Assembly: GCF_025758695.1 (NCBI RefSeq)
Contig: NZ_JANJQP010000002.1
Coordinates: 372,001-436,000 of the forward strand
Length of the DNA stretch: 64,000 nucleotides
Direction: 5' to 3'
Source of the DNA: Oenococcus kitaharae
Lineage (GTDB): Bacteria > Bacillota > Bacilli > Lactobacillales > Lactobacillaceae
In this document: positions 1 to 64,000 of the stretch, one piece after another
Layout of the letters: every line of letters starts with the position of its first letter
Position numbering within the stretch: the stretch's first letter is position 1
Notes under the pieces: model-generated
The model's database searches: none
What the model saw: only the letters and a program-made list of their open reading frames with translations
What the model was told of the DNA's origin: nothing
Position numbers and translations under genes: made by a program

Positions 1-76
1 CCTGTTCGCGCAGGATTTTGACAACACCTGTAGCGACAGTGCCAAGACCAAAAATACCGATTCGATAACTTTTCAT
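1..76 (-). CDS. hom: homoserine dehydrogenase, N-terminal fragment (runs off the window)
   Basis: The reverse strand from 76 reads MKSYRIGIFGLGTVATGVV, the Rossmann-fold start of homoserine dehydrogenase with the GxGxVxxGV NAD(P)-binding loop. The enzyme reduces aspartate semialdehyde to homoserine on the way to threonine and methionine. Only about 25 residues lie in the window. It is divergent from thrC, which uses homoserine phosphate, so the two probably form one threonine locus. No Shine-Dalgarno site precedes the ATG. Instead TGT-TAGCAT (minus strand, 91-83) ends six bases before it, which suggests a leaderless mRNA. Confidence 0.85.
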   Translation of the reverse strand, partial: MKSYRIGIFGLGTVATGVVKILREQ

Positions 77-130
77 GAACAAATGCTAACACGAAATCCG
101 CCTTTCTGCTATTATGACCGCAGAGGTTAT
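77..130. promoter_or_regulatory. divergent hom/thrC promoter region
   Basis: On the plus strand TGC-TATTAT (107-115) is an extended -10 box. It would start thrC mRNA near 122, leaving a leader of about nine bases that begins with AGAGG. On the minus strand TGT-TAGCAT (91-83) sits six bases from the hom ATG. Neither has a convincing -35 box. The call is by pattern only. Confidence 0.5.
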
Positions 131-1594
131 ATGAAATTTCAAAGTACGCGTGGCAATGCGCCGGCCGTCAGCGGCCTGCAGGCGCTGATAAACGGTTTGG
201 CGCCGGACGGCGGCCTATATGTGCCGCAAGCTTTCCCGAAGATTGATTTTAATTGGGACCAGTTGGCAAAAGCCGATTATTTTCAAATTGGGCAGCTGGT
301 TCTCTCGACCTTTTTTGACGAATTCAGCCAAGGAGAGCTAGCGGATTTTCTGCATCAAGCCTATGCACAATTCGATAGGCCGGAGATCGTCAAAGTCCAT
401 GCCTTAGATGGCAAACGGCAGCTTCTAGAGCTTTTTCACGGTCCAACACTGGCTTTTAAGGATATGGCTTTATCGCTGCTGCCTTATTTATTGACGGCGG
501 CTGTTAAAAAGACCGGCCAAAAGGATGTTTTGGTTATTCTGACGGCCACTTCTGGGGACACGGGCGGTGCAGCCTTGCAAGGATTTAGCGATATCGGCCA
601 GACACAGATTGTTGTTTACTATCCATCAGTTGGCGTCTCGGCTTTGCAGCGTCAGCAAATGACGACAACGCCAGGTCAAAATGCGCATGTTGTGGCGGTT
701 GAAGGCAATTTTGACGATGCTCAGCGTGTTGTTAAAAAACTGCTGGCGGATCCTGAATTGGCCAAACAGATGCAGACGGCCGGCTTGCGTTTTTCTTCGG
801 CCAATTCGATTAACATTGGCCGCTTAGTCGCACAGGTTATTTACTATATCTATGCCTATGCGCAGCTGCTCAAATCCGGTCGTCTCAAGTCTGGTGAAAA
901 ACTGGACGTGACCGTACCAACTGGTAATTTTGGTGATATTCTAGCGGCTTACTGGGCTAAAAAGCTTGGTTTGCCATTAGGCAAATTAACAGTCGCTTCC
1001 AATGCCAATCATGTTCTGACAGATTTTTTTGCCAGCGGAATTTACAATGCCAAACGCGATTTTCATGTCACGACCAGCCCGGCCATGGATATTCTGCTCT
1101 CCAGCAACCTGGAACGTCTGCTTTTTGATGTTGCGGGTGCTGAAAAGACGCGTCACTGGATGGCCGATTTAGCTGACAAGCAAACCTTTACAGTCGACGA
1201 CAAAACCCTTGACTTGCTGCAGCAGTCTTTTAACGCAGCTTTTGCTGATGTTGACCAGACCAGCCAGACGATCAAAGAGACTTTCAGGGATCATGATTAT
1301 TTATTGGATCCGCATACGGCCGTGGCTGTTTACGCAAATCAGCAGTTTACGACTCAGCGGCAGCAATTAATTGTTTCAACGGCCAGTCCTTTCAAGTTTG
1401 CAGAAATTGTCCTATCGGCACTAGGCCAAAAGCCGGCTGATGATCCGGCCGCGAATCTCAAACAAGTCGCGCAAATTGCCAAGCTGCCTGTGCCGGCTGC
1501 GATCGCAGACTTGTTTACAAAAAAAGTCCGTTTTCACGAACAATTAACAATTGATCAATTAGGAGAAGATTTAAAAGCCAGCCTTGGCCTTTAA
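131..1594 (+). CDS. thrC: threonine synthase
   Basis: Converts O-phosphohomoserine to threonine with pyridoxal phosphate. The 487-residue protein starts MKFQSTRGNAPAVSG, typical of the family. It carries the PLP-lysine motif FKDMAL and the phosphate-binding ATSGDTGGAA loop. I chose ATG 131 because family similarity starts there and AGAGG lies just upstream; an upstream ATG at 83 overlaps the promoter. It is divergent from hom and convergent with the aspartokinase gene, whose stop overlaps the last bases of thrC. Length is normal for the bacterial enzyme. Confidence 0.93.
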   Translation: MKFQSTRGNAPAVSGLQALINGLAPDGGLYVPQAFPKIDFNWDQLAKADYFQIGQLVLSTFFDEFSQGELADFLHQAYAQFDRPEIVKVHALDGKRQLLELFHGPTLAFKDMALSLLPYLLTAAVKKTGQKDVLVILTATSGDTGGAALQGFSDIGQTQIVVYYPSVGVSALQRQQMTTTPGQNAHVVAVEGNFDDAQRVVKKLLADPELAKQMQTAGLRFSSANSINIGRLVAQVIYYIYAYAQLLKSGRLKSGEKLDVTVPTGNFGDILAAYWAKKLGLPLGKLTVASNANHVLTDFFASGIYNAKRDFHVTTSPAMDILLSSNLERLLFDVAGAEKTRHWMADLADKQTFTVDDKTLDLLQQSFNAAFADVDQTSQTIKETFRDHDYLLDPHTAVAVYANQQFTTQRQQLIVSTASPFKFAEIVLSALGQKPADDPAANLKQVAQIAKLPVPAAIADLFTKKVRFHEQLTIDQLGEDLKASLGL

Positions 1595-2970
1595 TCTTCT
1601 TTTTTTGCATGGCCGTTTTCAAAGTGTGCGTCATAAATGGCCCGGACAGCTTTGGCCTCGTCTTCAGGCTTGACGCCCAGCATAATCGAAATTTCCGAAG
1701 CACCCTGATTGACCATGGTCAAGGAGACGCCGGCATCGCGCATAGGGTCGACGACGTCTGATATAGCCCCGACACGATTAATCAAGCCCTCACCGACAAC
1801 CATGATAATCGCATAATCGTTTTTCCATTCCAATGCGTCGGGCTGAATTTCTTCTTGAATCCGCTGTGTCAGTTTTTCTTTGCGGCCGCCTGTAAGCTGT
1901 TTTTTATCAAAAATAATCGTGATGTCGTCAATTCCTGAGGGCATGTGCTCATATGAGATATTCAGATCGGCGAGAATCTTTAAAATACTTGCTGTAAAAC
2001 CAACTTGGCGATTAATCAGGTAACGATGGATGTATATGGCCTGGAAATGATTGGCGCTGGCAATACCTGTGATTTTATTTTTGTGTGTCAGCCTGGCGCG
2101 CGGGACGATCATGGTACCGGCCGCTTCGGGATGGTTCGTGTTTTTCACATTAATCGGAATATTGCCTTCGATGGCCGGCAGAATAGCTTCATCGTGGAAA
2201 ACGGCAAAACCTGCATAACTGAGCTCACGCATCTCGCTAAAAGTCATCTCATGAATCGGTGCTGGATTGTCGACGAGTTTTGGATTGACCGCGTAAATTG
2301 AATCGACGTCCGTGAAGTTTTCATAGAGATCGGCATCCAGCCCGCGAGCCAAAATTGCGCCCGTAATATCAGAACCGCCGCGAGAAAAAGTGTTGATCAA
2401 GCCGTCTTTGGTAATACCAAAAAAGCCGGGGAAGATAATAATTTCGTCGTCAGCGATTTTTGTCTGAGCGATTTTGGCATAGGAAGCCGGCAGAATCTGG
2501 GCATTTCTGGCTTCTTTGGAAACAGTCATCCCGATAGCCATGGGTGTCAGCATACGCGCTTTTAGGCCGACTTGATTGAAGACGGCCGTGATTAAACGGG
2601 CGGACATATACTCGCCCTGTGCTGATAAAGCAGCTTGGCAGAAAACGTCAGAAGGGTAGGATGCTTGGGTAATTTGGAACAAATGTGTTTTCAATTCTGT
2701 TAGAATTTCTGGATCCAATTGGAAAAAAGCCGCGATTTGGGTATAGCGTTGGAAAATACTGTCATAGATATCCTGCGGGTCTTCCCGATTTAAGACGGCT
2801 TGCGCCAAGTCCAAAAGCAGATCCGTAATTTTCCTATCACCACTAAAACGTTTTCCGGGAGCTGAAACCACAATGACACGCCGAGCCGGATCGCTTTTGA
2901 CAATCTTGATGACTTTTAAGATTTGATCGCCGTTTGCAAGAGAACTTCCGCCAAATTTCACGATTTTCAT
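1591..2970 (-). CDS. aspartate kinase
   Basis: Phosphorylates aspartate, the first step to threonine, methionine and lysine. The 459-residue protein begins MKIVKFGGSS, the invariant kinase motif, and has SRGGSDITG in the substrate site. The C-terminal part (from about residue 300) has paired ACT-type segments, including MVVGEGLINRVGAISDV, for amino-acid feedback. It lies tail-to-tail with thrC with a 4-base overlap. Upstream, TAGAAT (minus strand, 2983-2978) ends seven bases before the ATG with no ribosome-binding site at a normal distance, so a leaderless start is likely. Which paralogue it is (lysC or thrA type) cannot be told. Confidence 0.92.
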   Translation of the reverse strand: MKIVKFGGSSLANGDQILKVIKIVKSDPARRVIVVSAPGKRFSGDRKITDLLLDLAQAVLNREDPQDIYDSIFQRYTQIAAFFQLDPEILTELKTHLFQITQASYPSDVFCQAALSAQGEYMSARLITAVFNQVGLKARMLTPMAIGMTVSKEARNAQILPASYAKIAQTKIADDEIIIFPGFFGITKDGLINTFSRGGSDITGAILARGLDADLYENFTDVDSIYAVNPKLVDNPAPIHEMTFSEMRELSYAGFAVFHDEAILPAIEGNIPINVKNTNHPEAAGTMIVPRARLTHKNKITGIASANHFQAIYIHRYLINRQVGFTASILKILADLNISYEHMPSGIDDITIIFDKKQLTGGRKEKLTQRIQEEIQPDALEWKNDYAIIMVVGEGLINRVGAISDVVDPMRDAGVSLTMVNQGASEISIMLGVKPEDEAKAVRAIYDAHFENGHAKKED

Positions 2971-3049
2971 AAGCCTTATTCTAACCGAAAAACCGACGGC
3001 TTGAAATGACGAATGTTCGGAATCTGCTGTTAATTATATTTTTTTTTAG

Positions 3050-3073
3050 TAGAATATTAGCGAAAGGAGATTT
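3050..3073 (+). promoter_or_regulatory. purR promoter -10 box and ribosome-binding site
   Basis: TAGAAT at 3050-3055 is the likely -10 box, with a weak CTGTTA about 17 bases upstream. AAAGGAGA at 3063-3070 is a strong Shine-Dalgarno site before ATG 3074. This gives a short but ordinary leader, unlike several neighbours. Confidence 0.5.
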
Positions 3074-3928
3074 ATGAAAACACCTCGAGCTGAACGTTTA
3101 GTTGATATGACCCGTTATCTAATGGAAAGGCCGCGGACATTGGTCCCGCTGACTTTTTTTGCCAATCGTTTTTCTTCGGCTAAGTCATCAATTTCCGAAG
3201 ATTTGACTATTTTAAAAAAAACACTGAAAGAGCGCGGTGTTGGCTTGTTAGAGACAATTCCTGGTGCAGCTGGCGGTGCTAAATTCTATCCTTATATTCT
3301 GGAGCGAGAAGCTGACGAATTTGTTAACGACATGTTAAAACAAGTTAACGATGAGACCCGTGTTCTGCCAGGCGGCTACGTCTATTTGTCTGATCTTTTA
3401 GGTCAGCCGGCTATTTTGCGCCAAGTCGGCCGCATTATTGCCACCGAATATCTGGATATGGATATTCAAGCCGTTATGACAGCTGCGACCAAGGGTGTTC
3501 CGATGGCAGCCGCTGTTGCGGCTCAATTGAATGTACCTTTTGTGATCGTCCGTTCCGGAGAAAATAAAGTGACCGAAGGCCCAACTGTTTCAGTTAATTA
3601 TCTGACCGGTTCTTCCAAACATGTTGAAAAAATGGAATTGTCCCGCCGTAGCCTGCCGACAGGATTAAATATCTTAATTGTCGATGACTTCATGAAAGCC
3701 GGTGGTACGATCAACGGCATGAAGACCTTGGCTAAAGAATTCGATTCTCACGTTAAAGGTGTAGCTGTGTTTGCTGAAGGGCGTGCCCGCCAGCGGCAGG
3801 TAGATGATTTTACGTCGCTTTTGCACGTTGATACAAATCTGGATTCCGGTGAAGTGATCAAAGTGCAGATTGGCAACTACAAGGAAAATATATTCCGAGG
3901 AAGGGAAAACCGAAGTGTCCGAAATTGA
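3074..3928 (+). CDS. purR: pur operon repressor PurR (Gram-positive type)
   Basis: A 284-residue regulator of purine synthesis genes, responding to PRPP. The N-terminal 75 residues form a winged helix (ERLVDMTRYLMERP...). The rest is a phosphoribosyltransferase fold with the PRPP-binding motif ILIVDDFMKAGGTI near residue 200. It belongs to the B. subtilis/L. lactis PurR family, not the LacI-type E. coli PurR. It overlaps glmU, an order often seen in Firmicutes. Confidence 0.93.
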   Translation: MKTPRAERLVDMTRYLMERPRTLVPLTFFANRFSSAKSSISEDLTILKKTLKERGVGLLETIPGAAGGAKFYPYILEREADEFVNDMLKQVNDETRVLPGGYVYLSDLLGQPAILRQVGRIIATEYLDMDIQAVMTAATKGVPMAAAVAAQLNVPFVIVRSGENKVTEGPTVSVNYLTGSSKHVEKMELSRRSLPTGLNILIVDDFMKAGGTINGMKTLAKEFDSHVKGVAVFAEGRARQRQVDDFTSLLHVDTNLDSGEVIKVQIGNYKENIFRGRENRSVRN

Positions 3929-5204
3929 TGTAGTCATTCTTGCGGCCGGTAAGGGCAGCAGGATGAAAGATAATTTTCCCAAGCCGCTGCATGAGGTTGC
4001 CGGTCTGCCGATTTTAGAGTGGGTCTGCCGCGCTGTGAGAAAAATTGAGCCGCATAAAATTATTGCGGTTCAATCCGCGAGCGAAGATTTTGCATCTTAT
4101 GTTGACGAGACAGTTGTTCAAGCCCAGCAATTAGGGTCTGCTGATGCTTTGCAGGCAGCTTTTTCTAAAGTTGATGCCGAAAAAATTCTCGTGATTAACG
4201 GTGACATGCCGCTGGTAACAGGTGATGTTTTAGCTGATTTGGTTGCAAAAGGCGAGGGCTTCGATGCGGCTGTTTTGACGACAATTTTGAAGCATCCTTT
4301 TGGTTACGGCCGGATTATTCCTGTTGGACAACGCAATGTCGTTGAACAAATCGTCGAAGAAAAAGACGCCACTGATGACCAGCGTCAAACTCAGCTGATC
4401 AATTCCGGCATTTATCTTTTTCGGACAGAATATATTAAACGCACCATTTCACAAGTCACAGCTAATAATGCGCAAAAAGAATTTTATCTGACTGATGCGC
4501 TGCCTGGTGCCCGAATTGTTCAAGCAGACGACTGGCGCGATTTATTAGGCGTTAATGACCAAAAACAATTGGCGGATGCTAATCAACTGGCTCGCAAACG
4601 CATCAACGAACAGTTAATGGCCAATGGCGTCTCGATGATTGACCCGCAAAGCACCTATATCGATGCCAATGTCGTCGTCGGTGCCGGCACTGTTATCAAA
4701 CCCGGTACCGTGATTGAGCGTGATTCTGTGATTGGTGCTGATAATGAAATTGGCCCCTATGCCCATTTGCGTGAAAAGACAGTTACAGGTACGGATGTCC
4801 ATATTGGTAATTTTGTCGAGACAAAAAATGCTGAAATCGGTGCCCATACGCATATCGGCCATTTGACCTATGTCGGGGATGCTCGAATTGGCGAATCTGT
4901 CAATATTGGTGCAGGGACGATTTTCGTCAATTACGATGGCAAAAATAAGCACATTACCAAGGTCGGCGACCATGCTTTTATCGGCAGCAATACAAAACTG
5001 ATTGCGCCGGTCGACATCGCTAGAGAAGCAATTACGGCAGCCGGATCGACGATTACAGCTGATGTTGCCGAGCACGCGATGGGGATTGCACGTCAGCGTC
5101 AGACGAATAAGCCGGAATTCTGGGACCGTTTGCCGCATGAAGATTTTGCCCAGGCTTATCGAGAGAAAAAACGCCAGGAGAACCAGGCACCAGACGAAAG
5201 CTGA
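3915..5204 (+). CDS. glmU: bifunctional UDP-N-acetylglucosamine pyrophosphorylase / glucosamine-1-phosphate acetyltransferase
   Basis: Makes UDP-GlcNAc for peptidoglycan and teichoic acids. The N-terminal domain has LAAGKGSRMKDNFPKPLHEV, the nucleotidyltransferase signature. The C-terminal half (from about residue 250) is a left-handed beta-helix of hexapeptide repeats ending with GxxxFVNYDGKNK and IGSNTKLIAPV, the acetyltransferase site. I place the start at GTG 3915, 14 bases inside purR, because GAGGAAGGG (3897-3905) sits nine bases upstream and homology starts at VSEIDVVILAAG. An in-frame ATG at 3870 would add 15 unrelated residues. The 429-residue length is slightly short for GlmU but the domains look complete. 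Confidence 0.93.
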   Translation: MSEIDVVILAAGKGSRMKDNFPKPLHEVAGLPILEWVCRAVRKIEPHKIIAVQSASEDFASYVDETVVQAQQLGSADALQAAFSKVDAEKILVINGDMPLVTGDVLADLVAKGEGFDAAVLTTILKHPFGYGRIIPVGQRNVVEQIVEEKDATDDQRQTQLINSGIYLFRTEYIKRTISQVTANNAQKEFYLTDALPGARIVQADDWRDLLGVNDQKQLADANQLARKRINEQLMANGVSMIDPQSTYIDANVVVGAGTVIKPGTVIERDSVIGADNEIGPYAHLREKTVTGTDVHIGNFVETKNAEIGAHTHIGHLTYVGDARIGESVNIGAGTIFVNYDGKNKHITKVGDHAFIGSNTKLIAPVDIAREAITAAGSTITADVAEHAMGIARQRQTNKPEFWDRLPHEDFAQAYREKKRQENQAPDES

Positions 5205-5210
5205 ATAAGT

Positions 5211-5239
5211 TTGCAGTCAGCTTCAATGTGTTTTATATT
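5211..5239 (+). promoter_or_regulatory. putative promoter of the ECF transporter operon
   Basis: TTGCAG (5211-5216), a 17-base spacer and TATATT (5234-5239) fit a sigma-A promoter. The remaining leader of about 55 bases is too short for a classic FMN or TPP riboswitch, and none is recognisable. Confidence 0.45.
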
Positions 5240-5303
5240 AATTCAGTCTACTAAGTTATGTCGGTAGATTTGTTTGCGCAATAATTTTTAAAAATGGAGA
5301 TTG

Positions 5304-5873
5304 ATGATGCAGGATAAGAAGAAGAGTTGGATCAGCGTCAGGGATGTCGTTGCTATTGGTATCGGAACTGCTGTTTTTTTCGTTTTGATGCGTTTCGTTG
5401 CTATTCCAACGCCGGTCGCAAATACGACGATTAACTTAGCAGAGCCATGGCTGGCTTTGATCGGCGCTATTTTTGGTCCGATTGTCGGTTTGTTTGTCGG
5501 ATTTATCGGTCACGCCTTAAATGACACAGTTGCCGGGTGGGGCGTCTGGTGGACTTGGGTCTTTGCTGATGGTGTTTTGGGCCTGCTGCTTGGATTGGCA
5601 AAACGCTATTTAAAGCTGGATACAGAGACATTGACCAGTAAAAAATTGTGGTTTTTCAATATCTGGCAGGTGATTGCCAACGTGATTGCTTGGTTTGTGA
5701 TTGCACCTTTGGGTGATATTGTTGTCTATCGCCAGCCAGCAGCTAAAGTATTTCTTCAGGGTTTTTGGGCCGGAATCGGTAATATGGTCGGCATTGCAAT
5801 TGTAGGAAGCATCCTGCTTGTTGCATACAGCCGTACGAGAACTCGCACCGGATCATTAAAGTCTGAAAAATAA
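5304..5873 (+). CDS. ECF transporter S component, UPF0397 family
   Basis: A membrane substrate-binding subunit of an energy-coupling-factor vitamin transporter. The protein of about 189 residues has five or six hydrophobic segments and the family-typical start VAIGIGTAVFFVLMRFVAIPTP and LIGAIFGPIVGLFVGFIGHALND. The following genes encode the double ATPase and the EcfT partner, so the set forms a complete dedicated transporter. The substrate is uncertain: related proteins are labelled riboflavin or thiamine-precursor transporters by annotation. ATG 5304 or 5307 may be used; GGAGA (5296-5300) fits 5307 slightly better by spacing. Confidence 0.82.
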   Translation: MMQDKKKSWISVRDVVAIGIGTAVFFVLMRFVAIPTPVANTTINLAEPWLALIGAIFGPIVGLFVGFIGHALNDTVAGWGVWWTWVFADGVLGLLLGLAKRYLKLDTETLTSKKLWFFNIWQVIANVIAWFVIAPLGDIVVYRQPAAKVFLQGFWAGIGNMVGIAIVGSILLVAYSRTRTRTGSLKSEK

Positions 5874-5876
5874 TTC

Positions 5877-7568
5877 ATGCCAGCGATCGAATTTCAAAAG
5901 GTTAATTTTAAATATCGTGTTCAGAGCCAAGCTACATTGCATAATGTTAGCTTTGCTTTTGATTATGGGCAAAAAATCATTATCGCCGGCCCCTCAGGAT
6001 CTGGCAAGACAACGATTGGCCACTTGATTAACGGCCTGATTCCGCAAAGTGTCCCTGGTGAGTATTCAGGCAGTATTCTGATTAATGGCAAAGATGCTGC
6101 CAAAATGGATATTTTTCAGCTCTCTTTTGAAGTCGGTACTGTCCTGCAGGATACGGACGCCCAATTTGTCGGCATGACCGTAGCTGAAGACGCCGCTTTT
6201 CTTTTAGAGAATGAGAATACAGAACATAGCCAATTACTTGCGCAAACAGAGAACTGGTTAAAAGAATTAAATTTAGAAGCCCTGAAGAAACATTCACCTC
6301 AAGAACTTTCTGGCGGTCAAAAACAACGTGTCAGCATGGCCGGTGTTTTAAGTTCCGACAGTAAAATTTTGCTGTTTGATGAACCACTGGCTAATTTAGA
6401 TCCGGCTTCCGGCCGTTTGGCGATTCAATTGATTGCCGATCTGCAAAAGAAGCTCGGCTTGACTGTGATTATTATTGAACACCGTTTGGAAGAAGCCTTG
6501 AGGATTCAAGCAGACAAGCTTTTAGTGATTGATCATGGCAAAATTATTGCAAATGATATACCCGATCGTGTCTTAACAAGTGCTGCAGTCATTTCGGCCG
6601 GCCTTCGTGAACCTTTATATATCACAGCCATGCGCGATGCCGGCGTGGATTTAAACAAAATCGCACATATTACGGATTTAGCCTCACTGGATCACCAGGC
6701 AATCAAGCGTCAGCTGAGTGTCTGGCTTGAGAAAAAACAGCCCGACAAGACTAAAAAATCCAGGGAGCCTATTCTATCCATTCAGCATTTATCTTTTGCT
6801 TACCCGAAACAGGCTGTGTTTTCTGATTTGAACCTGACATTTCCTGCTGGGCAGATGACCGCCATCGTTGGGAAAAACGGGTCAGGCAAATCGACATTTT
6901 CCAATCTTGTGACCGGCTTTTTGAAGCCTGATAGCGGCCGGATTTTGTTTGATAACCAGCCCCTAGATGGCCAGTCAGTCAAAGAACGGGCCGATAAAAT
7001 TGGCTACGTGCTTCAAGATCCAAATCAGATGATCAGCCAGAATATCGTTTACGATGAAGTGGCTTACGGGCTAAAATTGCGTGGCCTGTCTGATGACCAG
7101 ATCCAGGCTAAGACACGGACCATGCTGGAAGTAGCCGGCTTGGATAATATGCGTCATTGGCCGATTTCAGCTTTGAGCTTTGGCCAGAAAAAACGTGTCA
7201 CAATTGCTTCAGTGCTGGTACTTGCGCCGAGAGTGCTCATATTAGACGAACCGACTGCTGGACAGGACTATCTCAACTACCGATCACTGATGAATTTTGT
7301 GGCAGAACTGAATCGCACACAAGATTGTTCGATCATTGTGATCACACACGACATGCACCTGATGCTGGAATACACAGATCGTGCCATTGCACTCGTAGAC
7401 GGACAGGTGATTGCTGACATGGCACCGGCCGAACTGCTCAATGATCCGGCCCTATTAAAACGCGCCTCGCTTGCTCCGACCAGTCTTTACGATTTAGCTG
7501 AATCGACTGGTCTAGATGCTGTTGCTTTATCTAAAAGGCTGGTACAAGAGGAGATGACTCGTGGCTGA
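5877..7568 (+). CDS. ECF transporter duplicated ATP-binding protein
   Basis: A 563-residue protein holding two ABC ATPase domains in tandem. It would energise the ECF transporter formed with its neighbours. Domain 1 has Walker A GPSGSGKTT and signature LSGGQKQRVSM with ILLFDEPLANLDP. Domain 2 has GKNGSGKST, a variant signature LSFGQKKRVTI and VLILDEPTAGQD. The fusion of the two EcfA-like halves is typical for UPF0397 operons. It starts three bases after the S component stop and no ribosome-binding site is obvious, so translation is probably coupled. It overlaps the next gene by eight bases. Confidence 0.9.
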   Translation: MPAIEFQKVNFKYRVQSQATLHNVSFAFDYGQKIIIAGPSGSGKTTIGHLINGLIPQSVPGEYSGSILINGKDAAKMDIFQLSFEVGTVLQDTDAQFVGMTVAEDAAFLLENENTEHSQLLAQTENWLKELNLEALKKHSPQELSGGQKQRVSMAGVLSSDSKILLFDEPLANLDPASGRLAIQLIADLQKKLGLTVIIIEHRLEEALRIQADKLLVIDHGKIIANDIPDRVLTSAAVISAGLREPLYITAMRDAGVDLNKIAHITDLASLDHQAIKRQLSVWLEKKQPDKTKKSREPILSIQHLSFAYPKQAVFSDLNLTFPAGQMTAIVGKNGSGKSTFSNLVTGFLKPDSGRILFDNQPLDGQSVKERADKIGYVLQDPNQMISQNIVYDEVAYGLKLRGLSDDQIQAKTRTMLEVAGLDNMRHWPISALSFGQKKRVTIASVLVLAPRVLILDEPTAGQDYLNYRSLMNFVAELNRTQDCSIIVITHDMHLMLEYTDRAIALVDGQVIADMAPAELLNDPALLKRASLAPTSLYDLAESTGLDAVALSKRLVQEEMTRG

Positions 7569-8394
7569 TAATTCTTTTAGCTTGGCTTATAAAAATCGTG
7601 GAACTTGGCTGGATCGTTGCAGCGGTGCCAGTAAACTGCTGGGTTTTGTGCTGCTGTCTGGCATTGCCATGATCGTTTTAGACACACGTTTTCTGATTTT
7701 TCTTGTGATTCTATCTTTGATTTTGCTGAAAATCAGTCGCGTGAAAATGTCAGAAGTGGCCGCTTTGATGAAGCTGGTGCTTGTGTTTATGGCTATTAAT
7801 CTGGTCATGATTTATGTCCTTGCGCCAAATTATGGCAGTCAGATTTATCAATCCAAAGATATTTTATTGGGCAGCGGCTATTTCGCTTTGACACAGCAGG
7901 AATTGTTGTATTTGGTCAACATTGGCCTGGAATATATCGTAGCTGTTCCACTGGCTTTGATTTTTCTGCTGACAACCAATCCATCTGAATTCGCAGCCAG
8001 CCTGAACCGCATCGGCATTCCTTATAAAATCAGTTATTCGGTCTCGTTGGCCTTGCGTTATATTCCTGATGTGACACGCGAATATCACCAGATCAGCTTG
8101 TCCCAGCAGGCCAAAGGTAACGAGATTTCTAAAAAAGCACCATTTTTCAAACGCTTGAAGGGTGCTTCGGCCATTCTTGTGCCCTTATTGTTAAGCTCGA
8201 TTGATCGGATTGAATCTGTCAGCCAAGCTATGGAACTACGCCGTTTTGGTGCCAAAAAGAGACGCAGCTGGTATTTCTCTGAGAAACTGAAAGCACTCGA
8301 CTGGGCCGTCTTGTCGTTTGTCTTGTTAATTGTGATTTTTGGGTTTATCCTGATAATTGTCAATGGCGGACGATTTTGGAATCCGTTCCATTGA
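7561..8394 (+). CDS. ECF transporter transmembrane protein EcfT
   Basis: The membrane coupling subunit, 277 residues, with hydrophobic segments at about 28-60, 72-90, 115-140 and 238-260. The cytoplasmic coupling region holds Ala-Arg-Gly-like motifs ([10 protein letters not shown] and [10 protein letters not shown]) that contact the ATPases. The start is GTG 7561, with GAGGAGA just upstream, inside the end of the ATPase gene. It is the third gene of the S-A-T operon. Confidence 0.88.
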
Positions 8395-8404
8395 AGGAGG
8401 CTCT

Positions 8405-8947
8405 ATGACAGACGAAATTCAAACGGCTATCTTTGCCGGCGGTTGTTTCTGGTGCATGGTCGAACCCTTTGATTCACTTCCTGGTATTATCAAAGTGCGT
8501 TCCGGCTATACAGGCGGCCATGTCGACAACCCCACTTATGAGCAGGTCTCGTCACACACGACCGGTCATACCGAAGCAGTTAAAATCTGGTTCGATCCAG
8601 CAAAAATGTCTTATGAAAAACTGGTCGAACTTTATTGGCAAGTGACTGATCCCACGGATGCGGGTGGCCAATTCCAAGATCGCGGCGATAATTATCGACC
8701 GGTCATCTTTGTCAATTCACCAGAACAGCGCCAAATTGCTGAGGCTTCTAAAAAACAATTAGCTGCTTCAGGGACATTTGGCGATGACCCGATCGTGACA
8801 ACAATTGAAGATGCCCAGACTTTCTGGGATGCTGAAGATTATCATCAAGATTTTTACAAATACCATCAAGCACGCATGGCGTTACAGGATATGCAGCGTG
8901 ACCATTTCATCAAACAACATTGGGACACCAGCAAAAGTGCTGATTAA
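8405..8947 (+). CDS. msrA: peptide-methionine (S)-S-oxide reductase
   Basis: Repairs oxidised methionine in proteins. The catalytic motif GCFWC lies at residues 13-17, followed by family blocks [22 protein letters not shown] and EDYHQDFY. The protein has 180 residues, normal for MsrA. ATG 8405 is chosen because AAGGAGG (8394-8400) stands five bases upstream. It follows the EcfT gene by ten bases and may be cotranscribed, then ends at a strong terminator. Confidence 0.94.
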
Positions 8948-8965
8948 GCTGATGCTGTTTCCAAT

Positions 8966-9006
8966 AAAAAAAGCTTCAGGCCTTAAATTGCCTGAAGCTT
9001 TTTTTA
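8966..9006. terminator. bidirectional Rho-independent terminator after msrA
   Basis: AAGCTTCAGG (8971-8980) pairs with CCTGAAGCTT (8991-9000) over a ten-base loop, flanked by A and T runs, so it can serve msrA and the convergent YczE-like gene. Confidence 0.88.
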
Positions 9007-9681
9007 TATTTTGGTCGGATCAATATGTAAAAGATGCTTGAACAGGTGCCGGTCTCCCCAAGCAATATTATTGCCTTGCAGGAAGAAACAGTAGGCTGTG
9101 CCGATACCATAGCTCAGCAGCTGGCCCGACATTGCCCAGCAAACCAGCGAGATGCTGACGGCGATCACGAAATTGGATAATTGGCCTAATGGCGCCGACC
9201 CATGGAAGAATTTAAAACGGGCCACGTTTGTCAAGTTATCCAAGGGATGAAGTACGAAATTAGCGCGCTGAATCACAGAAATGCCGATGCCGATGCACCA
9301 AATACCGAACAGATCGATGATCACTTTAGGAATGGTGGCCAGACCGACAAATAAGGGACGAAACAGATTGGCAAATTCCGCCACAAACAGACTGAACAGC
9401 AGACCAAAAATGATATTGCCGCAAGTCCTTTGCCAATTGATATGCTCAACCAAAAAAAGATTGACAACGGCCGCCAATATCGCCTCAATAGCTAAAAAAA
9501 GCATCGTAGGCAGATGCGTGACATTGGCTAGATTAACAGCAGAGGCCGACCAAGGGGCTGCCCCCATGGCAGCAGCAATCGATAAGCCGTTTCCCAAAGA
9601 AATAATGACCAGTGAGATAAAGAAATACGAGAGTTTTTGTTTGAATGTCAGTTCAAAATACTCCCCGTTTGAATAATACAT
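9004..9681 (-). CDS. YczE/YitT-like integral membrane protein
   Basis: A 225-residue membrane protein with about five hydrophobic segments. The segment SLGNGLSIAAAMGAAPWSASAVNLA resembles the YczE/YyaS group of small membrane proteins, whose function is not established. Its stop lies within the terminator shared with msrA. The start has only a weak GGA upstream. TAGCAT about 14 bases before the ATG may be the -10 box, which would give a very short leader. Confidence 0.7.
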   Translation of the reverse strand: MYYSNGEYFELTFKQKLSYFFISLVIISLGNGLSIAAAMGAAPWSASAVNLANVTHLPTMLFLAIEAILAAVVNLFLVEHINWQRTCGNIIFGLLFSLFVAEFANLFRPLFVGLATIPKVIIDLFGIWCIGIGISVIQRANFVLHPLDNLTNVARFKFFHGSAPLGQLSNFVIAVSISLVCWAMSGQLLSYGIGTAYCFFLQGNNIAWGDRHLFKHLLHIDPTKI

Positions 9682-9713
9682 GTTTCCATTAAAGCATGCT
9701 AAGGGTGAAAATG

Positions 9714-11183
9714 TTAATTTTTAGCAATATATTTTTGGAGAACTTGTCGTTTCAGCATGCGGTACAGGGTCAGGACAAAAGCTACCAAAGCCAAGACCGC
9801 GGCGAATATAAAGCTCCAGTGCATGGCTTGCAGAAAATAATCAGGATGTGCAGGCAGATAATTTAAAACACGTCGTCCGGCCAGATGACTCATACCGAGA
9901 AACAGCATGGTTGTGGCAAATGTATTGCCGACAATAAAACCAATATTTCTGGCTAAAGCGGTGACAGATCCGGCAATGCCTAACAAAGGCTTGGGAACTG
10001 TACTCATTGTCAAAGCGTTATTAGGTGACTGGAAGATGGCGGCCGAAGTCCCGTTTGCAATCAAGGTCAGGATAATTAATAGATAGGGTGAGCCGCCGTT
10101 GATCAATAAGTAGCCAACCTGGCTGAGCATTAGTCCGGCTAAACCGATTAATGTAATCAGTTCTTTATCAAATTTGTCGCCGGCCCATCCGGAAATCGGC
10201 GAAAAAATAAAATTGGCAATCGGAAAGGCCATTAAAATCAGGCCGGATTGACCCGGTGTCAGGCCGCGAAGATCCTGCAAATAAAAGGGCATCAGGATAT
10301 TTGTATAGGAGTTCACCGCAAAGACGAGAAAAGCCGTTGTCAAAGAAATGGAATAAAGCTGGTTTTTGAAAATTTCGAGTTTGATCATTGGAAACTTGAT
10401 TAAATTCTCGACTTTGATGAAGGCTGCTAAAAGCAAAAGGGCCACGACCAAGCCGATGATGACCCAAATATCTTGGAAACCAACTACCTCGGCGGCATTA
10501 ATCGCTAAGAAGAAAACAGCGACAAAGGAGAAGAAAAGTGTTGAACCACTGTAGTCGATTTTTTCGTTGGGCTGGGCAATCGTATCTTGCGGAAAATATT
10601 TGATACCGATCACGATGGCGATCAAACCGATCGGCACGTTTACCCAAAAAATGAAAGTCCAATTGAAGATACTCAGGATGGCGCCACCGATAGCTGGACC
10701 GGCAATTGCGCCCAAGGAGACGAACATCCCGATCACAGACATGGCTCGTGCCCGCATGCTGGCTGGGAAATTAGAGGTCGTGATTCCAAAGCTTGTCGAC
10801 ATGGTCATTGAAGCGCCCACAGCTTGTACGACACGCGCTGCTAGCAAGAAGTAGAGGCCGAAACGGGAAATGCCGGCTAAAAAGGAACCAATTGTGAAGA
10901 TGATCGTACCGATTTTAAAGATTTTGATTTTACCAAAAACATCTCCCATACGGCCGAACAGCAGCAATAGACCCGAGATCACGATTAAATAAACAATCAC
11001 AGTCCAAGTTGCCTGGTTTAGCGGAATGGCCAGATCTTTTGAGATTGAGGGCAGGGCAATATTCACAATTGAGCCGTCCAGAACGCTCATAAAAGTGAAA
11101 ATGCCTAATGCGATCATAATCAGAATATGATCTTTATCCAAATGGTCTGAACTTGATGATTTTGTCTTTTGCACAAGTGTCAT
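9714..11183 (-). CDS. MFS exporter, DHA2 (14-TM drug:H+ antiporter) type
   Basis: A 489-residue transporter with about 14 hydrophobic segments, LDGSIVNIALPSIS in TM1 and the GRMGDVFGKIKIF loop of major facilitator proteins. This matches the EmrB/QacA branch that exports drugs or other amphipathic compounds; the substrate is unknown. The first ATG (11183) lies inside the -10 palindrome at 11182-11202. If transcription starts seven bases after that box, translation would begin at GTG 11174 (three residues shorter) on a leaderless mRNA. No Shine-Dalgarno site is present for either start. Confidence 0.9.
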   Translation of the reverse strand: MTLVQKTKSSSSDHLDKDHILIMIALGIFTFMSVLDGSIVNIALPSISKDLAIPLNQATWTVIVYLIVISGLLLLFGRMGDVFGKIKIFKIGTIIFTIGSFLAGISRFGLYFLLAARVVQAVGASMTMSTSFGITTSNFPASMRARAMSVIGMFVSLGAIAGPAIGGAILSIFNWTFIFWVNVPIGLIAIVIGIKYFPQDTIAQPNEKIDYSGSTLFFSFVAVFFLAINAAEVVGFQDIWVIIGLVVALLLLAAFIKVENLIKFPMIKLEIFKNQLYSISLTTAFLVFAVNSYTNILMPFYLQDLRGLTPGQSGLILMAFPIANFIFSPISGWAGDKFDKELITLIGLAGLMLSQVGYLLINGGSPYLLIILTLIANGTSAAIFQSPNNALTMSTVPKPLLGIAGSVTALARNIGFIVGNTFATTMLFLGMSHLAGRRVLNYLPAHPDYFLQAMHWSFIFAAVLALVAFVLTLYRMLKRQVLQKYIAKN

Positions 11184-11202
11184 TCTAACATTTTGTTAGA
11201 AT
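11182..11202. promoter_or_regulatory. palindrome made of two facing extended -10 boxes
   Basis: ATTCTAACA-TTT-TGTTAGAAT is a perfect 9-base inverted repeat. Each arm reads TGT-TAGAAT in its own direction, an extended -10 box. Each box ends exactly seven bases before a start codon: GTG 11174 on the minus strand and ATG 11210 on the plus strand. It could therefore be a divergent promoter, a regulator site, or both. Two polymerases could not occupy it at once. Confidence 0.6.
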
Positions 11203-11209
11203 GGAGCAG

Positions 11210-11713
11210 ATGACTGAAATTTTAGGACAAACAATACTGGATTTGATTGACGGCCAAAACTATGCCGTGATTTCCTTTCCAGCTGACAAATATACACAAG
11301 CTGTCGCTGATACATTAGAAGGCAACTTTGATTCCACACAGATTAACCGCAGCGAAGTACAAATCGCCGGTGGCGTCGAAGGCGGCGGACAGACAATTTC
11401 TTTAGAGCTGGCACCTTATATCCTGCCTTTGAGATATAAAAATGAATATCGCAAGCTGATCCATCCTGATGCTCAGCTTCCAGTTCATACCTACTTGATA
11501 TTCGAATCGGAGAAAATCAGCAATTCCAAAATGAAAATTGTCCAATTGGATGATCTAACCCAATTAAACGATCAGATCGAGGCATTTTTTGAGATCGAAA
11601 AGAATTGGGTTGCGCCAGTGCCCAAAGAAGAAGAGAAAGATACTGCAGCTGAAGCTAAACCAAAAAAGGCCGCAGCCAAGAAAACAACAAGAAAAAAAGC
11701 CACGAAAAAGTGA
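11210..11713 (+). CDS. unknown protein with Lys/Ala-rich histone-like tail
   Basis: I do not recognise this 167-residue protein. Residues 1-135 look like a compact alpha/beta domain with an acidic character. The last 30 residues are almost only K, A, T and R (KPKKAAAKKTTRKKATKK), like tails of bacterial histone-H1-like or HU-extended proteins, which suggests nucleic-acid or polyanion binding. ATG 11210 is chosen because it is seven bases from the TAGAAT box; ATG 11201 would overlap that box. It is divergent from the MFS exporter. Confidence 0.7.
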   Translation: MTEILGQTILDLIDGQNYAVISFPADKYTQAVADTLEGNFDSTQINRSEVQIAGGVEGGGQTISLELAPYILPLRYKNEYRKLIHPDAQLPVHTYLIFESEKISNSKMKIVQLDDLTQLNDQIEAFFEIEKNWVAPVPKEEEKDTAAEAKPKKAAAKKTTRKKATKK

Positions 11714-11795
11714 CTTTTTTCTTTGGCGCTTTTAAAGCAAGCAGTGGTATTAATATGCTATTATTATGATATCAAACTTGTTTCAGAGGAGCGAT

Positions 11796-12725
11796 ATGTT
11801 AAAACTCGAAAATATCAGCAAGACCTTCGGGGATCTTCGCGCGGTTGTCGACGAGTCTTGGGAACTGGCCGATGGCCGGATTCTAGGATTAATCGGTCAA
11901 AACGGCGCTGGGAAATCCACGACCTTTAAGATGATCCTGAACTTTATCGAAGCGGATTCCGGCCAGATTACCTGGAACGGCCGCAAAATTGACAGCCAGG
12001 TCATGAATGAGATTGGCTTTCTGCCGGAAGAACGCGGCTTGTACCCGGATGTGAAAATCGGCGAACAGATTTTTTACTTTGCTGAACTGCATGGTAAATC
12101 GCGCCAGGAAATCCGGCCGAAAATGCAGCAGTGGATGGATAAATTTGATGTTAAAGGCAAGCTGACTGATAAAGTCAAAAAGCTGTCAAAAGGAAATCAG
12201 CAAAAAGTCCAGCTGATCACAGCCTTGATTCATGAACCAAAATTAATTATTTTAGACGAACCGTTCAGCGGTTTGGATCCGGTCAACGCGCAGATTTTAT
12301 TGGATATTATTGTTGAACAGAAAAAGAATGGCGCCGCGATTATTTACTCATCACATGACATGAATAATGTCTCGGCGATCGCTGACGATGTGATTATGCT
12401 TAATCGCGGCCACGTTGTCTTAAATGGTGAGACCGGTCAAGTCCGCCAGTCCTTTGGCCGGACCATGATTTATTTGGAATCGCCTGCAACAAAAGCCGAG
12501 CTATCTGCAATTCCAGGCGTTGTCAGTGTCGAGGATTATGCCGGCGGCCTGCAGGTGACTTTATCGGATCCAAAAGTCGGACGCCAAGTCTTTGAGCTGG
12601 CGACTAAAAACGGCTATATCACAGCGTTTGATCAACAACCGCCAACTTTGGAACAAATTTTCAAGATGAAAATCGGTCAGGATGCCATTGACGAGGCCGA
12701 AAAGGAGGGACTTACTCATGAATAA
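11796..12725 (+). CDS. ABC transporter ATP-binding protein, NatA/YhaQ type
   Basis: A 309-residue ATPase with Walker A GQNGAGKST, a variant signature LSKGNQQKVQL and Walker B LIILDEPFSGLDP. The C-terminal extension after residue 220 is typical of NatA/YhaQ exporters. It pairs with the NatB-like permease that overlaps its 3' end. ATG 11796 is preceded by AGAGGAGCG; an in-frame ATG at 11766 adds ten unrelated residues. TGC-TATTAT near 11753-11761 is a plausible extended -10 box. The exported substrate is unknown. Confidence 0.88.
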   Translation: MLKLENISKTFGDLRAVVDESWELADGRILGLIGQNGAGKSTTFKMILNFIEADSGQITWNGRKIDSQVMNEIGFLPEERGLYPDVKIGEQIFYFAELHGKSRQEIRPKMQQWMDKFDVKGKLTDKVKKLSKGNQQKVQLITALIHEPKLIILDEPFSGLDPVNAQILLDIIVEQKKNGAAIIYSSHDMNNVSAIADDVIMLNRGHVVLNGETGQVRQSFGRTMIYLESPATKAELSAIPGVVSVEDYAGGLQVTLSDPKVGRQVFELATKNGYITAFDQQPPTLEQIFKMKIGQDAIDEAEKEGLTHE

Positions 12726-13956
12726 GACCTGGATTGTAGCCAAACACGTTTTTCTCAAAAATCTGAAAAGCCCGGCCTATTATTGGATGCTGCTGTCGCC
12801 CTTTATTTTCATTCTTGTCGGTATCGGTATTGCGGCTTTGGTCACGAATTCGATTTCTGATAACAAGCCATCATTAGGCGTTGTCGCTAACAGACAGCAG
12901 GTGCAGGCAATCAGAGCCTCACTGAAAGGGCAGGCTGATGTCCGTCGTCAGGACACAGCTGCTCAAGCAAGAAAAAGCCTCTCCAAAGAACACATTGATG
13001 CTTATCTGACAGTTTCCAGCGACTATGCCAAGGCAACTTTGGTATCGAACAATAAATCCGATGCCACCATTGATGCCGACACGGTCCGTCAGGCGATCAC
13101 GAATCTGAAAGTGCAATCTGCTATCAGCAGCTTGAATTTGACAGCGGAGCAAGTTAGTTCCTTGTCCAGCCCGGCCGTGATTAACAGCCGTTATGTTTCT
13201 GTGACAAACGGCGGTACCAGCAACGATAATACAAATCGCGGCGTGCGTTATGCTTTTGCTCAGTTTGCCTTGGTCGCGATCTTCATCTTCCTGACCGTCT
13301 ATGTCCAGATGACTGGTAGTGAAGTGGGGACGGAAAAAGGGTCACGGATCCTCGACAGTATCTTGGCGGCCGTTCCTGCCCGTCAGCATTTTGCCGGCAA
13401 GGTGATTGCAATTGTCTCGCTATTTATTTTCCAGTTGATTTTCTATGCCATCTTAGCTGTGATTGCCGTTATGCTAGCTGGACCATTCGGCTATGCACGT
13501 TTTCTCAATCTAATCGATTGGTCGCAGCTGGGAAGCGGCTATATCATCTCGACTTCTTTGATTACGATCGGAGCTATTGTCATCTATATTATTTTGGCAG
13601 CTGTCTTTGCTTCAATGGTCAGCCGCCAAGAAGATGTACCGCAATCGACTTCGACGGTCATGTGGGTGGCGATTGTGCCTTATTTCCTGGGTTATGCAGC
13701 TTTGGCCGCAGCCAACACGCCAATTTTTAAAATTATTTCTTTCGTTCCTTTCTTCAGCCAATCGGTGATGCCGGTTAGAATGTCAGTCGGTTCGGCCACA
13801 ACTTTGGATGGCCTGGTCGCCTTCGGCTTGGAAGTAATCACGATTGCCATTATGCTGCGTTTTGCATCTGGTATTTATGCACGCAATGCGCTGAATTATG
13901 ATGATGGCAAACCGCTGGCCAAGTTACTGCGTGCGTTCAAAAAGCGTCGTGTGTGA
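12718..13956 (+). CDS. ABC transporter permease, NatB/YhaP type
   Basis: A 412-residue permease with one N-terminal membrane segment (about 20-45), a large extracytoplasmic domain (about 50-180) and five or six C-terminal membrane segments. It contains GSEVGTEKGSRILDSILAAVPARQHFAGK, the conserved EKxxRxxE-like block of ABC-2 exporters. The ATG at 12718 has GGAGGGA just upstream and overlaps the ATPase gene by eight bases. Its TGA stop doubles as the TG of an extended -10 box for the RNA gene downstream. Confidence 0.87.
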   Translation: MNKTWIVAKHVFLKNLKSPAYYWMLLSPFIFILVGIGIAALVTNSISDNKPSLGVVANRQQVQAIRASLKGQADVRRQDTAAQARKSLSKEHIDAYLTVSSDYAKATLVSNNKSDATIDADTVRQAITNLKVQSAISSLNLTAEQVSSLSSPAVINSRYVSVTNGGTSNDNTNRGVRYAFAQFALVAIFIFLTVYVQMTGSEVGTEKGSRILDSILAAVPARQHFAGKVIAIVSLFIFQLIFYAILAVIAVMLAGPFGYARFLNLIDWSQLGSGYIISTSLITIGAIVIYIILAAVFASMVSRQEDVPQSTSTVMWVAIVPYFLGYAALAAANTPIFKIISFVPFFSQSVMPVRMSVGSATTLDGLVAFGLEVITIAIMLRFASGIYARNALNYDDGKPLAKLLRAFKKRRV

Positions 13957-13962
13957 TATACT
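13954..13962 (+). promoter_or_regulatory. extended -10 box of the 13969 RNA, overlapping a stop codon
   Basis: TGA-TATACT at 13954-13962 is an extended -10 box in which the TGA is the stop codon of the upstream permease. A weak TTCAAA lies 15 bases upstream. Transcription would start near 13969. Confidence 0.5.
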
Positions 13963-13968
13963 ATTATT

Positions 13969-14186
13969 CGATGCGATGAGTCGAGGAAACGTTTGCTACG
14001 GCGCGTTTCTAACACGGACGGCTGAGTTTAATCTCAAGGAACGCATTTCCGCCGCCGCCTAGGATCTTGTGGAAGTTGCTAGGCTGCTGGACTAACAGTA
14101 CGTGGATGCAATTGGTAACAATTGTCGTTAGCAGCTAACGTAAAGCTGCAAAGCCAAACTAGACGATCTTCGGATCGTCTTTTTTT
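13969..14186 (+). ncRNA. unassigned structured RNA, about 218 nt
   Basis: No sensible reading frame fits here, but the segment has its own promoter and terminator and is rich in hairpins: GAAACG/CGTTTC (13986-14009), TGAG/CTCA (14023-14036), GCCTAG/CTAGGC (14057-14084), CAATTG-GTAA-CAATTG (14109-14124) and GTTAG/CTAAC (14127-14139). CTAAC at 14092-14096 can compete for the same GTTAG, giving two exclusive folds. It lacks the SRP GGAAGGAAGCAGCC loop, RNase P core motifs, the T-box NGGUGGNACC motif and tmRNA features. A 6S-like RNA is possible by size but I cannot show it. Confidence 0.55.
14161..14186 (+). terminator. Rho-independent terminator of the structured RNA
   Basis: AGACGATC (14161-14168), a TTCG tetraloop and GATCGTCT (14173-14180) are followed by a T run to 14186. 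Confidence 0.9.
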
Positions 14187-14226
14187 ATGTGCTTTTCTGC
14201 CTATTGAAAATGTTTATCATGAAAGT

Positions 14227-15093
14227 ATGTTTACTTTAAGTCGAGAATTTTTGCAAAAAGTACCGACAGATTCGCCAGTCGTTGATTTCCAAGAAGTCCA
14301 TGGCGGCGACATCAATCGGGCTTATGCTTTGACCGACAGTCAAGGGCGGCACTATTTTCTTAAAGTCCAGCCCAAATCAGTGCCGGAATTTTTCCAGCAC
14401 GAAGCCGATGGGCTGCATTTATTAGGCCAGGCTGCCCGTGTGCCTAAGGTACTTGCTTTGGGTGAAGTCGGCAAAGATCAGTGGCTCTTATTAGAGTACC
14501 TGCACACAACTAACAGCGGCAATCAATACGCGCTGGGCCAGGGGTTAGCCAAGATTCACGCGATCACGAGTCCGAACCATAAATTTGGCTTGGATAGCGA
14601 TTTTAAAGCCGGAAAAACAATCAAAATCAACAGCTGGCAGTCTGATTGGACCAATTTTTTTATCGAACAACGCCTGAATGTCTTGCGCCGTCTCTTAATT
14701 TCCGAAGGCAAATGGCAGGATGACGCGGCTTATAATCAGGCAATTTCGATTTTCCGCAAGTTAATGGCAAAACGCCAAGTTCAACCCAGCCTGCTTCATG
14801 GTGATTTTTGGGCAGGCAATTTTATGTTCGATGCCGATAATGGCGAAGCGATTTTCATCGATCCGGACGTTTACTATGGCGATAGCGAATTCGATATCGG
14901 TATTACGACTGTTTTTGGCGGCTTCACGCGCGATTTTTATGCGGGTTACCAGAGTATCCGACCTTTTCAAACCGGTGTCGATCAACGCCTGATGTTCTAT
15001 CAGCTTTATTACTTAATGGTGCATGCTCATCTATTTTCCGGATCCTATATTAGTGCCTATCGCGGCAAACTGCGCCAGATTATTTCACAGTAA
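14227..15093 (+). CDS. fructosamine kinase family protein
   Basis: A 288-residue kinase-like protein of the fructosamine/ketosamine-3-kinase family. It has the glycine-poor N-lobe VHGGDINRAYAL, catalytic loop SLLHGDFWAGNFMF and metal motif FIDPDVYYGDSEFDIG. Family members phosphorylate sugar adducts on amines to help remove glycation; the substrate here is untested. ATG 14227 is preceded by TATCAT six bases upstream and no ribosome-binding site, another likely leaderless start. Upstream in-frame ATGs lie in the RNA terminator region and are unlikely. Confidence 0.85.
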   Translation: MFTLSREFLQKVPTDSPVVDFQEVHGGDINRAYALTDSQGRHYFLKVQPKSVPEFFQHEADGLHLLGQAARVPKVLALGEVGKDQWLLLEYLHTTNSGNQYALGQGLAKIHAITSPNHKFGLDSDFKAGKTIKINSWQSDWTNFFIEQRLNVLRRLLISEGKWQDDAAYNQAISIFRKLMAKRQVQPSLLHGDFWAGNFMFDADNGEAIFIDPDVYYGDSEFDIGITTVFGGFTRDFYAGYQSIRPFQTGVDQRLMFYQLYYLMVHAHLFSGSYISAYRGKLRQIISQ

Positions 15094-15877
15094 AGACTTG
15101 ATCTTTGACCAAGTCAAAACGCGGCCAATTTTGGTTGAGCAAAACCGGAACGCTCAATTGAGCCTGCTGCCAGAATTTTTTGGAATTTGTGACGCCGTTT
15201 TTCTCACCGATCACGATCAATTCACCACCGCGATTAAAGAAATGATGGACACGCAGGAAATTTAAAATCAGCCAGTCCGAATTAGCGTGCTGGGGTGACC
15301 AGGACAATACAATCACCTCGACATCTTTTAAATAATATTCGACAGCAGCCGAGGCATCCATCTTGACGACTTTTGTAATCGGTGTCATCTGCCGGTCCAT
15401 GAGTTTCCAATCGAAATTGTCAGTGGCCGTGATTGGGTAATCAATCTGTAATTGCCGCAATCCAGCAGTCAAAAAGCCGTTGCCGGCCATAATTTCCAGC
15501 GCCGGCCGGCCATCCAGGTAGGTATATAAGTCATTAATCCAGGGTTTGGCGATATAGGCAAACATACCGTAACGTTCGATCAGATACTGACGGTAGTCGC
15601 CCAGTAATTGATCCAGTTCTTCAGCGGGGCGGACTTTTTGCTGGATTTCCAGTTCCGACATGCCGGCTGTAATCTGTTTGGACAAAAAATCCTGGATATC
15701 GACCATCATCGAATCAGATAAGGCCAGCTCAGGCAGACTTTCCGGAAGTTTTTGCCGGCTGATGGCCAGATCAGAAAAAAGCAGCGCATCAATTAGATCG
15801 CTGACAGAATAAAGTTTGGCAAAATAATCCCGGCAGGCTTTGAGGCGGGGGATGTAAGTCTCCAGATTAAAAGCCAT
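15080..15877 (-). CDS. SAM-dependent methyltransferase-like protein
   Basis: A 265-residue protein. Residues 1-110 look mostly helical. From about 125 there is a Rossmann-type methyltransferase core with ALEIMAGNGFLTAGL as the SAM loop, TATDNFDW as the acidic second strand and VIVLSWSPQ as the fourth strand. I see no DPPY/NPPY motif, so DNA N6-adenine methylation is not supported. Its start overlaps the stop of the XRE regulator gene by 11 bases, so the two form an operon. The 3' end overlaps the convergent kinase gene by 14 bases. Confidence 0.7.
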   Translation of the reverse strand: MAFNLETYIPRLKACRDYFAKLYSVSDLIDALLFSDLAISRQKLPESLPELALSDSMMVDIQDFLSKQITAGMSELEIQQKVRPAEELDQLLGDYRQYLIERYGMFAYIAKPWINDLYTYLDGRPALEIMAGNGFLTAGLRQLQIDYPITATDNFDWKLMDRQMTPITKVVKMDASAAVEYYLKDVEVIVLSWSPQHANSDWLILNFLRVHHFFNRGGELIVIGEKNGVTNSKKFWQQAQLSVPVLLNQNWPRFDLVKDQVFTVK

Positions 15878-16295
15878 TGTGGTTGTCGAATAAATCCAGA
15901 GTCTCTTGATGATCGATATTTAGCAAATCACCGGTCGAACGGCGTCCGCGAGCGTGCAGATAGCCGGAAACCAGTTGGAGAATTTCGTATTTGTCGTTAT
16001 TGTCCAGCGGCGTATCGTTATAGGTCAGCTTAGAAGTCGTGATCATGGCCTTAGCCAAGTCAACCTGATCGTTATTGTAGCGGCCGACCAAATAATCCAT
16101 CGAGACATCAAAATAATCGGCCAATTTTTTGACTTCAAGGTAATTCGGGTTTCTCTCGCCGCGTTCCCAATTGCCGATCTGGGATTCTGTGTTCTTTGAT
16201 TCGCCCTTGGTCAAATTCCGATTTAATGCTTTTGCGAGCTGTTTTAAGGTGATCCCTTTACCGCGCCGCAAAGCTCTGAGTCTCTCTGGAAACAT
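15867..16295 (-). CDS. XRE-family transcriptional regulator
   Basis: A 142-residue protein with an N-terminal helix-turn-helix (residues 4-70: LRALRRGKGITLKQLAKALN ... IGNWERGERNPNYLEVKKLADYF, then VSMDYLVGR). The C-terminal 70 residues are unassigned. It precedes and overlaps the methyltransferase-like gene. The start has TGA-TAAGAT (minus strand, 16310-16302) ending six bases before the ATG. The AGAGG next to the ATG is too close to act as a Shine-Dalgarno site, so a leaderless start is likely. Confidence 0.85.
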   Translation of the reverse strand: MFPERLRALRRGKGITLKQLAKALNRNLTKGESKNTESQIGNWERGERNPNYLEVKKLADYFDVSMDYLVGRYNNDQVDLAKAMITTSKLTYNDTPLDNNDKYEILQLVSGYLHARGRRSTGDLLNIDHQETLDLFDNHNGF

Positions 16296-16373
16296 GCCTC
16301 TATCTTATCAGGAAAAGCCTGCTTATTAAACGCGCACCTTTGTTCGTCTCCAGATATGAGAGAATAAAATATA

Positions 16374-17222
16374 GTGAAAAATAAGTCTGCTGTTAACCCG
16401 ATTCTCGATTACCTGCTCCGTTTTTTCAAAGGTGTCTTTATTGCTCTGGGATTTATCCTTCCGGGCGTTTCCGGCGGTGTCCTAGCCGCCATTTTAGGTA
16501 TTTATGAACGTTTGCTGGCCTTTATGGCTCATCCCCTGAAACATTTTTGGTTAAACGTCCGCTATTTTCTGCCGGTTGGGATCGGCGCGCTGGCCGGCAT
16601 TATTGCCTTGGCTAATCCGATTGGTTGGCTGCTTGCCAACTATAACCTGATTGTTATGTGGGCCTTTGCTGGTGCAATTCTTGGAACGGTGCCGTCCTTA
16701 TATAAACAGGCTGGGCAAAACGGCCGTGGCAAGTCCGATTGGTTGGTCTTGACACTAGCTTTTATTGTGTCGCTGGCTTTTTTGGCTAACATGGATAATC
16801 TATTCGGGCAGCTGCCGGCTAATTTTGCTAGCTGGTTATTAGCCGGTGCTTTGATTGCGCTAGGGATTATTATTCCCGGCTTGAGCCCATCGAATTTTCT
16901 GTTGTTGTTAGGCTTGTTTGATCCGATGATTACGGCTTTTAAAGCTGGCAGCCTGTCAGTTTTTTTCCCGATAGCGATTGGCGCACTGCTGGCGTTAGCG
17001 CTGTTTTCCTGTCTAGTGGCGGCAATTTTGGATCATTATTACAGCAAACTTTATCACGCGATTTTGGGCATCGTGCTTGCTTCGACGCTGTTGATCGTGC
17101 TGCCGCCTGTCGCCGATTATGGCCAGCTGGATTTGATGCAGGGAATTTTGGCTCTGGTGATGTTTGCTTTGGGTTGGCTGCTTGGCTGGTGGATGGGCGG
17201 ATTAGAAGAAAAATATAAATAG
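16374..17222 (+). CDS. DUF368 membrane protein (PopT-like undecaprenyl phosphate translocase)
   Basis: A 282-residue polytopic protein with eight or more hydrophobic segments and the DUF368 duplicated motif: GFILPGVSGGVLAAILGIYERLL near the N terminus and GIIIPGLSPSNFLLLLGLFDPM in the second half. DUF368 proteins have been reported as undecaprenyl phosphate flippases that recycle the lipid carrier for wall and surface polymers. That role would fit the EPS genes elsewhere in the window. The start is GTG 16374, eight bases after TGA-GAGAAT, with no ribosome-binding site. Confidence 0.85.
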   Translation: MKNKSAVNPILDYLLRFFKGVFIALGFILPGVSGGVLAAILGIYERLLAFMAHPLKHFWLNVRYFLPVGIGALAGIIALANPIGWLLANYNLIVMWAFAGAILGTVPSLYKQAGQNGRGKSDWLVLTLAFIVSLAFLANMDNLFGQLPANFASWLLAGALIALGIIIPGLSPSNFLLLLGLFDPMITAFKAGSLSVFFPIAIGALLALALFSCLVAAILDHYYSKLYHAILGIVLASTLLIVLPPVADYGQLDLMQGILALVMFALGWLLGWWMGGLEEKYK

Positions 17223-17240
17223 AATGGTATATTTAAACGG

Positions 17241-18164
17241 ATGTTACGTTGGTTATTTAGAATTTTTATTTTACTTGTAGTGATCTATATTGCGGCTTGT
17301 GCCTATTTCTTTAATGTTGCCGAGATTCGCAATAATCATAATAATCGCGATTATACATACGAAGGGCTCACGCCGACTTCGAGGCCTTACGTCGATGATT
17401 ATCAGCAGCGTTTTAGCCAATCCGGCCGGCAGCTGACGATTCAAAATCAAGGCCTGACTTTGGATGCCAATTATCTGCCGGCTGCACGTCCGACCAATAA
17501 GACTGTGATTGTCGTACATGGTTTTCGCAATAATAAGACCGGCATGAAATCATACGCTGATATGTTCTACCGGCTGGGCTACAATACACTGACTGTCGAT
17601 AATCGCGGTCACGGCCAGTCGCAGGGGAATTTTGTCGGTTTCGGCTGGCTGGATAAAAATGATGTCGAAGCCTGGATTCGGTATCTAGTGGCACAAAATA
17701 AGAATGTTGAGATTGTGCCTTTTGGTATTTCCATGGGCGGTGCGACTGTGGCCATGCTTTCTGGCGATTCGCTGCCGGCCAATGTGCGGGCGATTATCGA
17801 AGATTCCGGCTACAGCAGTGTCGAAGACGAGGTGGCTTATCAGGCCAAACAAATGTATCACCTGCCTAAGGACCCGATTATTCCGACTGTCAGCCTGTTT
17901 TCACAATATATTGCCGGCTATTCCTATCAGGAGGCAAGCACAGTCAAACAATTGGCCAAAAATACGCGCCCGATGCTTTTTATGCATGGCGGTGCTGATA
18001 CTTACGTACCGACACGCATGGTCTACAGCCTCTATAAAGCTGATCCGGATCCGAGAAAACAATTATGGATCGGTGACGGTTCCGGCCATGTACAAGCCTT
18101 TGGCCAGCATACGGCAGCCTATCAAGCAGAAGTCCAGAAGTTTCTTAATCTGTATTTTAAGTAA
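17241..18164 (+). CDS. membrane-anchored alpha/beta hydrolase
   Basis: A 307-residue protein with an N-terminal membrane anchor (residues 5-25, LFRIFILLVVIYIAACAYFF) followed by an extracellular alpha/beta-hydrolase domain. The nucleophile elbow is GISMGG (about 160), the acid lies near GGADTYVP and the histidine in GSGHVQAF. This resembles the YqkD-type family of surface hydrolases, substrate unknown. TGG-TATATT (17225-17233) ends seven bases before ATG 17241 with no ribosome-binding site, so leaderless translation is likely. Confidence 0.85.
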   Translation: MLRWLFRIFILLVVIYIAACAYFFNVAEIRNNHNNRDYTYEGLTPTSRPYVDDYQQRFSQSGRQLTIQNQGLTLDANYLPAARPTNKTVIVVHGFRNNKTGMKSYADMFYRLGYNTLTVDNRGHGQSQGNFVGFGWLDKNDVEAWIRYLVAQNKNVEIVPFGISMGGATVAMLSGDSLPANVRAIIEDSGYSSVEDEVAYQAKQMYHLPKDPIIPTVSLFSQYIAGYSYQEASTVKQLAKNTRPMLFMHGGADTYVPTRMVYSLYKADPDPRKQLWIGDGSGHVQAFGQHTAAYQAEVQKFLNLYFK

Positions 18165-18177
18165 ATCTCAAACCGTT

Positions 18178-18186
18178 TGTTAGAAT
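18178..18186 (+). promoter_or_regulatory. extended -10 promoter for the 18213 gene
   Basis: TGT-TAGAAT (18178-18186) precedes a leader of about 19 bases with AAAGGAAG before ATG 18213. It is the same -10 sequence as the palindrome at 11182-11202, but here a normal ribosome-binding site follows. Confidence 0.5.
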
Positions 18187-18212
18187 AAAGAAGTTGTTCG
18201 AAAGGAAGACAC

Positions 18213-18584
18213 ATGTCAAATATTAATATATGGATAACCATCATTGATTGGTTGTACATCATTTTGCAGCAGATTTTGTTCCTTGGACTCGGAATTGCCC
18301 TGATCTGGGGCGGATTCTTCATCCGCGCACACGGTTTTGGTTTGGACCAGGCAGCTGCACCAGCAGTCAAAACGGCTAAGGCAGACAGTACAGATAAGCC
18401 GGCAGCGGCCAAAAAAACGGTCGTATCAGTTGCCAAAAAAGGCCTCTATAAGCGTTATTTCTGGCTTTACTCAGGAATGTGGCTCCTTGGCTCATATCTG
18501 ATTATTTATCAGGTTATTTTCGCAATTATCTCCACGCTGCTAAGTGGTGGTGCGAACAGCAGCCAAAGCAGCAGCGGTTATTAA
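18213..18584 (+). CDS. small membrane protein of unknown function
   Basis: A 123-residue protein with two hydrophobic segments (about 8-42 and 84-112). A charged Ala/Lys/Thr-rich stretch (45-75) links them, and the tail is Ser/Gln/Gly-rich. I recognise no family. Good ribosome-binding site; single gene ending at a terminator. Confidence 0.72.
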   Translation: MSNINIWITIIDWLYIILQQILFLGLGIALIWGGFFIRAHGFGLDQAAAPAVKTAKADSTDKPAAAKKTVVSVAKKGLYKRYFWLYSGMWLLGSYLIIYQVIFAIISTLLSGGANSSQSSSGY

Positions 18585-18594
18585 TCACTCAATT

Positions 18595-18621
18595 AAAAAA
18601 GCAGCCTTGGCTGCTTTTTTT
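18595..18621. terminator. bidirectional terminator
   Basis: A short GCAGCC/GGCTGC stem with a TT loop, flanked by A6 and T7, lies between the small membrane protein and the convergent oxidoreductase gene. Confidence 0.88.
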
Positions 18622-18625
18622 GTAC

Positions 18626-19600
18626 TCATTTTTCAAAGGGATAACGAAAATCCCATTGATTGCGGACTTCAGTCATCAGGCGCATGACCGTCTCTGTTTT
18701 TTTCAGGCTGTGATTGCTTTCTCGCCCGGCCACCATTTCCTGAAAATCATGAATTTCATAAGCCATAGCCAGTTTGCTGTCGCCAGTCTTAATAAGCTCA
18801 GTGCTGCCGTCTGTACTCGTGAAAACAGCCTGGTCAGCTCTAGGAAAATCGGTGACCGTCAAATAGCCGTGTTCATAAGCGGCGATACCCATTTTTGGCA
18901 TTTTGGCGCGAAAGGTCAGCGACAGGTTGGCTAATTCATCCTGATCTGTCCGCAGGGCAATAGTTGAAGACTCATCGACACCGCTGATAAAGCGATGCAT
19001 GCTCGTACCTGTCATCTGGGGCCGGCCCTTTAAAAATTCCGCTGCAAAAGCCAAGGCATAGACGCCGATGTCTAATAAAGCACCGCCCGCCAATTGCGGA
19101 TTGAAAAAGCGATTGCTTGGATCAGCCTCTTTATAGCTGCCGAAACTGACTTGAATCATTTTCAGTCCGCCTAATTGACGGTCTTTGGCAAATTGATGCA
19201 GTTCGGCATAGAGAGGCATGTGATAAACGGTCATCGCTTCTGCTAAGACCAGCTGCTGCTTATCGGCCAAGTCGACGGCTGACGCCAATTCCGAACTGGT
19301 CATCGTGATAGCTTTTTCACTGAGAACATGTTTACCGGCTTTTAAGGCCGGCAGAATCGTCTGGATATGAAAATTATGCGGCGTGGCCACGTAAACGATA
19401 TCCACGACTGGATCGGCCAATAAGTCATCCAAGCTGCCATAAGCCTTAGGAATCTTATGAGCCGCAGCGAAAGCTTCGGCTTTTTCGATAGACCGCGAGC
19501 AGACTGCATAAAGCTGCCCTTCATCCGATTGAAACGCTTTTGCAAAACTCTCGGCGATATGGCCGAGACCAACAATTGCCCAATGATATGTTTGCGGCAT
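18626..19600 (-). CDS. Gfo/Idh/MocA family oxidoreductase
   Basis: A 324-residue NAD(P)-dependent sugar-type dehydrogenase. The N-terminal Rossmann motif is AIVGLGHIAESFAKAF. The catalytic region has EKAIT (active Lys) and GGALLDIGVYALAFA. Substrate unknown; family members act on sugars, inositols and diols. ATG 19600 is chosen because AGAGGACG lies at a proper distance; an ATG at 19618 would add six residues. A 7-base inverted repeat lies just upstream. Confidence 0.88.
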   Translation of the reverse strand: MPQTYHWAIVGLGHIAESFAKAFQSDEGQLYAVCSRSIEKAEAFAAAHKIPKAYGSLDDLLADPVVDIVYVATPHNFHIQTILPALKAGKHVLSEKAITMTSSELASAVDLADKQQLVLAEAMTVYHMPLYAELHQFAKDRQLGGLKMIQVSFGSYKEADPSNRFFNPQLAGGALLDIGVYALAFAAEFLKGRPQMTGTSMHRFISGVDESSTIALRTDQDELANLSLTFRAKMPKMGIAAYEHGYLTVTDFPRADQAVFTSTDGSTELIKTGDSKLAMAYEIHDFQEMVAGRESNHSLKKTETVMRLMTEVRNQWDFRYPFEK

Positions 19601-19616
19601 AATCGTCCTCTTATCC

Positions 19617-19636
19617 AATCCGACCTAAATCGGATT
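19617..19636. promoter_or_regulatory. inverted repeat, possible operator of the oxidoreductase gene
   Basis: AATCCGA-CCTAAA-TCGGATT is a perfect 7-base inverted repeat 17 bases upstream of ATG 19600, placed where a repressor would act. The binding protein is unknown. Confidence 0.4.
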
Positions 19637-19672
19637 TACAGCTATATTTTATCAATTTTCTGATAGACAAAA

Positions 19673-20521
19673 CTATTTGCGCACGCGTGTCTGCTCAATC
19701 ACGTGCCGCATGGCGCCGATGACTTGGTCCGTCTCTTTATTCAAGCGATGGCCGACCAGCGTAAACAGCGTGTCGATAATTGTAATTTGTGCGACCAAAG
19801 AACTCATGGATTCCTGGCGGAAATTTACCTCCTCAGAGTAGGAGTTTAAAACGATATCCGCGTTTTTAGCAATCGGTGACTCTGGAAAGGCAGTAATGGC
19901 AACGATTTTTGAGCCGTTTTCCCGCAATTTGTTTTCTACTAACAAGGTGTCTTGATTTCGGCCGGAATGGCTGATAACAATGCCAAGATCGCGGCTGGTC
20001 AGATGAGCGGCCTGCATGATTTGGATATCATAGTCCGGATGGCTGACGATATTCAGATTCGTGCGTAAAAATTTGTGATAGGCGTTAAAAGCGACAATTG
20101 ACGAGCCGCCGATGCCGAAAAAACCGATCTTCGATGACGAGACCAGCCAATCGACGACTTTGTTCAAATCAGCCATGTCTAATTTGGCGGCTGTGGCCGT
20201 TAGCGCCGAGACACCGGCAGAAAACAGTTTTTTCACGATCTGTTCGCTTTGGTCTTCCTGCTTGATCTCTGTGAAAAAATCCGAGCTGCTGCTTTTTCTT
20301 CCGGCTGATAAAGCGATCAGAAAATCACGGAAATTCGGGTAGCCGATATGACGGGCAAAACGGGAAATGGACGCGGTTGAGGTACCGATTTTGTGTGACA
20401 GGCCCTGAATCGTGGCATCAGCAACCGTCTCTTGATTAGCCAAAATATAATCGGCAATTTTTTTCTCGCCCGGATGGAGCTGCTGGTATTGTGAACGAAT
20501 TGCTTCTGCGACATTATTCAT
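19673..20521 (-). CDS. RpiR/MurR-family regulator
   Basis: A 282-residue sugar-phosphate-sensing regulator. Residues 1-75 are the RpiR helix-turn-helix (LHPGEKKIADYIL ... TSTASISRFARHIGYPNF). Residues 120-260 are a SIS domain with GFFGIGGSSIVAFNAYHKF and SHSGRNQDT. It is divergent from gnd across a 94-base gap with palindromes, so it likely controls gnd and/or itself in response to a phosphosugar. AGAGGT precedes the ATG. Confidence 0.9.
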   Translation of the reverse strand: MNNVAEAIRSQYQQLHPGEKKIADYILANQETVADATIQGLSHKIGTSTASISRFARHIGYPNFRDFLIALSAGRKSSSSDFFTEIKQEDQSEQIVKKLFSAGVSALTATAAKLDMADLNKVVDWLVSSSKIGFFGIGGSSIVAFNAYHKFLRTNLNIVSHPDYDIQIMQAAHLTSRDLGIVISHSGRNQDTLLVENKLRENGSKIVAITAFPESPIAKNADIVLNSYSEEVNFRQESMSSLVAQITIIDTLFTLVGHRLNKETDQVIGAMRHVIEQTRVRK

Positions 20522-20532
20522 GATTTACCTCT

Positions 20533-20549
20533 ATGTAAATATTTTACAT
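20533..20549. promoter_or_regulatory. palindromic operator candidate between rpiR and gnd
   Basis: ATGTAAA-TAT-TTTACAT is a perfect 7-base inverted repeat 12 bases upstream of the RpiR start codon. A weaker palindrome (20563-20581, ATGAGTAAAATAATTTCAT) lies closer to gnd. Both suit autoregulation or control of the divergent gene. Confidence 0.5.
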
Positions 20550-20615
20550 TATATTAGTTGATATGAGTAAAATAATTTCATAAAATAATAAAGGACATTA
20601 GGAGCAGGAGCAGAG

Positions 20616-21518
20616 ATGAAAATTGGTATGATCGGCCTTGGCAAAATGGGCCTGAATTTAGTTAAGAACATGATTGACCACGATATTTCAGTCGTTGGCT
20701 TGGATTTGAATCCGGCATCAGTCAAAGAAGCGGTCGACTACGGCGCCCAAGCCGCTCAAGACACGCAGGAATTAGTCGACAAGCTGGAAAGCCCGCGCAT
20801 CATTTGGGTGATGGTACCAGCTGGCAAACCAACCAACTCGACCATCGATGACTTGATCAGCAAGATGGACGCTGGTGATATCTTAATCGACGGTGGGAAT
20901 TCTAACTTCAAAGATAATTTGGAACAAAACGTTCGCACGACCAAAGCCGGGATTAAATTCTTTGATGCCGGTACTTCGGGCGGAATGGAAGGCGCACGTC
21001 AAGGCGGCAACTTCATGATCGGCGGAGATGATCCTGAAGCCTGGAAGACGATTGAGCCATTGTTTAAAGCCATTTCTGAAAAAGATGGCTATCTATATAC
21101 CGGTAAGCTTGGATCCGGCCATTACTTGAAGATGGTGCATAACGGTATCGAGTACGGCGAAATGCAGGCGATTGCTGAAGGTTTCGAAGTGCTGGAAGCT
21201 TCACAATTCGATTATGATTATCAAGCCGTTGCCAAATTATGGAATCACGGTTCGGTTATCCGTGGTTGGCTGATGGAACTGGCCGAAGATGCCTTCTCTA
21301 AAGATCCGCATCTTGACGACATCGCTGGACGCATGCACTCTTCGGGTGAGGGCAAGTGGACCATGGAAGAAGCCATGGATTTGCGCATTCCGACACCGGT
21401 AATTGCCTTGTCATTGATGATGCGTTACCGTTCCATGCAGGATGATACCTTTACAGGTAAAGTGGTGGCTGCTTTGCGTCACGAATTCGGCGGCCATGCA
21501 GTCGATAAAAAAGCCTAA
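20616..21518 (+). CDS. gnd: 6-phosphogluconate dehydrogenase, decarboxylating (short form)
   Basis: Oxidises 6-phosphogluconate to ribulose-5-phosphate and CO2, a central step of heterolactic fermentation. The 300-residue protein begins MKIGMIGLGKMGLNLV and has DGGNSNFKD, the catalytic block GHYLKMVHNGIEYGEMQ and GTSGGMEGA. It lacks the long C-terminal tail of the E. coli enzyme, like the NAD-preferring short forms of Leuconostoc and relatives. GGAGCAGGAG precedes the ATG. It is divergent from an RpiR regulator. Confidence 0.93.
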   Translation: MKIGMIGLGKMGLNLVKNMIDHDISVVGLDLNPASVKEAVDYGAQAAQDTQELVDKLESPRIIWVMVPAGKPTNSTIDDLISKMDAGDILIDGGNSNFKDNLEQNVRTTKAGIKFFDAGTSGGMEGARQGGNFMIGGDDPEAWKTIEPLFKAISEKDGYLYTGKLGSGHYLKMVHNGIEYGEMQAIAEGFEVLEASQFDYDYQAVAKLWNHGSVIRGWLMELAEDAFSKDPHLDDIAGRMHSSGEGKWTMEEAMDLRIPTPVIALSLMMRYRSMQDDTFTGKVVAALRHEFGGHAVDKKA

Positions 21519-21536
21519 ACCATAAGTCTGACATAG

Positions 21537-21568
21537 CAGTTTGCCTATTAAAAGGGCAGACTGTTTTT
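21537..21568 (+). terminator. terminator after gnd
   Basis: CAGTTTGCC (21537-21545) pairs with GGCAGACTG (21555-21563) with one G-T wobble and is followed by T5. Confidence 0.75.
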
Positions 21569-21579
21569 GTTTCCAAATG

Positions 21580-21610
21580 AAAAGGCTCACAGTTTACCTG
21601 TGCTTTTTTT
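21580..21610 (+). terminator. second tandem terminator after gnd
   Basis: CACAG-TTTAC-CTGTG with flanking AAAAG/CTTTT pairing and a T run. It insulates gnd from the DegV genes. Confidence 0.65.
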
Positions 21611-21700
21611 GGATCACGATTTTTAACAAGTGGGTTAGAATAGCTTATGACCCTTTTTTCTAGCGAAACTTTCTTAGATTCTGAATGGAGATTTTAATTT

Positions 21701-22588
21701 ATGAGCAAGATTGCCATCATTGTTGATAGTTCCAGTTATATTCCTCATGAAATCCAGTTGGCCAAACACATTTACGTGGCTGATAACCCTGTGCTGTTTG
21801 GCCGCAAAGTGTATCACGAATCTCACTGGCCCGTGAATGCGGCTTTTTACAAACAGATGGCGACCAGTTCTGCGCAGCCGACGACCAGCCAGCCTTCGAT
21901 CGGGGATTTGATGGCGATCTTTGATCAGGTTAAAAAAGACGGCTACGATCAAGCTGTTTTAGTTACCTTGTCCTCAGGCTTTTCCGGCACTTATCAAGCG
22001 GCTTTTGCCGCAGCGGCACAGTATCCGGATTTAGATGTCCATGTCTGGGATTCGCGGATTGCGACCATGGGTGCCGGCAATCAGGCTTTATTGGCATCTG
22101 ATCTGGCAGAAAAAGGCTGGCAGATGGCAGATATTCTGGAAAAGCTCAGGCTGCTAAGAGACCGGACCAGCGTCTTCTTTGTGGTTGATTCGATCAAACA
22201 CCTGCAGCGGACCGGCCGTCTTTCCGGCGGCCAGGCCCTAATCGCCGGGCTGCTGAGTATCAAGCCGATCTTAAATATCGACCCTAGTAAAGAGGGCAAG
22301 ATTGTCGCCGTTGCTAAAGAGCGGAAAATGACCGGTGCTTGGAAGTATATCGAGGAAAATTTCGGTAAAATTGTTGAAGGTTATGCTCATTCGAACTGGC
22401 CCATGCGCGTGACGATTGTTGATGCTGATAATCCGACGCTGGCTGATTCCTGGGTAAAAAAAGGCGAGGCACTATGGCCGGATATTGTTTTTGAGCGTGG
22501 CATTATCGGTCCTTTGATCGGCGTCCACACGGGCGAGAAAGCTGTCGGCTTTATCTGGGCGCAAGACTATAAATCATTGGAGGACTGA
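21701..22588 (+). CDS. DegV family fatty-acid-binding protein (FakB-like), copy 1
   Basis: A 295-residue DegV protein. The family binds a fatty acid and, with the kinase FakA, presents it for phosphorylation and phospholipid synthesis. Motifs include IIVDSSSYIP at the start, LSSGFSGTYQAA, VDSIKHLQRTGRLSGG and GPLIGVHTGEKAVGF. AATGGAGA lies upstream of ATG 21701, and a TAGAAT box (21636-21641) is the likely -10 element. It is followed one base later by a second DegV gene. No fakA is in the window. Confidence 0.9.
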   Translation: MSKIAIIVDSSSYIPHEIQLAKHIYVADNPVLFGRKVYHESHWPVNAAFYKQMATSSAQPTTSQPSIGDLMAIFDQVKKDGYDQAVLVTLSSGFSGTYQAAFAAAAQYPDLDVHVWDSRIATMGAGNQALLASDLAEKGWQMADILEKLRLLRDRTSVFFVVDSIKHLQRTGRLSGGQALIAGLLSIKPILNIDPSKEGKIVAVAKERKMTGAWKYIEENFGKIVEGYAHSNWPMRVTIVDADNPTLADSWVKKGEALWPDIVFERGIIGPLIGVHTGEKAVGFIWAQDYKSLED

Positions 22589-22589
22589 A

Positions 22590-23471
22590 ATGGCAAAAAA
22601 CATCGCTATTATTGTTGATAGCACTTTTTACATTTCCAAAGAAGACGAAAAAAAATACAGTATCTATGTCATTCCGACCCCGATCCTGTTCAATGGCAAA
22701 GTCAGATACGATTCGGACTGGAGCAGCCCGGCCAAGTTTTTTAAAGATATGAATGCAGCCAAAGAGATGCCGTCAACATCCATGGCCAGCCCGGCCGATG
22801 TACTGAAGACTTTTGATCAAGTCAAAGCCGATGGCTATCAGCAGGCTATTTTTATGACTATGTCCAGCGGTATCTCCGGTTTTTATAATCTGGCCGTCAA
22901 TCTGGCAGCCGATTACGAAGGCTTGGATATTTTAGTCTGGGATTCGCGTTTTACGATTATGGTTTCTGGCGTGCAGGCATTGATGGCAGCTGATCTGGCG
23001 GCACAAGGCAAGACGCGAGACGAGATCATGGAAAAAGTGGCTCGTCTGCGCAATTCGACGCATGTCTTTATTATCGTCGATGATATCAGCCATTTAAAAC
23101 GGACTGGGCGTCTGGCTGGCGGCGTTGCTCTGGTGGCCGGGCTTTTGAATATCAAGCCGATTCTGACTTTTAATGATCAAGGCAAAATCGTGGCGATTGC
23201 CAAAGAAAGGCATCTGAAGCGCGCTTGGGATTGGGTATTAAAACGCTTTGAGATAGACCGTCCCAGTTTTGACGAACCAGTCCGCGTGCTTTTGGCTGAT
23301 GCCAACAACCGTGAGCTGACGACAAAGTGGCAGGCGGCTTTTAAAGAAGCCTATCCGGATTTGCGAAGCGATTTGATCACGATCGGTCCTTTGATCGGTG
23401 TACATACAGGAGAAAAGGCCGTCGGATTTGTCTATATGGACGATTGGCAAACGATCGCCCGGGAAGCTTAA
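22590..23471 (+). CDS. DegV family fatty-acid-binding protein (FakB-like), copy 2
   Basis: A 293-residue paralogue of the preceding protein, with IIVDSTFYIS, MSSGISGFYNLA, VDDISHLKRTGRLAGG and GPLIGVHTGEKAVGF. Its ATG lies one base after the previous stop and GGAGGACTGA bridges them, so the two are cotranscribed. Differences in the pocket regions suggest distinct fatty-acid preferences, as known for FakB1/FakB2; this is inference. Confidence 0.9.
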   Translation: MAKNIAIIVDSTFYISKEDEKKYSIYVIPTPILFNGKVRYDSDWSSPAKFFKDMNAAKEMPSTSMASPADVLKTFDQVKADGYQQAIFMTMSSGISGFYNLAVNLAADYEGLDILVWDSRFTIMVSGVQALMAADLAAQGKTRDEIMEKVARLRNSTHVFIIVDDISHLKRTGRLAGGVALVAGLLNIKPILTFNDQGKIVAIAKERHLKRAWDWVLKRFEIDRPSFDEPVRVLLADANNRELTTKWQAAFKEAYPDLRSDLITIGPLIGVHTGEKAVGFVYMDDWQTIAREA

Positions 23472-23515
23472 TCAATTTTTTTTCATTATATTTATTAAGC
23501 GTATGATAGTTTGTA

Positions 23516-24394
23516 ATGAGAAAGAAGTACCTATCTATATGCTGCGCGTTGCTGCTTTCGACCCTTTTGCTCGGTGTCGGCGTAGCCCATAGTTTTCCAG
23601 TAGTGGCCAAGACCGTAAAGGGCCGGCCGATCAATCGTTTTGTGATGTTTGAAAGTCAGGCAAGAAGTGTTTTTGATAAAATGTTTTTTGCTAAAAAAAA
23701 CAAAAAACGCAATGTTGCGATTGTTGGGGAAATGCTGCCGCAAGCTGATTTCACTAAACGCGTGAACGCTTTAGTTGGCTCGGCCAAGGCTGATGTCTAT
23801 GTATTGGACACGAAAACCGGCCATAAGCTGACCTACTACAACGGCGGTACAAATTTTTGGCTGGCCAGCTCGGTTAAGGCCTCGATTTTAACGGCTTTAG
23901 TCAAAGAAGACGGCCCTCTGACTGGCGACTTGGATCAAGAGGCTCAAGCTATGATCACTTATTCAGATAATGATGCTGCCGTTGATTTGTTTGACGCTGC
24001 TGGTGGATTTCCAGCCTTAGAACGGCTGTGGTCGAATCTGGGTATGACTGAAACCATTCCTAATTACAATGGTTTTGGGCTGTCTACTTCCACAGCTGGC
24101 AATCAGATTAAATTGCTGCAAGACATTAAAACGCTTCCGGCTGCTGATCATGACTACATCCTGAACTTGATGAAGGGTATTACTGCCAGCCAGCGTTTTG
24201 GTATTGGTGTCATGAAAGATCCTGCCTTTAAAAACGGTTGGCTCAATGCCGACAATGGCAGCTGGTATGTGAATTCGATCGGTTTTTCTGAAAAAGAACG
24301 TTACCTAGTCGCGATCTTGACGCAAAATAACACCGATCAGACAAGCGGCGAACAATTGGTTAGCCGAATTGCAGCTTCAATCATTAAAAAGTAG
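23516..24394 (+). CDS. secreted serine hydrolase, class A beta-lactamase-like
   Basis: A 292-residue protein with a signal peptide (residues 1-30) and a penicillin-binding/beta-lactamase fold. It has the SxxK active site in LASSVKASIL (about 122), an SDN motif in YSDNDAAVDL (about 148) and KNG in FKNGWL in place of KTG. A cell-wall peptidase-like role is more likely than resistance. TATGAT ends eight bases before ATG 23516 with no ribosome-binding site, so a leaderless start is likely. The TAG stop directly abuts the stop of the convergent ABC gene. Confidence 0.82.
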   Translation: MRKKYLSICCALLLSTLLLGVGVAHSFPVVAKTVKGRPINRFVMFESQARSVFDKMFFAKKNKKRNVAIVGEMLPQADFTKRVNALVGSAKADVYVLDTKTGHKLTYYNGGTNFWLASSVKASILTALVKEDGPLTGDLDQEAQAMITYSDNDAAVDLFDAAGGFPALERLWSNLGMTETIPNYNGFGLSTSTAGNQIKLLQDIKTLPAADHDYILNLMKGITASQRFGIGVMKDPAFKNGWLNADNGSWYVNSIGFSEKERYLVAILTQNNTDQTSGEQLVSRIAASIIKK

Positions 24395-25297
24395 TCAGAC
24401 GGCCGATTGTTCCTGGCCAAAGAATTTCCAATAATAATCTTCCAGATTTCTCGTCCCGAAACTGATTTCGGCCGGCGAGATTTTTTTGATTTCCTGAATC
24501 ACATAATTGTAGCCTTGTTCACTAACCGGAAAAAGCTTACGGTAACCGACAGAATTGATGGCATGGCGACTTAATACGTCGGGCAATTTGGCTAATTCTG
24601 CTTGGGTCAGATCGGCTTTCACGAATAATTGCTCCTCTTGCTGCTGTGTGGAATCCAGTACCACCTTGCCGTGATGTAAAAAGATAATCCGGTCGGCAAT
24701 TGACTGCAGATTAGCTAGAATATGCGAAGCGATGATCAGTGTTTTCCCGGAATCGCGCAGCGCCCGTAAGATATCGGACAGCAGCTCGACGTTATTTAAA
24801 TCCAAGCCGTTCATGACTTCATCGAGCATCAGATAATCGGCATCGGCAGCCAGTACCATCGCAAAAGTCAGTCGTTGGCGCATGCCTAATGAATAGCTGG
24901 AAACGGCCTTATTCACGTAGCCGGCCATATTTAATTGATCGATAATTTTTTTAACACGGTCTTTATCATGGCCGTAAGTGCCGGCGTAGAGTCTTAGATG
25001 GTCCAAGCCGGAAAGAGCCGGTTCCAAGTCGAATTGATCGGGCAAAGTGACGATTTTCCGATGAATTTTTACGCGCTGACTTTCGTTTTTGTAACGGATG
25101 CCATCGATTTCGATCGATCCGGCAGTCGGCTGCAGATAGCCCATGATCAGATTGATTAAGGTCGATTTACCAGTGCCGTTTGGCGCGACTAGACCGATAA
25201 TCTGGCCCTCTTTGAAAGTGAGATCGATTTGTTTTAAGACATCCTGCCGGCTGCCTCTATTTTTAAAACTTTTGTCTAATTGACTTACTTTGATCAT
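24395..25297 (-). CDS. ABC transporter ATP-binding protein
   Basis: A 300-residue ATPase with Walker A APNGTGKST, signature YSLGMRQRLTF and Walker B YLMLDEVMNGLDL (Glu-Val in place of the common Glu-Pro). Together with the two following permeases it forms an ABC-2 type exporter operon of the YtrB/BcrA kind. Substrate unknown. AAGGAGAAAATC precedes the ATG. It overlaps the next gene by four bases. Confidence 0.87.
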   Translation of the reverse strand: MIKVSQLDKSFKNRGSRQDVLKQIDLTFKEGQIIGLVAPNGTGKSTLINLIMGYLQPTAGSIEIDGIRYKNESQRVKIHRKIVTLPDQFDLEPALSGLDHLRLYAGTYGHDKDRVKKIIDQLNMAGYVNKAVSSYSLGMRQRLTFAMVLAADADYLMLDEVMNGLDLNNVELLSDILRALRDSGKTLIIASHILANLQSIADRIIFLHHGKVVLDSTQQQEEQLFVKADLTQAELAKLPDVLSRHAINSVGYRKLFPVSEQGYNYVIQEIKKISPAEISFGTRNLEDYYWKFFGQEQSAV

Positions 25298-26502
25298 GAT
25301 TTTCTCCTTAGATAGCCTGATTTTGTCGCGAGCAGAATAATTTGAATCAGAATTTCTAGGGCTAGCACATAACAGGCAATCACGAGCATCCCCTTAGCGA
25401 AGGTTAGCCCGTTTTGCGCGTACATAAAGCTTTGCAGGCCTGTGACCAGTCGGCCGACCTGAAAGTAGGGAAAAGGATAGATAGAATAATCGCTAGCGAT
25501 GCCACAGTAAGGATACCAGTAGATGCGCTCAAAAAAGACGAGAATGGCCAAGGCCAACGCTGTCAGGAATTCGTTTTTTAAAATAAGGTTCAGCAAGATG
25601 GCTAGCCGGCTGATCAAAAGCCCCAAAATTGCTAATAATGCGATTGCCTGAAGCAATTCTAGTGCAGGTTGAATTTGTGTGAAATAGGGGTAAAAACGGC
25701 CATTATGTGCCAGAGGATGATTGATCAACCAGTCGGAAAAGCCGAAGCGCAGGCCGTTTACAAGGGCGACCAGTGCGATCGCGATGGCCGAAAGAATCAG
25801 CCAGCTCGTCAATGCCGCGGCCGTCTTGGACCAAGTACGCCGATACAAAGAAAGTGGTTGTCCGAGAAAAATCGACCGATGTTTTCTATCGGAAACCAAT
25901 TGATCGCAGACGATGATGATCAAAAGGAGAAAAAAGACTGAAATTGCGTCGGATTTTAGAAAATTAAGCGTACTGCCGGCCGATGAAGCCTCTTCAAGCA
26001 TGTGACGGTTGACAGACTTGCTTTTAGCTGCTGCTCGATAGTAGCTGGCTGAATAACGATAATAATAATTGGCCGAATCCACAAAACCCATTGGGTAGTT
26101 ATTCGTATCGCCGTAGTTGGTCGGATAACTCATGTTTTGGGCAGCGCCTTGTTGATACCAGCGCGTGAAGGCCGGAAAATAAGCAGCGCTGTCACGGGCA
26201 TATTTCTGCCAATTATGGCTTTTCAGATCTGCAACCCGGCGACTATTGATGGCGATTGATTTAGGATAGAAGGTCAACACAGGACCGTTGGGAATATGAT
26301 GTGCACGTACATGGCGCAAAGTGCGGATTTGATAATTGTTATTCTGTGTCAGCAGTTCTTGATTGACGCGCTCGCCTTGAAAAGTTTTCTGGCTGAAAAA
26401 GATTGCAAAGATGACGGCCAGCAGCAAAAAAACTGTGATTGCCAGGCGGTTCTTTTTGCGTTTTAGAATTCGTTTTAATTCAAAAAGAAAATTAGCTTTC
26501 AT
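25294..26502 (-). CDS. ABC-2 type permease subunit A
   Basis: A 402-residue membrane protein. It has a first membrane segment at about 18-36, an extracytoplasmic stretch of about 150 residues rich in Tyr and Asn, and six C-terminal hydrophobic segments. The segment LIIIVCDQLVSDRKHRSIFLGQPLSLYRRTWSKTAA is the typical membrane/cytoplasm boundary of ABC-2 permeases. AAAGGAGGAC precedes the ATG. The genes overlap by four bases on each side, showing tight coupling. Confidence 0.82.
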   Translation of the reverse strand: MKANFLFELKRILKRKKNRLAITVFLLLAVIFAIFFSQKTFQGERVNQELLTQNNNYQIRTLRHVRAHHIPNGPVLTFYPKSIAINSRRVADLKSHNWQKYARDSAAYFPAFTRWYQQGAAQNMSYPTNYGDTNNYPMGFVDSANYYYRYSASYYRAAAKSKSVNRHMLEEASSAGSTLNFLKSDAISVFFLLLIIIVCDQLVSDRKHRSIFLGQPLSLYRRTWSKTAAALTSWLILSAIAIALVALVNGLRFGFSDWLINHPLAHNGRFYPYFTQIQPALELLQAIALLAILGLLISRLAILLNLILKNEFLTALALAILVFFERIYWYPYCGIASDYSIYPFPYFQVGRLVTGLQSFMYAQNGLTFAKGMLVIACYVLALEILIQIILLATKSGYLRRKS

Positions 26503-27602
26503 GAGAGGCGTCCTCCTTTTTTAAAATTAGTCAGCAGGGACAAGACAAGGGAACTGACGATAATCAAGACCAGCACAATGACGTAATAAATCGGCAGCAG
26601 ATTGGTATGCAGGCCTATGATAAAGCCCGCATCGCCGCTGAGAATCTGCTGAGGATTAAGCAGTGACAAGATGCCAAAGATATTAGCCGGCAAGGAGAAA
26701 AGCAGGCCAAAGCCGATGCCAAAAAAATAATTGACTGGCGTGAACTGTTCGACGATGCGTCCTAATAAGGAAAAAAGCAGCGATAAAATCAGGCTGGTTA
26801 AAAGAATCAGTGCGAATACGAGCCAGTAATTGATAGCCTGAAAGCGGTCAAAAGACAAAAAGATAATTTTACAAAGAGTTAAGCGAGCACCAAATAATAA
26901 GGCAGACAGGGCGACTAACACACTACTGAAGACTAGAGAACAAAGAGTGATGGCAGCTGTTGCCAGAAAATTCGCGATGGTATAGAGGCGATTTTTTATA
27001 GGCAGACCCTTGAAGGCCGATTTTCTTGTATCGCTGATTGAGCCGACCGCCGCTGCAATAATGGCACAGAAAAGACTGAAGGCTGTCAGCAAAAGGCCTG
27101 TCCAGTTACTTAAGACATCGGCCAGTGTACGGATATGGGAATTTTCATTGCGGCCATGAGACAGGTAGTAGTGATCCAGCGCGATGCGTGCCTGGACTTG
27201 CGGATAGGAAAGAGAATTTCTGACAGGAATATGGTGGCGGTAGGCAAATTGCTTGAGCTGTGTTCGGCGTAACGAGAGATCCAATTGACTAAAAGAACTG
27301 CCATGCTCCATCTGGTCATCGGCCAAGACACCAGCCACTTGATTCAGCTGGCTTTGAAGGTTTTTGTAGCTGGCCTGAATGGCTGCTGGGATTTTTGCAT
27401 AGCCATCGTAGACGACCAAAGCATTCTGTGAAGCCTGATATTCACTGGCATTCTCGTTAATGCGGCTGCCCATTTGTCCGAAAAGAGACGAAAAACTGAA
27501 CGCGAAGCTGGCAACGATGATCAGACCGGCCAGTACAGCAAAAAAATGCGATTTTTTCAATCGCATGAAAGTAAATCTGATTAAAGCTCCCAGCACCTGC
27601 AT
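26499..27602 (-). CDS. ABC-2 type permease subunit B
   Basis: A 367-residue membrane protein of the same architecture as subunit A: N-terminal segment (about 20-40), extracytoplasmic region, then six hydrophobic segments. I place the start at ATG 27602 because TATAAT (minus strand, 27615-27610) ends exactly seven bases before it. Longer in-frame starts at 27650 or 27611 would overlap or precede this box. No ribosome-binding site is seen. First gene of the three-gene operon. Confidence 0.75.
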   Translation of the reverse strand: MQVLGALIRFTFMRLKKSHFFAVLAGLIIVASFAFSFSSLFGQMGSRINENASEYQASQNALVVYDGYAKIPAAIQASYKNLQSQLNQVAGVLADDQMEHGSSFSQLDLSLRRTQLKQFAYRHHIPVRNSLSYPQVQARIALDHYYLSHGRNENSHIRTLADVLSNWTGLLLTAFSLFCAIIAAAVGSISDTRKSAFKGLPIKNRLYTIANFLATAAITLCSLVFSSVLVALSALLFGARLTLCKIIFLSFDRFQAINYWLVFALILLTSLILSLLFSLLGRIVEQFTPVNYFFGIGFGLLFSLPANIFGILSLLNPQQILSGDAGFIIGLHTNLLPIYYVIVLVLIIVSSLVLSLLTNFKKGGRLS

Positions 27603-27966
27603 TAAAGCCATTATAAAGAAAAACGGTTGGGGATGGGGGAGTTTGTGCATTTATCGTTGACCTGTTGTCTTGCCTGCAAGCGATCCCTTGTCTGAGTTAC
27701 GATAAATCTCTGAAATCAGTAAATCTATATCGTTATAGGACGATTCTTTTGTTTTGGATCTCAAATTGCTAAAAAAGTTTGTGAAAAAGATTTTTTTTTA
27801 AGAAAAACGAGCGCAATTATTCCACAGGGAATGAGATTTTATGATAACGATTTCACATTTATGGGTTGAGAATCGTTGATTTTATAAAAAAACACTAAAA
27901 ATTTCAAAAAACTATTAAAAAATTACACTAATATATTATTTTTTTACATTCATTTTCTGCGTCTAA

Positions 27967-27976
27967 GTGCTATATT
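27967..27976 (+). promoter_or_regulatory. extended -10 promoter of the adhesin gene
   Basis: TGC-TATATT (27968-27976) in a very AT-rich region is the best -10 candidate, with TTCATT 16 bases upstream. Transcription would start near 27983 and give a leader of about 130 bases. Confidence 0.45.
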
Positions 27977-27993
27977 CCTTTATGGCACATTCC

Positions 27994-28077
27994 GCCCGCT
28001 TTTGTGATGAGCTCTTTTAGAACGTTTCACAAACGGCTGATTCTGATCAGATCATTTCAGCACAAAAGTAACCGGGC
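27994..28077 (+). promoter_or_regulatory. structured 5' leader of the adhesin mRNA
   Basis: GCCCG-CTTTTGTG (27994-28006) pairs with CACAAAAG-taac-CGGGC (28061-28077): 13 base pairs with one 4-base bulge. Inside lie a CGTTT-CAC-AAACG hairpin (28023-28035) and the palindrome TCTGATCAGA (28042-28051). The stem closes before the ribosome-binding site, so it may be a stability or regulatory element. No known riboswitch family is recognised. Confidence 0.5.
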
Positions 28078-28113
28078 ATTGCTGCAGTTTTAAATTCACT
28101 GAGGAGTTTATCT

Positions 28114-31100
28114 ATGTATAAGGTATTTCAACGGACGTATGCGATTATCATGACTTTGATTCTTGCCTTCCAATATATTGGAATCGGTTCGCAAGTCTAT
28201 GCTGTCACTACGTCAGCACAAAGTGGTACTAGTATTCGCCTGGAAAGCGTCAAAGCTGATCCAGAGAATGCAAATCAATATAATTTGAAGGTTGATCTGC
28301 CAACGGCAACTGCTGACAGCGACTATCAGATTTCTCTTAATTCGCCACTGGCTTTTAAAACAGCTGATGAACAAGCGACAAAAGAGAATTCGTCAGTTAC
28401 TTATGTGACTGAAAAGAACGATATCAAGCTGACTGCCAAAGCAGGCAGCCAAGGTGAAGTGACAATTCCAGTCACTTTGGACAGCAGCTCAATCGGCAAC
28501 ACGAGCAAAATCGAGCTGACCTATCAAGATCAGAAAGTTTCTGCTGATTTGACTCAAGCGACCTCGTCTACTAGCAGTGCTGCTTCATCATCGGTTGCAA
28601 GTTCTTCAAGTGCAAGTGTTGCTAAGCCGGCAGCGAGGGCTCCTAGGATTATGGCTGCAAATGATGCTCATGATATTTCTCAATATTTGCCAGCTAGCGA
28701 TAACGGCACAATCATTGATTCGGCTGACATTACAGTGAATGGCAGCCCTCTTGTGGACGGCCAATCACTGAATGCCAGTGACAGGATTGATATTGCCTAC
28801 ACTTGGTCTATTCCAAATGATCTGTTAAATGGTTATCAGCTACAAGCTGGTGATACTTTTAGTTTCCAATTACCTTCTAATATTACTTATCGTCCTAACA
28901 GCACCCCTCTTCCTGCTGGCCCATATGTTAACTACACGATCGATAACCAAGGCAAAGTTACTTTTACTTTCACTGATCAGGTAGAAGGTCATTCAGATAT
29001 TAGTGGCACCTTTAACTACAACCAATCACAAATCAATGTGAATGTTCCCGGGACGACTACAATTGATATCCCGGTTAAAAGTGGTGATCAAACAACTCAC
29101 ATTGTTGTTAATCCAACCGGCGGCCACGATATATCGAAAGCTGGCAGCCTGTCGGCAGGCCCTAATCCTAAACAAGCTATTTGGGATGTCACTATCAATA
29201 CAGACGGGCAGCAGCTAGATGATGCTACCGTAACAGATCCAATGCCAGCTGGCACCACACTTAGCAATACGGCTGTTTATCCACTAACAATCGATATGAA
29301 CGGTCATGTGACTGCTACTGGTGCAGCCTTGGTTCCTGGAACTGACTATACAGTTGACGCGAATGGCACTGTTCAATTTAGCGGCACTTATGCGCATACG
29401 CACCAAGCATTTAAGATTGAATATACGACAAATATCAATTCCTCAGCCATCCCAGATGATGGTGGCACTGTTACTTTCACTAACCAAGCGACTTTAACCA
29501 ATAATGGTAAAGATTACACAGCTTCTGCTTCTGTCTCGCCAACCTACGGCGGCTTGCTTGCAAAAGGGTTTGATGGTACCGATGGTGGCAGCCAGAAATA
29601 CAAGTGGCACGTTGATTATAATTTTGGTGAAAAAAGTCTGCCTGCCGGGACAACGCTGACGGACAGTCTGGTTGGCGATCAAGTTTATACGGGCACACCG
29701 ACGTTAACATATCGCAATGGTGGTACTGTACCAGCTTCCGATTACAAGATCACTTATGATTCTAGCAACAAACAAATGACGATTACTTTCCCGAACGGAT
29801 TGAATAGCGGCATCGTCATTAATTATGATTCGCAAGTAACGACACCTATCAATGGGTCAACGAGCATTAGCAATAATGTTACAAGCAATAACAAAACAGC
29901 GACTTCTGGTGGGAACACAGTTGGTGAAGAAGGGCTGACCAAGGGTCATGATCATGTTGACTACAACAATAAAACCTTACAGTGGCATCTGAATATTAAT
30001 GATGGCCGTCAGGAAATGCATGGTTATACTTTGACAGATACCATGTCACCGGCTGGCTTAACTATCGTGCCGGGTTCATATGTTCTGCATGATAATGTGA
30101 CAAATACCGATGTTGCAGCTTCTAATTACACAATCGCACCAACGAGTGATGGTTTCAAAATTACATTTATTGGTTCCTTAGCTGTTACGAGTGATAACTA
30201 CACTTTGACTTACACGACTGGTTTTAACGGCTTGCAACTGCCTGCCAATGGCCAATGGACAAACTCTGCCGACGCTACTTGGGTGGATAGGAATGGTGCT
30301 ACCCACAAGAATCATGCGGACGACACCTTTCAGCCGCACACACCTTTTGTAAGCGACGGCACAAAGTCTGGCAGCTATAATGCGCAGACCAAGCACATTA
30401 CTTGGACCGTGATCGCTAATTACAACCAAATTGCACTAGACAATGCAAGCATTTCTGATGATATTATTGGTGATCAGGACTATGTCGCAGGCAGTGCACA
30501 GCTGTATGAGGCAACGATTAATTCATCCAATGGACAGGCTATCCAGGGAGCCTTGGTTAATTCGGCTAACATCACTTACACACCTGCTGCAGATACGACC
30601 GGCGGTACACAAGGTACATTGACAGCGATTCTGCCAAGCCCAAGCAGCAAAACTTATATCCTGACCTATGAGACCAGTCTGACTGGGAAAGTGATTGACC
30701 AAGATTCATATGATAATACTGCCAAATATACTAATGGACAGAGTGAGCATGATTTAACAGCTTCAGTCTCAGTGCCAAATAGTGGCAGTTATGTCGCAAA
30801 GACTGGTGAACAAGATACAACTGATTCCGCATATGCGAAATGGTATTTAGGTGTCAATGAATCACAATCTACAGTTCACAATGTCACTCTTGTAGATCAT
30901 CCTTCAACGAACCAAATCATTGATCCAAATTCAATTGCCATTTATGGTGCAAATATTGATGCTAATGGTGTGATTATGATAAATCCTGGCCAGGCCAATC
31001 AGCATATCTCACCAAATCTCAATGCCAAATTAACAGAAGGCGTTGATTATACGGTTGATTTGCAAACTGATCAGACCACCGGCGTTCAGACGATGACGAT

Positions 31101-34100
31101 TAAGTTTTTGCATGAAATTTCTACTGCTTACGCCATTGAATACCGTGCCTTAATCAATTCTTCTCGTGAAACAGATACATTGGACAATAGCGTTACCGCT
31201 ACTGCTGATGGTGAAAAGACTGTTAATCAGCCAAGCTCCCAATCTATCTCCGTTGCTAATAGTAGCGGTACATCTCAGGGCAAAAATGTCAGTTTGCAGA
31301 TCGTTAAGACGGATCAGGATTCTGGCACACCATTAGCAGGTGCGAAATTCGAGTTGTGGTCTATCAGTAACGGCCAAAAGGGTATGCTTTTGAGAAGCGG
31401 TACGACTGATGCTTCTGGCCAAATTACTTGGGGAAGCATCAAGAGTGGCAATTATCTTTTGTTTGAAACACAAGGCCCAACGACTGATGGTTACATTGTT
31501 CCTGCTGACCTAATTTCGGGACGCAGAATTACCGTTCCAAATACCACGACAGACAACACGACTGTTACTCAGAGTGTAACCAACCAAAAGGGGACCGTTA
31601 CCTTAACAAAAACCGATGCCGATACAAGCAGCGTCTTGCCTGGTGCAATCTTCAGCCTTTACAGTGCTAATGGCAATTTGATTCAGGCTGGTTTGACGAC
31701 TAATAAAAATGGTCAGCTGACTTATTCGGGCCTGGATGCTGGCAGTTATTACTTTGTTGAAACAGCCGCACCTGCCGGCTACAACTTGGATTCTTCGCAC
31801 CATAACTTCACTTTGGATTCCAGCCACATCACGACTAATGTGAATGTCTCGGATTCTGAAACCTCTGGCTCAGTCATTCTCTATAAGACTGATTCCGATA
31901 CGAATCAAGCTTTGCAGGGCGCGGTCTTCCAGTTGTTCCAAGCGAATGGGACACAAGTTGGTGGTGATCGGACAACTGATGCTGCTGGTACAATCCAGGT
32001 TGGCGATCTCAAACCTGGTAATTACTACTTCAAAGAAATTGCCGCACCTGCTGGTTATACCCTTGGTGATACAACGCAATATGATTTCTCAATCGTATTG
32101 GGCCAACAGTCGACGGCCGTAATCGTGAATGCAGGCAACGCTGAGAAACGCGGTTCCTTAGTTATGAACAAGACTGATGCTGATACGAATCAGCCTTTGC
32201 AAGGCGCCATCTTCTCTATCTACAGAGTTGGCAATGCCCAACCAGTTTTGTCAAACCAGACTACTGATGCCAATGGCCAATTTACAGCCAATGGTTTGCT
32301 GCCTGGCAATTACTACTACGTCGAGACAAAAGCACCTGATGGTTATGTCCTTGATGGCTCTCACCATAACTTCACGATTGCCTTCAACCAAGTCACATCA
32401 CTTGGTGTAAGTGCTCAAAACACGAAGAAGACTGGTTCTGCTCGTGTAGCTAAGACCGATGCCGACACAAATAAGCCACTTGCCGGTGCTTACTTTGATC
32501 TTTATCAGGCTGATGGCAACCTAGTTCAATCTAATCTGAGAACTGGTGATGATGGCTATGCCACAGTCAGCAATTTGAAGCCTGGCGACTATTACTTCAA
32601 GGAGACCTATGCACCAGCTGGTTATTCATTGGATTCCACTAAGCAGTACGCCTTCACGATTGACTTCAATCCATCAACAACCGATGTTAAAACGGTCGCT
32701 GTTGCAAATGCTGAAAAGCGCGGATCCGTCATTCTGACAAAGAAGTCCAGCAACGGCCAAAATCTTGCTGGTGCTGTCTTCGAAATTCGCAAGGCATCTG
32801 ACGATAGTGTTGTTGCCTCAAATCTGACAACTGATTCAGATGGCCGAATTCGTAAAGATGACTTACTCCCTGGTGATTATTACTTCGTCGAGACAAAAGC
32901 GCCTGATGGTTATGTACTGAATACTGTTCACACACCATTCACAATTACCTTTAATCCAACAAGCACTCCTGCCACGGCATCTGAGACCAACTATAAGGGC
33001 TCTGCCACTTTGACAAAGACTGACGCACAAGGCAATCCACTGAAAGGTGCAATCTTCAAAGTCGTTGATAAAGATGGCAATGACGTTCAGACTGGATTGA
33101 CTTCTGGTGCTGATGGCAAGATCACAGTGACTGATCTTGCACCTGGTGATTACAGCTTTGTTGAAACGCAAGCACCTGACGGTTATGTCTTGAACACGAA
33201 TAAGACGGACTTCACGATTGCTGCTTCTGCACAAAATGCACCAGCTGTTGTGAATGCCTCCTCTGAATTCATGAACTACCAAGGCACCGCCACACTCACT
33301 AAGACCGATGCTAAGGGCAATCCTTTGCAAGGTGCTGTCTTCAAAGTCGTTGATAAAAACGGCAAAGATGTGCAGACTGGCCTGACTTCGAATGAACAAG
33401 GTATTGTCACTGCTACTAATCTAGCACCGGGTCAATATGAATTTGTCGAAACACAGGCCCCTGATGGTTATGTCTTGAATACGACAGGCACACCGTTTAC
33501 GATTCACACCCAAGCAGCTGGACAACCTGCTGTTGTTAACGCAGCTTCTCAGTTCATTAACTACAAGGGTTCTGCACAATTAACTAAGACAGATGCAACT
33601 GGTCAGCCATTACAAGGCGCGATCTTCAAAGTCGTCGACAAAGACGGCAAAGATGTCCAGACCGGCTTGCATTCCGATGCCCAAGGCAAGGTCACGGTAA
33701 CGGATCTTGCTCCAGGACAGTATCTTTTCTACGAGACACAAGCACCTACAGGTTACGTATTGAACACGACAGGCACACCATTCACGATTCATGCTGCCGC
33801 TAAAGGTGAACCAGCTATCGTGACAGTGGCAGCCAACTTTGTCAATTATCAAGGCAAAGCACAGCTGATCAAGACAGACAAAGATGGCAAGCCATTAGCT
33901 GGTGCAACATTTGAAGTTCGCAATAAAGCTGGTCAAGTCGTTGCCTCTAATCTGACTTCTGACAATCAAGGTGTTGTCAGCGTTGACAAGCTGGCGCCTG
34001 GCCAATATGAATTTGTCGAGACACAGGCACCTGCTGGTTATATCCTAAATACGACTGGTACGCCATTCACAATCCATACGCAAGCCAAAGGCGAGCCGAC

Positions 34101-36846
34101 GATTGTGACAGCCTCCGATGAGTTCATTAACTATAAGGGTTCTGCTCAATTAACTAAGACTGACAGTCAAGGCAATCCACTAGTCGGTGCTGAATTCAAA
34201 GTTGTCGATAAACAGGGCAAAGATGTCCAGACTGGCCTGATTTCTGATAAAGATGGCCATGTCACAGTCGACAATCTGGCACCTGGTCAATATGAATTCT
34301 ATGAGACTAAAGCGCCTGCCGGATATGTCCTGAATACGACTGGTGTACCATTTATGATTCACACTGCCGCCAAGGGTGAACCAGCAGTTGTCAAAGTCAC
34401 AGAAAACTTTGTCAACTATCAAGGTTCTGCAACACTGACAAAGAAAGATGAAGCAGGCAACCCATTGTCTGGCGCTATCTTCAAAGTCGTTGATAAAAAC
34501 GGTAAAGATGTTCAGACTGGCTTGACGACTGGTTCTGATGGTAAGGTGACTGTTGCTAATTTGGCACCAGGACAGTACATCTTCTATGAAACGCAAGCTC
34601 CTATCGGTTATGTCTTGAACAAGACAGGTATCGCCTTTACGATTCATACAGCGGCCAAAGGCCAGCCGGTACAAGTCGATGCTTCTGATAACTTCATTAA
34701 CTATCAGGGTTCGGCAACGCTGACCAAAGTGTCAGCAAACGGTACGAAATTAGCTGGTGCTGAATTCAAAGTCGTCGACAGTAAGGGCAACACGGTTATC
34801 AGCAAACTTGTTTCCGATGAGGCTGGTAAAGTTACGGCCACACATTTGGCACCTGGTGACTACAGCTTTGTCGAGACGAAAGCGCCTGATGGCTACGTCT
34901 TAAATACGAATCCGACAAGCTTCACGATTGCCGCTTCAGCAAAAGGCCAGCCACAAGTTGTTGTCGCTTCAGAAGGCTTTATCAACTACAAGGGTTCCGC
35001 TCAGTTGACAAAAGTTGATGCAAAGGGCAATCCACTTGCCGGCGCTATCTTCAAAGTTGTCGACAAAAACGGTAAAGATGTTCAGACGAATCTGACTTCT
35101 GATGCAACTGGTGTTGTCAAAGTCGATAATCTGGCACCTGGCCAATATATCTTCTATGAGACACAAGCACCTGCTGGCTACGTCTTAAATACAGTCGGCA
35201 CACCATTCACGATCCACACCCAAGCAGCTGGTCAGCCCGCAACGGTTGATGCCGGTGCACTGACCAACTACAAGGGTTCTGCAACGATCACAAAGACTGA
35301 TTCACAAGGCAATCCACTTGCCGGCGCTGTCTTCAAAGTCGTTGATAAAAATGGTAAAGATGTTCAGACAAATCTGACTTCCGATGCCAAAGGCCTTGTC
35401 ACTGTGACGGATCTAGCCCCAGGTCAATATATCTTCTATGAAACACAAGCACCTGATGGTTATGTTCTGAACACGACTGCCACACCGTTTACGATTCATA
35501 CTCAAGCAGCTGGACAGCCAGCTGTCGTCAATGCTTCTTCTGGATTTATCAACTACAAAGGTTCTGTGACCCTGACAAAGACCGACGCCAAGGGCAATCC
35601 ACTAGCCGGCGCTGTCTTCAAGATTGTTGATAAACAAGGCAATGATGTACAGACGAATCTGACTTCCGATGCTGAAGGTAAAGTTTCTGCAACTAACCTG
35701 GCTCCAGGACAGTACATTCTCTATGAGACAACTGCTCCTGATGGCTACATTCTCAATAGCACAGGAACGCCATTCACGATTCACACCCAAGCTAAAGGCG
35801 AACCAGAAGTTGTCAATGCATCTTCTCAGTTCATCAACTACAAGGGTTCCGCTCAACTGACCAAGACTGATAGTAAGGGCAATCCACTTGCCGGCGCTGA
35901 ATTCACAGTTGTCGACAAGGACGGTCAAGTTGTGAAGACTGGTCTTGTTTCCGATGCACAAGGACATGTCTCGATTGATAATCTGGCACCTGGTCAATAT
36001 ATTTTCTATGAGACTAAAGCGCCTGAAGGCTACATCCTGAATAAAGCCGGTGTACCATTTATCATTCACACAGCAGCCAAGGGTGAACCGGCTATCGTCA
36101 AAGTCGCTTCGAACTTTGTTAATTACCAAGGCACAGCCGAATTGACAAAGACTGACGCACAAGGCAATCCGCTTGCTGGCGCAACATTCAAAGTCATCGA
36201 TAAAGATGGCAAAGATGTCCAGACCGGCTTAATCTCGGATGCCAAGGGTCATGTCACAGTTACGGATCTGAAGCCTGGCGATTACAGCTTCGTCGAGACA
36301 CAAGCACCAAAGGGCTACATCCTGAATACGACGAAAGCCGACTTCACGATCGCTGCTTCTGCTAAAGGCCAGCCAGTGACAGTCAAGATGCCGCAAGACT
36401 TTGTCAACTATCAAGGTTCTGCTGTTCTCACAAAGACTGACGCACAAGGTAATCCATTAGCCGGCGCTGAATTCAAGCTTGTCGATCAGACTGGCCGGAC
36501 AATTAAGTCAGGCCTTGTCTCTGGCAAGGATGGCCTTGTAAAAGTTGATCACTTGGCTCCGGGCAAGTATCAATTCATCGAGACCAAAGCACCTGCTGGC
36601 TACAAGCTCAATGGCAAGGCGGTCAGCTTCGTCATTGGCGATCAGGCAGCCGGCAAGCCGGAAACGGTTAACGCTGGCAAACTGGTCAACTACAAGAAGC
36701 CATCTGCCACCGCTTTCTCTAATGGGCACAATGAGCTGCCTAATACGGGCGAACAGGTCATCTGGTTCTCTACGATCAGTGGGACGCTCATTGCAATTTC
36801 AGCTGCCGAAGCTTGGCTGCTCAAGCGCAAGCGCCACGAAGATTAA
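28114..36846 (+). CDS. giant LPXTG-anchored SpaA/Cna_B-repeat surface adhesin
   Basis: A 2910-residue cell-wall protein. A signal peptide (1-30) is followed by a Ser/Ala linker (about 150-172). About six adhesin-type beta domains then span about 190-1050, each with the collagen-binding-like pattern 'W.v.iN ... l.DtmpaG...i.gS'. Nineteen SpaA/Cna_B-type domains follow (about 1056-2857). Each begins L/V-T-K-T-D and contains E-T-x-A-P-x-G-Y and a terminal F-x-N-Y, the Lys/Glu/Asn triad used for intramolecular isopeptide bonds. The end is LPNTG (2875-2879), a hydrophobic helix and KRKRHED, a sortase signal. GAGGAG precedes the ATG. The ligand is unknown. No sortase gene is in the window. Confidence 0.93.
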   Translation: MYKVFQRTYAIIMTLILAFQYIGIGSQVYAVTTSAQSGTSIRLESVKADPENANQYNLKVDLPTATADSDYQISLNSPLAFKTADEQATKENSSVTYVTEKNDIKLTAKAGSQGEVTIPVTLDSSSIGNTSKIELTYQDQKVSADLTQATSSTSSAASSSVASSSSASVAKPAARAPRIMAANDAHDISQYLPASDNGTIIDSADITVNGSPLVDGQSLNASDRIDIAYTWSIPNDLLNGYQLQAGDTFSFQLPSNITYRPNSTPLPAGPYVNYTIDNQGKVTFTFTDQVEGHSDISGTFNYNQSQINVNVPGTTTIDIPVKSGDQTTHIVVNPTGGHDISKAGSLSAGPNPKQAIWDVTINTDGQQLDDATVTDPMPAGTTLSNTAVYPLTIDMNGHVTATGAALVPGTDYTVDANGTVQFSGTYAHTHQAFKIEYTTNINSSAIPDDGGTVTFTNQATLTNNGKDYTASASVSPTYGGLLAKGFDGTDGGSQKYKWHVDYNFGEKSLPAGTTLTDSLVGDQVYTGTPTLTYRNGGTVPASDYKITYDSSNKQMTITFPNGLNSGIVINYDSQVTTPINGSTSISNNVTSNNKTATSGGNTVGEEGLTKGHDHVDYNNKTLQWHLNINDGRQEMHGYTLTDTMSPAGLTIVPGSYVLHDNVTNTDVAASNYTIAPTSDGFKITFIGSLAVTSDNYTLTYTTGFNGLQLPANGQWTNSADATWVDRNGATHKNHADDTFQPHTPFVSDGTKSGSYNAQTKHITWTVIANYNQIALDNASISDDIIGDQDYVAGSAQLYEATINSSNGQAIQGALVNSANITYTPAADTTGGTQGTLTAILPSPSSKTYILTYETSLTGKVIDQDSYDNTAKYTNGQSEHDLTASVSVPNSGSYVAKTGEQDTTDSAYAKWYLGVNESQSTVHNVTLVDHPSTNQIIDPNSIAIYGANIDANGVIMINPGQANQHISPNLNAKLTEGVDYTVDLQTDQTTGVQTMTIKFLHEISTAYAIEYRALINSSRETDTLDNSVTATADGEKTVNQPSSQSISVANSSGTSQGKNVSLQIVKTDQDSGTPLAGAKFELWSISNGQKGMLLRSGTTDASGQITWGSIKSGNYLLFETQGPTTDGYIVPADLISGRRITVPNTTTDNTTVTQSVTNQKGTVTLTKTDADTSSVLPGAIFSLYSANGNLIQAGLTTNKNGQLTYSGLDAGSYYFVETAAPAGYNLDSSHHNFTLDSSHITTNVNVSDSETSGSVILYKTDSDTNQALQGAVFQLFQANGTQVGGDRTTDAAGTIQVGDLKPGNYYFKEIAAPAGYTLGDTTQYDFSIVLGQQSTAVIVNAGNAEKRGSLVMNKTDADTNQPLQGAIFSIYRVGNAQPVLSNQTTDANGQFTANGLLPGNYYYVETKAPDGYVLDGSHHNFTIAFNQVTSLGVSAQNTKKTGSARVAKTDADTNKPLAGAYFDLYQADGNLVQSNLRTGDDGYATVSNLKPGDYYFKETYAPAGYSLDSTKQYAFTIDFNPSTTDVKTVAVANAEKRGSVILTKKSSNGQNLAGAVFEIRKASDDSVVASNLTTDSDGRIRKDDLLPGDYYFVETKAPDGYVLNTVHTPFTITFNPTSTPATASETNYKGSATLTKTDAQGNPLKGAIFKVVDKDGNDVQTGLTSGADGKITVTDLAPGDYSFVETQAPDGYVLNTNKTDFTIAASAQNAPAVVNASSEFMNYQGTATLTKTDAKGNPLQGAVFKVVDKNGKDVQTGLTSNEQGIVTATNLAPGQYEFVETQAPDGYVLNTTGTPFTIHTQAAGQPAVVNAASQFINYKGSAQLTKTDATGQPLQGAIFKVVDKDGKDVQTGLHSDAQGKVTVTDLAPGQYLFYETQAPTGYVLNTTGTPFTIHAAAKGEPAIVTVAANFVNYQGKAQLIKTDKDGKPLAGATFEVRNKAGQVVASNLTSDNQGVVSVDKLAPGQYEFVETQAPAGYILNTTGTPFTIHTQAKGEPTIVTASDEFINYKGSAQLTKTDSQGNPLVGAEFKVVDKQGKDVQTGLISDKDGHVTVDNLAPGQYEFYETKAPAGYVLNTTGVPFMIHTAAKGEPAVVKVTENFVNYQGSATLTKKDEAGNPLSGAIFKVVDKNGKDVQTGLTTGSDGKVTVANLAPGQYIFYETQAPIGYVLNKTGIAFTIHTAAKGQPVQVDASDNFINYQGSATLTKVSANGTKLAGAEFKVVDSKGNTVISKLVSDEAGKVTATHLAPGDYSFVETKAPDGYVLNTNPTSFTIAASAKGQPQVVVASEGFINYKGSAQLTKVDAKGNPLAGAIFKVVDKNGKDVQTNLTSDATGVVKVDNLAPGQYIFYETQAPAGYVLNTVGTPFTIHTQAAGQPATVDAGALTNYKGSATITKTDSQGNPLAGAVFKVVDKNGKDVQTNLTSDAKGLVTVTDLAPGQYIFYETQAPDGYVLNTTATPFTIHTQAAGQPAVVNASSGFINYKGSVTLTKTDAKGNPLAGAVFKIVDKQGNDVQTNLTSDAEGKVSATNLAPGQYILYETTAPDGYILNSTGTPFTIHTQAKGEPEVVNASSQFINYKGSAQLTKTDSKGNPLAGAEFTVVDKDGQVVKTGLVSDAQGHVSIDNLAPGQYIFYETKAPEGYILNKAGVPFIIHTAAKGEPAIVKVASNFVNYQGTAELTKTDAQGNPLAGATFKVIDKDGKDVQTGLISDAKGHVTVTDLKPGDYSFVETQAPKGYILNTTKADFTIAASAKGQPVTVKMPQDFVNYQGSAVLTKTDAQGNPLAGAEFKLVDQTGRTIKSGLVSGKDGLVKVDHLAPGKYQFIETKAPAGYKLNGKAVSFVIGDQAAGKPETVNAGKLVNYKKPSATAFSNGHNELPNTGEQVIWFSTISGTLIAISAAEAWLLKRKRHED
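32991..36690 (+). repeat. 13 tandem repeats of about 285 bp inside the adhesin gene
   Basis: Units of about 95 codons start near 32991, 33277, 33562, 33847, 34131, 34416, 34701, 34986, 35268, 35552, 35838, 36122 and 36407. Each encodes a near-identical Cna_B-type domain (KTDxxGNPLAGAxFKVVDKxGKDVQ...). The six preceding domains (31281-32990) are more diverged. Such arrays can change copy number by recombination and are hard to assemble from short reads. Confidence 0.9.
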
Positions 36847-36861
36847 GATTTATAATTAAGC

Positions 36862-36899
36862 AATAAAAAACGTGCAGTGTTACAGCTGCGCGTTTTTTG
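36862..36899. terminator. bidirectional terminator between adhesin and AraC genes
   Basis: CGTGCAG (36871-36877) pairs with CTGCGCG (36886-36892, one wobble), flanked by A6 and T6. Confidence 0.85.
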
Positions 36900-38001
36900 T
36901 TTCTGTTAATTTTGCCTGAATATGTGCTTGCCGGAACTTAGCCGGGGTCGCACCAATCAGCTTACTGAAAGTCTGGACGAAGTAGCTCTCATCGGCAAAT
37001 GAGAGGTAATCGGCAATATCTTTGATTTTCAGTCTGGTCGTCGTCAGCAGGCCCTTGGCTGCTTCGACCTTCAGCTGAATCGAGAATTGCTTGATCGTCG
37101 CACCGAATTTCTTTTTAAAAATCTGATTCAGGTTCTGCTCGGAAATGCCTAAGACCTCAGAAATATCTTTCAAACGCAGATTATCCTGCGCGTGATTTTT
37201 CAGATAATCTTTGATCCGCTCAGCCTTATCTTTGAACAGCGACTGACGATAATTGCGAAAGGCATTAAAGAAGATCCAGGGGATTTCTTCCAGCCAGGCA
37301 TCGAAATTCAGGATATTGGTCTGATATTCGATCTTTTGAATTGATCCCATCTGAATCGGGATGACTTTTTCGATTGGCAAACCTAATTTGGTGACATTGT
37401 CGGTCAATTTGCTGATTAAATCAATCAGGATATCTTTCTGCCCGCGGATGACGTTCATTGTCGTCAGTGCTTCGCCAAAGACACGGCAGCCTTTCATATC
37501 TGTCAGGCTTTCTTTGAATCGATCCTCATCTAGATTGCTGAGGGCTTCGATCATTTTCACGGTATACACGTGGAAGGCGACCATTTCATTCATGGGCCGC
37601 GTCTGCTCGACAACTTTATAATCACCGTGCAGCTGGACCATTGTGATATCCCAGTCCGGCGCGTCTAACCCTGTATAAAGATGAAAAGCAAGTTTGGCCG
37701 TATTGATCGAATGGTTAACAAAGTCAATGCTGGAAAAAACATTCCTCAGGTCTTCGTTAATATCCATTTTTGGCAATAAAATCAGGCCTGCATTTTCATT
37801 TATCGGAACCAGCAGCATATAACCAGACTTATATTGAACAATCGTATACAGACCGCTTTTAGCCTGCTTGCTCGCCTTGAGCATGATGCCGCGATTGAAG
37901 TGTTTATCACCCGTTGATAAATCCTGCAATTTATGGTTGCTGTAGGTAAAAATATCCACTGAAGCGGCACTAGCCAGCCAATCTATCTTTTTGTTTTTCA
38001 T
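36880..38001 (-). CDS. AraC-family transcriptional regulator
   Basis: A 373-residue regulator. The C-terminal 100 residues hold two helix-turn-helix units (LRLKDISEVLGISEQNLNQIFKKKFG and LKIKDIADYLSFADESYFVQTFSKLIGATPAKFR). The N-terminal 250 residues are a sensor region without a clear family. It is convergent with the adhesin gene and divergent from the EPS operon, so either could be its target. TATAAT (minus strand, 38015-38010) ends eight bases before the ATG with no ribosome-binding site: a likely leaderless mRNA. Confidence 0.88.
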   Translation of the reverse strand: MKNKKIDWLASAASVDIFTYSNHKLQDLSTGDKHFNRGIMLKASKQAKSGLYTIVQYKSGYMLLVPINENAGLILLPKMDINEDLRNVFSSIDFVNHSINTAKLAFHLYTGLDAPDWDITMVQLHGDYKVVEQTRPMNEMVAFHVYTVKMIEALSNLDEDRFKESLTDMKGCRVFGEALTTMNVIRGQKDILIDLISKLTDNVTKLGLPIEKVIPIQMGSIQKIEYQTNILNFDAWLEEIPWIFFNAFRNYRQSLFKDKAERIKDYLKNHAQDNLRLKDISEVLGISEQNLNQIFKKKFGATIKQFSIQLKVEAAKGLLTTTRLKIKDIADYLSFADESYFVQTFSKLIGATPAKFRQAHIQAKLTETKNAQL

Positions 38002-38109
38002 ATAATTTGATTATATAAAAAAAGCATACAAAGGTATTGTAAAACGCAGACGATTCTGACGCGGGTAACCAAAATGTAACTTTCAATGGTTCTGTGCCAT
38101 GCTTATTGC

Positions 38110-38118
38110 GTGTTAAGA
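38110..38118 (+). promoter_or_regulatory. extended -10 promoter candidate of the EPS operon
   Basis: TGT-TAAGAT (38110-38118) would start transcription near 38125, giving a leader of about 45 bases with GGGAGAG before ATG 38171. Confidence 0.4.
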
Positions 38119-38170
38119 TTAAAATTGATTTGATTTGGGTTAACAATGGTTAAGGCTTGTGGGAGAGTAA

Positions 38171-38872
38171 ATGGACACGACGATTTCATATCAAAGACTT
38201 TGGCAGCTATTTAAAAAGAATTTTGTCATGCTATTGTTTCTGGCACTTGTCTTCGCGGCAGCAGCATATTCTATCAGCCGCTTTCTCATTCAGCCTAAAT
38301 ATCAATCGACAGCTGCTCTCTTGGTTAACCGCCGCCAAAATAGTGATACGAATACGGCATTAGGTGACCAGCAAGCCGATGTTCAGATGATTTATACATA
38401 TAAAGACTTGGCTACACGACCGGTCATTTTGAATCGTGTCGTCAGTGCTTTAAGTGGCCGCTATGCCGATATTACTTCCAGCAGTCTATCGGGCATGATC
38501 ACGATTTCCAGTAACCAAAATTCGCAGATTTTCTCGATTAGTGCGCGTTCTGAGGATCCTAATGAGTCGCGTGATATTGCCAATACAACAGCCGATGTTT
38601 TTAAGAATCAAGCTGTTAAAATTATGGGCCGTTCTATTTCTAATGTTTCCATTGTCTCCCGGGGCCTTCGCGAAGCTACACCTGTATCTCCGAATGTGCG
38701 TCTATATACTCTGGCTGGTTTTTTGCTAGGTGCTTTTATTGGCGTCATGATTGTCTTGATCCGTGAGATGGCAGATAATGCCTACCGTGATCCGGAATTC
38801 CTTGGCCAGCTTGGTTTGAATAATTTGGGGACTGTTAATTACGCAGCTTTTCATAAAGGAGAGAATAACTGA
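38171..38872 (+). CDS. wzd: polysaccharide co-polymerase / BY-kinase activator (Wzz/CpsC type)
   Basis: A 233-residue membrane protein of the chain-length-determinant family. It has a first membrane segment at about 20-40, an extracytoplasmic domain, and a second segment at about 178-200 preceded by the family's Pro-rich ATPVSPNVRLYTLAG. It activates the tyrosine kinase encoded next and sets polymer length. First gene of the EPS operon. Its stop overlaps the next start (TGATG). Confidence 0.88.
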   Translation: MDTTISYQRLWQLFKKNFVMLLFLALVFAAAAYSISRFLIQPKYQSTAALLVNRRQNSDTNTALGDQQADVQMIYTYKDLATRPVILNRVVSALSGRYADITSSSLSGMITISSNQNSQIFSISARSEDPNESRDIANTTADVFKNQAVKIMGRSISNVSIVSRGLREATPVSPNVRLYTLAGFLLGAFIGVMIVLIREMADNAYRDPEFLGQLGLNNLGTVNYAAFHKGENN

Positions 38873-40581
38873 TGTCATCAAGAAGAAAGAATCCTAAAAT
38901 ATCTGCGATAGATTTGCGTTCTTCTCGATATGGTGTTCCCTTGGTGACTGTTCAGGATCCGGATAATGTTGTTTCTGAGCAGTTCCGTGTCCTTCGCGCC
39001 AATATTGATTTTGCGGCTTCCTCAGCCGGGAAAGAATTCAAGACAGTTCTTTTTACTAGTTCTGAGATGTCCGATGGCAAATCGACGGTTGCCGAGAACT
39101 GTGCTGTAGCTTGGGCTCAAGTAGGCAAACGTGTCCTGTTATTAGATGTTGATTTTCGCAGGCCGGTTGTTCACCAGACCTTTAATGTCAGCAACGATCA
39201 TGGACTGTCCAGTGTACTTGTCTTGGGCGATCAACCAGCACAAACCATCCATACGACTTCGACACCCAATCTGTACATTATGACTTCTGGCCCGATGCCG
39301 CCCAACCCATCTGGTTTATTAGCCTCTGATAAGATGCTGCAAGTTTTGGAGTGGATGAAAAGCCAGTTCGATCTTGTTGTTTTAGATGGCACACCTTTGC
39401 TGGCCGTGCCGGATGCACAATCTTTGATTCCAAGAACCGACGGTGTTGTTCTGGTTGCTTTATTAGGCAAGACAAAAAAACGCAATTTGGTCTCCGCTAC
39501 GCACATTCTTAAATTAGCTAAAGCAAATATCTTGGGACTGGTCTCCCGAAGCCGCGAACGCAGTGATCGAGGGTACGGTTATGAATATGCATACGGCTAT
39601 GATTCGACGAATAAGTTAACCGATCCAAAGCTGGACGAGGCCGCTCAGCCGCAGGCTGCCACAGCAATACCGGCAGTCAAAGCGCCAGTGACTTCTCAAA
39701 TGACCGCCGAGAATAAACCTGTAGCCGAACCACCCGCTAATATCTGGACGAGTTACGATGACACAAAAGAAAATAAGTCAGTCCATTCTGATGACCAGCT
39801 GACTAATAAGCCGAAGACAGAAAGCGATTTTGTTCCTTTAGTCGATATTCATTCACATATTTTGCCTAATCTTGATGACGGCCCTCAATCTATGGAAGCT
39901 TCCTTGCGCTTAGCTAAAGAAGCTGTTGAAAATGGTATCGAGACAATAGTTGCCACACCGCACCAATTAGACGGTCGCTGGTCAAATAGCCCAGAAAAAG
40001 TTCTCTCGGCTGTTGTGGCTTTGATCAAAGCTCTCAAAGAAGCGGATATTAATTTGAAAGTTCTGGCTGGCCAGGAAGCTTTCTTAAGCTCCAATCTATT
40101 GGCTGCTTTTGATCAAGGCAAAATTCTGACAATCGCTGATACAAAGAAATATCTTCTGCTGGAGTTGCCCGAGCGGCATATCCCGTCAATCACGCATGCG
40201 ATTGTGACTCAATTAAAGCAGCAGGGTGTGACCGTGATTATTGCTCATCCGGAGCGTAATGAAGAGATTCTGGCCAACCCGAAAAAATTGAATTTATTGG
40301 CGCAGAAAGGTGCTCTTTTCCAAGTCAATAGTTCATCAATTAACGGGGCTTTTGGCAAACGCATTGCAGATTTTTCAATCGATTTATTGCGTCGTGGTTT
40401 TGCCACCACGATTGCTAGTGATACAAAAGATTTTTCCGTGAAAATTCCTTATCAATTAGCAGATGCATATGCGACTGCTAATCGGATTATTGGCAGTCAG
40501 CGTATTAAAATGCTGCGGCAAAATGCTGTCCGTATTATTAGCGGGCTGCCCGTTGATAGTGTTGCTGTCGAAGAGTTTTAA
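38872..40581 (+). CDS. fused BY-type tyrosine kinase and PHP-type tyrosine phosphatase (CpsD-CpsB fusion)
   Basis: A 569-residue protein. Residues 1-230 are a bacterial tyrosine autokinase with Walker A SSEMSDGKSTVAEN, Walker A' VLLLDVDFRRP and Walker B LVVLDGTPLL. Residues 233-243 are the Tyr cluster GYGYEYAYGY that is autophosphorylated. A low-complexity linker follows to about 320. Residues 324-569 are a PHP phosphatase (VDIHSHILPNLDDGP, ATPHQLDG, VIIAHPERNEEI, IASDTKD), the family that dephosphorylates CpsD. In most EPS loci these are separate genes. No stop or frameshift interrupts the join. Good ribosome-binding site and one-base overlap with wzd. Confidence 0.9.
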   Translation: MSSRRKNPKISAIDLRSSRYGVPLVTVQDPDNVVSEQFRVLRANIDFAASSAGKEFKTVLFTSSEMSDGKSTVAENCAVAWAQVGKRVLLLDVDFRRPVVHQTFNVSNDHGLSSVLVLGDQPAQTIHTTSTPNLYIMTSGPMPPNPSGLLASDKMLQVLEWMKSQFDLVVLDGTPLLAVPDAQSLIPRTDGVVLVALLGKTKKRNLVSATHILKLAKANILGLVSRSRERSDRGYGYEYAYGYDSTNKLTDPKLDEAAQPQAATAIPAVKAPVTSQMTAENKPVAEPPANIWTSYDDTKENKSVHSDDQLTNKPKTESDFVPLVDIHSHILPNLDDGPQSMEASLRLAKEAVENGIETIVATPHQLDGRWSNSPEKVLSAVVALIKALKEADINLKVLAGQEAFLSSNLLAAFDQGKILTIADTKKYLLLELPERHIPSITHAIVTQLKQQGVTVIIAHPERNEEILANPKKLNLLAQKGALFQVNSSSINGAFGKRIADFSIDLLRRGFATTIASDTKDFSVKIPYQLADAYATANRIIGSQRIKMLRQNAVRIISGLPVDSVAVEEF

Positions 40582-40600
40582 GAGGGGCTCGGGGGGGCTA

Positions 40601-41266
40601 ATGAGATTGGTCAGAATAGATGAACATCAGAGGGAAAATTTAAATCAGCCATACAGTGAATCTCTTTTTTATCATGTCAGCAAACGTGCCATGGATATTA
40701 GCGGCGGATTGCTGGGGCTTGTCCTCAGTGCTGTGCCAATCTTAGTCTTGGCTTATTGGATAAAAAAGGATGGTGGGTGCATTTTTTATTCTCAAAAGCG
40801 TGTCGGCAAGAACGGCAAAGTCTTTACAATGTATAAGCTGCGCAGCATGGTCTTAAATGCTGACGATTTAAAGGACGAATTGCTGGAGAAGAACGAACTA
40901 CATGGTGGCATGTTTAAAATCAAGGATGACCCTCGCGTGACTGAGATTGGTCGGAAAATTCGTCACTATTCATTAGATGAGATGCCGCAATTTTGGAATG
41001 TCCTCAAGGGTGATATGTCCTTAGTTGGGCCAAGACCTTGTCTAGAAAGAGAACTAGATAAGTACACTGATTATGATCGTCAACGTTTAGCCGTTAAGCC
41101 TGGTATTTCTGGTCTTTAGCAAGTGTCCGGAAGATCAAATCTTGATTTTTCTGAGATGATCGAACTCGATTTAAAATATATCCGCGAACGGTCCATTCGC
41201 GGCGATATCCGTATTTGCTTGAGAACAATTTGGTTGGTATTAAGTAAGAACTCGGGGGCTTATTGA
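40601..41266 (+). pseudogene. priming undecaprenyl-phosphate sugar transferase, interrupted by an amber codon
   Basis: The frame encodes a bacterial sugar transferase that loads the first sugar phosphate on undecaprenyl phosphate. It has an N-terminal membrane helix (about 35-55), YKLRSM and LDEMPQFWNVLKGDMSLVGPRP. TAG at 41117-41119 stops it after PGISGL. The same frame continues for 48 codons as QVSGRSNLDFSEMIELDLKY..., the normal C terminus, to TGA 41264. The family has Trp here (SGLWQVSGR), so one base change TGG to TAG explains it. The truncated 172-residue product lacks part of the catalytic domain. Suppression, readthrough or a sequencing error remain possible. Confidence 0.88.
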
Positions 41267-41268
41267 CC

Positions 41269-41742
41269 ATGAGCATTAAAGACAGAAAAAAACTCAAAAT
41301 TGCCCTAGTGGGATCTAGTGGTGGACATCTTACTCATTTATATATGCTAAAAAAATTCTGGGAAACAGAAGACCGTTTTTGGGTCACTTTCGATAAAGAA
41401 GACGCTAGAAGTGTTTTACAGGGGGAAAAAATATATAACGCGTATTTTCCCACTAATCGTAATCTCAAAAATTTAATTAAAAACACATGGCTGGCTTTTA
41501 AAGTATTGAAGAAAGAGAGGCCTGATTTAATTATTTCGTCAGGCGCTGCGGTTGCCGTGCCCTTTTTCTATCTAGGAAAAATGTTCGGTGCCAAGACAAT
41601 TTATATTGAGGTTTTTGATCGCATTGATAGGCCAACCATGACTGGAAGGTTGGTTTACCCAGTTGCAGATAAGTTTATTGTACAATGGCCAGAAATGAAA
41701 AAAGTTTATCGTAAGGCTATCTGCTTAGGGAGCATTTTCTGA
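41269..41742 (+). CDS. Alg14-like glycosyltransferase membrane subunit (EpsE/PssD type)
   Basis: A 157-residue protein starting KIALVGSSGGHLTHLYML, the Alg14 signature, with ISSGAAVAVPFFYLGKMFGAKTIYIE. In Firmicute EPS loci it anchors the catalytic Alg13-like partner encoded next, and the pair adds the second sugar to the lipid carrier. Starts two bases after the broken priming transferase frame. Stop and next start overlap by one base. From here the DNA becomes clearly AT-richer. Confidence 0.88.
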   Translation: MSIKDRKKLKIALVGSSGGHLTHLYMLKKFWETEDRFWVTFDKEDARSVLQGEKIYNAYFPTNRNLKNLIKNTWLAFKVLKKERPDLIISSGAAVAVPFFYLGKMFGAKTIYIEVFDRIDRPTMTGRLVYPVADKFIVQWPEMKKVYRKAICLGSIF

Positions 41743-42248
41743 TGATTTTTGTTACTGTTGGCACACATGAACAGCCATTTGATCGTTTGATCAAAATTAT
41801 TGACCATTTGGTTGAAAATCATGTGATTTCAGAACGTGTGATTATGCAAATAGGATATGGAAAGTACTTGCCTAAGTATTGTACTTACGAGAGGTTTTTC
41901 TCATACCAGCAAATAATTAAAAATATCAAAGAGGCGAAAATAGTTATTACTCATGGTGGGCCATCTAGTTTTATTCTGCCTCTGCAGATCGGTAAGATAC
42001 CAATCGTTGTTCCTCGAGAAAAAAGGTACGGTGAACATGTCAATGATCATCAAGTTGAATTTGTTTCCATGGTAGAGCAACGTAAGAAAAATCTCATCGT
42101 TGCTCGTGATGAGAAGACTCTTATTCGATCAATTGAATCTTATGGTACCTTGGTAAGAAATTTATCTTCACGAGTTGACATGAATAACTCGCAATTCAAT
42201 TTTGATATTAAAAAAATTGTTTCGGAACTTTTTGGGGAAGAAAACTAA
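41742..42248 (+). CDS. Alg13-like glycosyltransferase catalytic subunit (EpsF/PssE type)
   Basis: A 168-residue GT28 C-terminal-like protein: MIFVTVGTHEQPFDRLIK at the start and ITHGGPSSFILPLQIGKIPIVVPR, the UDP-sugar-binding site. Works with the preceding Alg14-like protein. Overlaps both neighbours by one base. Confidence 0.88.
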   Translation: MIFVTVGTHEQPFDRLIKIIDHLVENHVISERVIMQIGYGKYLPKYCTYERFFSYQQIIKNIKEAKIVITHGGPSSFILPLQIGKIPIVVPREKRYGEHVNDHQVEFVSMVEQRKKNLIVARDEKTLIRSIESYGTLVRNLSSRVDMNNSQFNFDIKKIVSELFGEEN

Positions 42249-42979
42249 TGTTATATAAAATTAGTGTGGTAATTCGAACATATAATGAAGACAAACATTT
42301 GGAGGAGGTTTTCCAATCTTTGAGGTCTCAAACTTTTCAAAATTTTGAAGTCATTGTAGTTGATTCGGAATCCACCGATAGAACATTGGAAATAGCTAAA
42401 AAGTATGGTGCTAATATCGTTCATATTCGAAAACAAAATTTCAACTATAGTTATGCTAGTAATATCGGTGTCCAGAACGCTAGTGGGGAACTCGTTTGTT
42501 TTCTAAGTGGCCACTCAGTACCGTGTTCCGATACTTACCTTATGAGAACTCTTGAGATTTTCAAAAATGATCAGATTGGAGGTTGCTACGGTGATGTTGT
42601 GGCTCTATCAGATGGCAGTGTCACTGAAAAATTGTTCAATGGTTTGGGCTATGCTAAAAATATCCTCTTATCTCGTTCTCGGACGGTGACATTAGAAAGT
42701 GCTATACATCAGGGAATACTAAGTTGTAATAACGCATGTATCCGTAGAAATTTATTGCTTTCCCACCCATTTGTAGAAGCTTTAGGTGCGGGAGGAGAAG
42801 ATATAGAGGTTGCTTATAGGATTTTGCAGGACGGCTATTTAATAGCTAAGGTTCCAAAACTTTTGGTAAGACATTCACATGGCGAAGGAATTTTGGATTT
42901 CCGAAAATCTTTAAAATCTTGGAAAGAGATGTATTCTAACGTCCTAGAATATATCCGAACCTTGCCTGAAGAAAAATAA
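42248..42979 (+). CDS. family 2 glycosyltransferase
   Basis: A 243-residue GT-A enzyme. It starts ISVVIRTYNEDKHLEEVFQSL and has VDSESTDRTLEIA as nucleotide site and GGEDIEVAYRI as acceptor/base region. It resembles rhamnosyltransferase-type GT2 proteins, but the sugar cannot be told. EPS repeat-unit assembly. Confidence 0.85.
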   Translation: MLYKISVVIRTYNEDKHLEEVFQSLRSQTFQNFEVIVVDSESTDRTLEIAKKYGANIVHIRKQNFNYSYASNIGVQNASGELVCFLSGHSVPCSDTYLMRTLEIFKNDQIGGCYGDVVALSDGSVTEKLFNGLGYAKNILLSRSRTVTLESAIHQGILSCNNACIRRNLLLSHPFVEALGAGGEDIEVAYRILQDGYLIAKVPKLLVRHSHGEGILDFRKSLKSWKEMYSNVLEYIRTLPEEK

Positions 42980-42998
42980 AGAAAGGTAATTTTGGAGA

Positions 42999-44162
42999 GT
43001 GCGAATTTCTGCGTTAAATGCATATGTTTTCCTCATAATCATGACTGTTCAAGTTTTTACTGCTCAATATGAGGATGCTGGTTTTATTAGTCAAATGAAA
43101 TATCTTTTTTGTTTATTTGGAATTTTTTTATCTGCCGGCAGCTTTTTTCTGTTTAAACGCCACAATATTGTCTTTTCGTATGAATTAAGGAAAGTCCTAC
43201 AGATTGTCATAGTTTTTGGAATCATCTCTCTTTATTTTATTGTCTCAACAAGTCAATTTACTTCTCGCACACTTTATGAATTATTTTTTCTTGCCATACC
43301 TGCAATTTACACATTTTTTTTATTGAATGTTGTTGAATTCAAGGACTTAAACCATGTCATGTTCATTTTGTTATGCATTTCGCTGGTAGGATATTTCTTT
43401 AGTTTACATATGTCTGCAACGGAAATTTTATCGGCCATATCATCCATTAATTTTACCGATTCATTTTCTTTGTTGGAGTCTAGTAGTTTTGCTGGAATTT
43501 CGATGTCGTTGGTCTTGTACTATCTTTTTTATCGGAACAACAAAGTCGGAGTAGCTCTTAGCTTATTATTTGTGATGTTCACCTTTAAACGTTTAGCGGT
43601 TGTGACGGCTTTGATACTTTTTTTTGTTCCTCTGATCGTGGACTGTACCAAACCTGTCAACAGACATATCGTTTGTCTAACTAAAATTCTGTTGTTTCTC
43701 TCTGCAGTGTTATATTTTATTACCATGACGCCTGAAATGTCCTCCTATCTGTTTTCACACTTTAACTTTGATTTGAATCAATTTACCATGTCTCGATCGG
43801 ATAGATTTTTATTAATTTACCAAAATCCTAATTTTATAAATGATGGATTAGGGTCAGTTTATACATATATGATGAATCATTTCGGTTTTTCTTTAGAGAT
43901 GGATGCAGCATCATTTATTTTAGAAGTAACTCCTGTTGGGCTGGCGTTTTTTATCAATAATTTAATAGACATTAGTAAGAGAAATTGGTACGAGTTTGTG
44001 GTTATGATTTATCTAATCCTTAATATGATCACTTCTCATAGTATTGCTAGTATGTTTGCTTGGCTACTGACTTATCTGGCTATCGGATCCATTTCATATC
44101 TTAACAGTAATGGCGTTCAACCTTTACGTTTAAGAGCTAATGATGAGGTCACAGGTGCATGA
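42999..44162 (+). CDS. EPS repeat-unit polymerase (Wzy-like)
   Basis: A 387-residue protein with about ten hydrophobic segments and little other similarity, the usual picture of Wzy O-antigen/EPS polymerases. Its place between glycosyltransferases supports this. The start is uncertain: GTG 42999 has GGAG only two bases upstream, and no other strong start is visible before residue 15. It overlaps the next gene by four bases (ATGA). Confidence 0.75.
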   Translation: MRISALNAYVFLIIMTVQVFTAQYEDAGFISQMKYLFCLFGIFLSAGSFFLFKRHNIVFSYELRKVLQIVIVFGIISLYFIVSTSQFTSRTLYELFFLAIPAIYTFFLLNVVEFKDLNHVMFILLCISLVGYFFSLHMSATEILSAISSINFTDSFSLLESSSFAGISMSLVLYYLFYRNNKVGVALSLLFVMFTFKRLAVVTALILFFVPLIVDCTKPVNRHIVCLTKILLFLSAVLYFITMTPEMSSYLFSHFNFDLNQFTMSRSDRFLLIYQNPNFINDGLGSVYTYMMNHFGFSLEMDAASFILEVTPVGLAFFINNLIDISKRNWYEFVVMIYLILNMITSHSIASMFAWLLTYLAIGSISYLNSNGVQPLRLRANDEVTGA

Positions 44163-45226
44163 TTAAAATGTCGAGGCCACAATTGAATCCTTTAATTAGT
44201 ATTATCGTACCAGCACACAACGCTGGGGAAGTGATGAGTCTAACTGTCCAGTCGATTTTACAACAGTCCTATGCAGATTTTGAATTAATTATTGTGGATG
44301 ATGGTTCAACGGATTCCACTAAACAGATTTGTGACCAATTTTGTCGATCAGATTCTCGTGTACGTTATTTTTTTCAAGAAAATAAAGGTGTGAGTGCTGC
44401 ACGAAATGCAGGAATTACTCTCAGCAAAGGTCAATTTATTCTGTTTGTTGATTCGGATGATACTTTAGAAACTACAATGTTGGATAAGCTAAAAAACTGT
44501 TTTTCAGGCAAAGATGTCGACTTGGCCTTCTGTGGATTTAATGTTATTGGTGATGATTCGCGGCAGAATGATATGGAATCTCTGAGACAGTTTACGGGAA
44601 CAATTACCAGAGAAGAGGTGCTGGCTAATTTGATATCCACTGATTCATCTCGTCAATTTTTAGGTTATGTCTGGCGCTTCCTTTTTAGACGAGAGACAAT
44701 AAAGAGATTTAACATTTTTTTTAAATTGAGAATGCATATTTCTGAAGATTTTCAATTCATTGTTGAATATGTAACTCATTGTCGCAAGATTTCAGTCATC
44801 CCGGAGAAGCTGTATAATTACCAAATTCATACCGGTTCAGTTACTGCTCATTATATTCCATCACTTCCCAAAGATATGATTAGTGTGAACGAATGGGTCA
44901 GAGAGAATATATTATCAATTTATCCAATGCTGCAGGAAGGTTGGGATAATTGTGTTGCCAATACATACTTATCCATAGTTCAAAATTATTGCAGAGTGGG
45001 TACGCCTGAAAGAATATGGAAACGTGTGGTTTTATCGTATCAGATTAAAAAAAGGTATGCTTTCTCAAAGTTTGTTTGGTTGTCAATTAAATCACGTGGT
45101 ACTCGCTTAAAAGCAAAATTTGCTTTGGTTCTCTTTGTTCTGAACATGGACTGGCTATATGTTTTCCTGTATTCTGCAAAACATGGAACTTTAAAAAAGT
45201 CTGAGGAGAAGACTGATTATGAATAG
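44159..45226 (+). CDS. family 2 glycosyltransferase
   Basis: A 355-residue GT2 enzyme: LISIIVPAHNAGEVMSLTVQSIL, IVDDGSTDSTKQIC, NKGVSAARNAGI and FVDSDDTLE, the DxD metal motif. The C-terminal 130 residues form a helical extension. Adds a sugar to the EPS repeat unit. ATG 44159 or 44168 may be used. Confidence 0.88.
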   Translation: MIKMSRPQLNPLISIIVPAHNAGEVMSLTVQSILQQSYADFELIIVDDGSTDSTKQICDQFCRSDSRVRYFFQENKGVSAARNAGITLSKGQFILFVDSDDTLETTMLDKLKNCFSGKDVDLAFCGFNVIGDDSRQNDMESLRQFTGTITREEVLANLISTDSSRQFLGYVWRFLFRRETIKRFNIFFKLRMHISEDFQFIVEYVTHCRKISVIPEKLYNYQIHTGSVTAHYIPSLPKDMISVNEWVRENILSIYPMLQEGWDNCVANTYLSIVQNYCRVGTPERIWKRVVLSYQIKKRYAFSKFVWLSIKSRGTRLKAKFALVLFVLNMDWLYVFLYSAKHGTLKKSEEKTDYE

Positions 45227-46367
45227 AAGGGCAATTTTAATAATTGGATATTTTAGAGGCAATGTCGGTGACGATCTCTTTGTCAAAACGTTGGTCGAGA
45301 GATATCCTAAAGAAAATTTTGAGCTATTGACTAGTTGCAGATTTGCTAGATCTTTTCTTGGAATTCAGAATTTATCCATAATTAATAAAAATTTGTTTTT
45401 GAGAGGCCTGAATTTTCTTATGCACCGATTCGTTGCTGATTTTTCTAGCAGGTTGTTGTGGGCAGTACGTGCATCCCGCTATAAAGCAGTTGTAGAAATT
45501 GGAGGCTCCATTTTTCAGCAAGAGTCAGAAAAACAAAATGTTGTTTCACCGGAACGGACAGAGCTACTTAAAAAAGTTGAAAATTATTTTGTGATTGGCA
45601 GCAATTTTGGTCCTGTTATTAGCGGGGGATATATCAGCGCCTATCACAATTTTTTTAAAAAAACCGGTGGCGTAGTTTTTAGAGACTTCAAGTCGTATGA
45701 CCTATTCTCTGATTTATCCAATATCAGCTATGCTCCCGACGTCGTTTTCAGTTTATTCGACAAAGCGGTTCCCTTTCGGTCGAGAAGCCAGCACATAAAT
45801 TGGGTTTCGATAGTTCCAGTTGATTTGAAGTATCCAAAGCGTGCTAATTACATGCAACTTGCTCAGTATGCTGAACAATATGAGGAACATTTATATCGGA
45901 TCGCATATGAAGCATTAAGAAAAAAAATGAAGATAAGATTTATCTCTTTTTGTCTGGATGAAGGAGACAATAAATGTATTGCAAGAATTGTTGCTAGATT
46001 TTCGAAGGAAGATCGTCAGAATATCGTTGTAGTAACAGGTGATGTAGGTAACATATTTGCAGCTCTGGCAAATACGGAGTATTTGATTGGAAGCAGATTC
46101 CATGCAATGATTTTAGCTTGGATATTAGGAATTAAACAATTAGCCATTCCATACTCAGAGAAGACTACGAGTGTAATAAATGATTTGTTTCCTAAACAAA
46201 CGACTGAAACACTTAATAGCTTTTGTAATGACGATCAACCGTTTAAGTTCAAAAGCCTGGTTACTATGCCGTGTTCCTTGGTTAAACATTATGCGAACGC
46301 AGCAGAGCAGCAGTTTGCTTTCTTAGATTCTTTTTTAAAAAGTAAAAAAATGAAGGAATATAATTAG
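45219..46367 (+). CDS. polysaccharide pyruvyl transferase family protein
   Basis: A 382-residue protein of the PS_pyruv_trans (CsaB/WcaK-like) family: IIGYFRGNVGDDLFVKTL at the start, GGSIFQQES, GSNFGPV and IGSRFHAMILAWILGI near the C terminus. It would add a pyruvate ketal or related group to the EPS. Overlaps the preceding GT2 gene by eight bases. Confidence 0.85.
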   Translation: MNRRAILIIGYFRGNVGDDLFVKTLVERYPKENFELLTSCRFARSFLGIQNLSIINKNLFLRGLNFLMHRFVADFSSRLLWAVRASRYKAVVEIGGSIFQQESEKQNVVSPERTELLKKVENYFVIGSNFGPVISGGYISAYHNFFKKTGGVVFRDFKSYDLFSDLSNISYAPDVVFSLFDKAVPFRSRSQHINWVSIVPVDLKYPKRANYMQLAQYAEQYEEHLYRIAYEALRKKMKIRFISFCLDEGDNKCIARIVARFSKEDRQNIVVVTGDVGNIFAALANTEYLIGSRFHAMILAWILGIKQLAIPYSEKTTSVINDLFPKQTTETLNSFCNDDQPFKFKSLVTMPCSLVKHYANAAEQQFAFLDSFLKSKKMKEYN

Positions 46368-46956
46368 TTTTTGAGGCATTTTTTTGTTTGCCACCGTTAT
46401 AAATAATATGGCTTAAAAAATTGTAACTTGAGATTCTGAAGGATGGGTTCCGTTGGGAAAATATTTTAGAAGTTTTATGAGACGATACAACAAAACTTTT
46501 TTACATTTGCGTGATTTTTAAGGAAAAAAATCTTGGAAAATGGAGTGGTGACCGAGAACGGACTTCACGATGTAGTGATTTATTTATCGATAGTATTCGT
46601 TGATGGTGTTTTTTGAAAAAAAGATGCCTTAACAATTATAGAAAGCGCAGTCCTACATCACTGGGTTTTTATTCTTGGCTTGATTTCTTTATATTACTGA
46701 TTCAAAAGTTACATCGCTAAATTGGAATCAAAGGCGACGTTTTAACAAAGCGATTTGGACACATATCGTCCGATCAAAATGCCTATTATATATTTTCTTG
46801 AGAATAGTAATTTAAATGGACTGAGCAATCATTATCTCATACTAAAAAAGGTTTTTTAAAAGATTGAAGGGCTAAGCTGCTTTACTAAAGTTCATGAACA
46901 AGTTGATTCAGTTACCTAGCGGTAGTTATTTTCAATACAAAAAAGGAGCCTAAAAA
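46368..46956. other. AT-rich gap of 589 bp, possible gene remnant
   Basis: No intact gene is visible. One frame from about 46444 shows several stretches of plausible protein separated by stops (for example FRWENILEVL and RKRSPTSLGFYSWLDFF), which could be a decayed glycosyltransferase or acyltransferase. I cannot assign it. AAAAAAGGAGCC at the 3' end is the ribosome-binding site of wzx. Confidence 0.3.
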
Positions 46957-48354
46957 ATGAGGCCAAAATATCAAAAACTATTGGGAAATTCCGTGATTTT
47001 TGCTATCGGGAATTTAGGCAGCAAACTCGTCAATTTTTTGCTTGTACCATTATATACATATGCCTTAAGTACTAGGCAATTCGGGTTGGTGGACTTAATT
47101 ACTGCTACGGTTAGTGTGGCAGCTCCTATTATTTCATTAAGTATTTCCGATGCAGTTTTTCGATTTGCTATGGATAAGTTTGAAAATAAGTCTAGAATCT
47201 TCACTAATAGTCTTTTTTTTGCCATTGTTACTGGGGCGTTGTCTTTCCTTGCATTGCCTTTACTGCTATGGATACATGTTCCGTTCGGCGTGTTTTTGTT
47301 AACTATCACTTTTTTAACGAATATTTTTTCAATTTTACAGAATTTTGTTCGAGCTGTGGGACGTGTCAAGGTTTTTGCTTTGGCCGGGATCGTTGGAACG
47401 ATTGTGCTCGGCGCTTCAAATATTCTTCTGCTGATGATCTTTCATCTTGGAGTTGATGGCTACCTATGGTCAATTTTGTTTTCTATTCTTTTTTCCATTT
47501 TTTTTGTTGTATTTGCAAGCCATATCTGGTGTTACATCAAGATATCGGCATTGTCGTTACGTGATATTACCAGATTTTTAAAGTACAGTATTCCTTTGAT
47601 TCCTAATGGACTCTCGTGGTGGCTAACTAATGACGCAAGTAGATTTTTCATTCTTTTTTTTGTTGGTGTTTCCGGCAACGGTTTATTTGCTGTTGCAAAT
47701 AAGATTCCAACAATTTTGAACGTGCTTTTTTCGATTTTTGCACAGGCGTGGCAAATATCAGCAATTGACGAATTTGCGAATAAAAATTCGGAGAAATTTT
47801 ATTCCAAAGTATTCGATTTACTAATTAGTTTCTCCTTTATATTGGTAGCTGTTTTTACGTTGTTAATTCACCCGTTTATGTTTTTATATGTGTCTCCGAA
47901 ATTCTATTCTGCTTGGCAATTTGTGCCGATGTTGTTGTTAGCTGCCACATATTCAAATTTTTCATCTTTTTTAGGTACCGCATATTTAGCTGCGAAGAAA
48001 ACATCTGGAATTTTGATTACGACGATGTCGGGTATGGCTGTAAATTTGCTAGTCTCATTAACTTTAATTCCACAAATTGGTGTCCATGGTGCCGGTATTG
48101 GCGGGGCTTTAGGATTCTTAGTAGCTTCACTAATTAGACTATATCAGACAAGAAGTTTTATAAAAATCACGGTCAATTGGCAAAATGCTATTTTTTCTCA
48201 GCTTCTTGTTTTATCGATGATATTTATTTCATTATTCAAATTTGATTTTCACTATACAATAAATATTTTTTTGTTTATCAGCTTGATTGTGGTTAATCGT
48301 AGAAATTTAACTGATGTTTTTGCTAAGATAATTCCATTAATTCTGCGTAAATAG
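46957..48354 (+). CDS. polysaccharide flippase (Wzx-like)
   Basis: A 465-residue membrane protein with 12-14 hydrophobic segments of the MATE/MOP polysaccharide transporter family: GNSVIFAIGNLGSKLVNFLLVPLYTYAL at the start. It flips lipid-linked repeat units for the Wzy polymerase. AAAGGAG lies before the ATG. AT-rich like its neighbours. It ends five codons before the truncated LCP gene. Confidence 0.9.
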   Translation: MRPKYQKLLGNSVIFAIGNLGSKLVNFLLVPLYTYALSTRQFGLVDLITATVSVAAPIISLSISDAVFRFAMDKFENKSRIFTNSLFFAIVTGALSFLALPLLLWIHVPFGVFLLTITFLTNIFSILQNFVRAVGRVKVFALAGIVGTIVLGASNILLLMIFHLGVDGYLWSILFSILFSIFFVVFASHIWCYIKISALSLRDITRFLKYSIPLIPNGLSWWLTNDASRFFILFFVGVSGNGLFAVANKIPTILNVLFSIFAQAWQISAIDEFANKNSEKFYSKVFDLLISFSFILVAVFTLLIHPFMFLYVSPKFYSAWQFVPMLLLAATYSNFSSFLGTAYLAAKKTSGILITTMSGMAVNLLVSLTLIPQIGVHGAGIGGALGFLVASLIRLYQTRSFIKITVNWQNAIFSQLLVLSMIFISLFKFDFHYTINIFLFISLIVVNRRNLTDVFAKIIPLILRK

Positions 48355-48358
48355 ATAA

Positions 48359-49081
48359 AGTTTTTACTTAAGTACAGATACCGGCGCTTTAGACCGAAAC
48401 TATAAAGGCCGCACCGATTCTATGATGGTGGCTGTGATCAACCCGAAAAAACAGCAGACCTTACTGATGAGCCTGCAGCGCGATACGCCGATTTATGTCA
48501 ATGGCCAGATGGCCAAACTCAATGCGGCCTATGCCTATGGATCGGCTGATTCCTCGATTCAGCAGGTTGAAAAGCTAACCGGCATCAAATTAAATGGTTA
48601 TGCCTTGATCAACATGGGCGGCCTAGAGTCGATTGCCAATTCGATTGGTGGTGTAGATATCACTTCGAATTTAACTTTCACAGAGGATAACATGTCCTTT
48701 GTTAAGGGAGAAACATATCCCAATTTAAGGGGAACTAAGTTGTTGTTATACGTCCGCGAACGCCATTTTGATCCACAAGGTGATTACGGCCGCCAGATGC
48801 GCCAGCAACAAGTCATGCAAGCCATCTTAGCAAAAGCGCGTAGACATGTAAGTACGATCTTTAATCAAAGCTTCATTGATTCACTTTCCTCGAATATCTT
48901 AACTGATATATCTTGGAATAGTTTTAGCAGCCTCACGACTAGATACAGAGCTGCATTAAACAATATTCAATCTGATCAGATGCGCGGGACTGGTGCTATG
49001 ATCAATGGCCAATCCATGCAGCTGATGAGCCAGGCTGAAAAAGACCGTGTGCATAATGAATTGGAGAGTGCTTTAAAGTAA
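48359..49081 (+). pseudogene. 5'-truncated LytR-CpsA-Psr (LCP) ligase gene
   Basis: Similarity to LCP proteins begins abruptly at TDTGALDRNYKGRTDSMMVAVINP (48374), the middle of the catalytic domain's first block. A stop codon (48356-48358) closes the frame just upstream. The rest (SLQRDTPIYVNG, INMGGLESIANSIGGVDI, LLYVRERHFDPQGDYGRQMRQQQV) is intact to 49081. Missing are the N-terminal cytoplasmic tail, membrane anchor and about 60 residues. LCP enzymes attach polymers to peptidoglycan. GC content returns to the level of the flanking genes exactly here. ATG 48422 could still start a 219-residue product, probably inactive. Confidence 0.85.
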
Positions 49082-49147
49082 TAATTTGGTTATACCTTTA
49101 ATAAGACTTCCCGAATGATCGAAATATCGGAATATATTGATCTTGCG

Positions 49148-49181
49148 TAAAAAAACTGCGTCACTGAACGGAGTTTTTTGT
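49148..49181 (+). terminator. terminator-like hairpin after the LCP fragment
   Basis: AAAACTGCGT pairs with ACGGAGTTTT with one mismatch and is followed by a T run. A related sequence recurs at 51030-51050 upstream of the EcsC gene. Confidence 0.5.
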
Positions 49182-49370
49182 TTTATACTTTTCCAAGTTT
49201 ATCTGATTGAGGGAATTATGGAGATCGGTCTCTACTTGAGATTGCTTTAAAAGCAATTAAATTTCTGTATGAACCAGCGGATCTAGATAATAGGGTTTTC
49301 AAGATATTTCTAAAGAGTTCAGAGTTTTTTATAATGTGTTGATACATCCGGTTGTTCCTGTATACTAAAA
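49160..49370 (+). pseudogene. decayed N-terminal fragment of an EcsC-family gene
   Basis: The frame through 49219-49330 reads GDRSLLEIALKAIKFLYEP and then DLDNRVFKIFLKSS. This aligns with the start of the EcsC protein encoded at 51100 (LPEIVSKAIK ... VDRRAFLAKTF). The DNA upstream also matches (GGAGTTTTTTGTTTTATACTT against AGAGTTTTTTGTTATATACTT). No start codon is in this frame (the nearby ATG is shifted) and it stops at 49339. It is best read as the remnant of a duplicated promoter and gene start. Confidence 0.6.
49339..49366 (+). promoter_or_regulatory. promoter of the 49429 gene
   Basis: TTGATA (49339-49344), a 16-base spacer and TATACT (49361-49366) fit a sigma-A promoter. The leader has AAGAAGGA before ATG 49429. 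Confidence 0.55.
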
Positions 49371-49428
49371 AGATTGGTTTACATTTCTAAGCATTGTTTA
49401 CCTCCATTGAAAGAAGGACATACTTACT

Positions 49429-50067
49429 ATGAAATTTAACATGACTTTTGTTTTTGCAATTGTGACAGCAGCCACGGCTATTATTGGCATCTTCATGTCA
49501 TGGTGGCAAATACGTAATAGCAATAAGCAGTCACTCTTTGAGAAAAGACTGCAGATTTTTTTATTCGCTGATAGTCTGGCCAGTCTGATTCGTGAGACCC
49601 CAGCCGTTTTAAATGAAAAAGATGATATTGAGATGGCAAATGACTTTGATCTTTGGTTGTTAACGAACAACGCAGAACTATCTGGTATCACGCCGCTCAT
49701 TAAAGATGCGAAGGATGCCGCCAAACATCAAGCTTTTTTGAAGGAATTGGAGTCATTCAAAGGCAGAGAGCAGACTGCTAAATTTGTTTTTAAAGGTCCA
49801 ACAGCATATATTGTAAGTAATTTTATTTGCAGCTATCGCGAATTATTGTTCTCGACTTATCAATACCAAATTTTGATAGATAATATGACGGATGCTGCTA
49901 AGGAACATAGTTTGAGCAAAGAAGAAGCGGCTCAGGTGCTTCATGAAAATACATATAGGGCAGCATTAAATAAAAGAATCAAGGTTCTTCAACAGAACCT
50001 GCATGTGTATGGATCTGATTACGCACAAAGCAGACTCAGGGGACAAATTAATCTTGCATCGATTTGA
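49429..50067 (+). CDS. unknown membrane-anchored protein
   Basis: A 212-residue protein with one N-terminal hydrophobic segment (residues 5-25, MTFVFAIVTAATAIIGIFMSWWQIR) followed by a mostly helical, charged domain. I recognise no family. It resembles the general layout of small proteins with an N-terminal anchor and a cytoplasmic helical sensor, but function is open. The gene ends 17 bases before the IS target site, so the insertion does not cut it. Confidence 0.65.
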   Translation: MKFNMTFVFAIVTAATAIIGIFMSWWQIRNSNKQSLFEKRLQIFLFADSLASLIRETPAVLNEKDDIEMANDFDLWLLTNNAELSGITPLIKDAKDAAKHQAFLKELESFKGREQTAKFVFKGPTAYIVSNFICSYRELLFSTYQYQILIDNMTDAAKEHSLSKEEAAQVLHENTYRAALNKRIKVLQQNLHVYGSDYAQSRLRGQINLASI

Positions 50068-50148
50068 GTGGTGGGTTGCTTTGCTTAGAACCTGTCTAGT
50101 ATCTGCTGAATCTGGTAGAATTGTGGAAAACCGACTGAGGAGTTTGTC

Positions 50149-50469
50149 ATGCCAGATTATCCAAGCAATATTTCTCGAGCGCAATTTGCGTTAATACAAC
50201 CTGATTTAGAAAACTTCCGCAAGCATACAAGACCGCGTCGTTATGATCTTTATGACGTATTCAATGCCATCCTTTACTCGCTTACTACAGGGTGTCAATG
50301 GCGTGAATTACCGCACGATTTCCCGGAATGGCACACTGTCTACCGCTATTACGATATGTGGCGAGATAAACCAGACCCGACAGCTGATTCGCTATTAGAA
50401 AGGCTTTTAAAAAAACTGTCGCTTCCTATCGCTTTGCACAGGGCCGATCGGCCCGAACGTCGTTTGTGA
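50149..50469 (+). CDS. IS5-family transposase, OrfA
   Basis: A 106-residue N-terminal part of the transposase (DUF4096-like): [38 protein letters not shown] run of seven A (50409-50415) forms a slippery A-AAA-AAA heptamer in this frame. A -1 shift there yields a continuous fusion with OrfB. Confidence 0.9.
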
Positions 50470-50936
50470 TTGTTGATGCTCAAAGTGTTAAAACCACTGA
50501 TTTAACGAAAAATAGTGGCTACGATGGCGGCAAAAAGATTTCAGGGATTAAGCGTCATATGGCGGTTGATATTAATGGTTTACCACAAGCCATTCTCGTG
50601 ACACGAGCTAATGTATCAGATCGTTCAGGTGCATTGGCTATGTTTAGTTTGGCTAGCCAAAATTTAGAGCTGGTTCAGCATGTCATGGTTGATGGTGGCT
50701 ACACTGGCAATGACTTTGCGGATCAGGTGAAGCTCATTTTGAATGCTAAGACGACGGTAGCTAAACGCAACGAGTTGCATACGTTCACGGTGTTACCGCA
50801 ACGATGGATCATTGAACGTTCATGGAGTTGGCTAGACAAATGTCGGCGACTTTGGAAAAACTGTGAACGTGCCCTTAACAGCAGTCTTCAAATGGTTGTA
50901 TTGGCCTTCCTGAAGATAGTTCTTAAAAGATACTAG
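50466..50936 (+). CDS. IS5-family transposase, OrfB (DDE domain)
   Basis: The catalytic part of the transposase: [11 protein letters not shown] (first Asp), [10 protein letters not shown] (second Asp) and [17 protein letters not shown] (Glu). It is probably translated mainly by -1 frameshifting from OrfA. In the shifted frame the join reads [26 protein letters not shown] without a stop. Confidence 0.9.
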
Positions 50937-51099
50937 ACAGGTTCTTAAGAAAATTCTTGGTCTGAAGAATTAGGTAATGTATATTTAACCGTGTGACACA
51001 CGCAACTTTGATCGATCTGAAAGAATTTGTCAGTGAGCAGAGTTTTTTGTTATATACTTCTTTTGAGTTTGATGTCAATGAATAGATATGGGGAGAGTC

Positions 51100-51867
51100 A
51101 TGGACGAAGAAGAAGATCAGTTCCTGCCGGAGATTGTGTCAAAAGCGATTAAACTACCGGGAGTCAAGGTAGATCGGAGGGCTTTTCTGGCGAAGACTTT
51201 TAATCATCTAAAAGACACTGAGCTGGCGCAACTTGTGGATCAGGGTCCGCAGAGTCTGTATAAAGCCAAGGATCTGATTAAGGCTGCTAACCGCGTGGTA
51301 CTCAATGATACAGAGAAAAGTACGGTTTTTTCTTTTGCTGCAGGACTGCCGTCTATGCCTTTGATTATGGCTGGCAGTGCAACAGCGGACATCCTGCAGT
51401 ATTTTGCTTTTGCTGTCCGTATGGCTCAAGAAGTGGCTTATGTGTTTGGCCGGCCGAGCATTTTTAATGAAGACGGCGCTTTGACTGAAGCTGGCGAACG
51501 AGAAGTGATGCTGTATCTTGGCGCCATGCTTGGGGTGGCTGCAGCTAATTCAGGTCTGATGCTTGTTTCCCGTGGGCTAGGCGCAACCGCTGGTAAAAAA
51601 ATGCTGCAGGCTGCTTTGACGAAGACCTTCTGGTACCCGCTGATGAAAAAAATCGGCGCCGCAATTGGTTTGCAGGTTACTAAAAAGACGGCTTCCAGCT
51701 TAGTGACTAAGACAGTTCCCATTATTGGCGGTATCGCCTCCGGCGGCCTGACTTTCTTGACCTTCCGTCCCATGGGCAAGAGACTGATCAAAGTCTTTTC
51801 TGAGACATTGCAGGCCGATGACCAGCAGATTATCGAAGCACAGAATGTGGTGGTGTCTGTGGAGTAA
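51100..51867 (+). CDS. EcsC family protein
   Basis: A 255-residue EcsC-domain protein with a helical N terminus, then hydrophobic segments SFAAGLPSMPLIMAGSATADILQYFAFAVRMAQEVAYVFG and FWYPLMKKIGAAIG, and the late GGIASGGLTFLTFRPMGKRL. EcsC of B. subtilis lies with an ABC transporter and its role is unresolved. ATG 51100 is preferred because GGGGAGAG lies at proper distance; ATG 51088 would place that site inside the gene. A decayed copy of the start of this gene lies at 49160-49370. Confidence 0.82.
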   Translation: MDEEEDQFLPEIVSKAIKLPGVKVDRRAFLAKTFNHLKDTELAQLVDQGPQSLYKAKDLIKAANRVVLNDTEKSTVFSFAAGLPSMPLIMAGSATADILQYFAFAVRMAQEVAYVFGRPSIFNEDGALTEAGEREVMLYLGAMLGVAAANSGLMLVSRGLGATAGKKMLQAALTKTFWYPLMKKIGAAIGLQVTKKTASSLVTKTVPIIGGIASGGLTFLTFRPMGKRLIKVFSETLQADDQQIIEAQNVVVSVE

Positions 51868-51958
51868 CTAGGAGTTGCTGGCTAAGGCTGGCGGTTTTTG
51901 GATGCAAATGTCTTATGAAAACGGCACAGATGAATTTTTCAAAAGATATGTGGGAACT

Positions 51959-52009
51959 AAAATACCCTTATTATGTGAGCGTGTTCGGCTTAAATAATAA
52001 GGGTATTTT
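51959..52009. terminator. long bidirectional terminator
   Basis: AAAATACCCTTATTA (51959-51973) pairs perfectly with TAATAAGGGTATTTT (51995-52009) between the EcsC and ula genes. The 21-base loop is long. Confidence 0.75.
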
Positions 52010-52048
52010 GATTTTCAAGGAGTTATATTTTAACTATTGGAAACACAA

Positions 52049-53122
52049 TTATAGGAAAGATTTGTAAGGCAAATTGATTGGATAGGTGTACTTATCTTTG
52101 AAACCTCTCTCATGATAATAGACTAATTTGTCTTGGTCATCTGGAAAAATGAATTGTCCACCGGGCAACCATGAGAAAGGATGAAATTGATAACTAAATT
52201 TGTCCTTTCTGATGCGCCAAAGCTTTTGAATTTCAGAAGGGTCGCCAAGCATATTCGTCCAAACGTCCCAGTGGAGCGGAATAATAACCTTTGTATTAAG
52301 ATTTTCCGCTGTTCTTAGTACATCAATAGAAGTCATCTTGTCTTGAATACCAATAGGGTTCTCACCATAAGCAACGATAGCCACATCGATATCAAAATCT
52401 TGTCCGTGTTTGGCAAAGTAAGATGAAAAATGTGAATCACCAGCATCATATATGGTACCGGCACTTGTCTTAATCACATAATTGACCGATCTCAGGTCCA
52501 TATCCGGTACTTCTGTATCGGCTGGTATTTCCTCGTTATCCGGGTCAGTAATCAAAACGGATCGATCAAAGGAGTCAGTTACATCTATTTCAATATCTTT
52601 AATGTGCAGCACATCTCCTGGTTTGACCACTTGGCATCTTGCTTTGGGAACGCCCCAGTTGATCCATTGATCGACAACATATTTGGGGCCAATAAAGGGA
52701 ATAGGGTTCTTGACATTTTTCAGAATCGCAGCGGCAACATTGATGTCGATATGGTCATGATGAAAATGAGTGACCAGGCAGGCATCTAGCTGGTGAATCG
52801 CAAAAGGATTGATAACCATTGGCTGTGCGCGTAGATTGGGCTGGATGTCTCTGCCACCAGTTAATCGAGACCACTGATGTCTAGGCGACATTTTTGCTTT
52901 GTCGTGTGTTGTTTTACCTGTTCCGCACCAGAGATCAATGGCCAAATTTGTTTGATGATCAGATTTAATCCAAAGACCCATATTCACCAACCACCACATA
53001 GCAAATTTGTTTTTCGCAACGGTGGTTCTATCAATTTCTTCGTTTAACCATGTACCCCATTCCGGAAACACTTCATTAATCCAAGTTTGTTCGGTAATTT
53101 GGTTAATGTTTCTTTCTGTCAT
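52049..53122 (-). CDS. ulaG: L-ascorbate-6-phosphate lactonase (UlaG-like)
   Basis: A 357-residue metallo-beta-lactamase-fold hydrolase that opens the lactone ring of imported ascorbate-6-phosphate. It has the metal site THFHHDHID, YDAGDSHFS and IIPLHWD, and WCGTGKT near the N terminus as in UlaG. It is the last gene of the PTS operon and overlaps ulaB by four bases. Confidence 0.9.
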   Translation of the reverse strand: MTERNINQITEQTWINEVFPEWGTWLNEEIDRTTVAKNKFAMWWLVNMGLWIKSDHQTNLAIDLWCGTGKTTHDKAKMSPRHQWSRLTGGRDIQPNLRAQPMVINPFAIHQLDACLVTHFHHDHIDINVAAAILKNVKNPIPFIGPKYVVDQWINWGVPKARCQVVKPGDVLHIKDIEIDVTDSFDRSVLITDPDNEEIPADTEVPDMDLRSVNYVIKTSAGTIYDAGDSHFSSYFAKHGQDFDIDVAIVAYGENPIGIQDKMTSIDVLRTAENLNTKVIIPLHWDVWTNMLGDPSEIQKLWRIRKDKFSYQFHPFSWLPGGQFIFPDDQDKLVYYHERGFKDKYTYPINLPYKSFL

Positions 53123-53406
53123 TTACCTTCTAATTCCTCCATTTTTGGATCCAAGTGTGCTTTAATATCGGCTTTATCAACAAAATTTGTTAAGACAATT
53201 GTTTTTTTCTTGAGGTCTTCAGGGAACTCGTCTGCTAATTCTCTAGTAGTGACATAAATATCAGCTGGCGCACTGGTAATACTGCCGAGATCGACAGTAT
53301 CCACTGTGACATCACTTTTATCTTCGTCAGAAAGGATACTTTCAATATTCATTTTTGCGATAATACTAGAACCGACTCCTAAACCACATACAGCAACGAT
53401 TTTCAT
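53119..53406 (-). CDS. ulaB: ascorbate-type PTS EIIB component
   Basis: A 95-residue phosphotransfer protein starting MKIVAVCGLGVGSSIIAKMN. Cys7 is the predicted phosphorylated residue of the lactose/ascorbate-like EIIB fold. Lies between ulaA and ulaG. AAGGAGAATATC precedes the ATG. Confidence 0.92.
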   Translation of the reverse strand: MKIVAVCGLGVGSSIIAKMNIESILSDEDKSDVTVDTVDLGSITSAPADIYVTTRELADEFPEDLKKKTIVLTNFVDKADIKAHLDPKMEELEGK

Positions 53407-53427
53407 AATGATATTCTCCTTAATTTT

Positions 53428-54747
53428 TTAGAATCCTACAATCACACCACGAACTAATTTCAAAAGATACATAATCGGCATCCACACGACGGCATAGTCA
53501 ATATTGGACCAGGTTAGACCGCTACCATAGACCGCGCCGGTCAGTGGGTAGAACAAGATGACAGCGGCTGATGAGATAATACCGGTTACTAAGCCGGCTG
53601 CAATAGCGCCACGCCAACCACCGGCCTTGTTTCCAAAGACTCCCATGACATTGCCATCAAAATACATAATGATCGGACTCGGAAAGACTATGACAGGCGA
53701 ATGAAAAACAATAGTAGCGATAGTCACTAAGATACAACCGACAGTTGAGCCCAAGAATCCGAACATGCCGCCCATAGGGGAGTATGGGAAAATGGTTGGT
53801 GCGTCAAGAGCCGGAATGGCACCGGGCAGAAATTTATCAGAAATACCTTTGAAGGCTGGAACGATTGAGTTGATAAACATCCTGACGCCTTGAAGCAAAA
53901 CGACGATACCAGCCGTGAATGTGAATCCTTCGAGAATTAACCAAATAATCCAGTTGGTCGAACCGGCACCGGTGCCAGCTAGTGTCTGGATTCCTTTTTG
54001 CCCAACGGCTAATCCGATACCAATGAAGATGATTGGCATCAAGAAGAACAAGACGATCGTATTGTCACGGAACATTGAGGCCCATTTTGGTAGTTTCATA
54101 TTGTCGGCATCTTGTTCAGGCTTTGCACTGCCAAACCATTTGCCGATGAAATGAGCAATGATCGAACCCACTTGATCCATGAAGCCTAGTGTTGAGACAT
54201 CGTGCATCCAAGGACGAGCCAAGATTCTCGTAATGGCTGGTGAGTAGGTATAATACGCTGCGTTTAAAATGGTACCGACTACAATTGTCCAAAAACTATT
54301 CGTTTTTAAGACAATTGGCAGGGTCACATTCATAAAAGCCGCATGATAGAGCATGAGGTGAGCTGTCAGGTAGGCGTTTTTGAACACCTGATGGCGTGCC
54401 AATCTCACTAGCAGCAAGTGCAAAAAGAATGCTAAAAGAAAAGTAATGACGGTATTCTTAGCAATTGTGCCAAATCTTAAAACTACGCCAAAGACTGCGT
54501 CGTTCGTCGGCAAAACGCCTCTGACGTGTAGTGTCTGGTTTAGCTTTGTGACGACTGGTGAGAGTGAACTGATCAGTATACCGGCCCCCGAAGATAGAAC
54601 AGTCAAACCTATAATTGTTTTAACGGTTCCATCAATTACCTGAGGGAACTTCTTTTTTTGTAAAAGTAATCCTATTAAAGCAATCAGACCAAGAAATATG
54701 GTTTCATTGCTGAGGACTTGATAGACAAGAAAATTGATTATTTTCAT
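53428..54747 (-). CDS. ulaA: ascorbate-type PTS EIIC component
   Basis: A 439-residue permease of the UlaA (SgaT) family with about 10-11 hydrophobic segments. It has IIGLTVLSSGAGILISSLSPVV and AIPALDAPTIFPYSPMGGMFGFLGS, conserved family blocks. It transports ascorbate with concomitant phosphorylation by UlaB. It begins one base after the ulaC stop on the minus strand. Confidence 0.92.
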   Translation of the reverse strand: MKIINFLVYQVLSNETIFLGLIALIGLLLQKKKFPQVIDGTVKTIIGLTVLSSGAGILISSLSPVVTKLNQTLHVRGVLPTNDAVFGVVLRFGTIAKNTVITFLLAFFLHLLLVRLARHQVFKNAYLTAHLMLYHAAFMNVTLPIVLKTNSFWTIVVGTILNAAYYTYSPAITRILARPWMHDVSTLGFMDQVGSIIAHFIGKWFGSAKPEQDADNMKLPKWASMFRDNTIVLFFLMPIIFIGIGLAVGQKGIQTLAGTGAGSTNWIIWLILEGFTFTAGIVVLLQGVRMFINSIVPAFKGISDKFLPGAIPALDAPTIFPYSPMGGMFGFLGSTVGCILVTIATIVFHSPVIVFPSPIIMYFDGNVMGVFGNKAGGWRGAIAAGLVTGIISSAAVILFYPLTGAVYGSGLTWSNIDYAVVWMPIMYLLKLVRGVIVGF

Positions 54748-54748
54748 G

Positions 54749-55207
54749 TTAAAAATCTCCGTTTATTTGTTGCGCAACTTTCGTTGCTTCATCTGATGTG
54801 GTCATTTGACGCAAAGAGGTTAAATTCTTTGAATCATTAAGAAATGACACCAGTTTTTGCAAGAGAGCTAAGTGATCAACATTGTTAATCGAAGCGAGGA
54901 TTACAATTAAATCCACTGGGTCATTATCTTTGTTGCCAAATTTAACCGCTTTGTCCAAAGTTGTAATCGAAAATCCTGTTTTTTTAACCGCACTGGACGG
55001 TCTGGCATGGCCCAACGCTAGGCCAGGCGAAATAACAATATACGGCCCCAACTTTTTGACAGAGTCGATCATGCTCTGAACATAATCTGCTGTAATGTAT
55101 TTCTGATCTAATAGCGGTTTGGCCGCTAACCGAAGAGCTGATTGCCAATCTTCGGCATGCTTTTTCAGTTGTATTTGATCAGGTAATAATCTTGGAATGA
55201 CTTCCAT
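54749..55207 (-). CDS. ulaC: ascorbate-type PTS EIIA component
   Basis: A 152-residue EIIA protein of the mannitol/fructose-like family. The phosphorylated His lies in LALGHARPSSA. First gene of the ula operon, with GGAGGAGAA before the ATG. It is divergent from an RpiR regulator in place of the DeoR-type UlaR of E. coli. Confidence 0.92.
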   Translation of the reverse strand: MEVIPRLLPDQIQLKKHAEDWQSALRLAAKPLLDQKYITADYVQSMIDSVKKLGPYIVISPGLALGHARPSSAVKKTGFSITTLDKAVKFGNKDNDPVDLIVILASINNVDHLALLQKLVSFLNDSKNLTSLRQMTTSDEATKVAQQINGDF

Positions 55208-55292
55208 TTCTCCTCCAATGCGTCTATGATATGAAAAAATAAGTCATAAAAAGTATAATTTAATTGATTCGTTTTTTCATTTACTATTATAA

Positions 55293-55330
55293 ACGAAAAC
55301 GCTTTCATTGCAATGATAAAACGTTTTCTT
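55293..55330. promoter_or_regulatory. two cre-like catabolite-control sites
   Basis: ACGAAAACGCTTTCAT (55293-55308) matches the CcpA-binding cre consensus with one mismatch. A second element with AAAACGTTTT (55313-55330) follows. They lie between ulaC and rpiR, close to the rpiR start, so carbon-source repression of one or both directions is likely. Confidence 0.6.
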
Positions 55331-55341
55331 GGAGGATTGAA

Positions 55342-56184
55342 ATGGAACTGAGTATTGTTAAAAGAATCAAAAGCATTTATCCAAAATTAAGCTCAGGCCA
55401 AAAAAAGGTCGCAGATTATCTGACTCTTGCAAATAATGAGATTCCTGTAAATGTGAGTTCTTTTTCTGCAGCAAGCGGTGTTTCAATATCGACGATTTCT
55501 CGTTTTATTCGTCGACTGGGTTATACGGATTTTGCGCAATTCAAATGGGATTTTACCAATCAAATTAACTCAAAGAATTTGTCTGATGTTTCGATTAGCG
55601 AGGGTGACAGTCCAATGATGGTGGCTAAGAAGACTTTCGACGAAAACATTGCCACACTTAATGGGACTTTCAATTTGATGAAAGAAAAGGATCTCACCAA
55701 AGCAACGGACATGATTGTAAAATCCCACGAACTCGCTTTTTTTGGATTAGGCGGGTCCAATATTGTGGCTTTGGATGCCTATCATAAATTTTTGCGAGTG
55801 CCTCTAACTTTGATTTATGATACGGAATATCATATGGCTTTGATGCAGACAACTCGACTAACAGATCAAGATTGTGCTGTGATTATTTCCCATACCGGTA
55901 ATGATTCTGACACATTGGAATTAGCAGAATCGTTAGCGGAACGCCATGTTCCAATGATCGTTATTACAAGTTTTCCGAGTTCACCGCTAGCGGCATTCGG
56001 GCAGGTCTGCTTTTTCTCGGTTTCTGAAGATTTTCAATTTCGATCCGAGGCTTTAATTTCTTTGACTTCCCAAATTGCCATTAATGATTGTCTCTATATG
56101 CTTGTCGCTCAGCGCTTCGGCCATTCTGCTGATCGGATTCTTCAAGGCATTCGATCAACGATATCGAAAAAGCATATGGCATGA
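55342..56184 (+). CDS. RpiR-family regulator of the ascorbate PTS genes
   Basis: A 280-residue regulator. Residues 1-75 hold the RpiR helix-turn-helix (SSGQKKVADYL ... VSISTISRFIRRLGYTDFAQF). A SIS domain covers about 120-260 (AFFGLGGSNIVALDAYHKF, ISHTGNDSDTLELA). It is divergent from ulaC and likely senses a sugar-acid phosphate. ATG 55342 follows TTGGAGGATTGA; an upstream in-frame codon at 55264 lies across the cre sites and is unlikely. Its stop overlaps the next small gene. Confidence 0.9.
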   Translation: MELSIVKRIKSIYPKLSSGQKKVADYLTLANNEIPVNVSSFSAASGVSISTISRFIRRLGYTDFAQFKWDFTNQINSKNLSDVSISEGDSPMMVAKKTFDENIATLNGTFNLMKEKDLTKATDMIVKSHELAFFGLGGSNIVALDAYHKFLRVPLTLIYDTEYHMALMQTTRLTDQDCAVIISHTGNDSDTLELAESLAERHVPMIVITSFPSSPLAAFGQVCFFSVSEDFQFRSEALISLTSQIAINDCLYMLVAQRFGHSADRILQGIRSTISKKHMA

Positions 56185-56387
56185 TGAACCTTGTGATTAA
56201 GATCAAAATCAAGAAGGGCGAAAATAAGACTGTGCTAGGACAAAATCTTCAGGCTGGCAAACATCGGAATTTTTATCCGGCGTCACAGCAATATGGTTTA
56301 AAGAAAGGCGACACGGCTTTGTTCAAAGTTAAGAAGGCTAAGTCTATATTTAATTCTTGGCTGATCTCCGGGGATGTGGAGAAATAA
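56181..56387 (+). CDS. small basic protein coupled to the RpiR regulator
   Basis: A 68-residue Lys-rich protein (MMNLVIKIKIKKGENKTVLG...), starting in an ATGA overlap with the regulator stop. The GDTALFKVKKAKSIF stretch could be a small beta-barrel. I do not recognise it. The coupling suggests coexpression, but it could also be a chance frame. Confidence 0.5.
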   Translation: MMNLVIKIKIKKGENKTVLGQNLQAGKHRNFYPASQQYGLKKGDTALFKVKKAKSIFNSWLISGDVEK

Positions 56388-56455
56388 GTTCGCCATATGC
56401 CGATTGCGTGCTAGATAGATTCCTTGAGTTATACTAAAGAAATTACGATTTTTTC

Positions 56456-56484
56456 TTGACAATTCTATTTATGGCTAGTATCAT
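56456..56484 (+). promoter_or_regulatory. promoter of the coiled-coil protein gene
   Basis: TTGACA (56456-56461), an exact 17-base spacer and TATCAT (56479-56484): the best consensus promoter in the window. Confidence 0.7.
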
Positions 56485-56544
56485 CTTTTCTTGTCGGGTT
56501 TATTAATATCCCTTCCAAAAAAATAAAATTTTAGATAGGTTGTT

Positions 56545-57126
56545 ATGATTAAAATTAAAAAGTATCTGATTGTTTCTGGTGTAGCTTTGCTACTTTTGTC
56601 AGCGGGAGCTGGCGTTAAGTCTTTTGCCGATAGCGTTTGAGCCGGACACGTTAATGTCGCACAGACCAAGTCTGATATTGATACCTTGGTTTCTAGAGTT
56701 CAAAATAAAAACACGCAGTTGACTAACTTAAATTCACAGCTTTCTCAAGCAACGAATGATTTAAATACCGCGAAGGGAAATGTAACCTCATTGACGAGTC
56801 AATTAGCTTCTCTTCAAAGCCAGTTAACTGATGCTAATAACCAAAGTGCTTCATATCAGTCTCAGATCCAACAAAAAATTGCCGAGACGCAACAAGCAAT
56901 CGCGGATGGCAACAACAAAGTCGCCGCTAAACAACAAGAAGTTGATGCGGCTAACAATCAATTAGCTGCCGCTCAGCAAAGTCTTAACGATTTAAACAAC
57001 AAGCTGACCGCTTTGCAACAACAAGTCGATTCTGGAAAAAAAGATAGCTCCGATTTATCTGATGCGATCCAAGATGTTCAGCAATTGCAACAGTACGCCG
57101 ATAATGCGGTTCAGAGCAATCAATAA
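56545..57126 (+). pseudogene. secreted coiled-coil protein interrupted by UGA
   Basis: The frame from ATG 56545 encodes a signal peptide (MIKIKKYLIVSGVALLLLSAG, then AGVKSFADSV). TGA at 56638-56640 interrupts it, and the same frame continues without further stops to TAA 57124. The later part is a long heptad-rich coiled coil (Q/N/L/A repeats) like the N-terminal half of PcsB-type wall hydrolase regulators, but no CHAP or other catalytic domain follows. A TTG at 56683 could restart, but without a signal peptide. Promoter and terminator are intact, so the break looks recent. The whole frame would encode 193 residues. Confidence 0.75.
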
Positions 57127-57166
57127 GCGAATTTACCGAATCATTATATTTATCATATGATATTCA

Positions 57167-57196
57167 AACGCCTAGTCTTGATTAGGCGTTTTTTTA
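57167..57196 (+). terminator. terminator after the coiled-coil gene
   Basis: AACGCCTA (57167-57174) pairs with TAGGCGTT (57183-57190), followed by T5. Confidence 0.88.
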
Positions 57197-57446
57197 TACT
57201 CATTTATGAGATCTGGAATTTCTCTCGTTATAAAGCTTTTGTCACTCCATCAAGATTCACACAGTGTCATGGCCAACTCTGCATCTGCGTTTGTTAGAAA
57301 TTGCTTCTTCGCTGCTTGTTACTAAAAGTTCATGATAAGCATTTTATCGATAGATACATTTGTAGTGCTGAGTCTCTGTGGAATATTTGGCATAGGTACC
57401 CCTAACGTATGATAAAAAGATAAAAACGTTCCGGCAACTAGTCATC
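57197..57446. other. non-coding gap
   Basis: I see no gene, RNA or repeat that I can support in this 250-base stretch. Confidence 0.5.
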
Positions 57447-57480
57447 AAAAAAACTCTCGAAATATCTCGGGAGTTTTTGA
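57447..57480 (-). terminator. terminator of the ribbon-helix-helix gene
   Basis: AAAAACTC (57449-57456) pairs with GAGTTTTT (57471-57478), and CGA with TCG inside. It lies 50 bases downstream of the minus-strand stop at 57529. Confidence 0.65.
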
Positions 57481-57528
57481 TTGCGCTTAAAACAATTTGC
57501 AATCGAATTTATTTTATTTTGAAACCAT

Positions 57529-57687
57529 TCAAATTAACCCTTGATCGATCTTTTTCTTTTCTTCGACAATCAAATCCTCAATGGCCTTTTCTACCAAGCG
57601 GGATTGCGGAATCATGGTTTCTTTTGAAATTGTCTTGAGTTCAGCTATGAGGTCTTCCTCAAGCGCAAATGTAATTCGTTTCTTCAT
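57529..57687 (-). CDS. ribbon-helix-helix (CopG/Arc-like) DNA-binding protein
   Basis: A 52-residue protein, MKKRITFALEEDLIAELK followed by TISKETMIPQSRLVEKAIEDL: one beta strand and two helices, the pattern of ribbon-helix-helix repressors. It faces the GT2 synthase gene across 118 bases that hold three copies of a CAAYAA-NN-TTATTG site, so it probably represses that gene and itself. TATACT (minus strand, 57699-57694) ends six bases before the ATG and no ribosome-binding site exists: a likely leaderless start. Confidence 0.8.
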   Translation of the reverse strand: MKKRITFALEEDLIAELKTISKETMIPQSRLVEKAIEDLIVEEKKKIDQGLI

Positions 57688-57699
57688 AGAATAAGTATA

Positions 57700-57781
57700 C
57701 AACAAAATTTACAACAAAGTTATTGTATTTGCCATACAAGTAATGTACAATAACTTTATTGGTTATGCAACAACGTTATTG
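57700..57781. promoter_or_regulatory. promoter with three repeated operator sites
   Basis: Near-palindromic 14-mers lie at 57712-57725 (CAACAAAGTTATTG), 57748-57761 (CAATAACTTTATTG) and 57768-57781 (CAACAACGTTATTG). A half-matching site lies at 57700-57713. A promoter for the GT2 gene, TTGTAT (57723-57728), 17 bases, TACAAT (57746-57751), is covered at the -35 box by site 1 and at the -10 box by site 2. Site 1 also lies upstream of the -10 box of the divergent repressor gene. Confidence 0.65.
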
Positions 57782-57805
57782 ATTAAATTCTAAGGAGAAT
57801 CAGGA

Positions 57806-59101
57806 ATGTTGAAAAAGGTTACTTACCAGGATGCGGTAAACAATCGAATTTTTAATGACAATGTATCAAAGCGAATTGCGCTGGTAATTCCCGCACATAA
57901 TGAGGCCGATACAATAGGGAACGTGCTTAAAAGCGTTGCGGAGCAAGTGGGTATTGCAGATCATATTCTCGATATTTTCATTGCGCTGGACAACTGTACA
58001 GATGGTACTGAACAAGAGATAGCCAAGTATGCTGATCAATTGAATCTCTATCTGCTCAAGACCGTTAACAATAAGGAACGTAAGTCGGGTGCGTTAAATC
58101 AAGTATACCGTCTGTTCTTCGGAGATCTGACAAATGAAGCTTTGTCTGATCAGCATTTAAAAGCCGTAGCTAATATTGATGCTTTTGTTGGCATGGATGC
58201 GGATGTTTATTTAGCTAAGGATTGTTTATTGACTTTGTATCAGGAGCTCATTGACCAATACAAGACCGGTGCTGTCAGTGCGAATTATCAGTGTCTGCTC
58301 CCCGAAAGCATCAATGTCATTCCACGGAATGATCCTAATCGGGAATATTTATTAAAACACGGTAAATTTGGCGGCCCCTTATCACGTTTTTATGCCGTTG
58401 CACAGAATGTCGAGTTTTCGACTTGGACAATCAAACAAAAAGTGAATAATCATACAGCACAGATCGCCGGCGGCCAGTGTTCTATGTTTCGCCCGGAAAC
58501 ATTAAGAGATATTTACCGACATTTTAAAATGAACGGTATTTATTCCAATGAAAGCGATACAGAAGATTTGCTGCTGACACAGCAGATTCGAGAAGTCGGC
58601 TGGCAATGCAAAATTAGTGATTCGGCTCGCTGTTATGTGGACTCGATGACCACTTTCCGCAGCTTATATAATCAACGGAAAAAGTGGGAAGCCGGTATAA
58701 TTCAATATATGACCAAAGCTGGTGTGTCGACTGCTTATGCGCGTCAGCTGTGGAGTCAAGAATTATTGATGGGCTTTAACCTGTTGATCAGAATTATGCT
58801 GGTTATTCTAATCCCTGTTGCGCTGCTGCTTCACGAATTTGTCTGGTCTTATATCTGGTTCTTGCCAATTCTTGTCTCAGCGATGCTTAACACGGTGGCG
58901 ACAATTAAGACGCCAAATAAGCGATGGGTAGATGTGCTCTTCGCTTTGACGACGATCCCGGCCGAACTGACGATTTGGTTCAAAATTATTGTTCACCTAT
59001 CCAGCTGGCGCGACTCATTTAGGATTGAGAAGGTTGATGGTTGGGCACTTCAGTATCAAGCTGAAAATGGTACTTTGAAACATAACTACAATTGGCTGTA
59101 A
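57806..59101 (+). CDS. membrane GT2 glycosyltransferase (polysaccharide synthase-like)
   Basis: A 431-residue processive-type family 2 glycosyltransferase. It has LVIPAHNEADTIGNVLKSV at the start, ALDNCTDGT, VGMDADVYLAKD (DxD), SNESDTEDLLLTQQIREVGW (TED-like motif) and RKKWEAGIIQYM (in place of Q/RxxRW). C-terminal hydrophobic segments lie at about 325-370. This matches N-acetylglucosaminyl/hyaluronan-type synthases in layout, but the polymer is unknown. TAAGGAGAA precedes the ATG. A small membrane protein gene follows. Confidence 0.82.
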   Translation: MLKKVTYQDAVNNRIFNDNVSKRIALVIPAHNEADTIGNVLKSVAEQVGIADHILDIFIALDNCTDGTEQEIAKYADQLNLYLLKTVNNKERKSGALNQVYRLFFGDLTNEALSDQHLKAVANIDAFVGMDADVYLAKDCLLTLYQELIDQYKTGAVSANYQCLLPESINVIPRNDPNREYLLKHGKFGGPLSRFYAVAQNVEFSTWTIKQKVNNHTAQIAGGQCSMFRPETLRDIYRHFKMNGIYSNESDTEDLLLTQQIREVGWQCKISDSARCYVDSMTTFRSLYNQRKKWEAGIIQYMTKAGVSTAYARQLWSQELLMGFNLLIRIMLVILIPVALLLHEFVWSYIWFLPILVSAMLNTVATIKTPNKRWVDVLFALTTIPAELTIWFKIIVHLSSWRDSFRIEKVDGWALQYQAENGTLKHNYNWL

Positions 59102-59106
59102 TCATC

Positions 59107-59289
59107 ATGACTTTGATAGCGGCTATCGTGGTTGGCTTCTATTTCAAATGGCTGAGTGTGGATTTGCTGGTCACGACGGTCAAACCATATTTGCATGCTG
59201 CCTTCAATATATTGACTTATCTAACCATCACGACTTTTGTCTTCATGCTGTTTCAGCTGAGCAAGCTGAGGGGACATTATCGGGCCTGA
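59107..59289 (+). CDS. small membrane protein paired with the GT2 synthase
   Basis: A 60-residue protein with two hydrophobic segments (MTLIAAIVVGFYFKWL and FNILTYLTITTFVFMLFQL). ATG 59107 lies five bases after the synthase stop; TTG 59092 would overlap it. Such small partners accompany some polysaccharide synthases. The role is inferred from position. Confidence 0.55.
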   Translation: MTLIAAIVVGFYFKWLSVDLLVTTVKPYLHAAFNILTYLTITTFVFMLFQLSKLRGHYRA

Positions 59290-59509
59290 GGCGCCACATT
59301 GAGATGAGGCTTGTGGGAGTTTTATAATCATTATAAATAACGTTCAGGGCCCTCTTAAAAATAAAACTCGAAATATGAAAGCTGATTAGGACAATCGATG
59401 GAGTATAGAGCGGTGGTAACCTTGCGCTTGCAAAGTATGATTAACTGTTTGAAGGAACTTGCTCTATAACGCATTCAGAAGCACTGGGGGTTATTTTAAG
59501 TCCAATATT
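59290..59509. other. non-coding gap
   Basis: No gene or RNA that I can support is visible between the small membrane protein and the next terminator. Confidence 0.4.
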
Positions 59510-59564
59510 AAAACGCCTTTAATTGTCATACTAGATAAAGTAGTGAGAATTAAAGGCGTTTTTT
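59510..59564. terminator. long bidirectional terminator
   Basis: AAAACGCCTTTAATT (59510-59524) pairs perfectly with AATTAAAGGCGTTTT (59548-59562) over a 23-base loop. It serves the convergent mannosidase gene and perhaps the GT2 operon. Confidence 0.75.
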
Positions 59565-59578
59565 GAATATTGGAATCT

Positions 59579-62212
59579 TTATTTTTTTAACATCAAGCTA
59601 ATTAAGTCGAATGCTCCTACTGTCGATTGGCTGGTTTTGCTTGGAAACTCTTCAAGCGCATTAATAATCTTAAAACCCTGATGAAGTAAATTACTTATGT
59701 CGACCTCGTGATTGCTGACATTTTGTAATCTAAGGATAATTGCTTTTGGAATTGTATAGGCTGGATAAAGAGCTGTGACGGAAAGCGACGTGTTGATGTT
59801 AAGCAATGATAAGGAACTAGGAAGATGTTTAGGATCGTATTCCGATTTCCAAATTTTATTGTCTAATCTGTGAACGAAGAAATTGAAGTTTTGAAGTTGA
59901 TAGCTAATAGAAGGCGATAGCCAACCATAGGCTGTTTGAGCTAATTGATTGTTATCTAACGGGGGGGTACTTATAAGCAATCCTAATTCAAAAGTGTTAT
60001 CACCTAATTCTTGTGCTAATGGAGTTGACATCATAGTGTGACCAAAATCAGCTGTATCTCCCGATGCTCTGCCAGGACGCCATTGCAGATTTGATTTTCC
60101 AAGTTCACCAGTGGTTGCCATTAGAGTGAGAAAAAGTTCTCCGGCACGGCTCTCATATTCTTTAATTCCTTTCACTATTACGTCAAAGCTTGTTTGGCTG
60201 TCTCGAATTCCAACAATTTTGTCAAAGTTATAAATGTTAACAGGTTTTTCTGAGTATTTTTTGTCCCAGTCTGGCGCTATCTCTTTATTACTGGTATCTA
60301 CAAAACCTCCTTGTATCATTGCGTGAGCTTGAGCAGAGTCAATACCACTATTCAACCTTAGCCTTAGTCTATGCGAAAGGATATCATTGTGGACAATAAT
60401 TTTAGTATCAATAATTGGGCTCGATTGTCGTAGGGTCAACGAAATTTCACATACAAATGACTTAGTAGTTTTTGGATTCAATCTATCGCTAAGATCGTAA
60501 GGCAATTGTGACACCGCAGTGACGCGAAGTGTCTGTGATAAGTTCAGCGGTGATTTCTCTGTCGAAGCCGACATTAATTTTATTGTCTTCTCTGCATCGC
60601 CTTTTAATGGTGAATAATCGTAGGTGTCACCGTCGTTAGCTGAATCTAGTAGATTCAGAAAATTAGTTAATCGCCGGTTACTTTTAATGTCTACTAAATT
60701 CAGATGGCCATCCTCGAAGGAGACAGAAAAGTACTCATTTTTAATCTGATTATGATTGAGTGGCAGCTTCTCTTCTGGAAGAGAATTGCTAGAGTCTTGA
60801 AAGTGAACAACTTTGTATCCTAATCCCGGTAGCTGTACGGTCAGCTCCACTGTCAGAAGCCAATATGCGGGTTCATCAGTATAAGTATAGCCTTCAACGC
60901 TACGTGTCCTAGAATGTTCTCTTTTTGGGAAAAAAGTCGAGTTGATTATTTCCGCTTGAGTACCTTCGGAAAAAGTAATGTGTTTTGATCGCGCCATTAA
61001 TGTCACTGTTTTTCTACCGGAAAATGAAAACGGATCAGTATTAAATATTAATAAGTCGTGGTCAGTGAGATTCAGTCCATAGGCAATTTTTCTAGCAATT
61101 AAATTTTCAATGCCATCTGCAATTTCGTTTGCCTCCTTAAACCGGTGGTAGACATCAGTAACGACATTATCTGAAATGCTGCCACCTAATGTATCGTGAG
61201 GTTGACACTCAAGTAATTTTTTCCAAAGTTTAATGAATAGGCCATTACCCACGTGAATTCCCAACTGGCGCCCAATGATTGCTAGAGGTTCTACTCTTCG
61301 CAATATTTTTTGTTCCAATTCAAAATTGAGAAATTTGATTTGGTGGCGAACTGATCCAATTGTTCTATGGACCCTAGCAAAACCAGGATCGCGTAGTTCG
61401 CCCTGATAAGTTGGGAGTTGATCTTCGCTTTTTGTTAATTTTTTGAAAAAATCTGGATATGATGAAATTTTGGTTAGAAAAGTGCTATCTCGGTTTAACT
61501 TTTTAACCGTATCTGCAATATTGTGAATAATATTTTGTTGATCAATTCCTGATGGCATTAATATGGTTTCACTTGATGAATTTTGTCTTGAAAATTCAGC
61601 AGCTGGGTCATATCTTTTGATCACAAAATCCAATAATCTACTTTTAGATTCCAGTGTTATTTGACCAGTAAAATAGCCAAAGGGAAATGCAGCAGCAATG
61701 ACCTGTTGGTTTCCTAACCCGTTCCATTTAAAATACACTTGACCAGCTTGCTGTTTGAGATCAAGGCCCCGCCAAAATAGGAAATTTTTGATACCAACTT
61801 GATTCAGTATTGTTGGCATTTGCGCATTGAATCCGAATGTATCTGGTAAATAGCCTACCATCATTGGATTACCATATCTTTTGCGTGTACTAGTGATCCC
61901 TATCACTAGATTTCTAATGATGGATTCTACATCAGGAATAAGACCATCAGTTTGAGTAAACCACGGACCGATAAAGAGTTGCTTTCTTGCATTTAGCTGG
62001 CGTACAATGTCTAGCTTTTCTGGATGCAAGGAAATGTATTCATCTAAAATCGATGTTTGTCCATCTAAAGTAAAAGTAGCCTCAGGGTGCTCTGTCAGTT
62101 CTTCCAACATTTCTGTAAAAACTTGTTCGCTAAGGACCTGCGAATCTTGGGTCGTAAAATACCATTCACGATCCCAATGTGTATGATTCACTAAATCAAT
62201 TTCTTTGACCAT
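59579..62212 (-). CDS. mngB: GH38 alpha-mannosidase (mannosylglycerate hydrolase-like)
   Basis: An 877-residue GH38 enzyme: HTHWDREWY at the zinc site, GPWFTQTD, and YLPDTFGFNAQMP with the catalytic Asp, then the large beta-sandwich C-terminal region. The adjacent PTS permease of fructose/mannosylglycerate type suggests it cleaves an imported phosphorylated mannoside such as 2-O-mannosylglycerate-6-phosphate, as MngB does. Bacterial GH38 enzymes also act on other mannosides. Three bases separate it from the PTS gene, so they form an operon. Confidence 0.85.
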   Translation of the reverse strand: MVKEIDLVNHTHWDREWYFTTQDSQVLSEQVFTEMLEELTEHPEATFTLDGQTSILDEYISLHPEKLDIVRQLNARKQLFIGPWFTQTDGLIPDVESIIRNLVIGITSTRKRYGNPMMVGYLPDTFGFNAQMPTILNQVGIKNFLFWRGLDLKQQAGQVYFKWNGLGNQQVIAAAFPFGYFTGQITLESKSRLLDFVIKRYDPAAEFSRQNSSSETILMPSGIDQQNIIHNIADTVKKLNRDSTFLTKISSYPDFFKKLTKSEDQLPTYQGELRDPGFARVHRTIGSVRHQIKFLNFELEQKILRRVEPLAIIGRQLGIHVGNGLFIKLWKKLLECQPHDTLGGSISDNVVTDVYHRFKEANEIADGIENLIARKIAYGLNLTDHDLLIFNTDPFSFSGRKTVTLMARSKHITFSEGTQAEIINSTFFPKREHSRTRSVEGYTYTDEPAYWLLTVELTVQLPGLGYKVVHFQDSSNSLPEEKLPLNHNQIKNEYFSVSFEDGHLNLVDIKSNRRLTNFLNLLDSANDGDTYDYSPLKGDAEKTIKLMSASTEKSPLNLSQTLRVTAVSQLPYDLSDRLNPKTTKSFVCEISLTLRQSSPIIDTKIIVHNDILSHRLRLRLNSGIDSAQAHAMIQGGFVDTSNKEIAPDWDKKYSEKPVNIYNFDKIVGIRDSQTSFDVIVKGIKEYESRAGELFLTLMATTGELGKSNLQWRPGRASGDTADFGHTMMSTPLAQELGDNTFELGLLISTPPLDNNQLAQTAYGWLSPSISYQLQNFNFFVHRLDNKIWKSEYDPKHLPSSLSLLNINTSLSVTALYPAYTIPKAIILRLQNVSNHEVDISNLLHQGFKIINALEEFPSKTSQSTVGAFDLISLMLKK

Positions 62213-62215
62213 ACA

Positions 62216-64000
62216 TTATCCTTTCTTCGATGAAGGTGCCGTTTTTAGTGACTTAGATATTTTTTGACTTCGTGTTAGGATTAATAAGATCGTTGATATA
62301 AGAGCCCCTAGTAGGGCACTACCCAACCAAATGGCGATGTTGCCAACCAATCCAACATTGCCTTGCAGGAAGAACATTGAAAAGATGCCCGCCCCAAGCA
62401 TGCTGAGTTTGACTTTAAAGTATGCCACGATGGCTCCGGTTACCATCGAACCAACAATGAAGGAACCGATTACTCTGATAGGATCTAGCATTGCAAAGGG
62501 AATGGCCCCTTCTGTGATTCCGGCTAGACCCAGTACCCACGTTTGTTTCCCAATTTGTCTCTCTTCTTCGTTGAATAAATCTTTCCTTAAAACACATGCT
62601 GCGGTCACTGAAAACGCTGAGACCATCTTGATGGAGGTGAAAATGGCAAAGGGCGCAAAATTGCCGTTAGCTATTGCTCCTAAACAGAATGCATATGCTG
62701 CCTTGTTTACCGGGCCCCCAAGATCAAAGGAGGTCATGATGCCTAGCACAATGCCAAGAATAATCGCACCTGAACCAGACATATGGTTTAGCATGCTGAT
62801 TAGAGATGTATTTAGCCATGTTACCGGTTTACCAATTACAAGTAACATCAAGATGCCTACCACTAAAGAACCCAGTACTGGATAGACCCAGAACGTAATC
62901 AAACTGGACAAGGACCCATTGCTTTTAATATGATTTTTCATCCATTTCACTGCATAACCAGCAATAAATCCTGCTAGCATGCCCCCCAAAAAACCACTGC
63001 CAATCATATTGGCTGCGAGTCCGCCGGCGAATCCAGGTCCGAGAGCTGGTTTATCAGCGATAGAGTATGCCATATAAGCTGATAAAACCGGGACCATTAA
63101 AGTTCCCAGCATATTTGTTCCAAGTGTTTTTAGTAAGAACAGCCAACTAGTTTGGTTGTTTAGCATGGATTGTAATCCAAAAACTTGAGTGATCACAACT
63201 GCGAACACGCCTAACATGCCGCCGGCTATGATAATAGGAATAATGTAAGAGATTCCAGTTAAAATAGAGTTCTTGATTTCTGTGCCTATCGATTGTTTGC
63301 TAACATTTGTATCAACTTGAGGGATGTCAGAATTCCCTGGAATATAATTTTTTGACTTTGCTATGGCTTGGTCTAAAACTTTGTCAGCATTGCGAATTGG
63401 TTCAGCGACCGGCACGTCAATACTCGGTAGTCCATTAAAACGGTCTAATTCTTTTAGCGCTACATCATGTGCATAAATAATAGCTTTGGCTTCTCTGATT
63501 TGTGATGTTGTGATTCTGTCTTCAAGTCCCTTAGCACCTTGTTTTTCGACGTAAATCTTGTATCCCTTTTTTGCAGCAGCTTGTTCTAATGCTTTTGCGG
63601 CCATGTATGTGTGAGCAATTCCGGCTGCACATGCGGTAATTCCCAGTAATACAGTATTTACGTTATTATCAGAGGTGATTATCGGTTCGGCGGTTGGCTG
63701 GTCACTGAGTAAATTCAATATTTGTTGTGACGATGTAGCTTTCATTAGTTGAATACGATAATCTTTATCTGCCAAGCGTGTAGATAAGGAAGATAAGATA
63801 TCTAGGTGGACGCCGTCTGCTCCCGAAACTGGGATAGCTAATAGAAAAATTAATTGTACTTGATTACTGGGGTCTAGGCTCTGATAATCCTGAATGCTGT
63901 GCCTGTTTCTCAGTACTGCGAATACTGCTTTTTTCACAGTGCTGGATTTACCATGTGGAATCGCAAGACCGTTTTCTAGGCCGGTAACGGATTCTTTTTC
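62216..64000 (-). CDS. PTS EIIABC, fructose/mannosylglycerate type (5' end outside the window)
   Basis: At least 594 residues, in the order A-B-C. The EIIA end has GLAIPHGKSS with the phosphorylated His at the window edge, and the frame stays open to position 64000. The GTG at 63937 is internal. The EIIB domain (about 63670-63360) has ITACAAGIAHTYMAA, where most relatives have CPTGIAHT. The EIIC domain (about 63280-62250) has around ten hydrophobic segments and GGPVNKAAYAF. It would import and phosphorylate the substrate of the GH38 enzyme (MngA-like), but general fructose-family transport is also possible. Confidence 0.88.
   Translation of the reverse strand, partial: EKESVTGLENGLAIPHGKSSTVKKAVFAVLRNRHSIQDYQSLDPSNQVQLIFLLAIPVSGADGVHLDILSSLSTRLADKDYRIQLMKATSSQQILNLLSDQPTAEPIITSDNNVNTVLLGITACAAGIAHTYMAAKALEQAAAKKGYKIYVEKQGAKGLEDRITTSQIREAKAIIYAHDVALKELDRFNGLPSIDVPVAEPIRNADKVLDQAIAKSKNYIPGNSDIPQVDTNVSKQSIGTEIKNSILTGISYIIPIIIAGGMLGVFAVVITQVFGLQSMLNNQTSWLFLLKTLGTNMLGTLMVPVLSAYMAYSIADKPALGPGFAGGLAANMIGSGFLGGMLAGFIAGYAVKWMKNHIKSNGSLSSLITFWVYPVLGSLVVGILMLLVIGKPVTWLNTSLISMLNHMSGSGAIILGIVLGIMTSFDLGGPVNKAAYAFCLGAIANGNFAPFAIFTSIKMVSAFSVTAACVLRKDLFNEEERQIGKQTWVLGLAGITEGAIPFAMLDPIRVIGSFIVGSMVTGAIVAYFKVKLSMLGAGIFSMFFLQGNVGLVGNIAIWLGSALLGALISTILLILTRSQKISKSLKTAPSSKKG

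Follow-up and report, generated by a model that had tools for sequence, protein, structure and literature searches.

Putative back-to-back -10 boxes and predicted leaderless starts in a compact divergent gap of Oenococcus kitaharae

Introduction

Leaderless genes, in which the -10 box lies about seven bases before the start codon, have been reported for the clade of Oenococcus and Leuconostoc (Zheng et al. 2011, PMC3160421) and, in a 2025 paper, for Deinococcus-Thermus (PMC12340547); the same placement is found at the locus described here. In the excerpted text of these papers, pairs sharing one gap are not the subject: the word 'divergent' is absent from the former, and both 'divergent' and 'bidirectional' are absent from the latter. 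The bidirectional promoters described by Warman et al. (PMC12825309, PMC10268837) resemble our locus in that a short symmetric stretch serves divergent mRNAs and polymerases exclude each other sterically; in the excerpts of that work, they share one -10 element and their starts are spaced by 7-25 bp, most often by 18 and also by 10 and 23. In M. florum, divergent genes are transcribed from two overlapping back-to-back promoters, as we propose here, and that genome also yields leaderless mRNAs, but the excerpted account does not state that this pair's promoters yield them (PMC7745072). In Mycobacterium tuberculosis the divergent neighbours prpD and Rv1129c are both leaderless, one with a Met and one with a Val start, again as at our locus; one of the two is described as an adjacent regulator, and the spacing or overlap of the promoters is not given in that passage (PMC3898074). 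Singly, the literature already has leaderless genes for this clade, overlapping promoters placed back to back, and a divergent pair of leaderless genes. Among open-licence papers, we found no account of compact divergent leaderless pairs recurring across a genus.

Oenococcus kitaharae is related to the wine bacterium Oenococcus oeni. We analysed a 64,000-nucleotide stretch of its genome (the window; positions 372,001 to 436,000 of contig NZ_JANJQP010000002.1, assembly GCF_025758695.1), in which an exporter gene and a gene of no assigned family point away from each other across a short gap that contains a perfect palindrome. By examining the geometry of this gap, its counterparts in seven genomes of the genus—near-complete G000 (the source), G002, G003, G005 and G006, and the drafts G004 (68% complete) and G001 (65% complete)—and the positions of -10 boxes before start codons, we arrive at a reading that we consider probable: the gap would hold two overlapping back-to-back extended -10 housekeeping promoters that give two leaderless mRNAs, and the palindrome would be a by-product of their near-identical cores.

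Results

Geometry of the focal gap

The features of the site are collected in Table 1. The sequence at 11181-11203 reads CATTCTAACATTTTGTTAGAATG, with 10-bp arms flanking a TTT centre; a preliminary description of this DNA had given a perfect palindrome of 21 bp, and its perfection is real, although the repeat is one base longer at each end. The stretch TGTTAGAAT is present on both strands, and TGT-TAGAAT, a fair extended -10 box, can be read at 11194-11202 on the plus strand and at 11190-11182 on the minus strand. As the preliminary description had it, each hexamer ends seven bases before a start codon (ATG 11210 for the plus-strand hexamer, GTG 11174 for the minus-strand one); the boxes are not head to head, as was also said, but back to back, that is, divergent. 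Neither strand shows, by eye, a -35-like hexamer at the usual distance. The -10 hexamers are separated by 9 bp and the predicted RNA starts by 36 bp, which places the site outside the definition of bidirectional promoters by a shared -10 element and starts 7-25 bp apart. Judged from the sequence and a footprint size taken from general knowledge, the regions that would be bound by polymerases on opposite strands overlap, with transcription directed outward. Since the two promoter cores take up nearly all of the intergenic DNA, each mRNA probably begins right at its start codon, and the symmetry of the palindrome would follow from two similar -10 cores on opposite strands with 9 bp between them.

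Table 1. Features of the focal site (positions in the window) and start distances of other compact divergent pairs in the genus.
Feature	Position	Strand	Remarks
DHA2/EmrB-type MFS exporter gene, 486 aa, start GTG 11174	9714..11174	-	TIGR00711, 231.3 bits against a cut-off of 230.2; predicted RNA start G 11174
Gene of 167-aa protein with Lys/Ala-rich tail	11210..11713	+	predicted RNA start A 11210
Perfect palindrome CATTCTAACA-TTT-TGTTAGAATG	11181..11203		equals two opposed extended -10 boxes
-10 hexamer TAGAAT of exporter gene	11182..11187	-	extended -10 TG at 11189-11190
-10 hexamer TAGAAT of plus-strand gene	11197..11202	+	extended -10 TG at 11194-11195
In-frame ATG within exporter-gene box	11181..11183	-	probably not a start: no Shine-Dalgarno-like stretch ahead (by eye); absent in G004
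In-frame ATG within plus-strand gene box	11201..11203	+	probably not a start: absent in G002, G003, G006
RNase_T exonuclease//GHMP kinase			starts 37 and 37 bp apart (G000, G006)
ypsA//recU			starts 23 and 24 bp apart (G000, G006)
uvrC (GTG)//DUF1361			starts 39 and 40 bp apart (G000, G006)
Aminotransferase//AAA-domain			57 bp kept; box in G006 poorer (TAAGAT), failing the motif there
Acyltransferase//methyltransferase			21 and 19 bp; one good and one weak box; doubtful

Genome-wide leaderless signal

In the 464 kb of the source genome that were scanned (430 ORFs), an in-frame ATG follows TANAAT at a gap of 6, 7 or 8 bases 13, 17 and 7 times, respectively, against 3.0 times per gap elsewhere, so that 37 boxes are found at these gaps where about 9 are expected. 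A 400-kb sample of G006 shows the same preference (10, 14 and 4 against 2.25), and one of equal size from the outgroup G038 of the same order shows no excess of TANAAT (0, 4 and 0 against 2.9). GTG and TTG starts have a weaker peak at gap 7, with 8 against 3.1 in the source genome, 5 against 2.3 in G006, and 1 against 3.3 in G038. Of the 37 source-genome boxes before ATG, 9 are TAGAAT, and hence a meeting of two TAGAAT boxes is not strange. The focal boxes are placed for an RNA start at the start codon on both strands, and this genome-wide excess, together with the boxes and gaps retained in relatives (below), speaks for the two -10 boxes and the predicted leaderless starts at GTG 11174 and ATG 11210 that the preliminary description had proposed.

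A candidate leaderless regulator gene was observed separately: a TetR_N-domain gene of the source genome (G000:C1:24649; domain match C1:24673-24810) has TGCTAAAAT six bases before its ATG.

Start codons of the flanking genes

The GTG of the exporter gene is kept in the five near-complete genomes, and in G004 an ATG stands at the same distance from the box. No Shine-Dalgarno sequence precedes GTG 11174 by eye. A GTG as the predicted exporter start is nonetheless a point against the leaderless reading, since leaderless starts are usually AUG; in the excerpted report on S. agalactiae, all 78 of them were (PMC4448216). On the plus strand, a Met codon aligns to 11210 in all nine proteins compared, which were trimmed at this Met, so that the invariant first column alone proves nothing. 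GGAG lies three bases before ATG 11210 in G000 and G005 and is not found there in G002, G003 or G006; it is too close for a usual Shine-Dalgarno site, yet not to be dismissed entirely. The plus-strand protein matches no Pfam or NCBIfam family, its best solved relative is no better than E 0.09, and its AlphaFold model (mean pLDDT 39.5) was not used.

Were the two genes to begin instead from the in-frame ATGs that the palindrome contains at 11183 and 11201, their promoters would lie elsewhere and the boxes would be there by chance. ATG 11183 does stay in frame in the five near-complete genomes, and annotation programs may favour it over a GTG; it arises, however, from TAGAAT followed by G (AATG), and the 7-base gap sets its frame with the GTG. 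Neither ATG has a Shine-Dalgarno-like stretch ahead by eye, each is missing from one or more relatives (Table 1), and the genome-wide leaderless signal opposes starts in this position. After the comparison with relatives, we regard starts at ATG 11183 or 11201 as highly improbable.

Conservation of the boxes and the question of an operator

A search for related loci with the plus-strand protein gave no result, and one with the exporter alignment led to the O. oeni locus. Both boxes and both 7-base gaps are kept in all five near-complete genomes of the genus. The site in G005 is identical to that of the source; G002, G003 and G006 carry ATTCTAACATTTTGTTAGTAT, in which one arm is altered and the box of the plus-strand gene becomes the poorer TAGTAT, with both 7-base gaps retained. 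The exporter-side TAGAAT is kept in these five genomes and in G004, whose exporter is 51% identical and where the exporter side reads TAGAAT-7-ATG and the other side TGATAATCT-6-ATG (TAATCT), such that both boxes are readable and the symmetry is gone. As one arm varies, or the symmetry is lost, while the boxes stay, the conserved item is the pair of boxes and their distances to the starts. The preliminary description had asked whether the palindrome is kept as a unit and had taken its loss beside two retained genes as grounds for giving up its reading; in the alignment of the gap, the palindrome is perfect in only two of the five near-complete genomes (G000 and G005), one base off in the other three and broken in G004, which comes near to that outcome.

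In G001 the plus-strand gene has another neighbour, with TGTTAGAAT still upstream, 10 bases before the ATG, and the exporter homologue, apparently with a leader, is found on a different contig. A protein similar to the Xre-like protein (by eye) encoded at 15867-16304 on the minus strand of the window is found near the plus-strand gene of G001 (L011 341-775). G006 has a second exporter copy (C1:1310939-1312375), 77% identical to the O. oeni exporter, located away from the plus-strand gene and apparently provided with a leader. These two apparent leaders, like the poorer TAGTAT box in three genomes, weigh against the leaderless reading.

The preliminary description had also called the palindrome a natural regulator site, meaning here that a dimeric regulator of the TetR, MarR or Xre type would bind it as an operator and shut both promoters together. 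Exporter genes are usual targets of regulators of these types, two other exporter-like genes of the source genome have an adjoining TetR_N gene, and the gene at 15867-16304, 4.7 kb from the palindrome, resembles an Xre-type regulator by eye. The symmetry is perfect in G000 and G005, and a 19-bp core, TTT centre included, is identical in four species, and a 280-column alignment of four distinct sequences contains no longer run of identity; this core exceeds the strict need of two boxes, and an operator would also explain it. Against an operator stand the variation of the symmetry among relatives described above and the positions of regulator genes of the two families searched: on the contig, the closest TetR_N and MarR_2 genes are 175 kb and 52 kb from the site, respectively. 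The source genome, moreover, has no further place that matches both arms within 2 mismatches (four places match both arms at 3 mismatches), and two common -10 boxes suffice to explain the symmetry. With an inverted repeat not kept as a unit, and neither a linked TetR_N or MarR_2 gene nor a further site within 2 mismatches, the locus lacks these marks of a TetR/MarR-type operator; the comparison of orthologues, the site search and the gene positions do not support this role, which we judge unlikely.

Chance expectation for the palindrome and for the layout

Palindromes with arms of at least 10 bases and a loop of at most 5 gave three matches at two sites of the window (the focal one and 18596-18619), and 20 dinucleotide shuffles of the window gave a mean of 0.7 such matches. 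The palindrome alone is unremarkable against chance and was rejected as a signal in itself; the expectation for the exact 21-mer within 3 mismatches is 0.01 occurrences in the window. At the second site, two convergent ORFs flank the perfect inverted repeat AAAAAGCAGCCTTGGCTGCTTTTT, which resembles a two-way terminator.

Chance does not account for the full layout (start-7-box-9-box-7-start). Allowing at most one mismatch, it was found at the focal locus in five of the seven genus genomes, which are all five that are at least 90% complete, and the reversed-pattern control gave one match, in G001. A slightly looser pattern without mismatches was found in 14 of 301 family genomes (the same five and nine others), against 4 of 301 for its reversed control. 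At the seven readable places among the nine others, no frame longer than 49 aa was found on either side; the seven do not include the places in G016 and G225, for which no locus was given. A second two-box layout place, with one mismatch, is common to G000 (C1:332837-332877) and G005 (C1:1366041-1366081).

Other compact divergent pairs in Oenococcus

ORFs were called by a simple longest-first rule, without a gene finder, and scanned for divergent neighbours at most 120 bp apart in which each start (ATG, GTG or TTG) is preceded, at a gap of 6-8 bases, by a loose -10 motif. The scan was passed by 6 of 53 pairs in G000 C1, 1 of 8 in the window (the focal pair), 4 of 45 in G006, and 0 of 50 in the outgroup G038; ten other gap bins pooled gave 4, 1, 1 and 2, respectively. 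Double leaderless starts exceed independence only modestly: at gaps 6-7, G000 has 6 against 2.5 (p 0.011), G006 4 against 1.6 (p 0.045) and the window 1 against 0.4 (p 0.39), and with gap 8 added G000 has 7 against 3.2 (p 0.008) and G006 5 against 3.2 (p 0.16), the outgroup having 0 or 1. Among 14 divergent pairs conserved in both samples, four satisfy the scan in both species, one of these being dubious, and two do so in a single species. A candidate adjoining dnaE was dropped, as its starts are not common to both species.

Three G006 pairs are orthologues of G000 pairs at nearly equal spacing (Table 1). The kinase of the exonuclease pair is one that we take to be mevalonate-kinase-like, and the AAA-domain gene of the aminotransferase pair is presumably NadR-like. 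No motif matches were obtained in G004 for recU, the kinase or uvrC, or in G001 for uvrC or recU, and both drafts were left out of the comparison at these pairs. In G000, G005, G003, G002 and G006, the exonuclease//kinase, ypsA//recU and uvrC//DUF1361 gaps have the same boxes and closely similar spacing, less clearly at uvrC. The exonuclease//kinase gap sits in a 42-bp stretch in which four distinct sequences differ at a single base, immediately after the gap; the ypsA//recU gap has a 17-bp identical run in four sequences, and the longest identical run in the uvrC alignment is only 10 bp. In these five genomes the GTG of uvrC directly follows TATAAT, making uvrC a candidate leaderless GTG gene.

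In five Oenococcus genomes the two boxes of ypsA//recU have two bases in common (ATTCTACAAT), and this gap, with starts 23-24 bp apart, would fit the excerpted definition of bidirectional promoters by Warman et al. (PMC12825309, PMC10268837) as far as sequence goes; it is a candidate bidirectional promoter for two leaderless mRNAs. In three other family genomes the ypsA and recU starts are separated by 65, 137 and 141 bp, with a script selecting the TTG starts; 22 of 30 recU loci had no usable recU or ypsA match with crude motifs, so the spacing outside the genus rests on these three. Taken with the focal site, which appears to belong among them, such pairs seem to form a set of compact divergent leaderless pairs in Oenococcus, whose spacing is kept between species.

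Polymerase competition at the focal gap

The preliminary description had the two promoters exclude each other as a built-in switch. With boxes 9 bp apart, two polymerases could hardly sit together, and their mutual exclusion is sterically likely. A switch would demand more, namely competition so strong that one gene on means the other off. Interference has been reported at E. coli bidirectional promoters once one side is activated; in the excerpted results, however, all five of five such promoters showed no competition at basal activity, which was too low for it, and competition appeared with strong activation of one direction (Warman et al. 2026, PMC12825309). A switch needs activation of one side, and nothing at the focal site points there, nor is an activator site known for it. 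Plain competition, besides, yields no memory, and at the other compact pairs the genes have housekeeping roles and do not evidently need to oppose each other. The steric part of the claim is plausible; the switch is unsupported, and we hold it to be very unlikely.

Discussion

The reading that we favour, of two overlapping promoter cores facing outward, implies a simple course of events. Sigma-A polymerase would bind either core and open the DNA at TAGAAT; RNA would begin on the first base of the start codon (GTG 11174 or ATG 11210), so that both mRNAs would be leaderless, and ribosomes would start at the 5' end of the mRNA. A polymerase bound in one orientation would block the other, and, since such cores should be of modest strength, low-level expression of both genes is probably all that results.

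More tentatively, we suggest that Oenococcus may have made ordinary divergent pairs into minimal modules, a possibility that we think somewhat doubtful at present: the gap would consist of two -10 cores, overlapping or back to back, both mRNAs would be leaderless, and the orientation in which polymerase lands would set the ratio of the two proteins without a leader, a -35 box or a Shine-Dalgarno step, the spacing being under selection across the genus. If so, 20-40 bp with promoter cores and start codons nearly touching would suffice for two divergent genes, and the modules would allow direct tests of polymerase competition and of leaderless translation, including that from GUG starts, in a low-GC Gram-positive bacterium. 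Start codons in the annotation of Oenococcus genomes would be corrected, and the focal palindrome becomes ordinary once it is read as two boxes.
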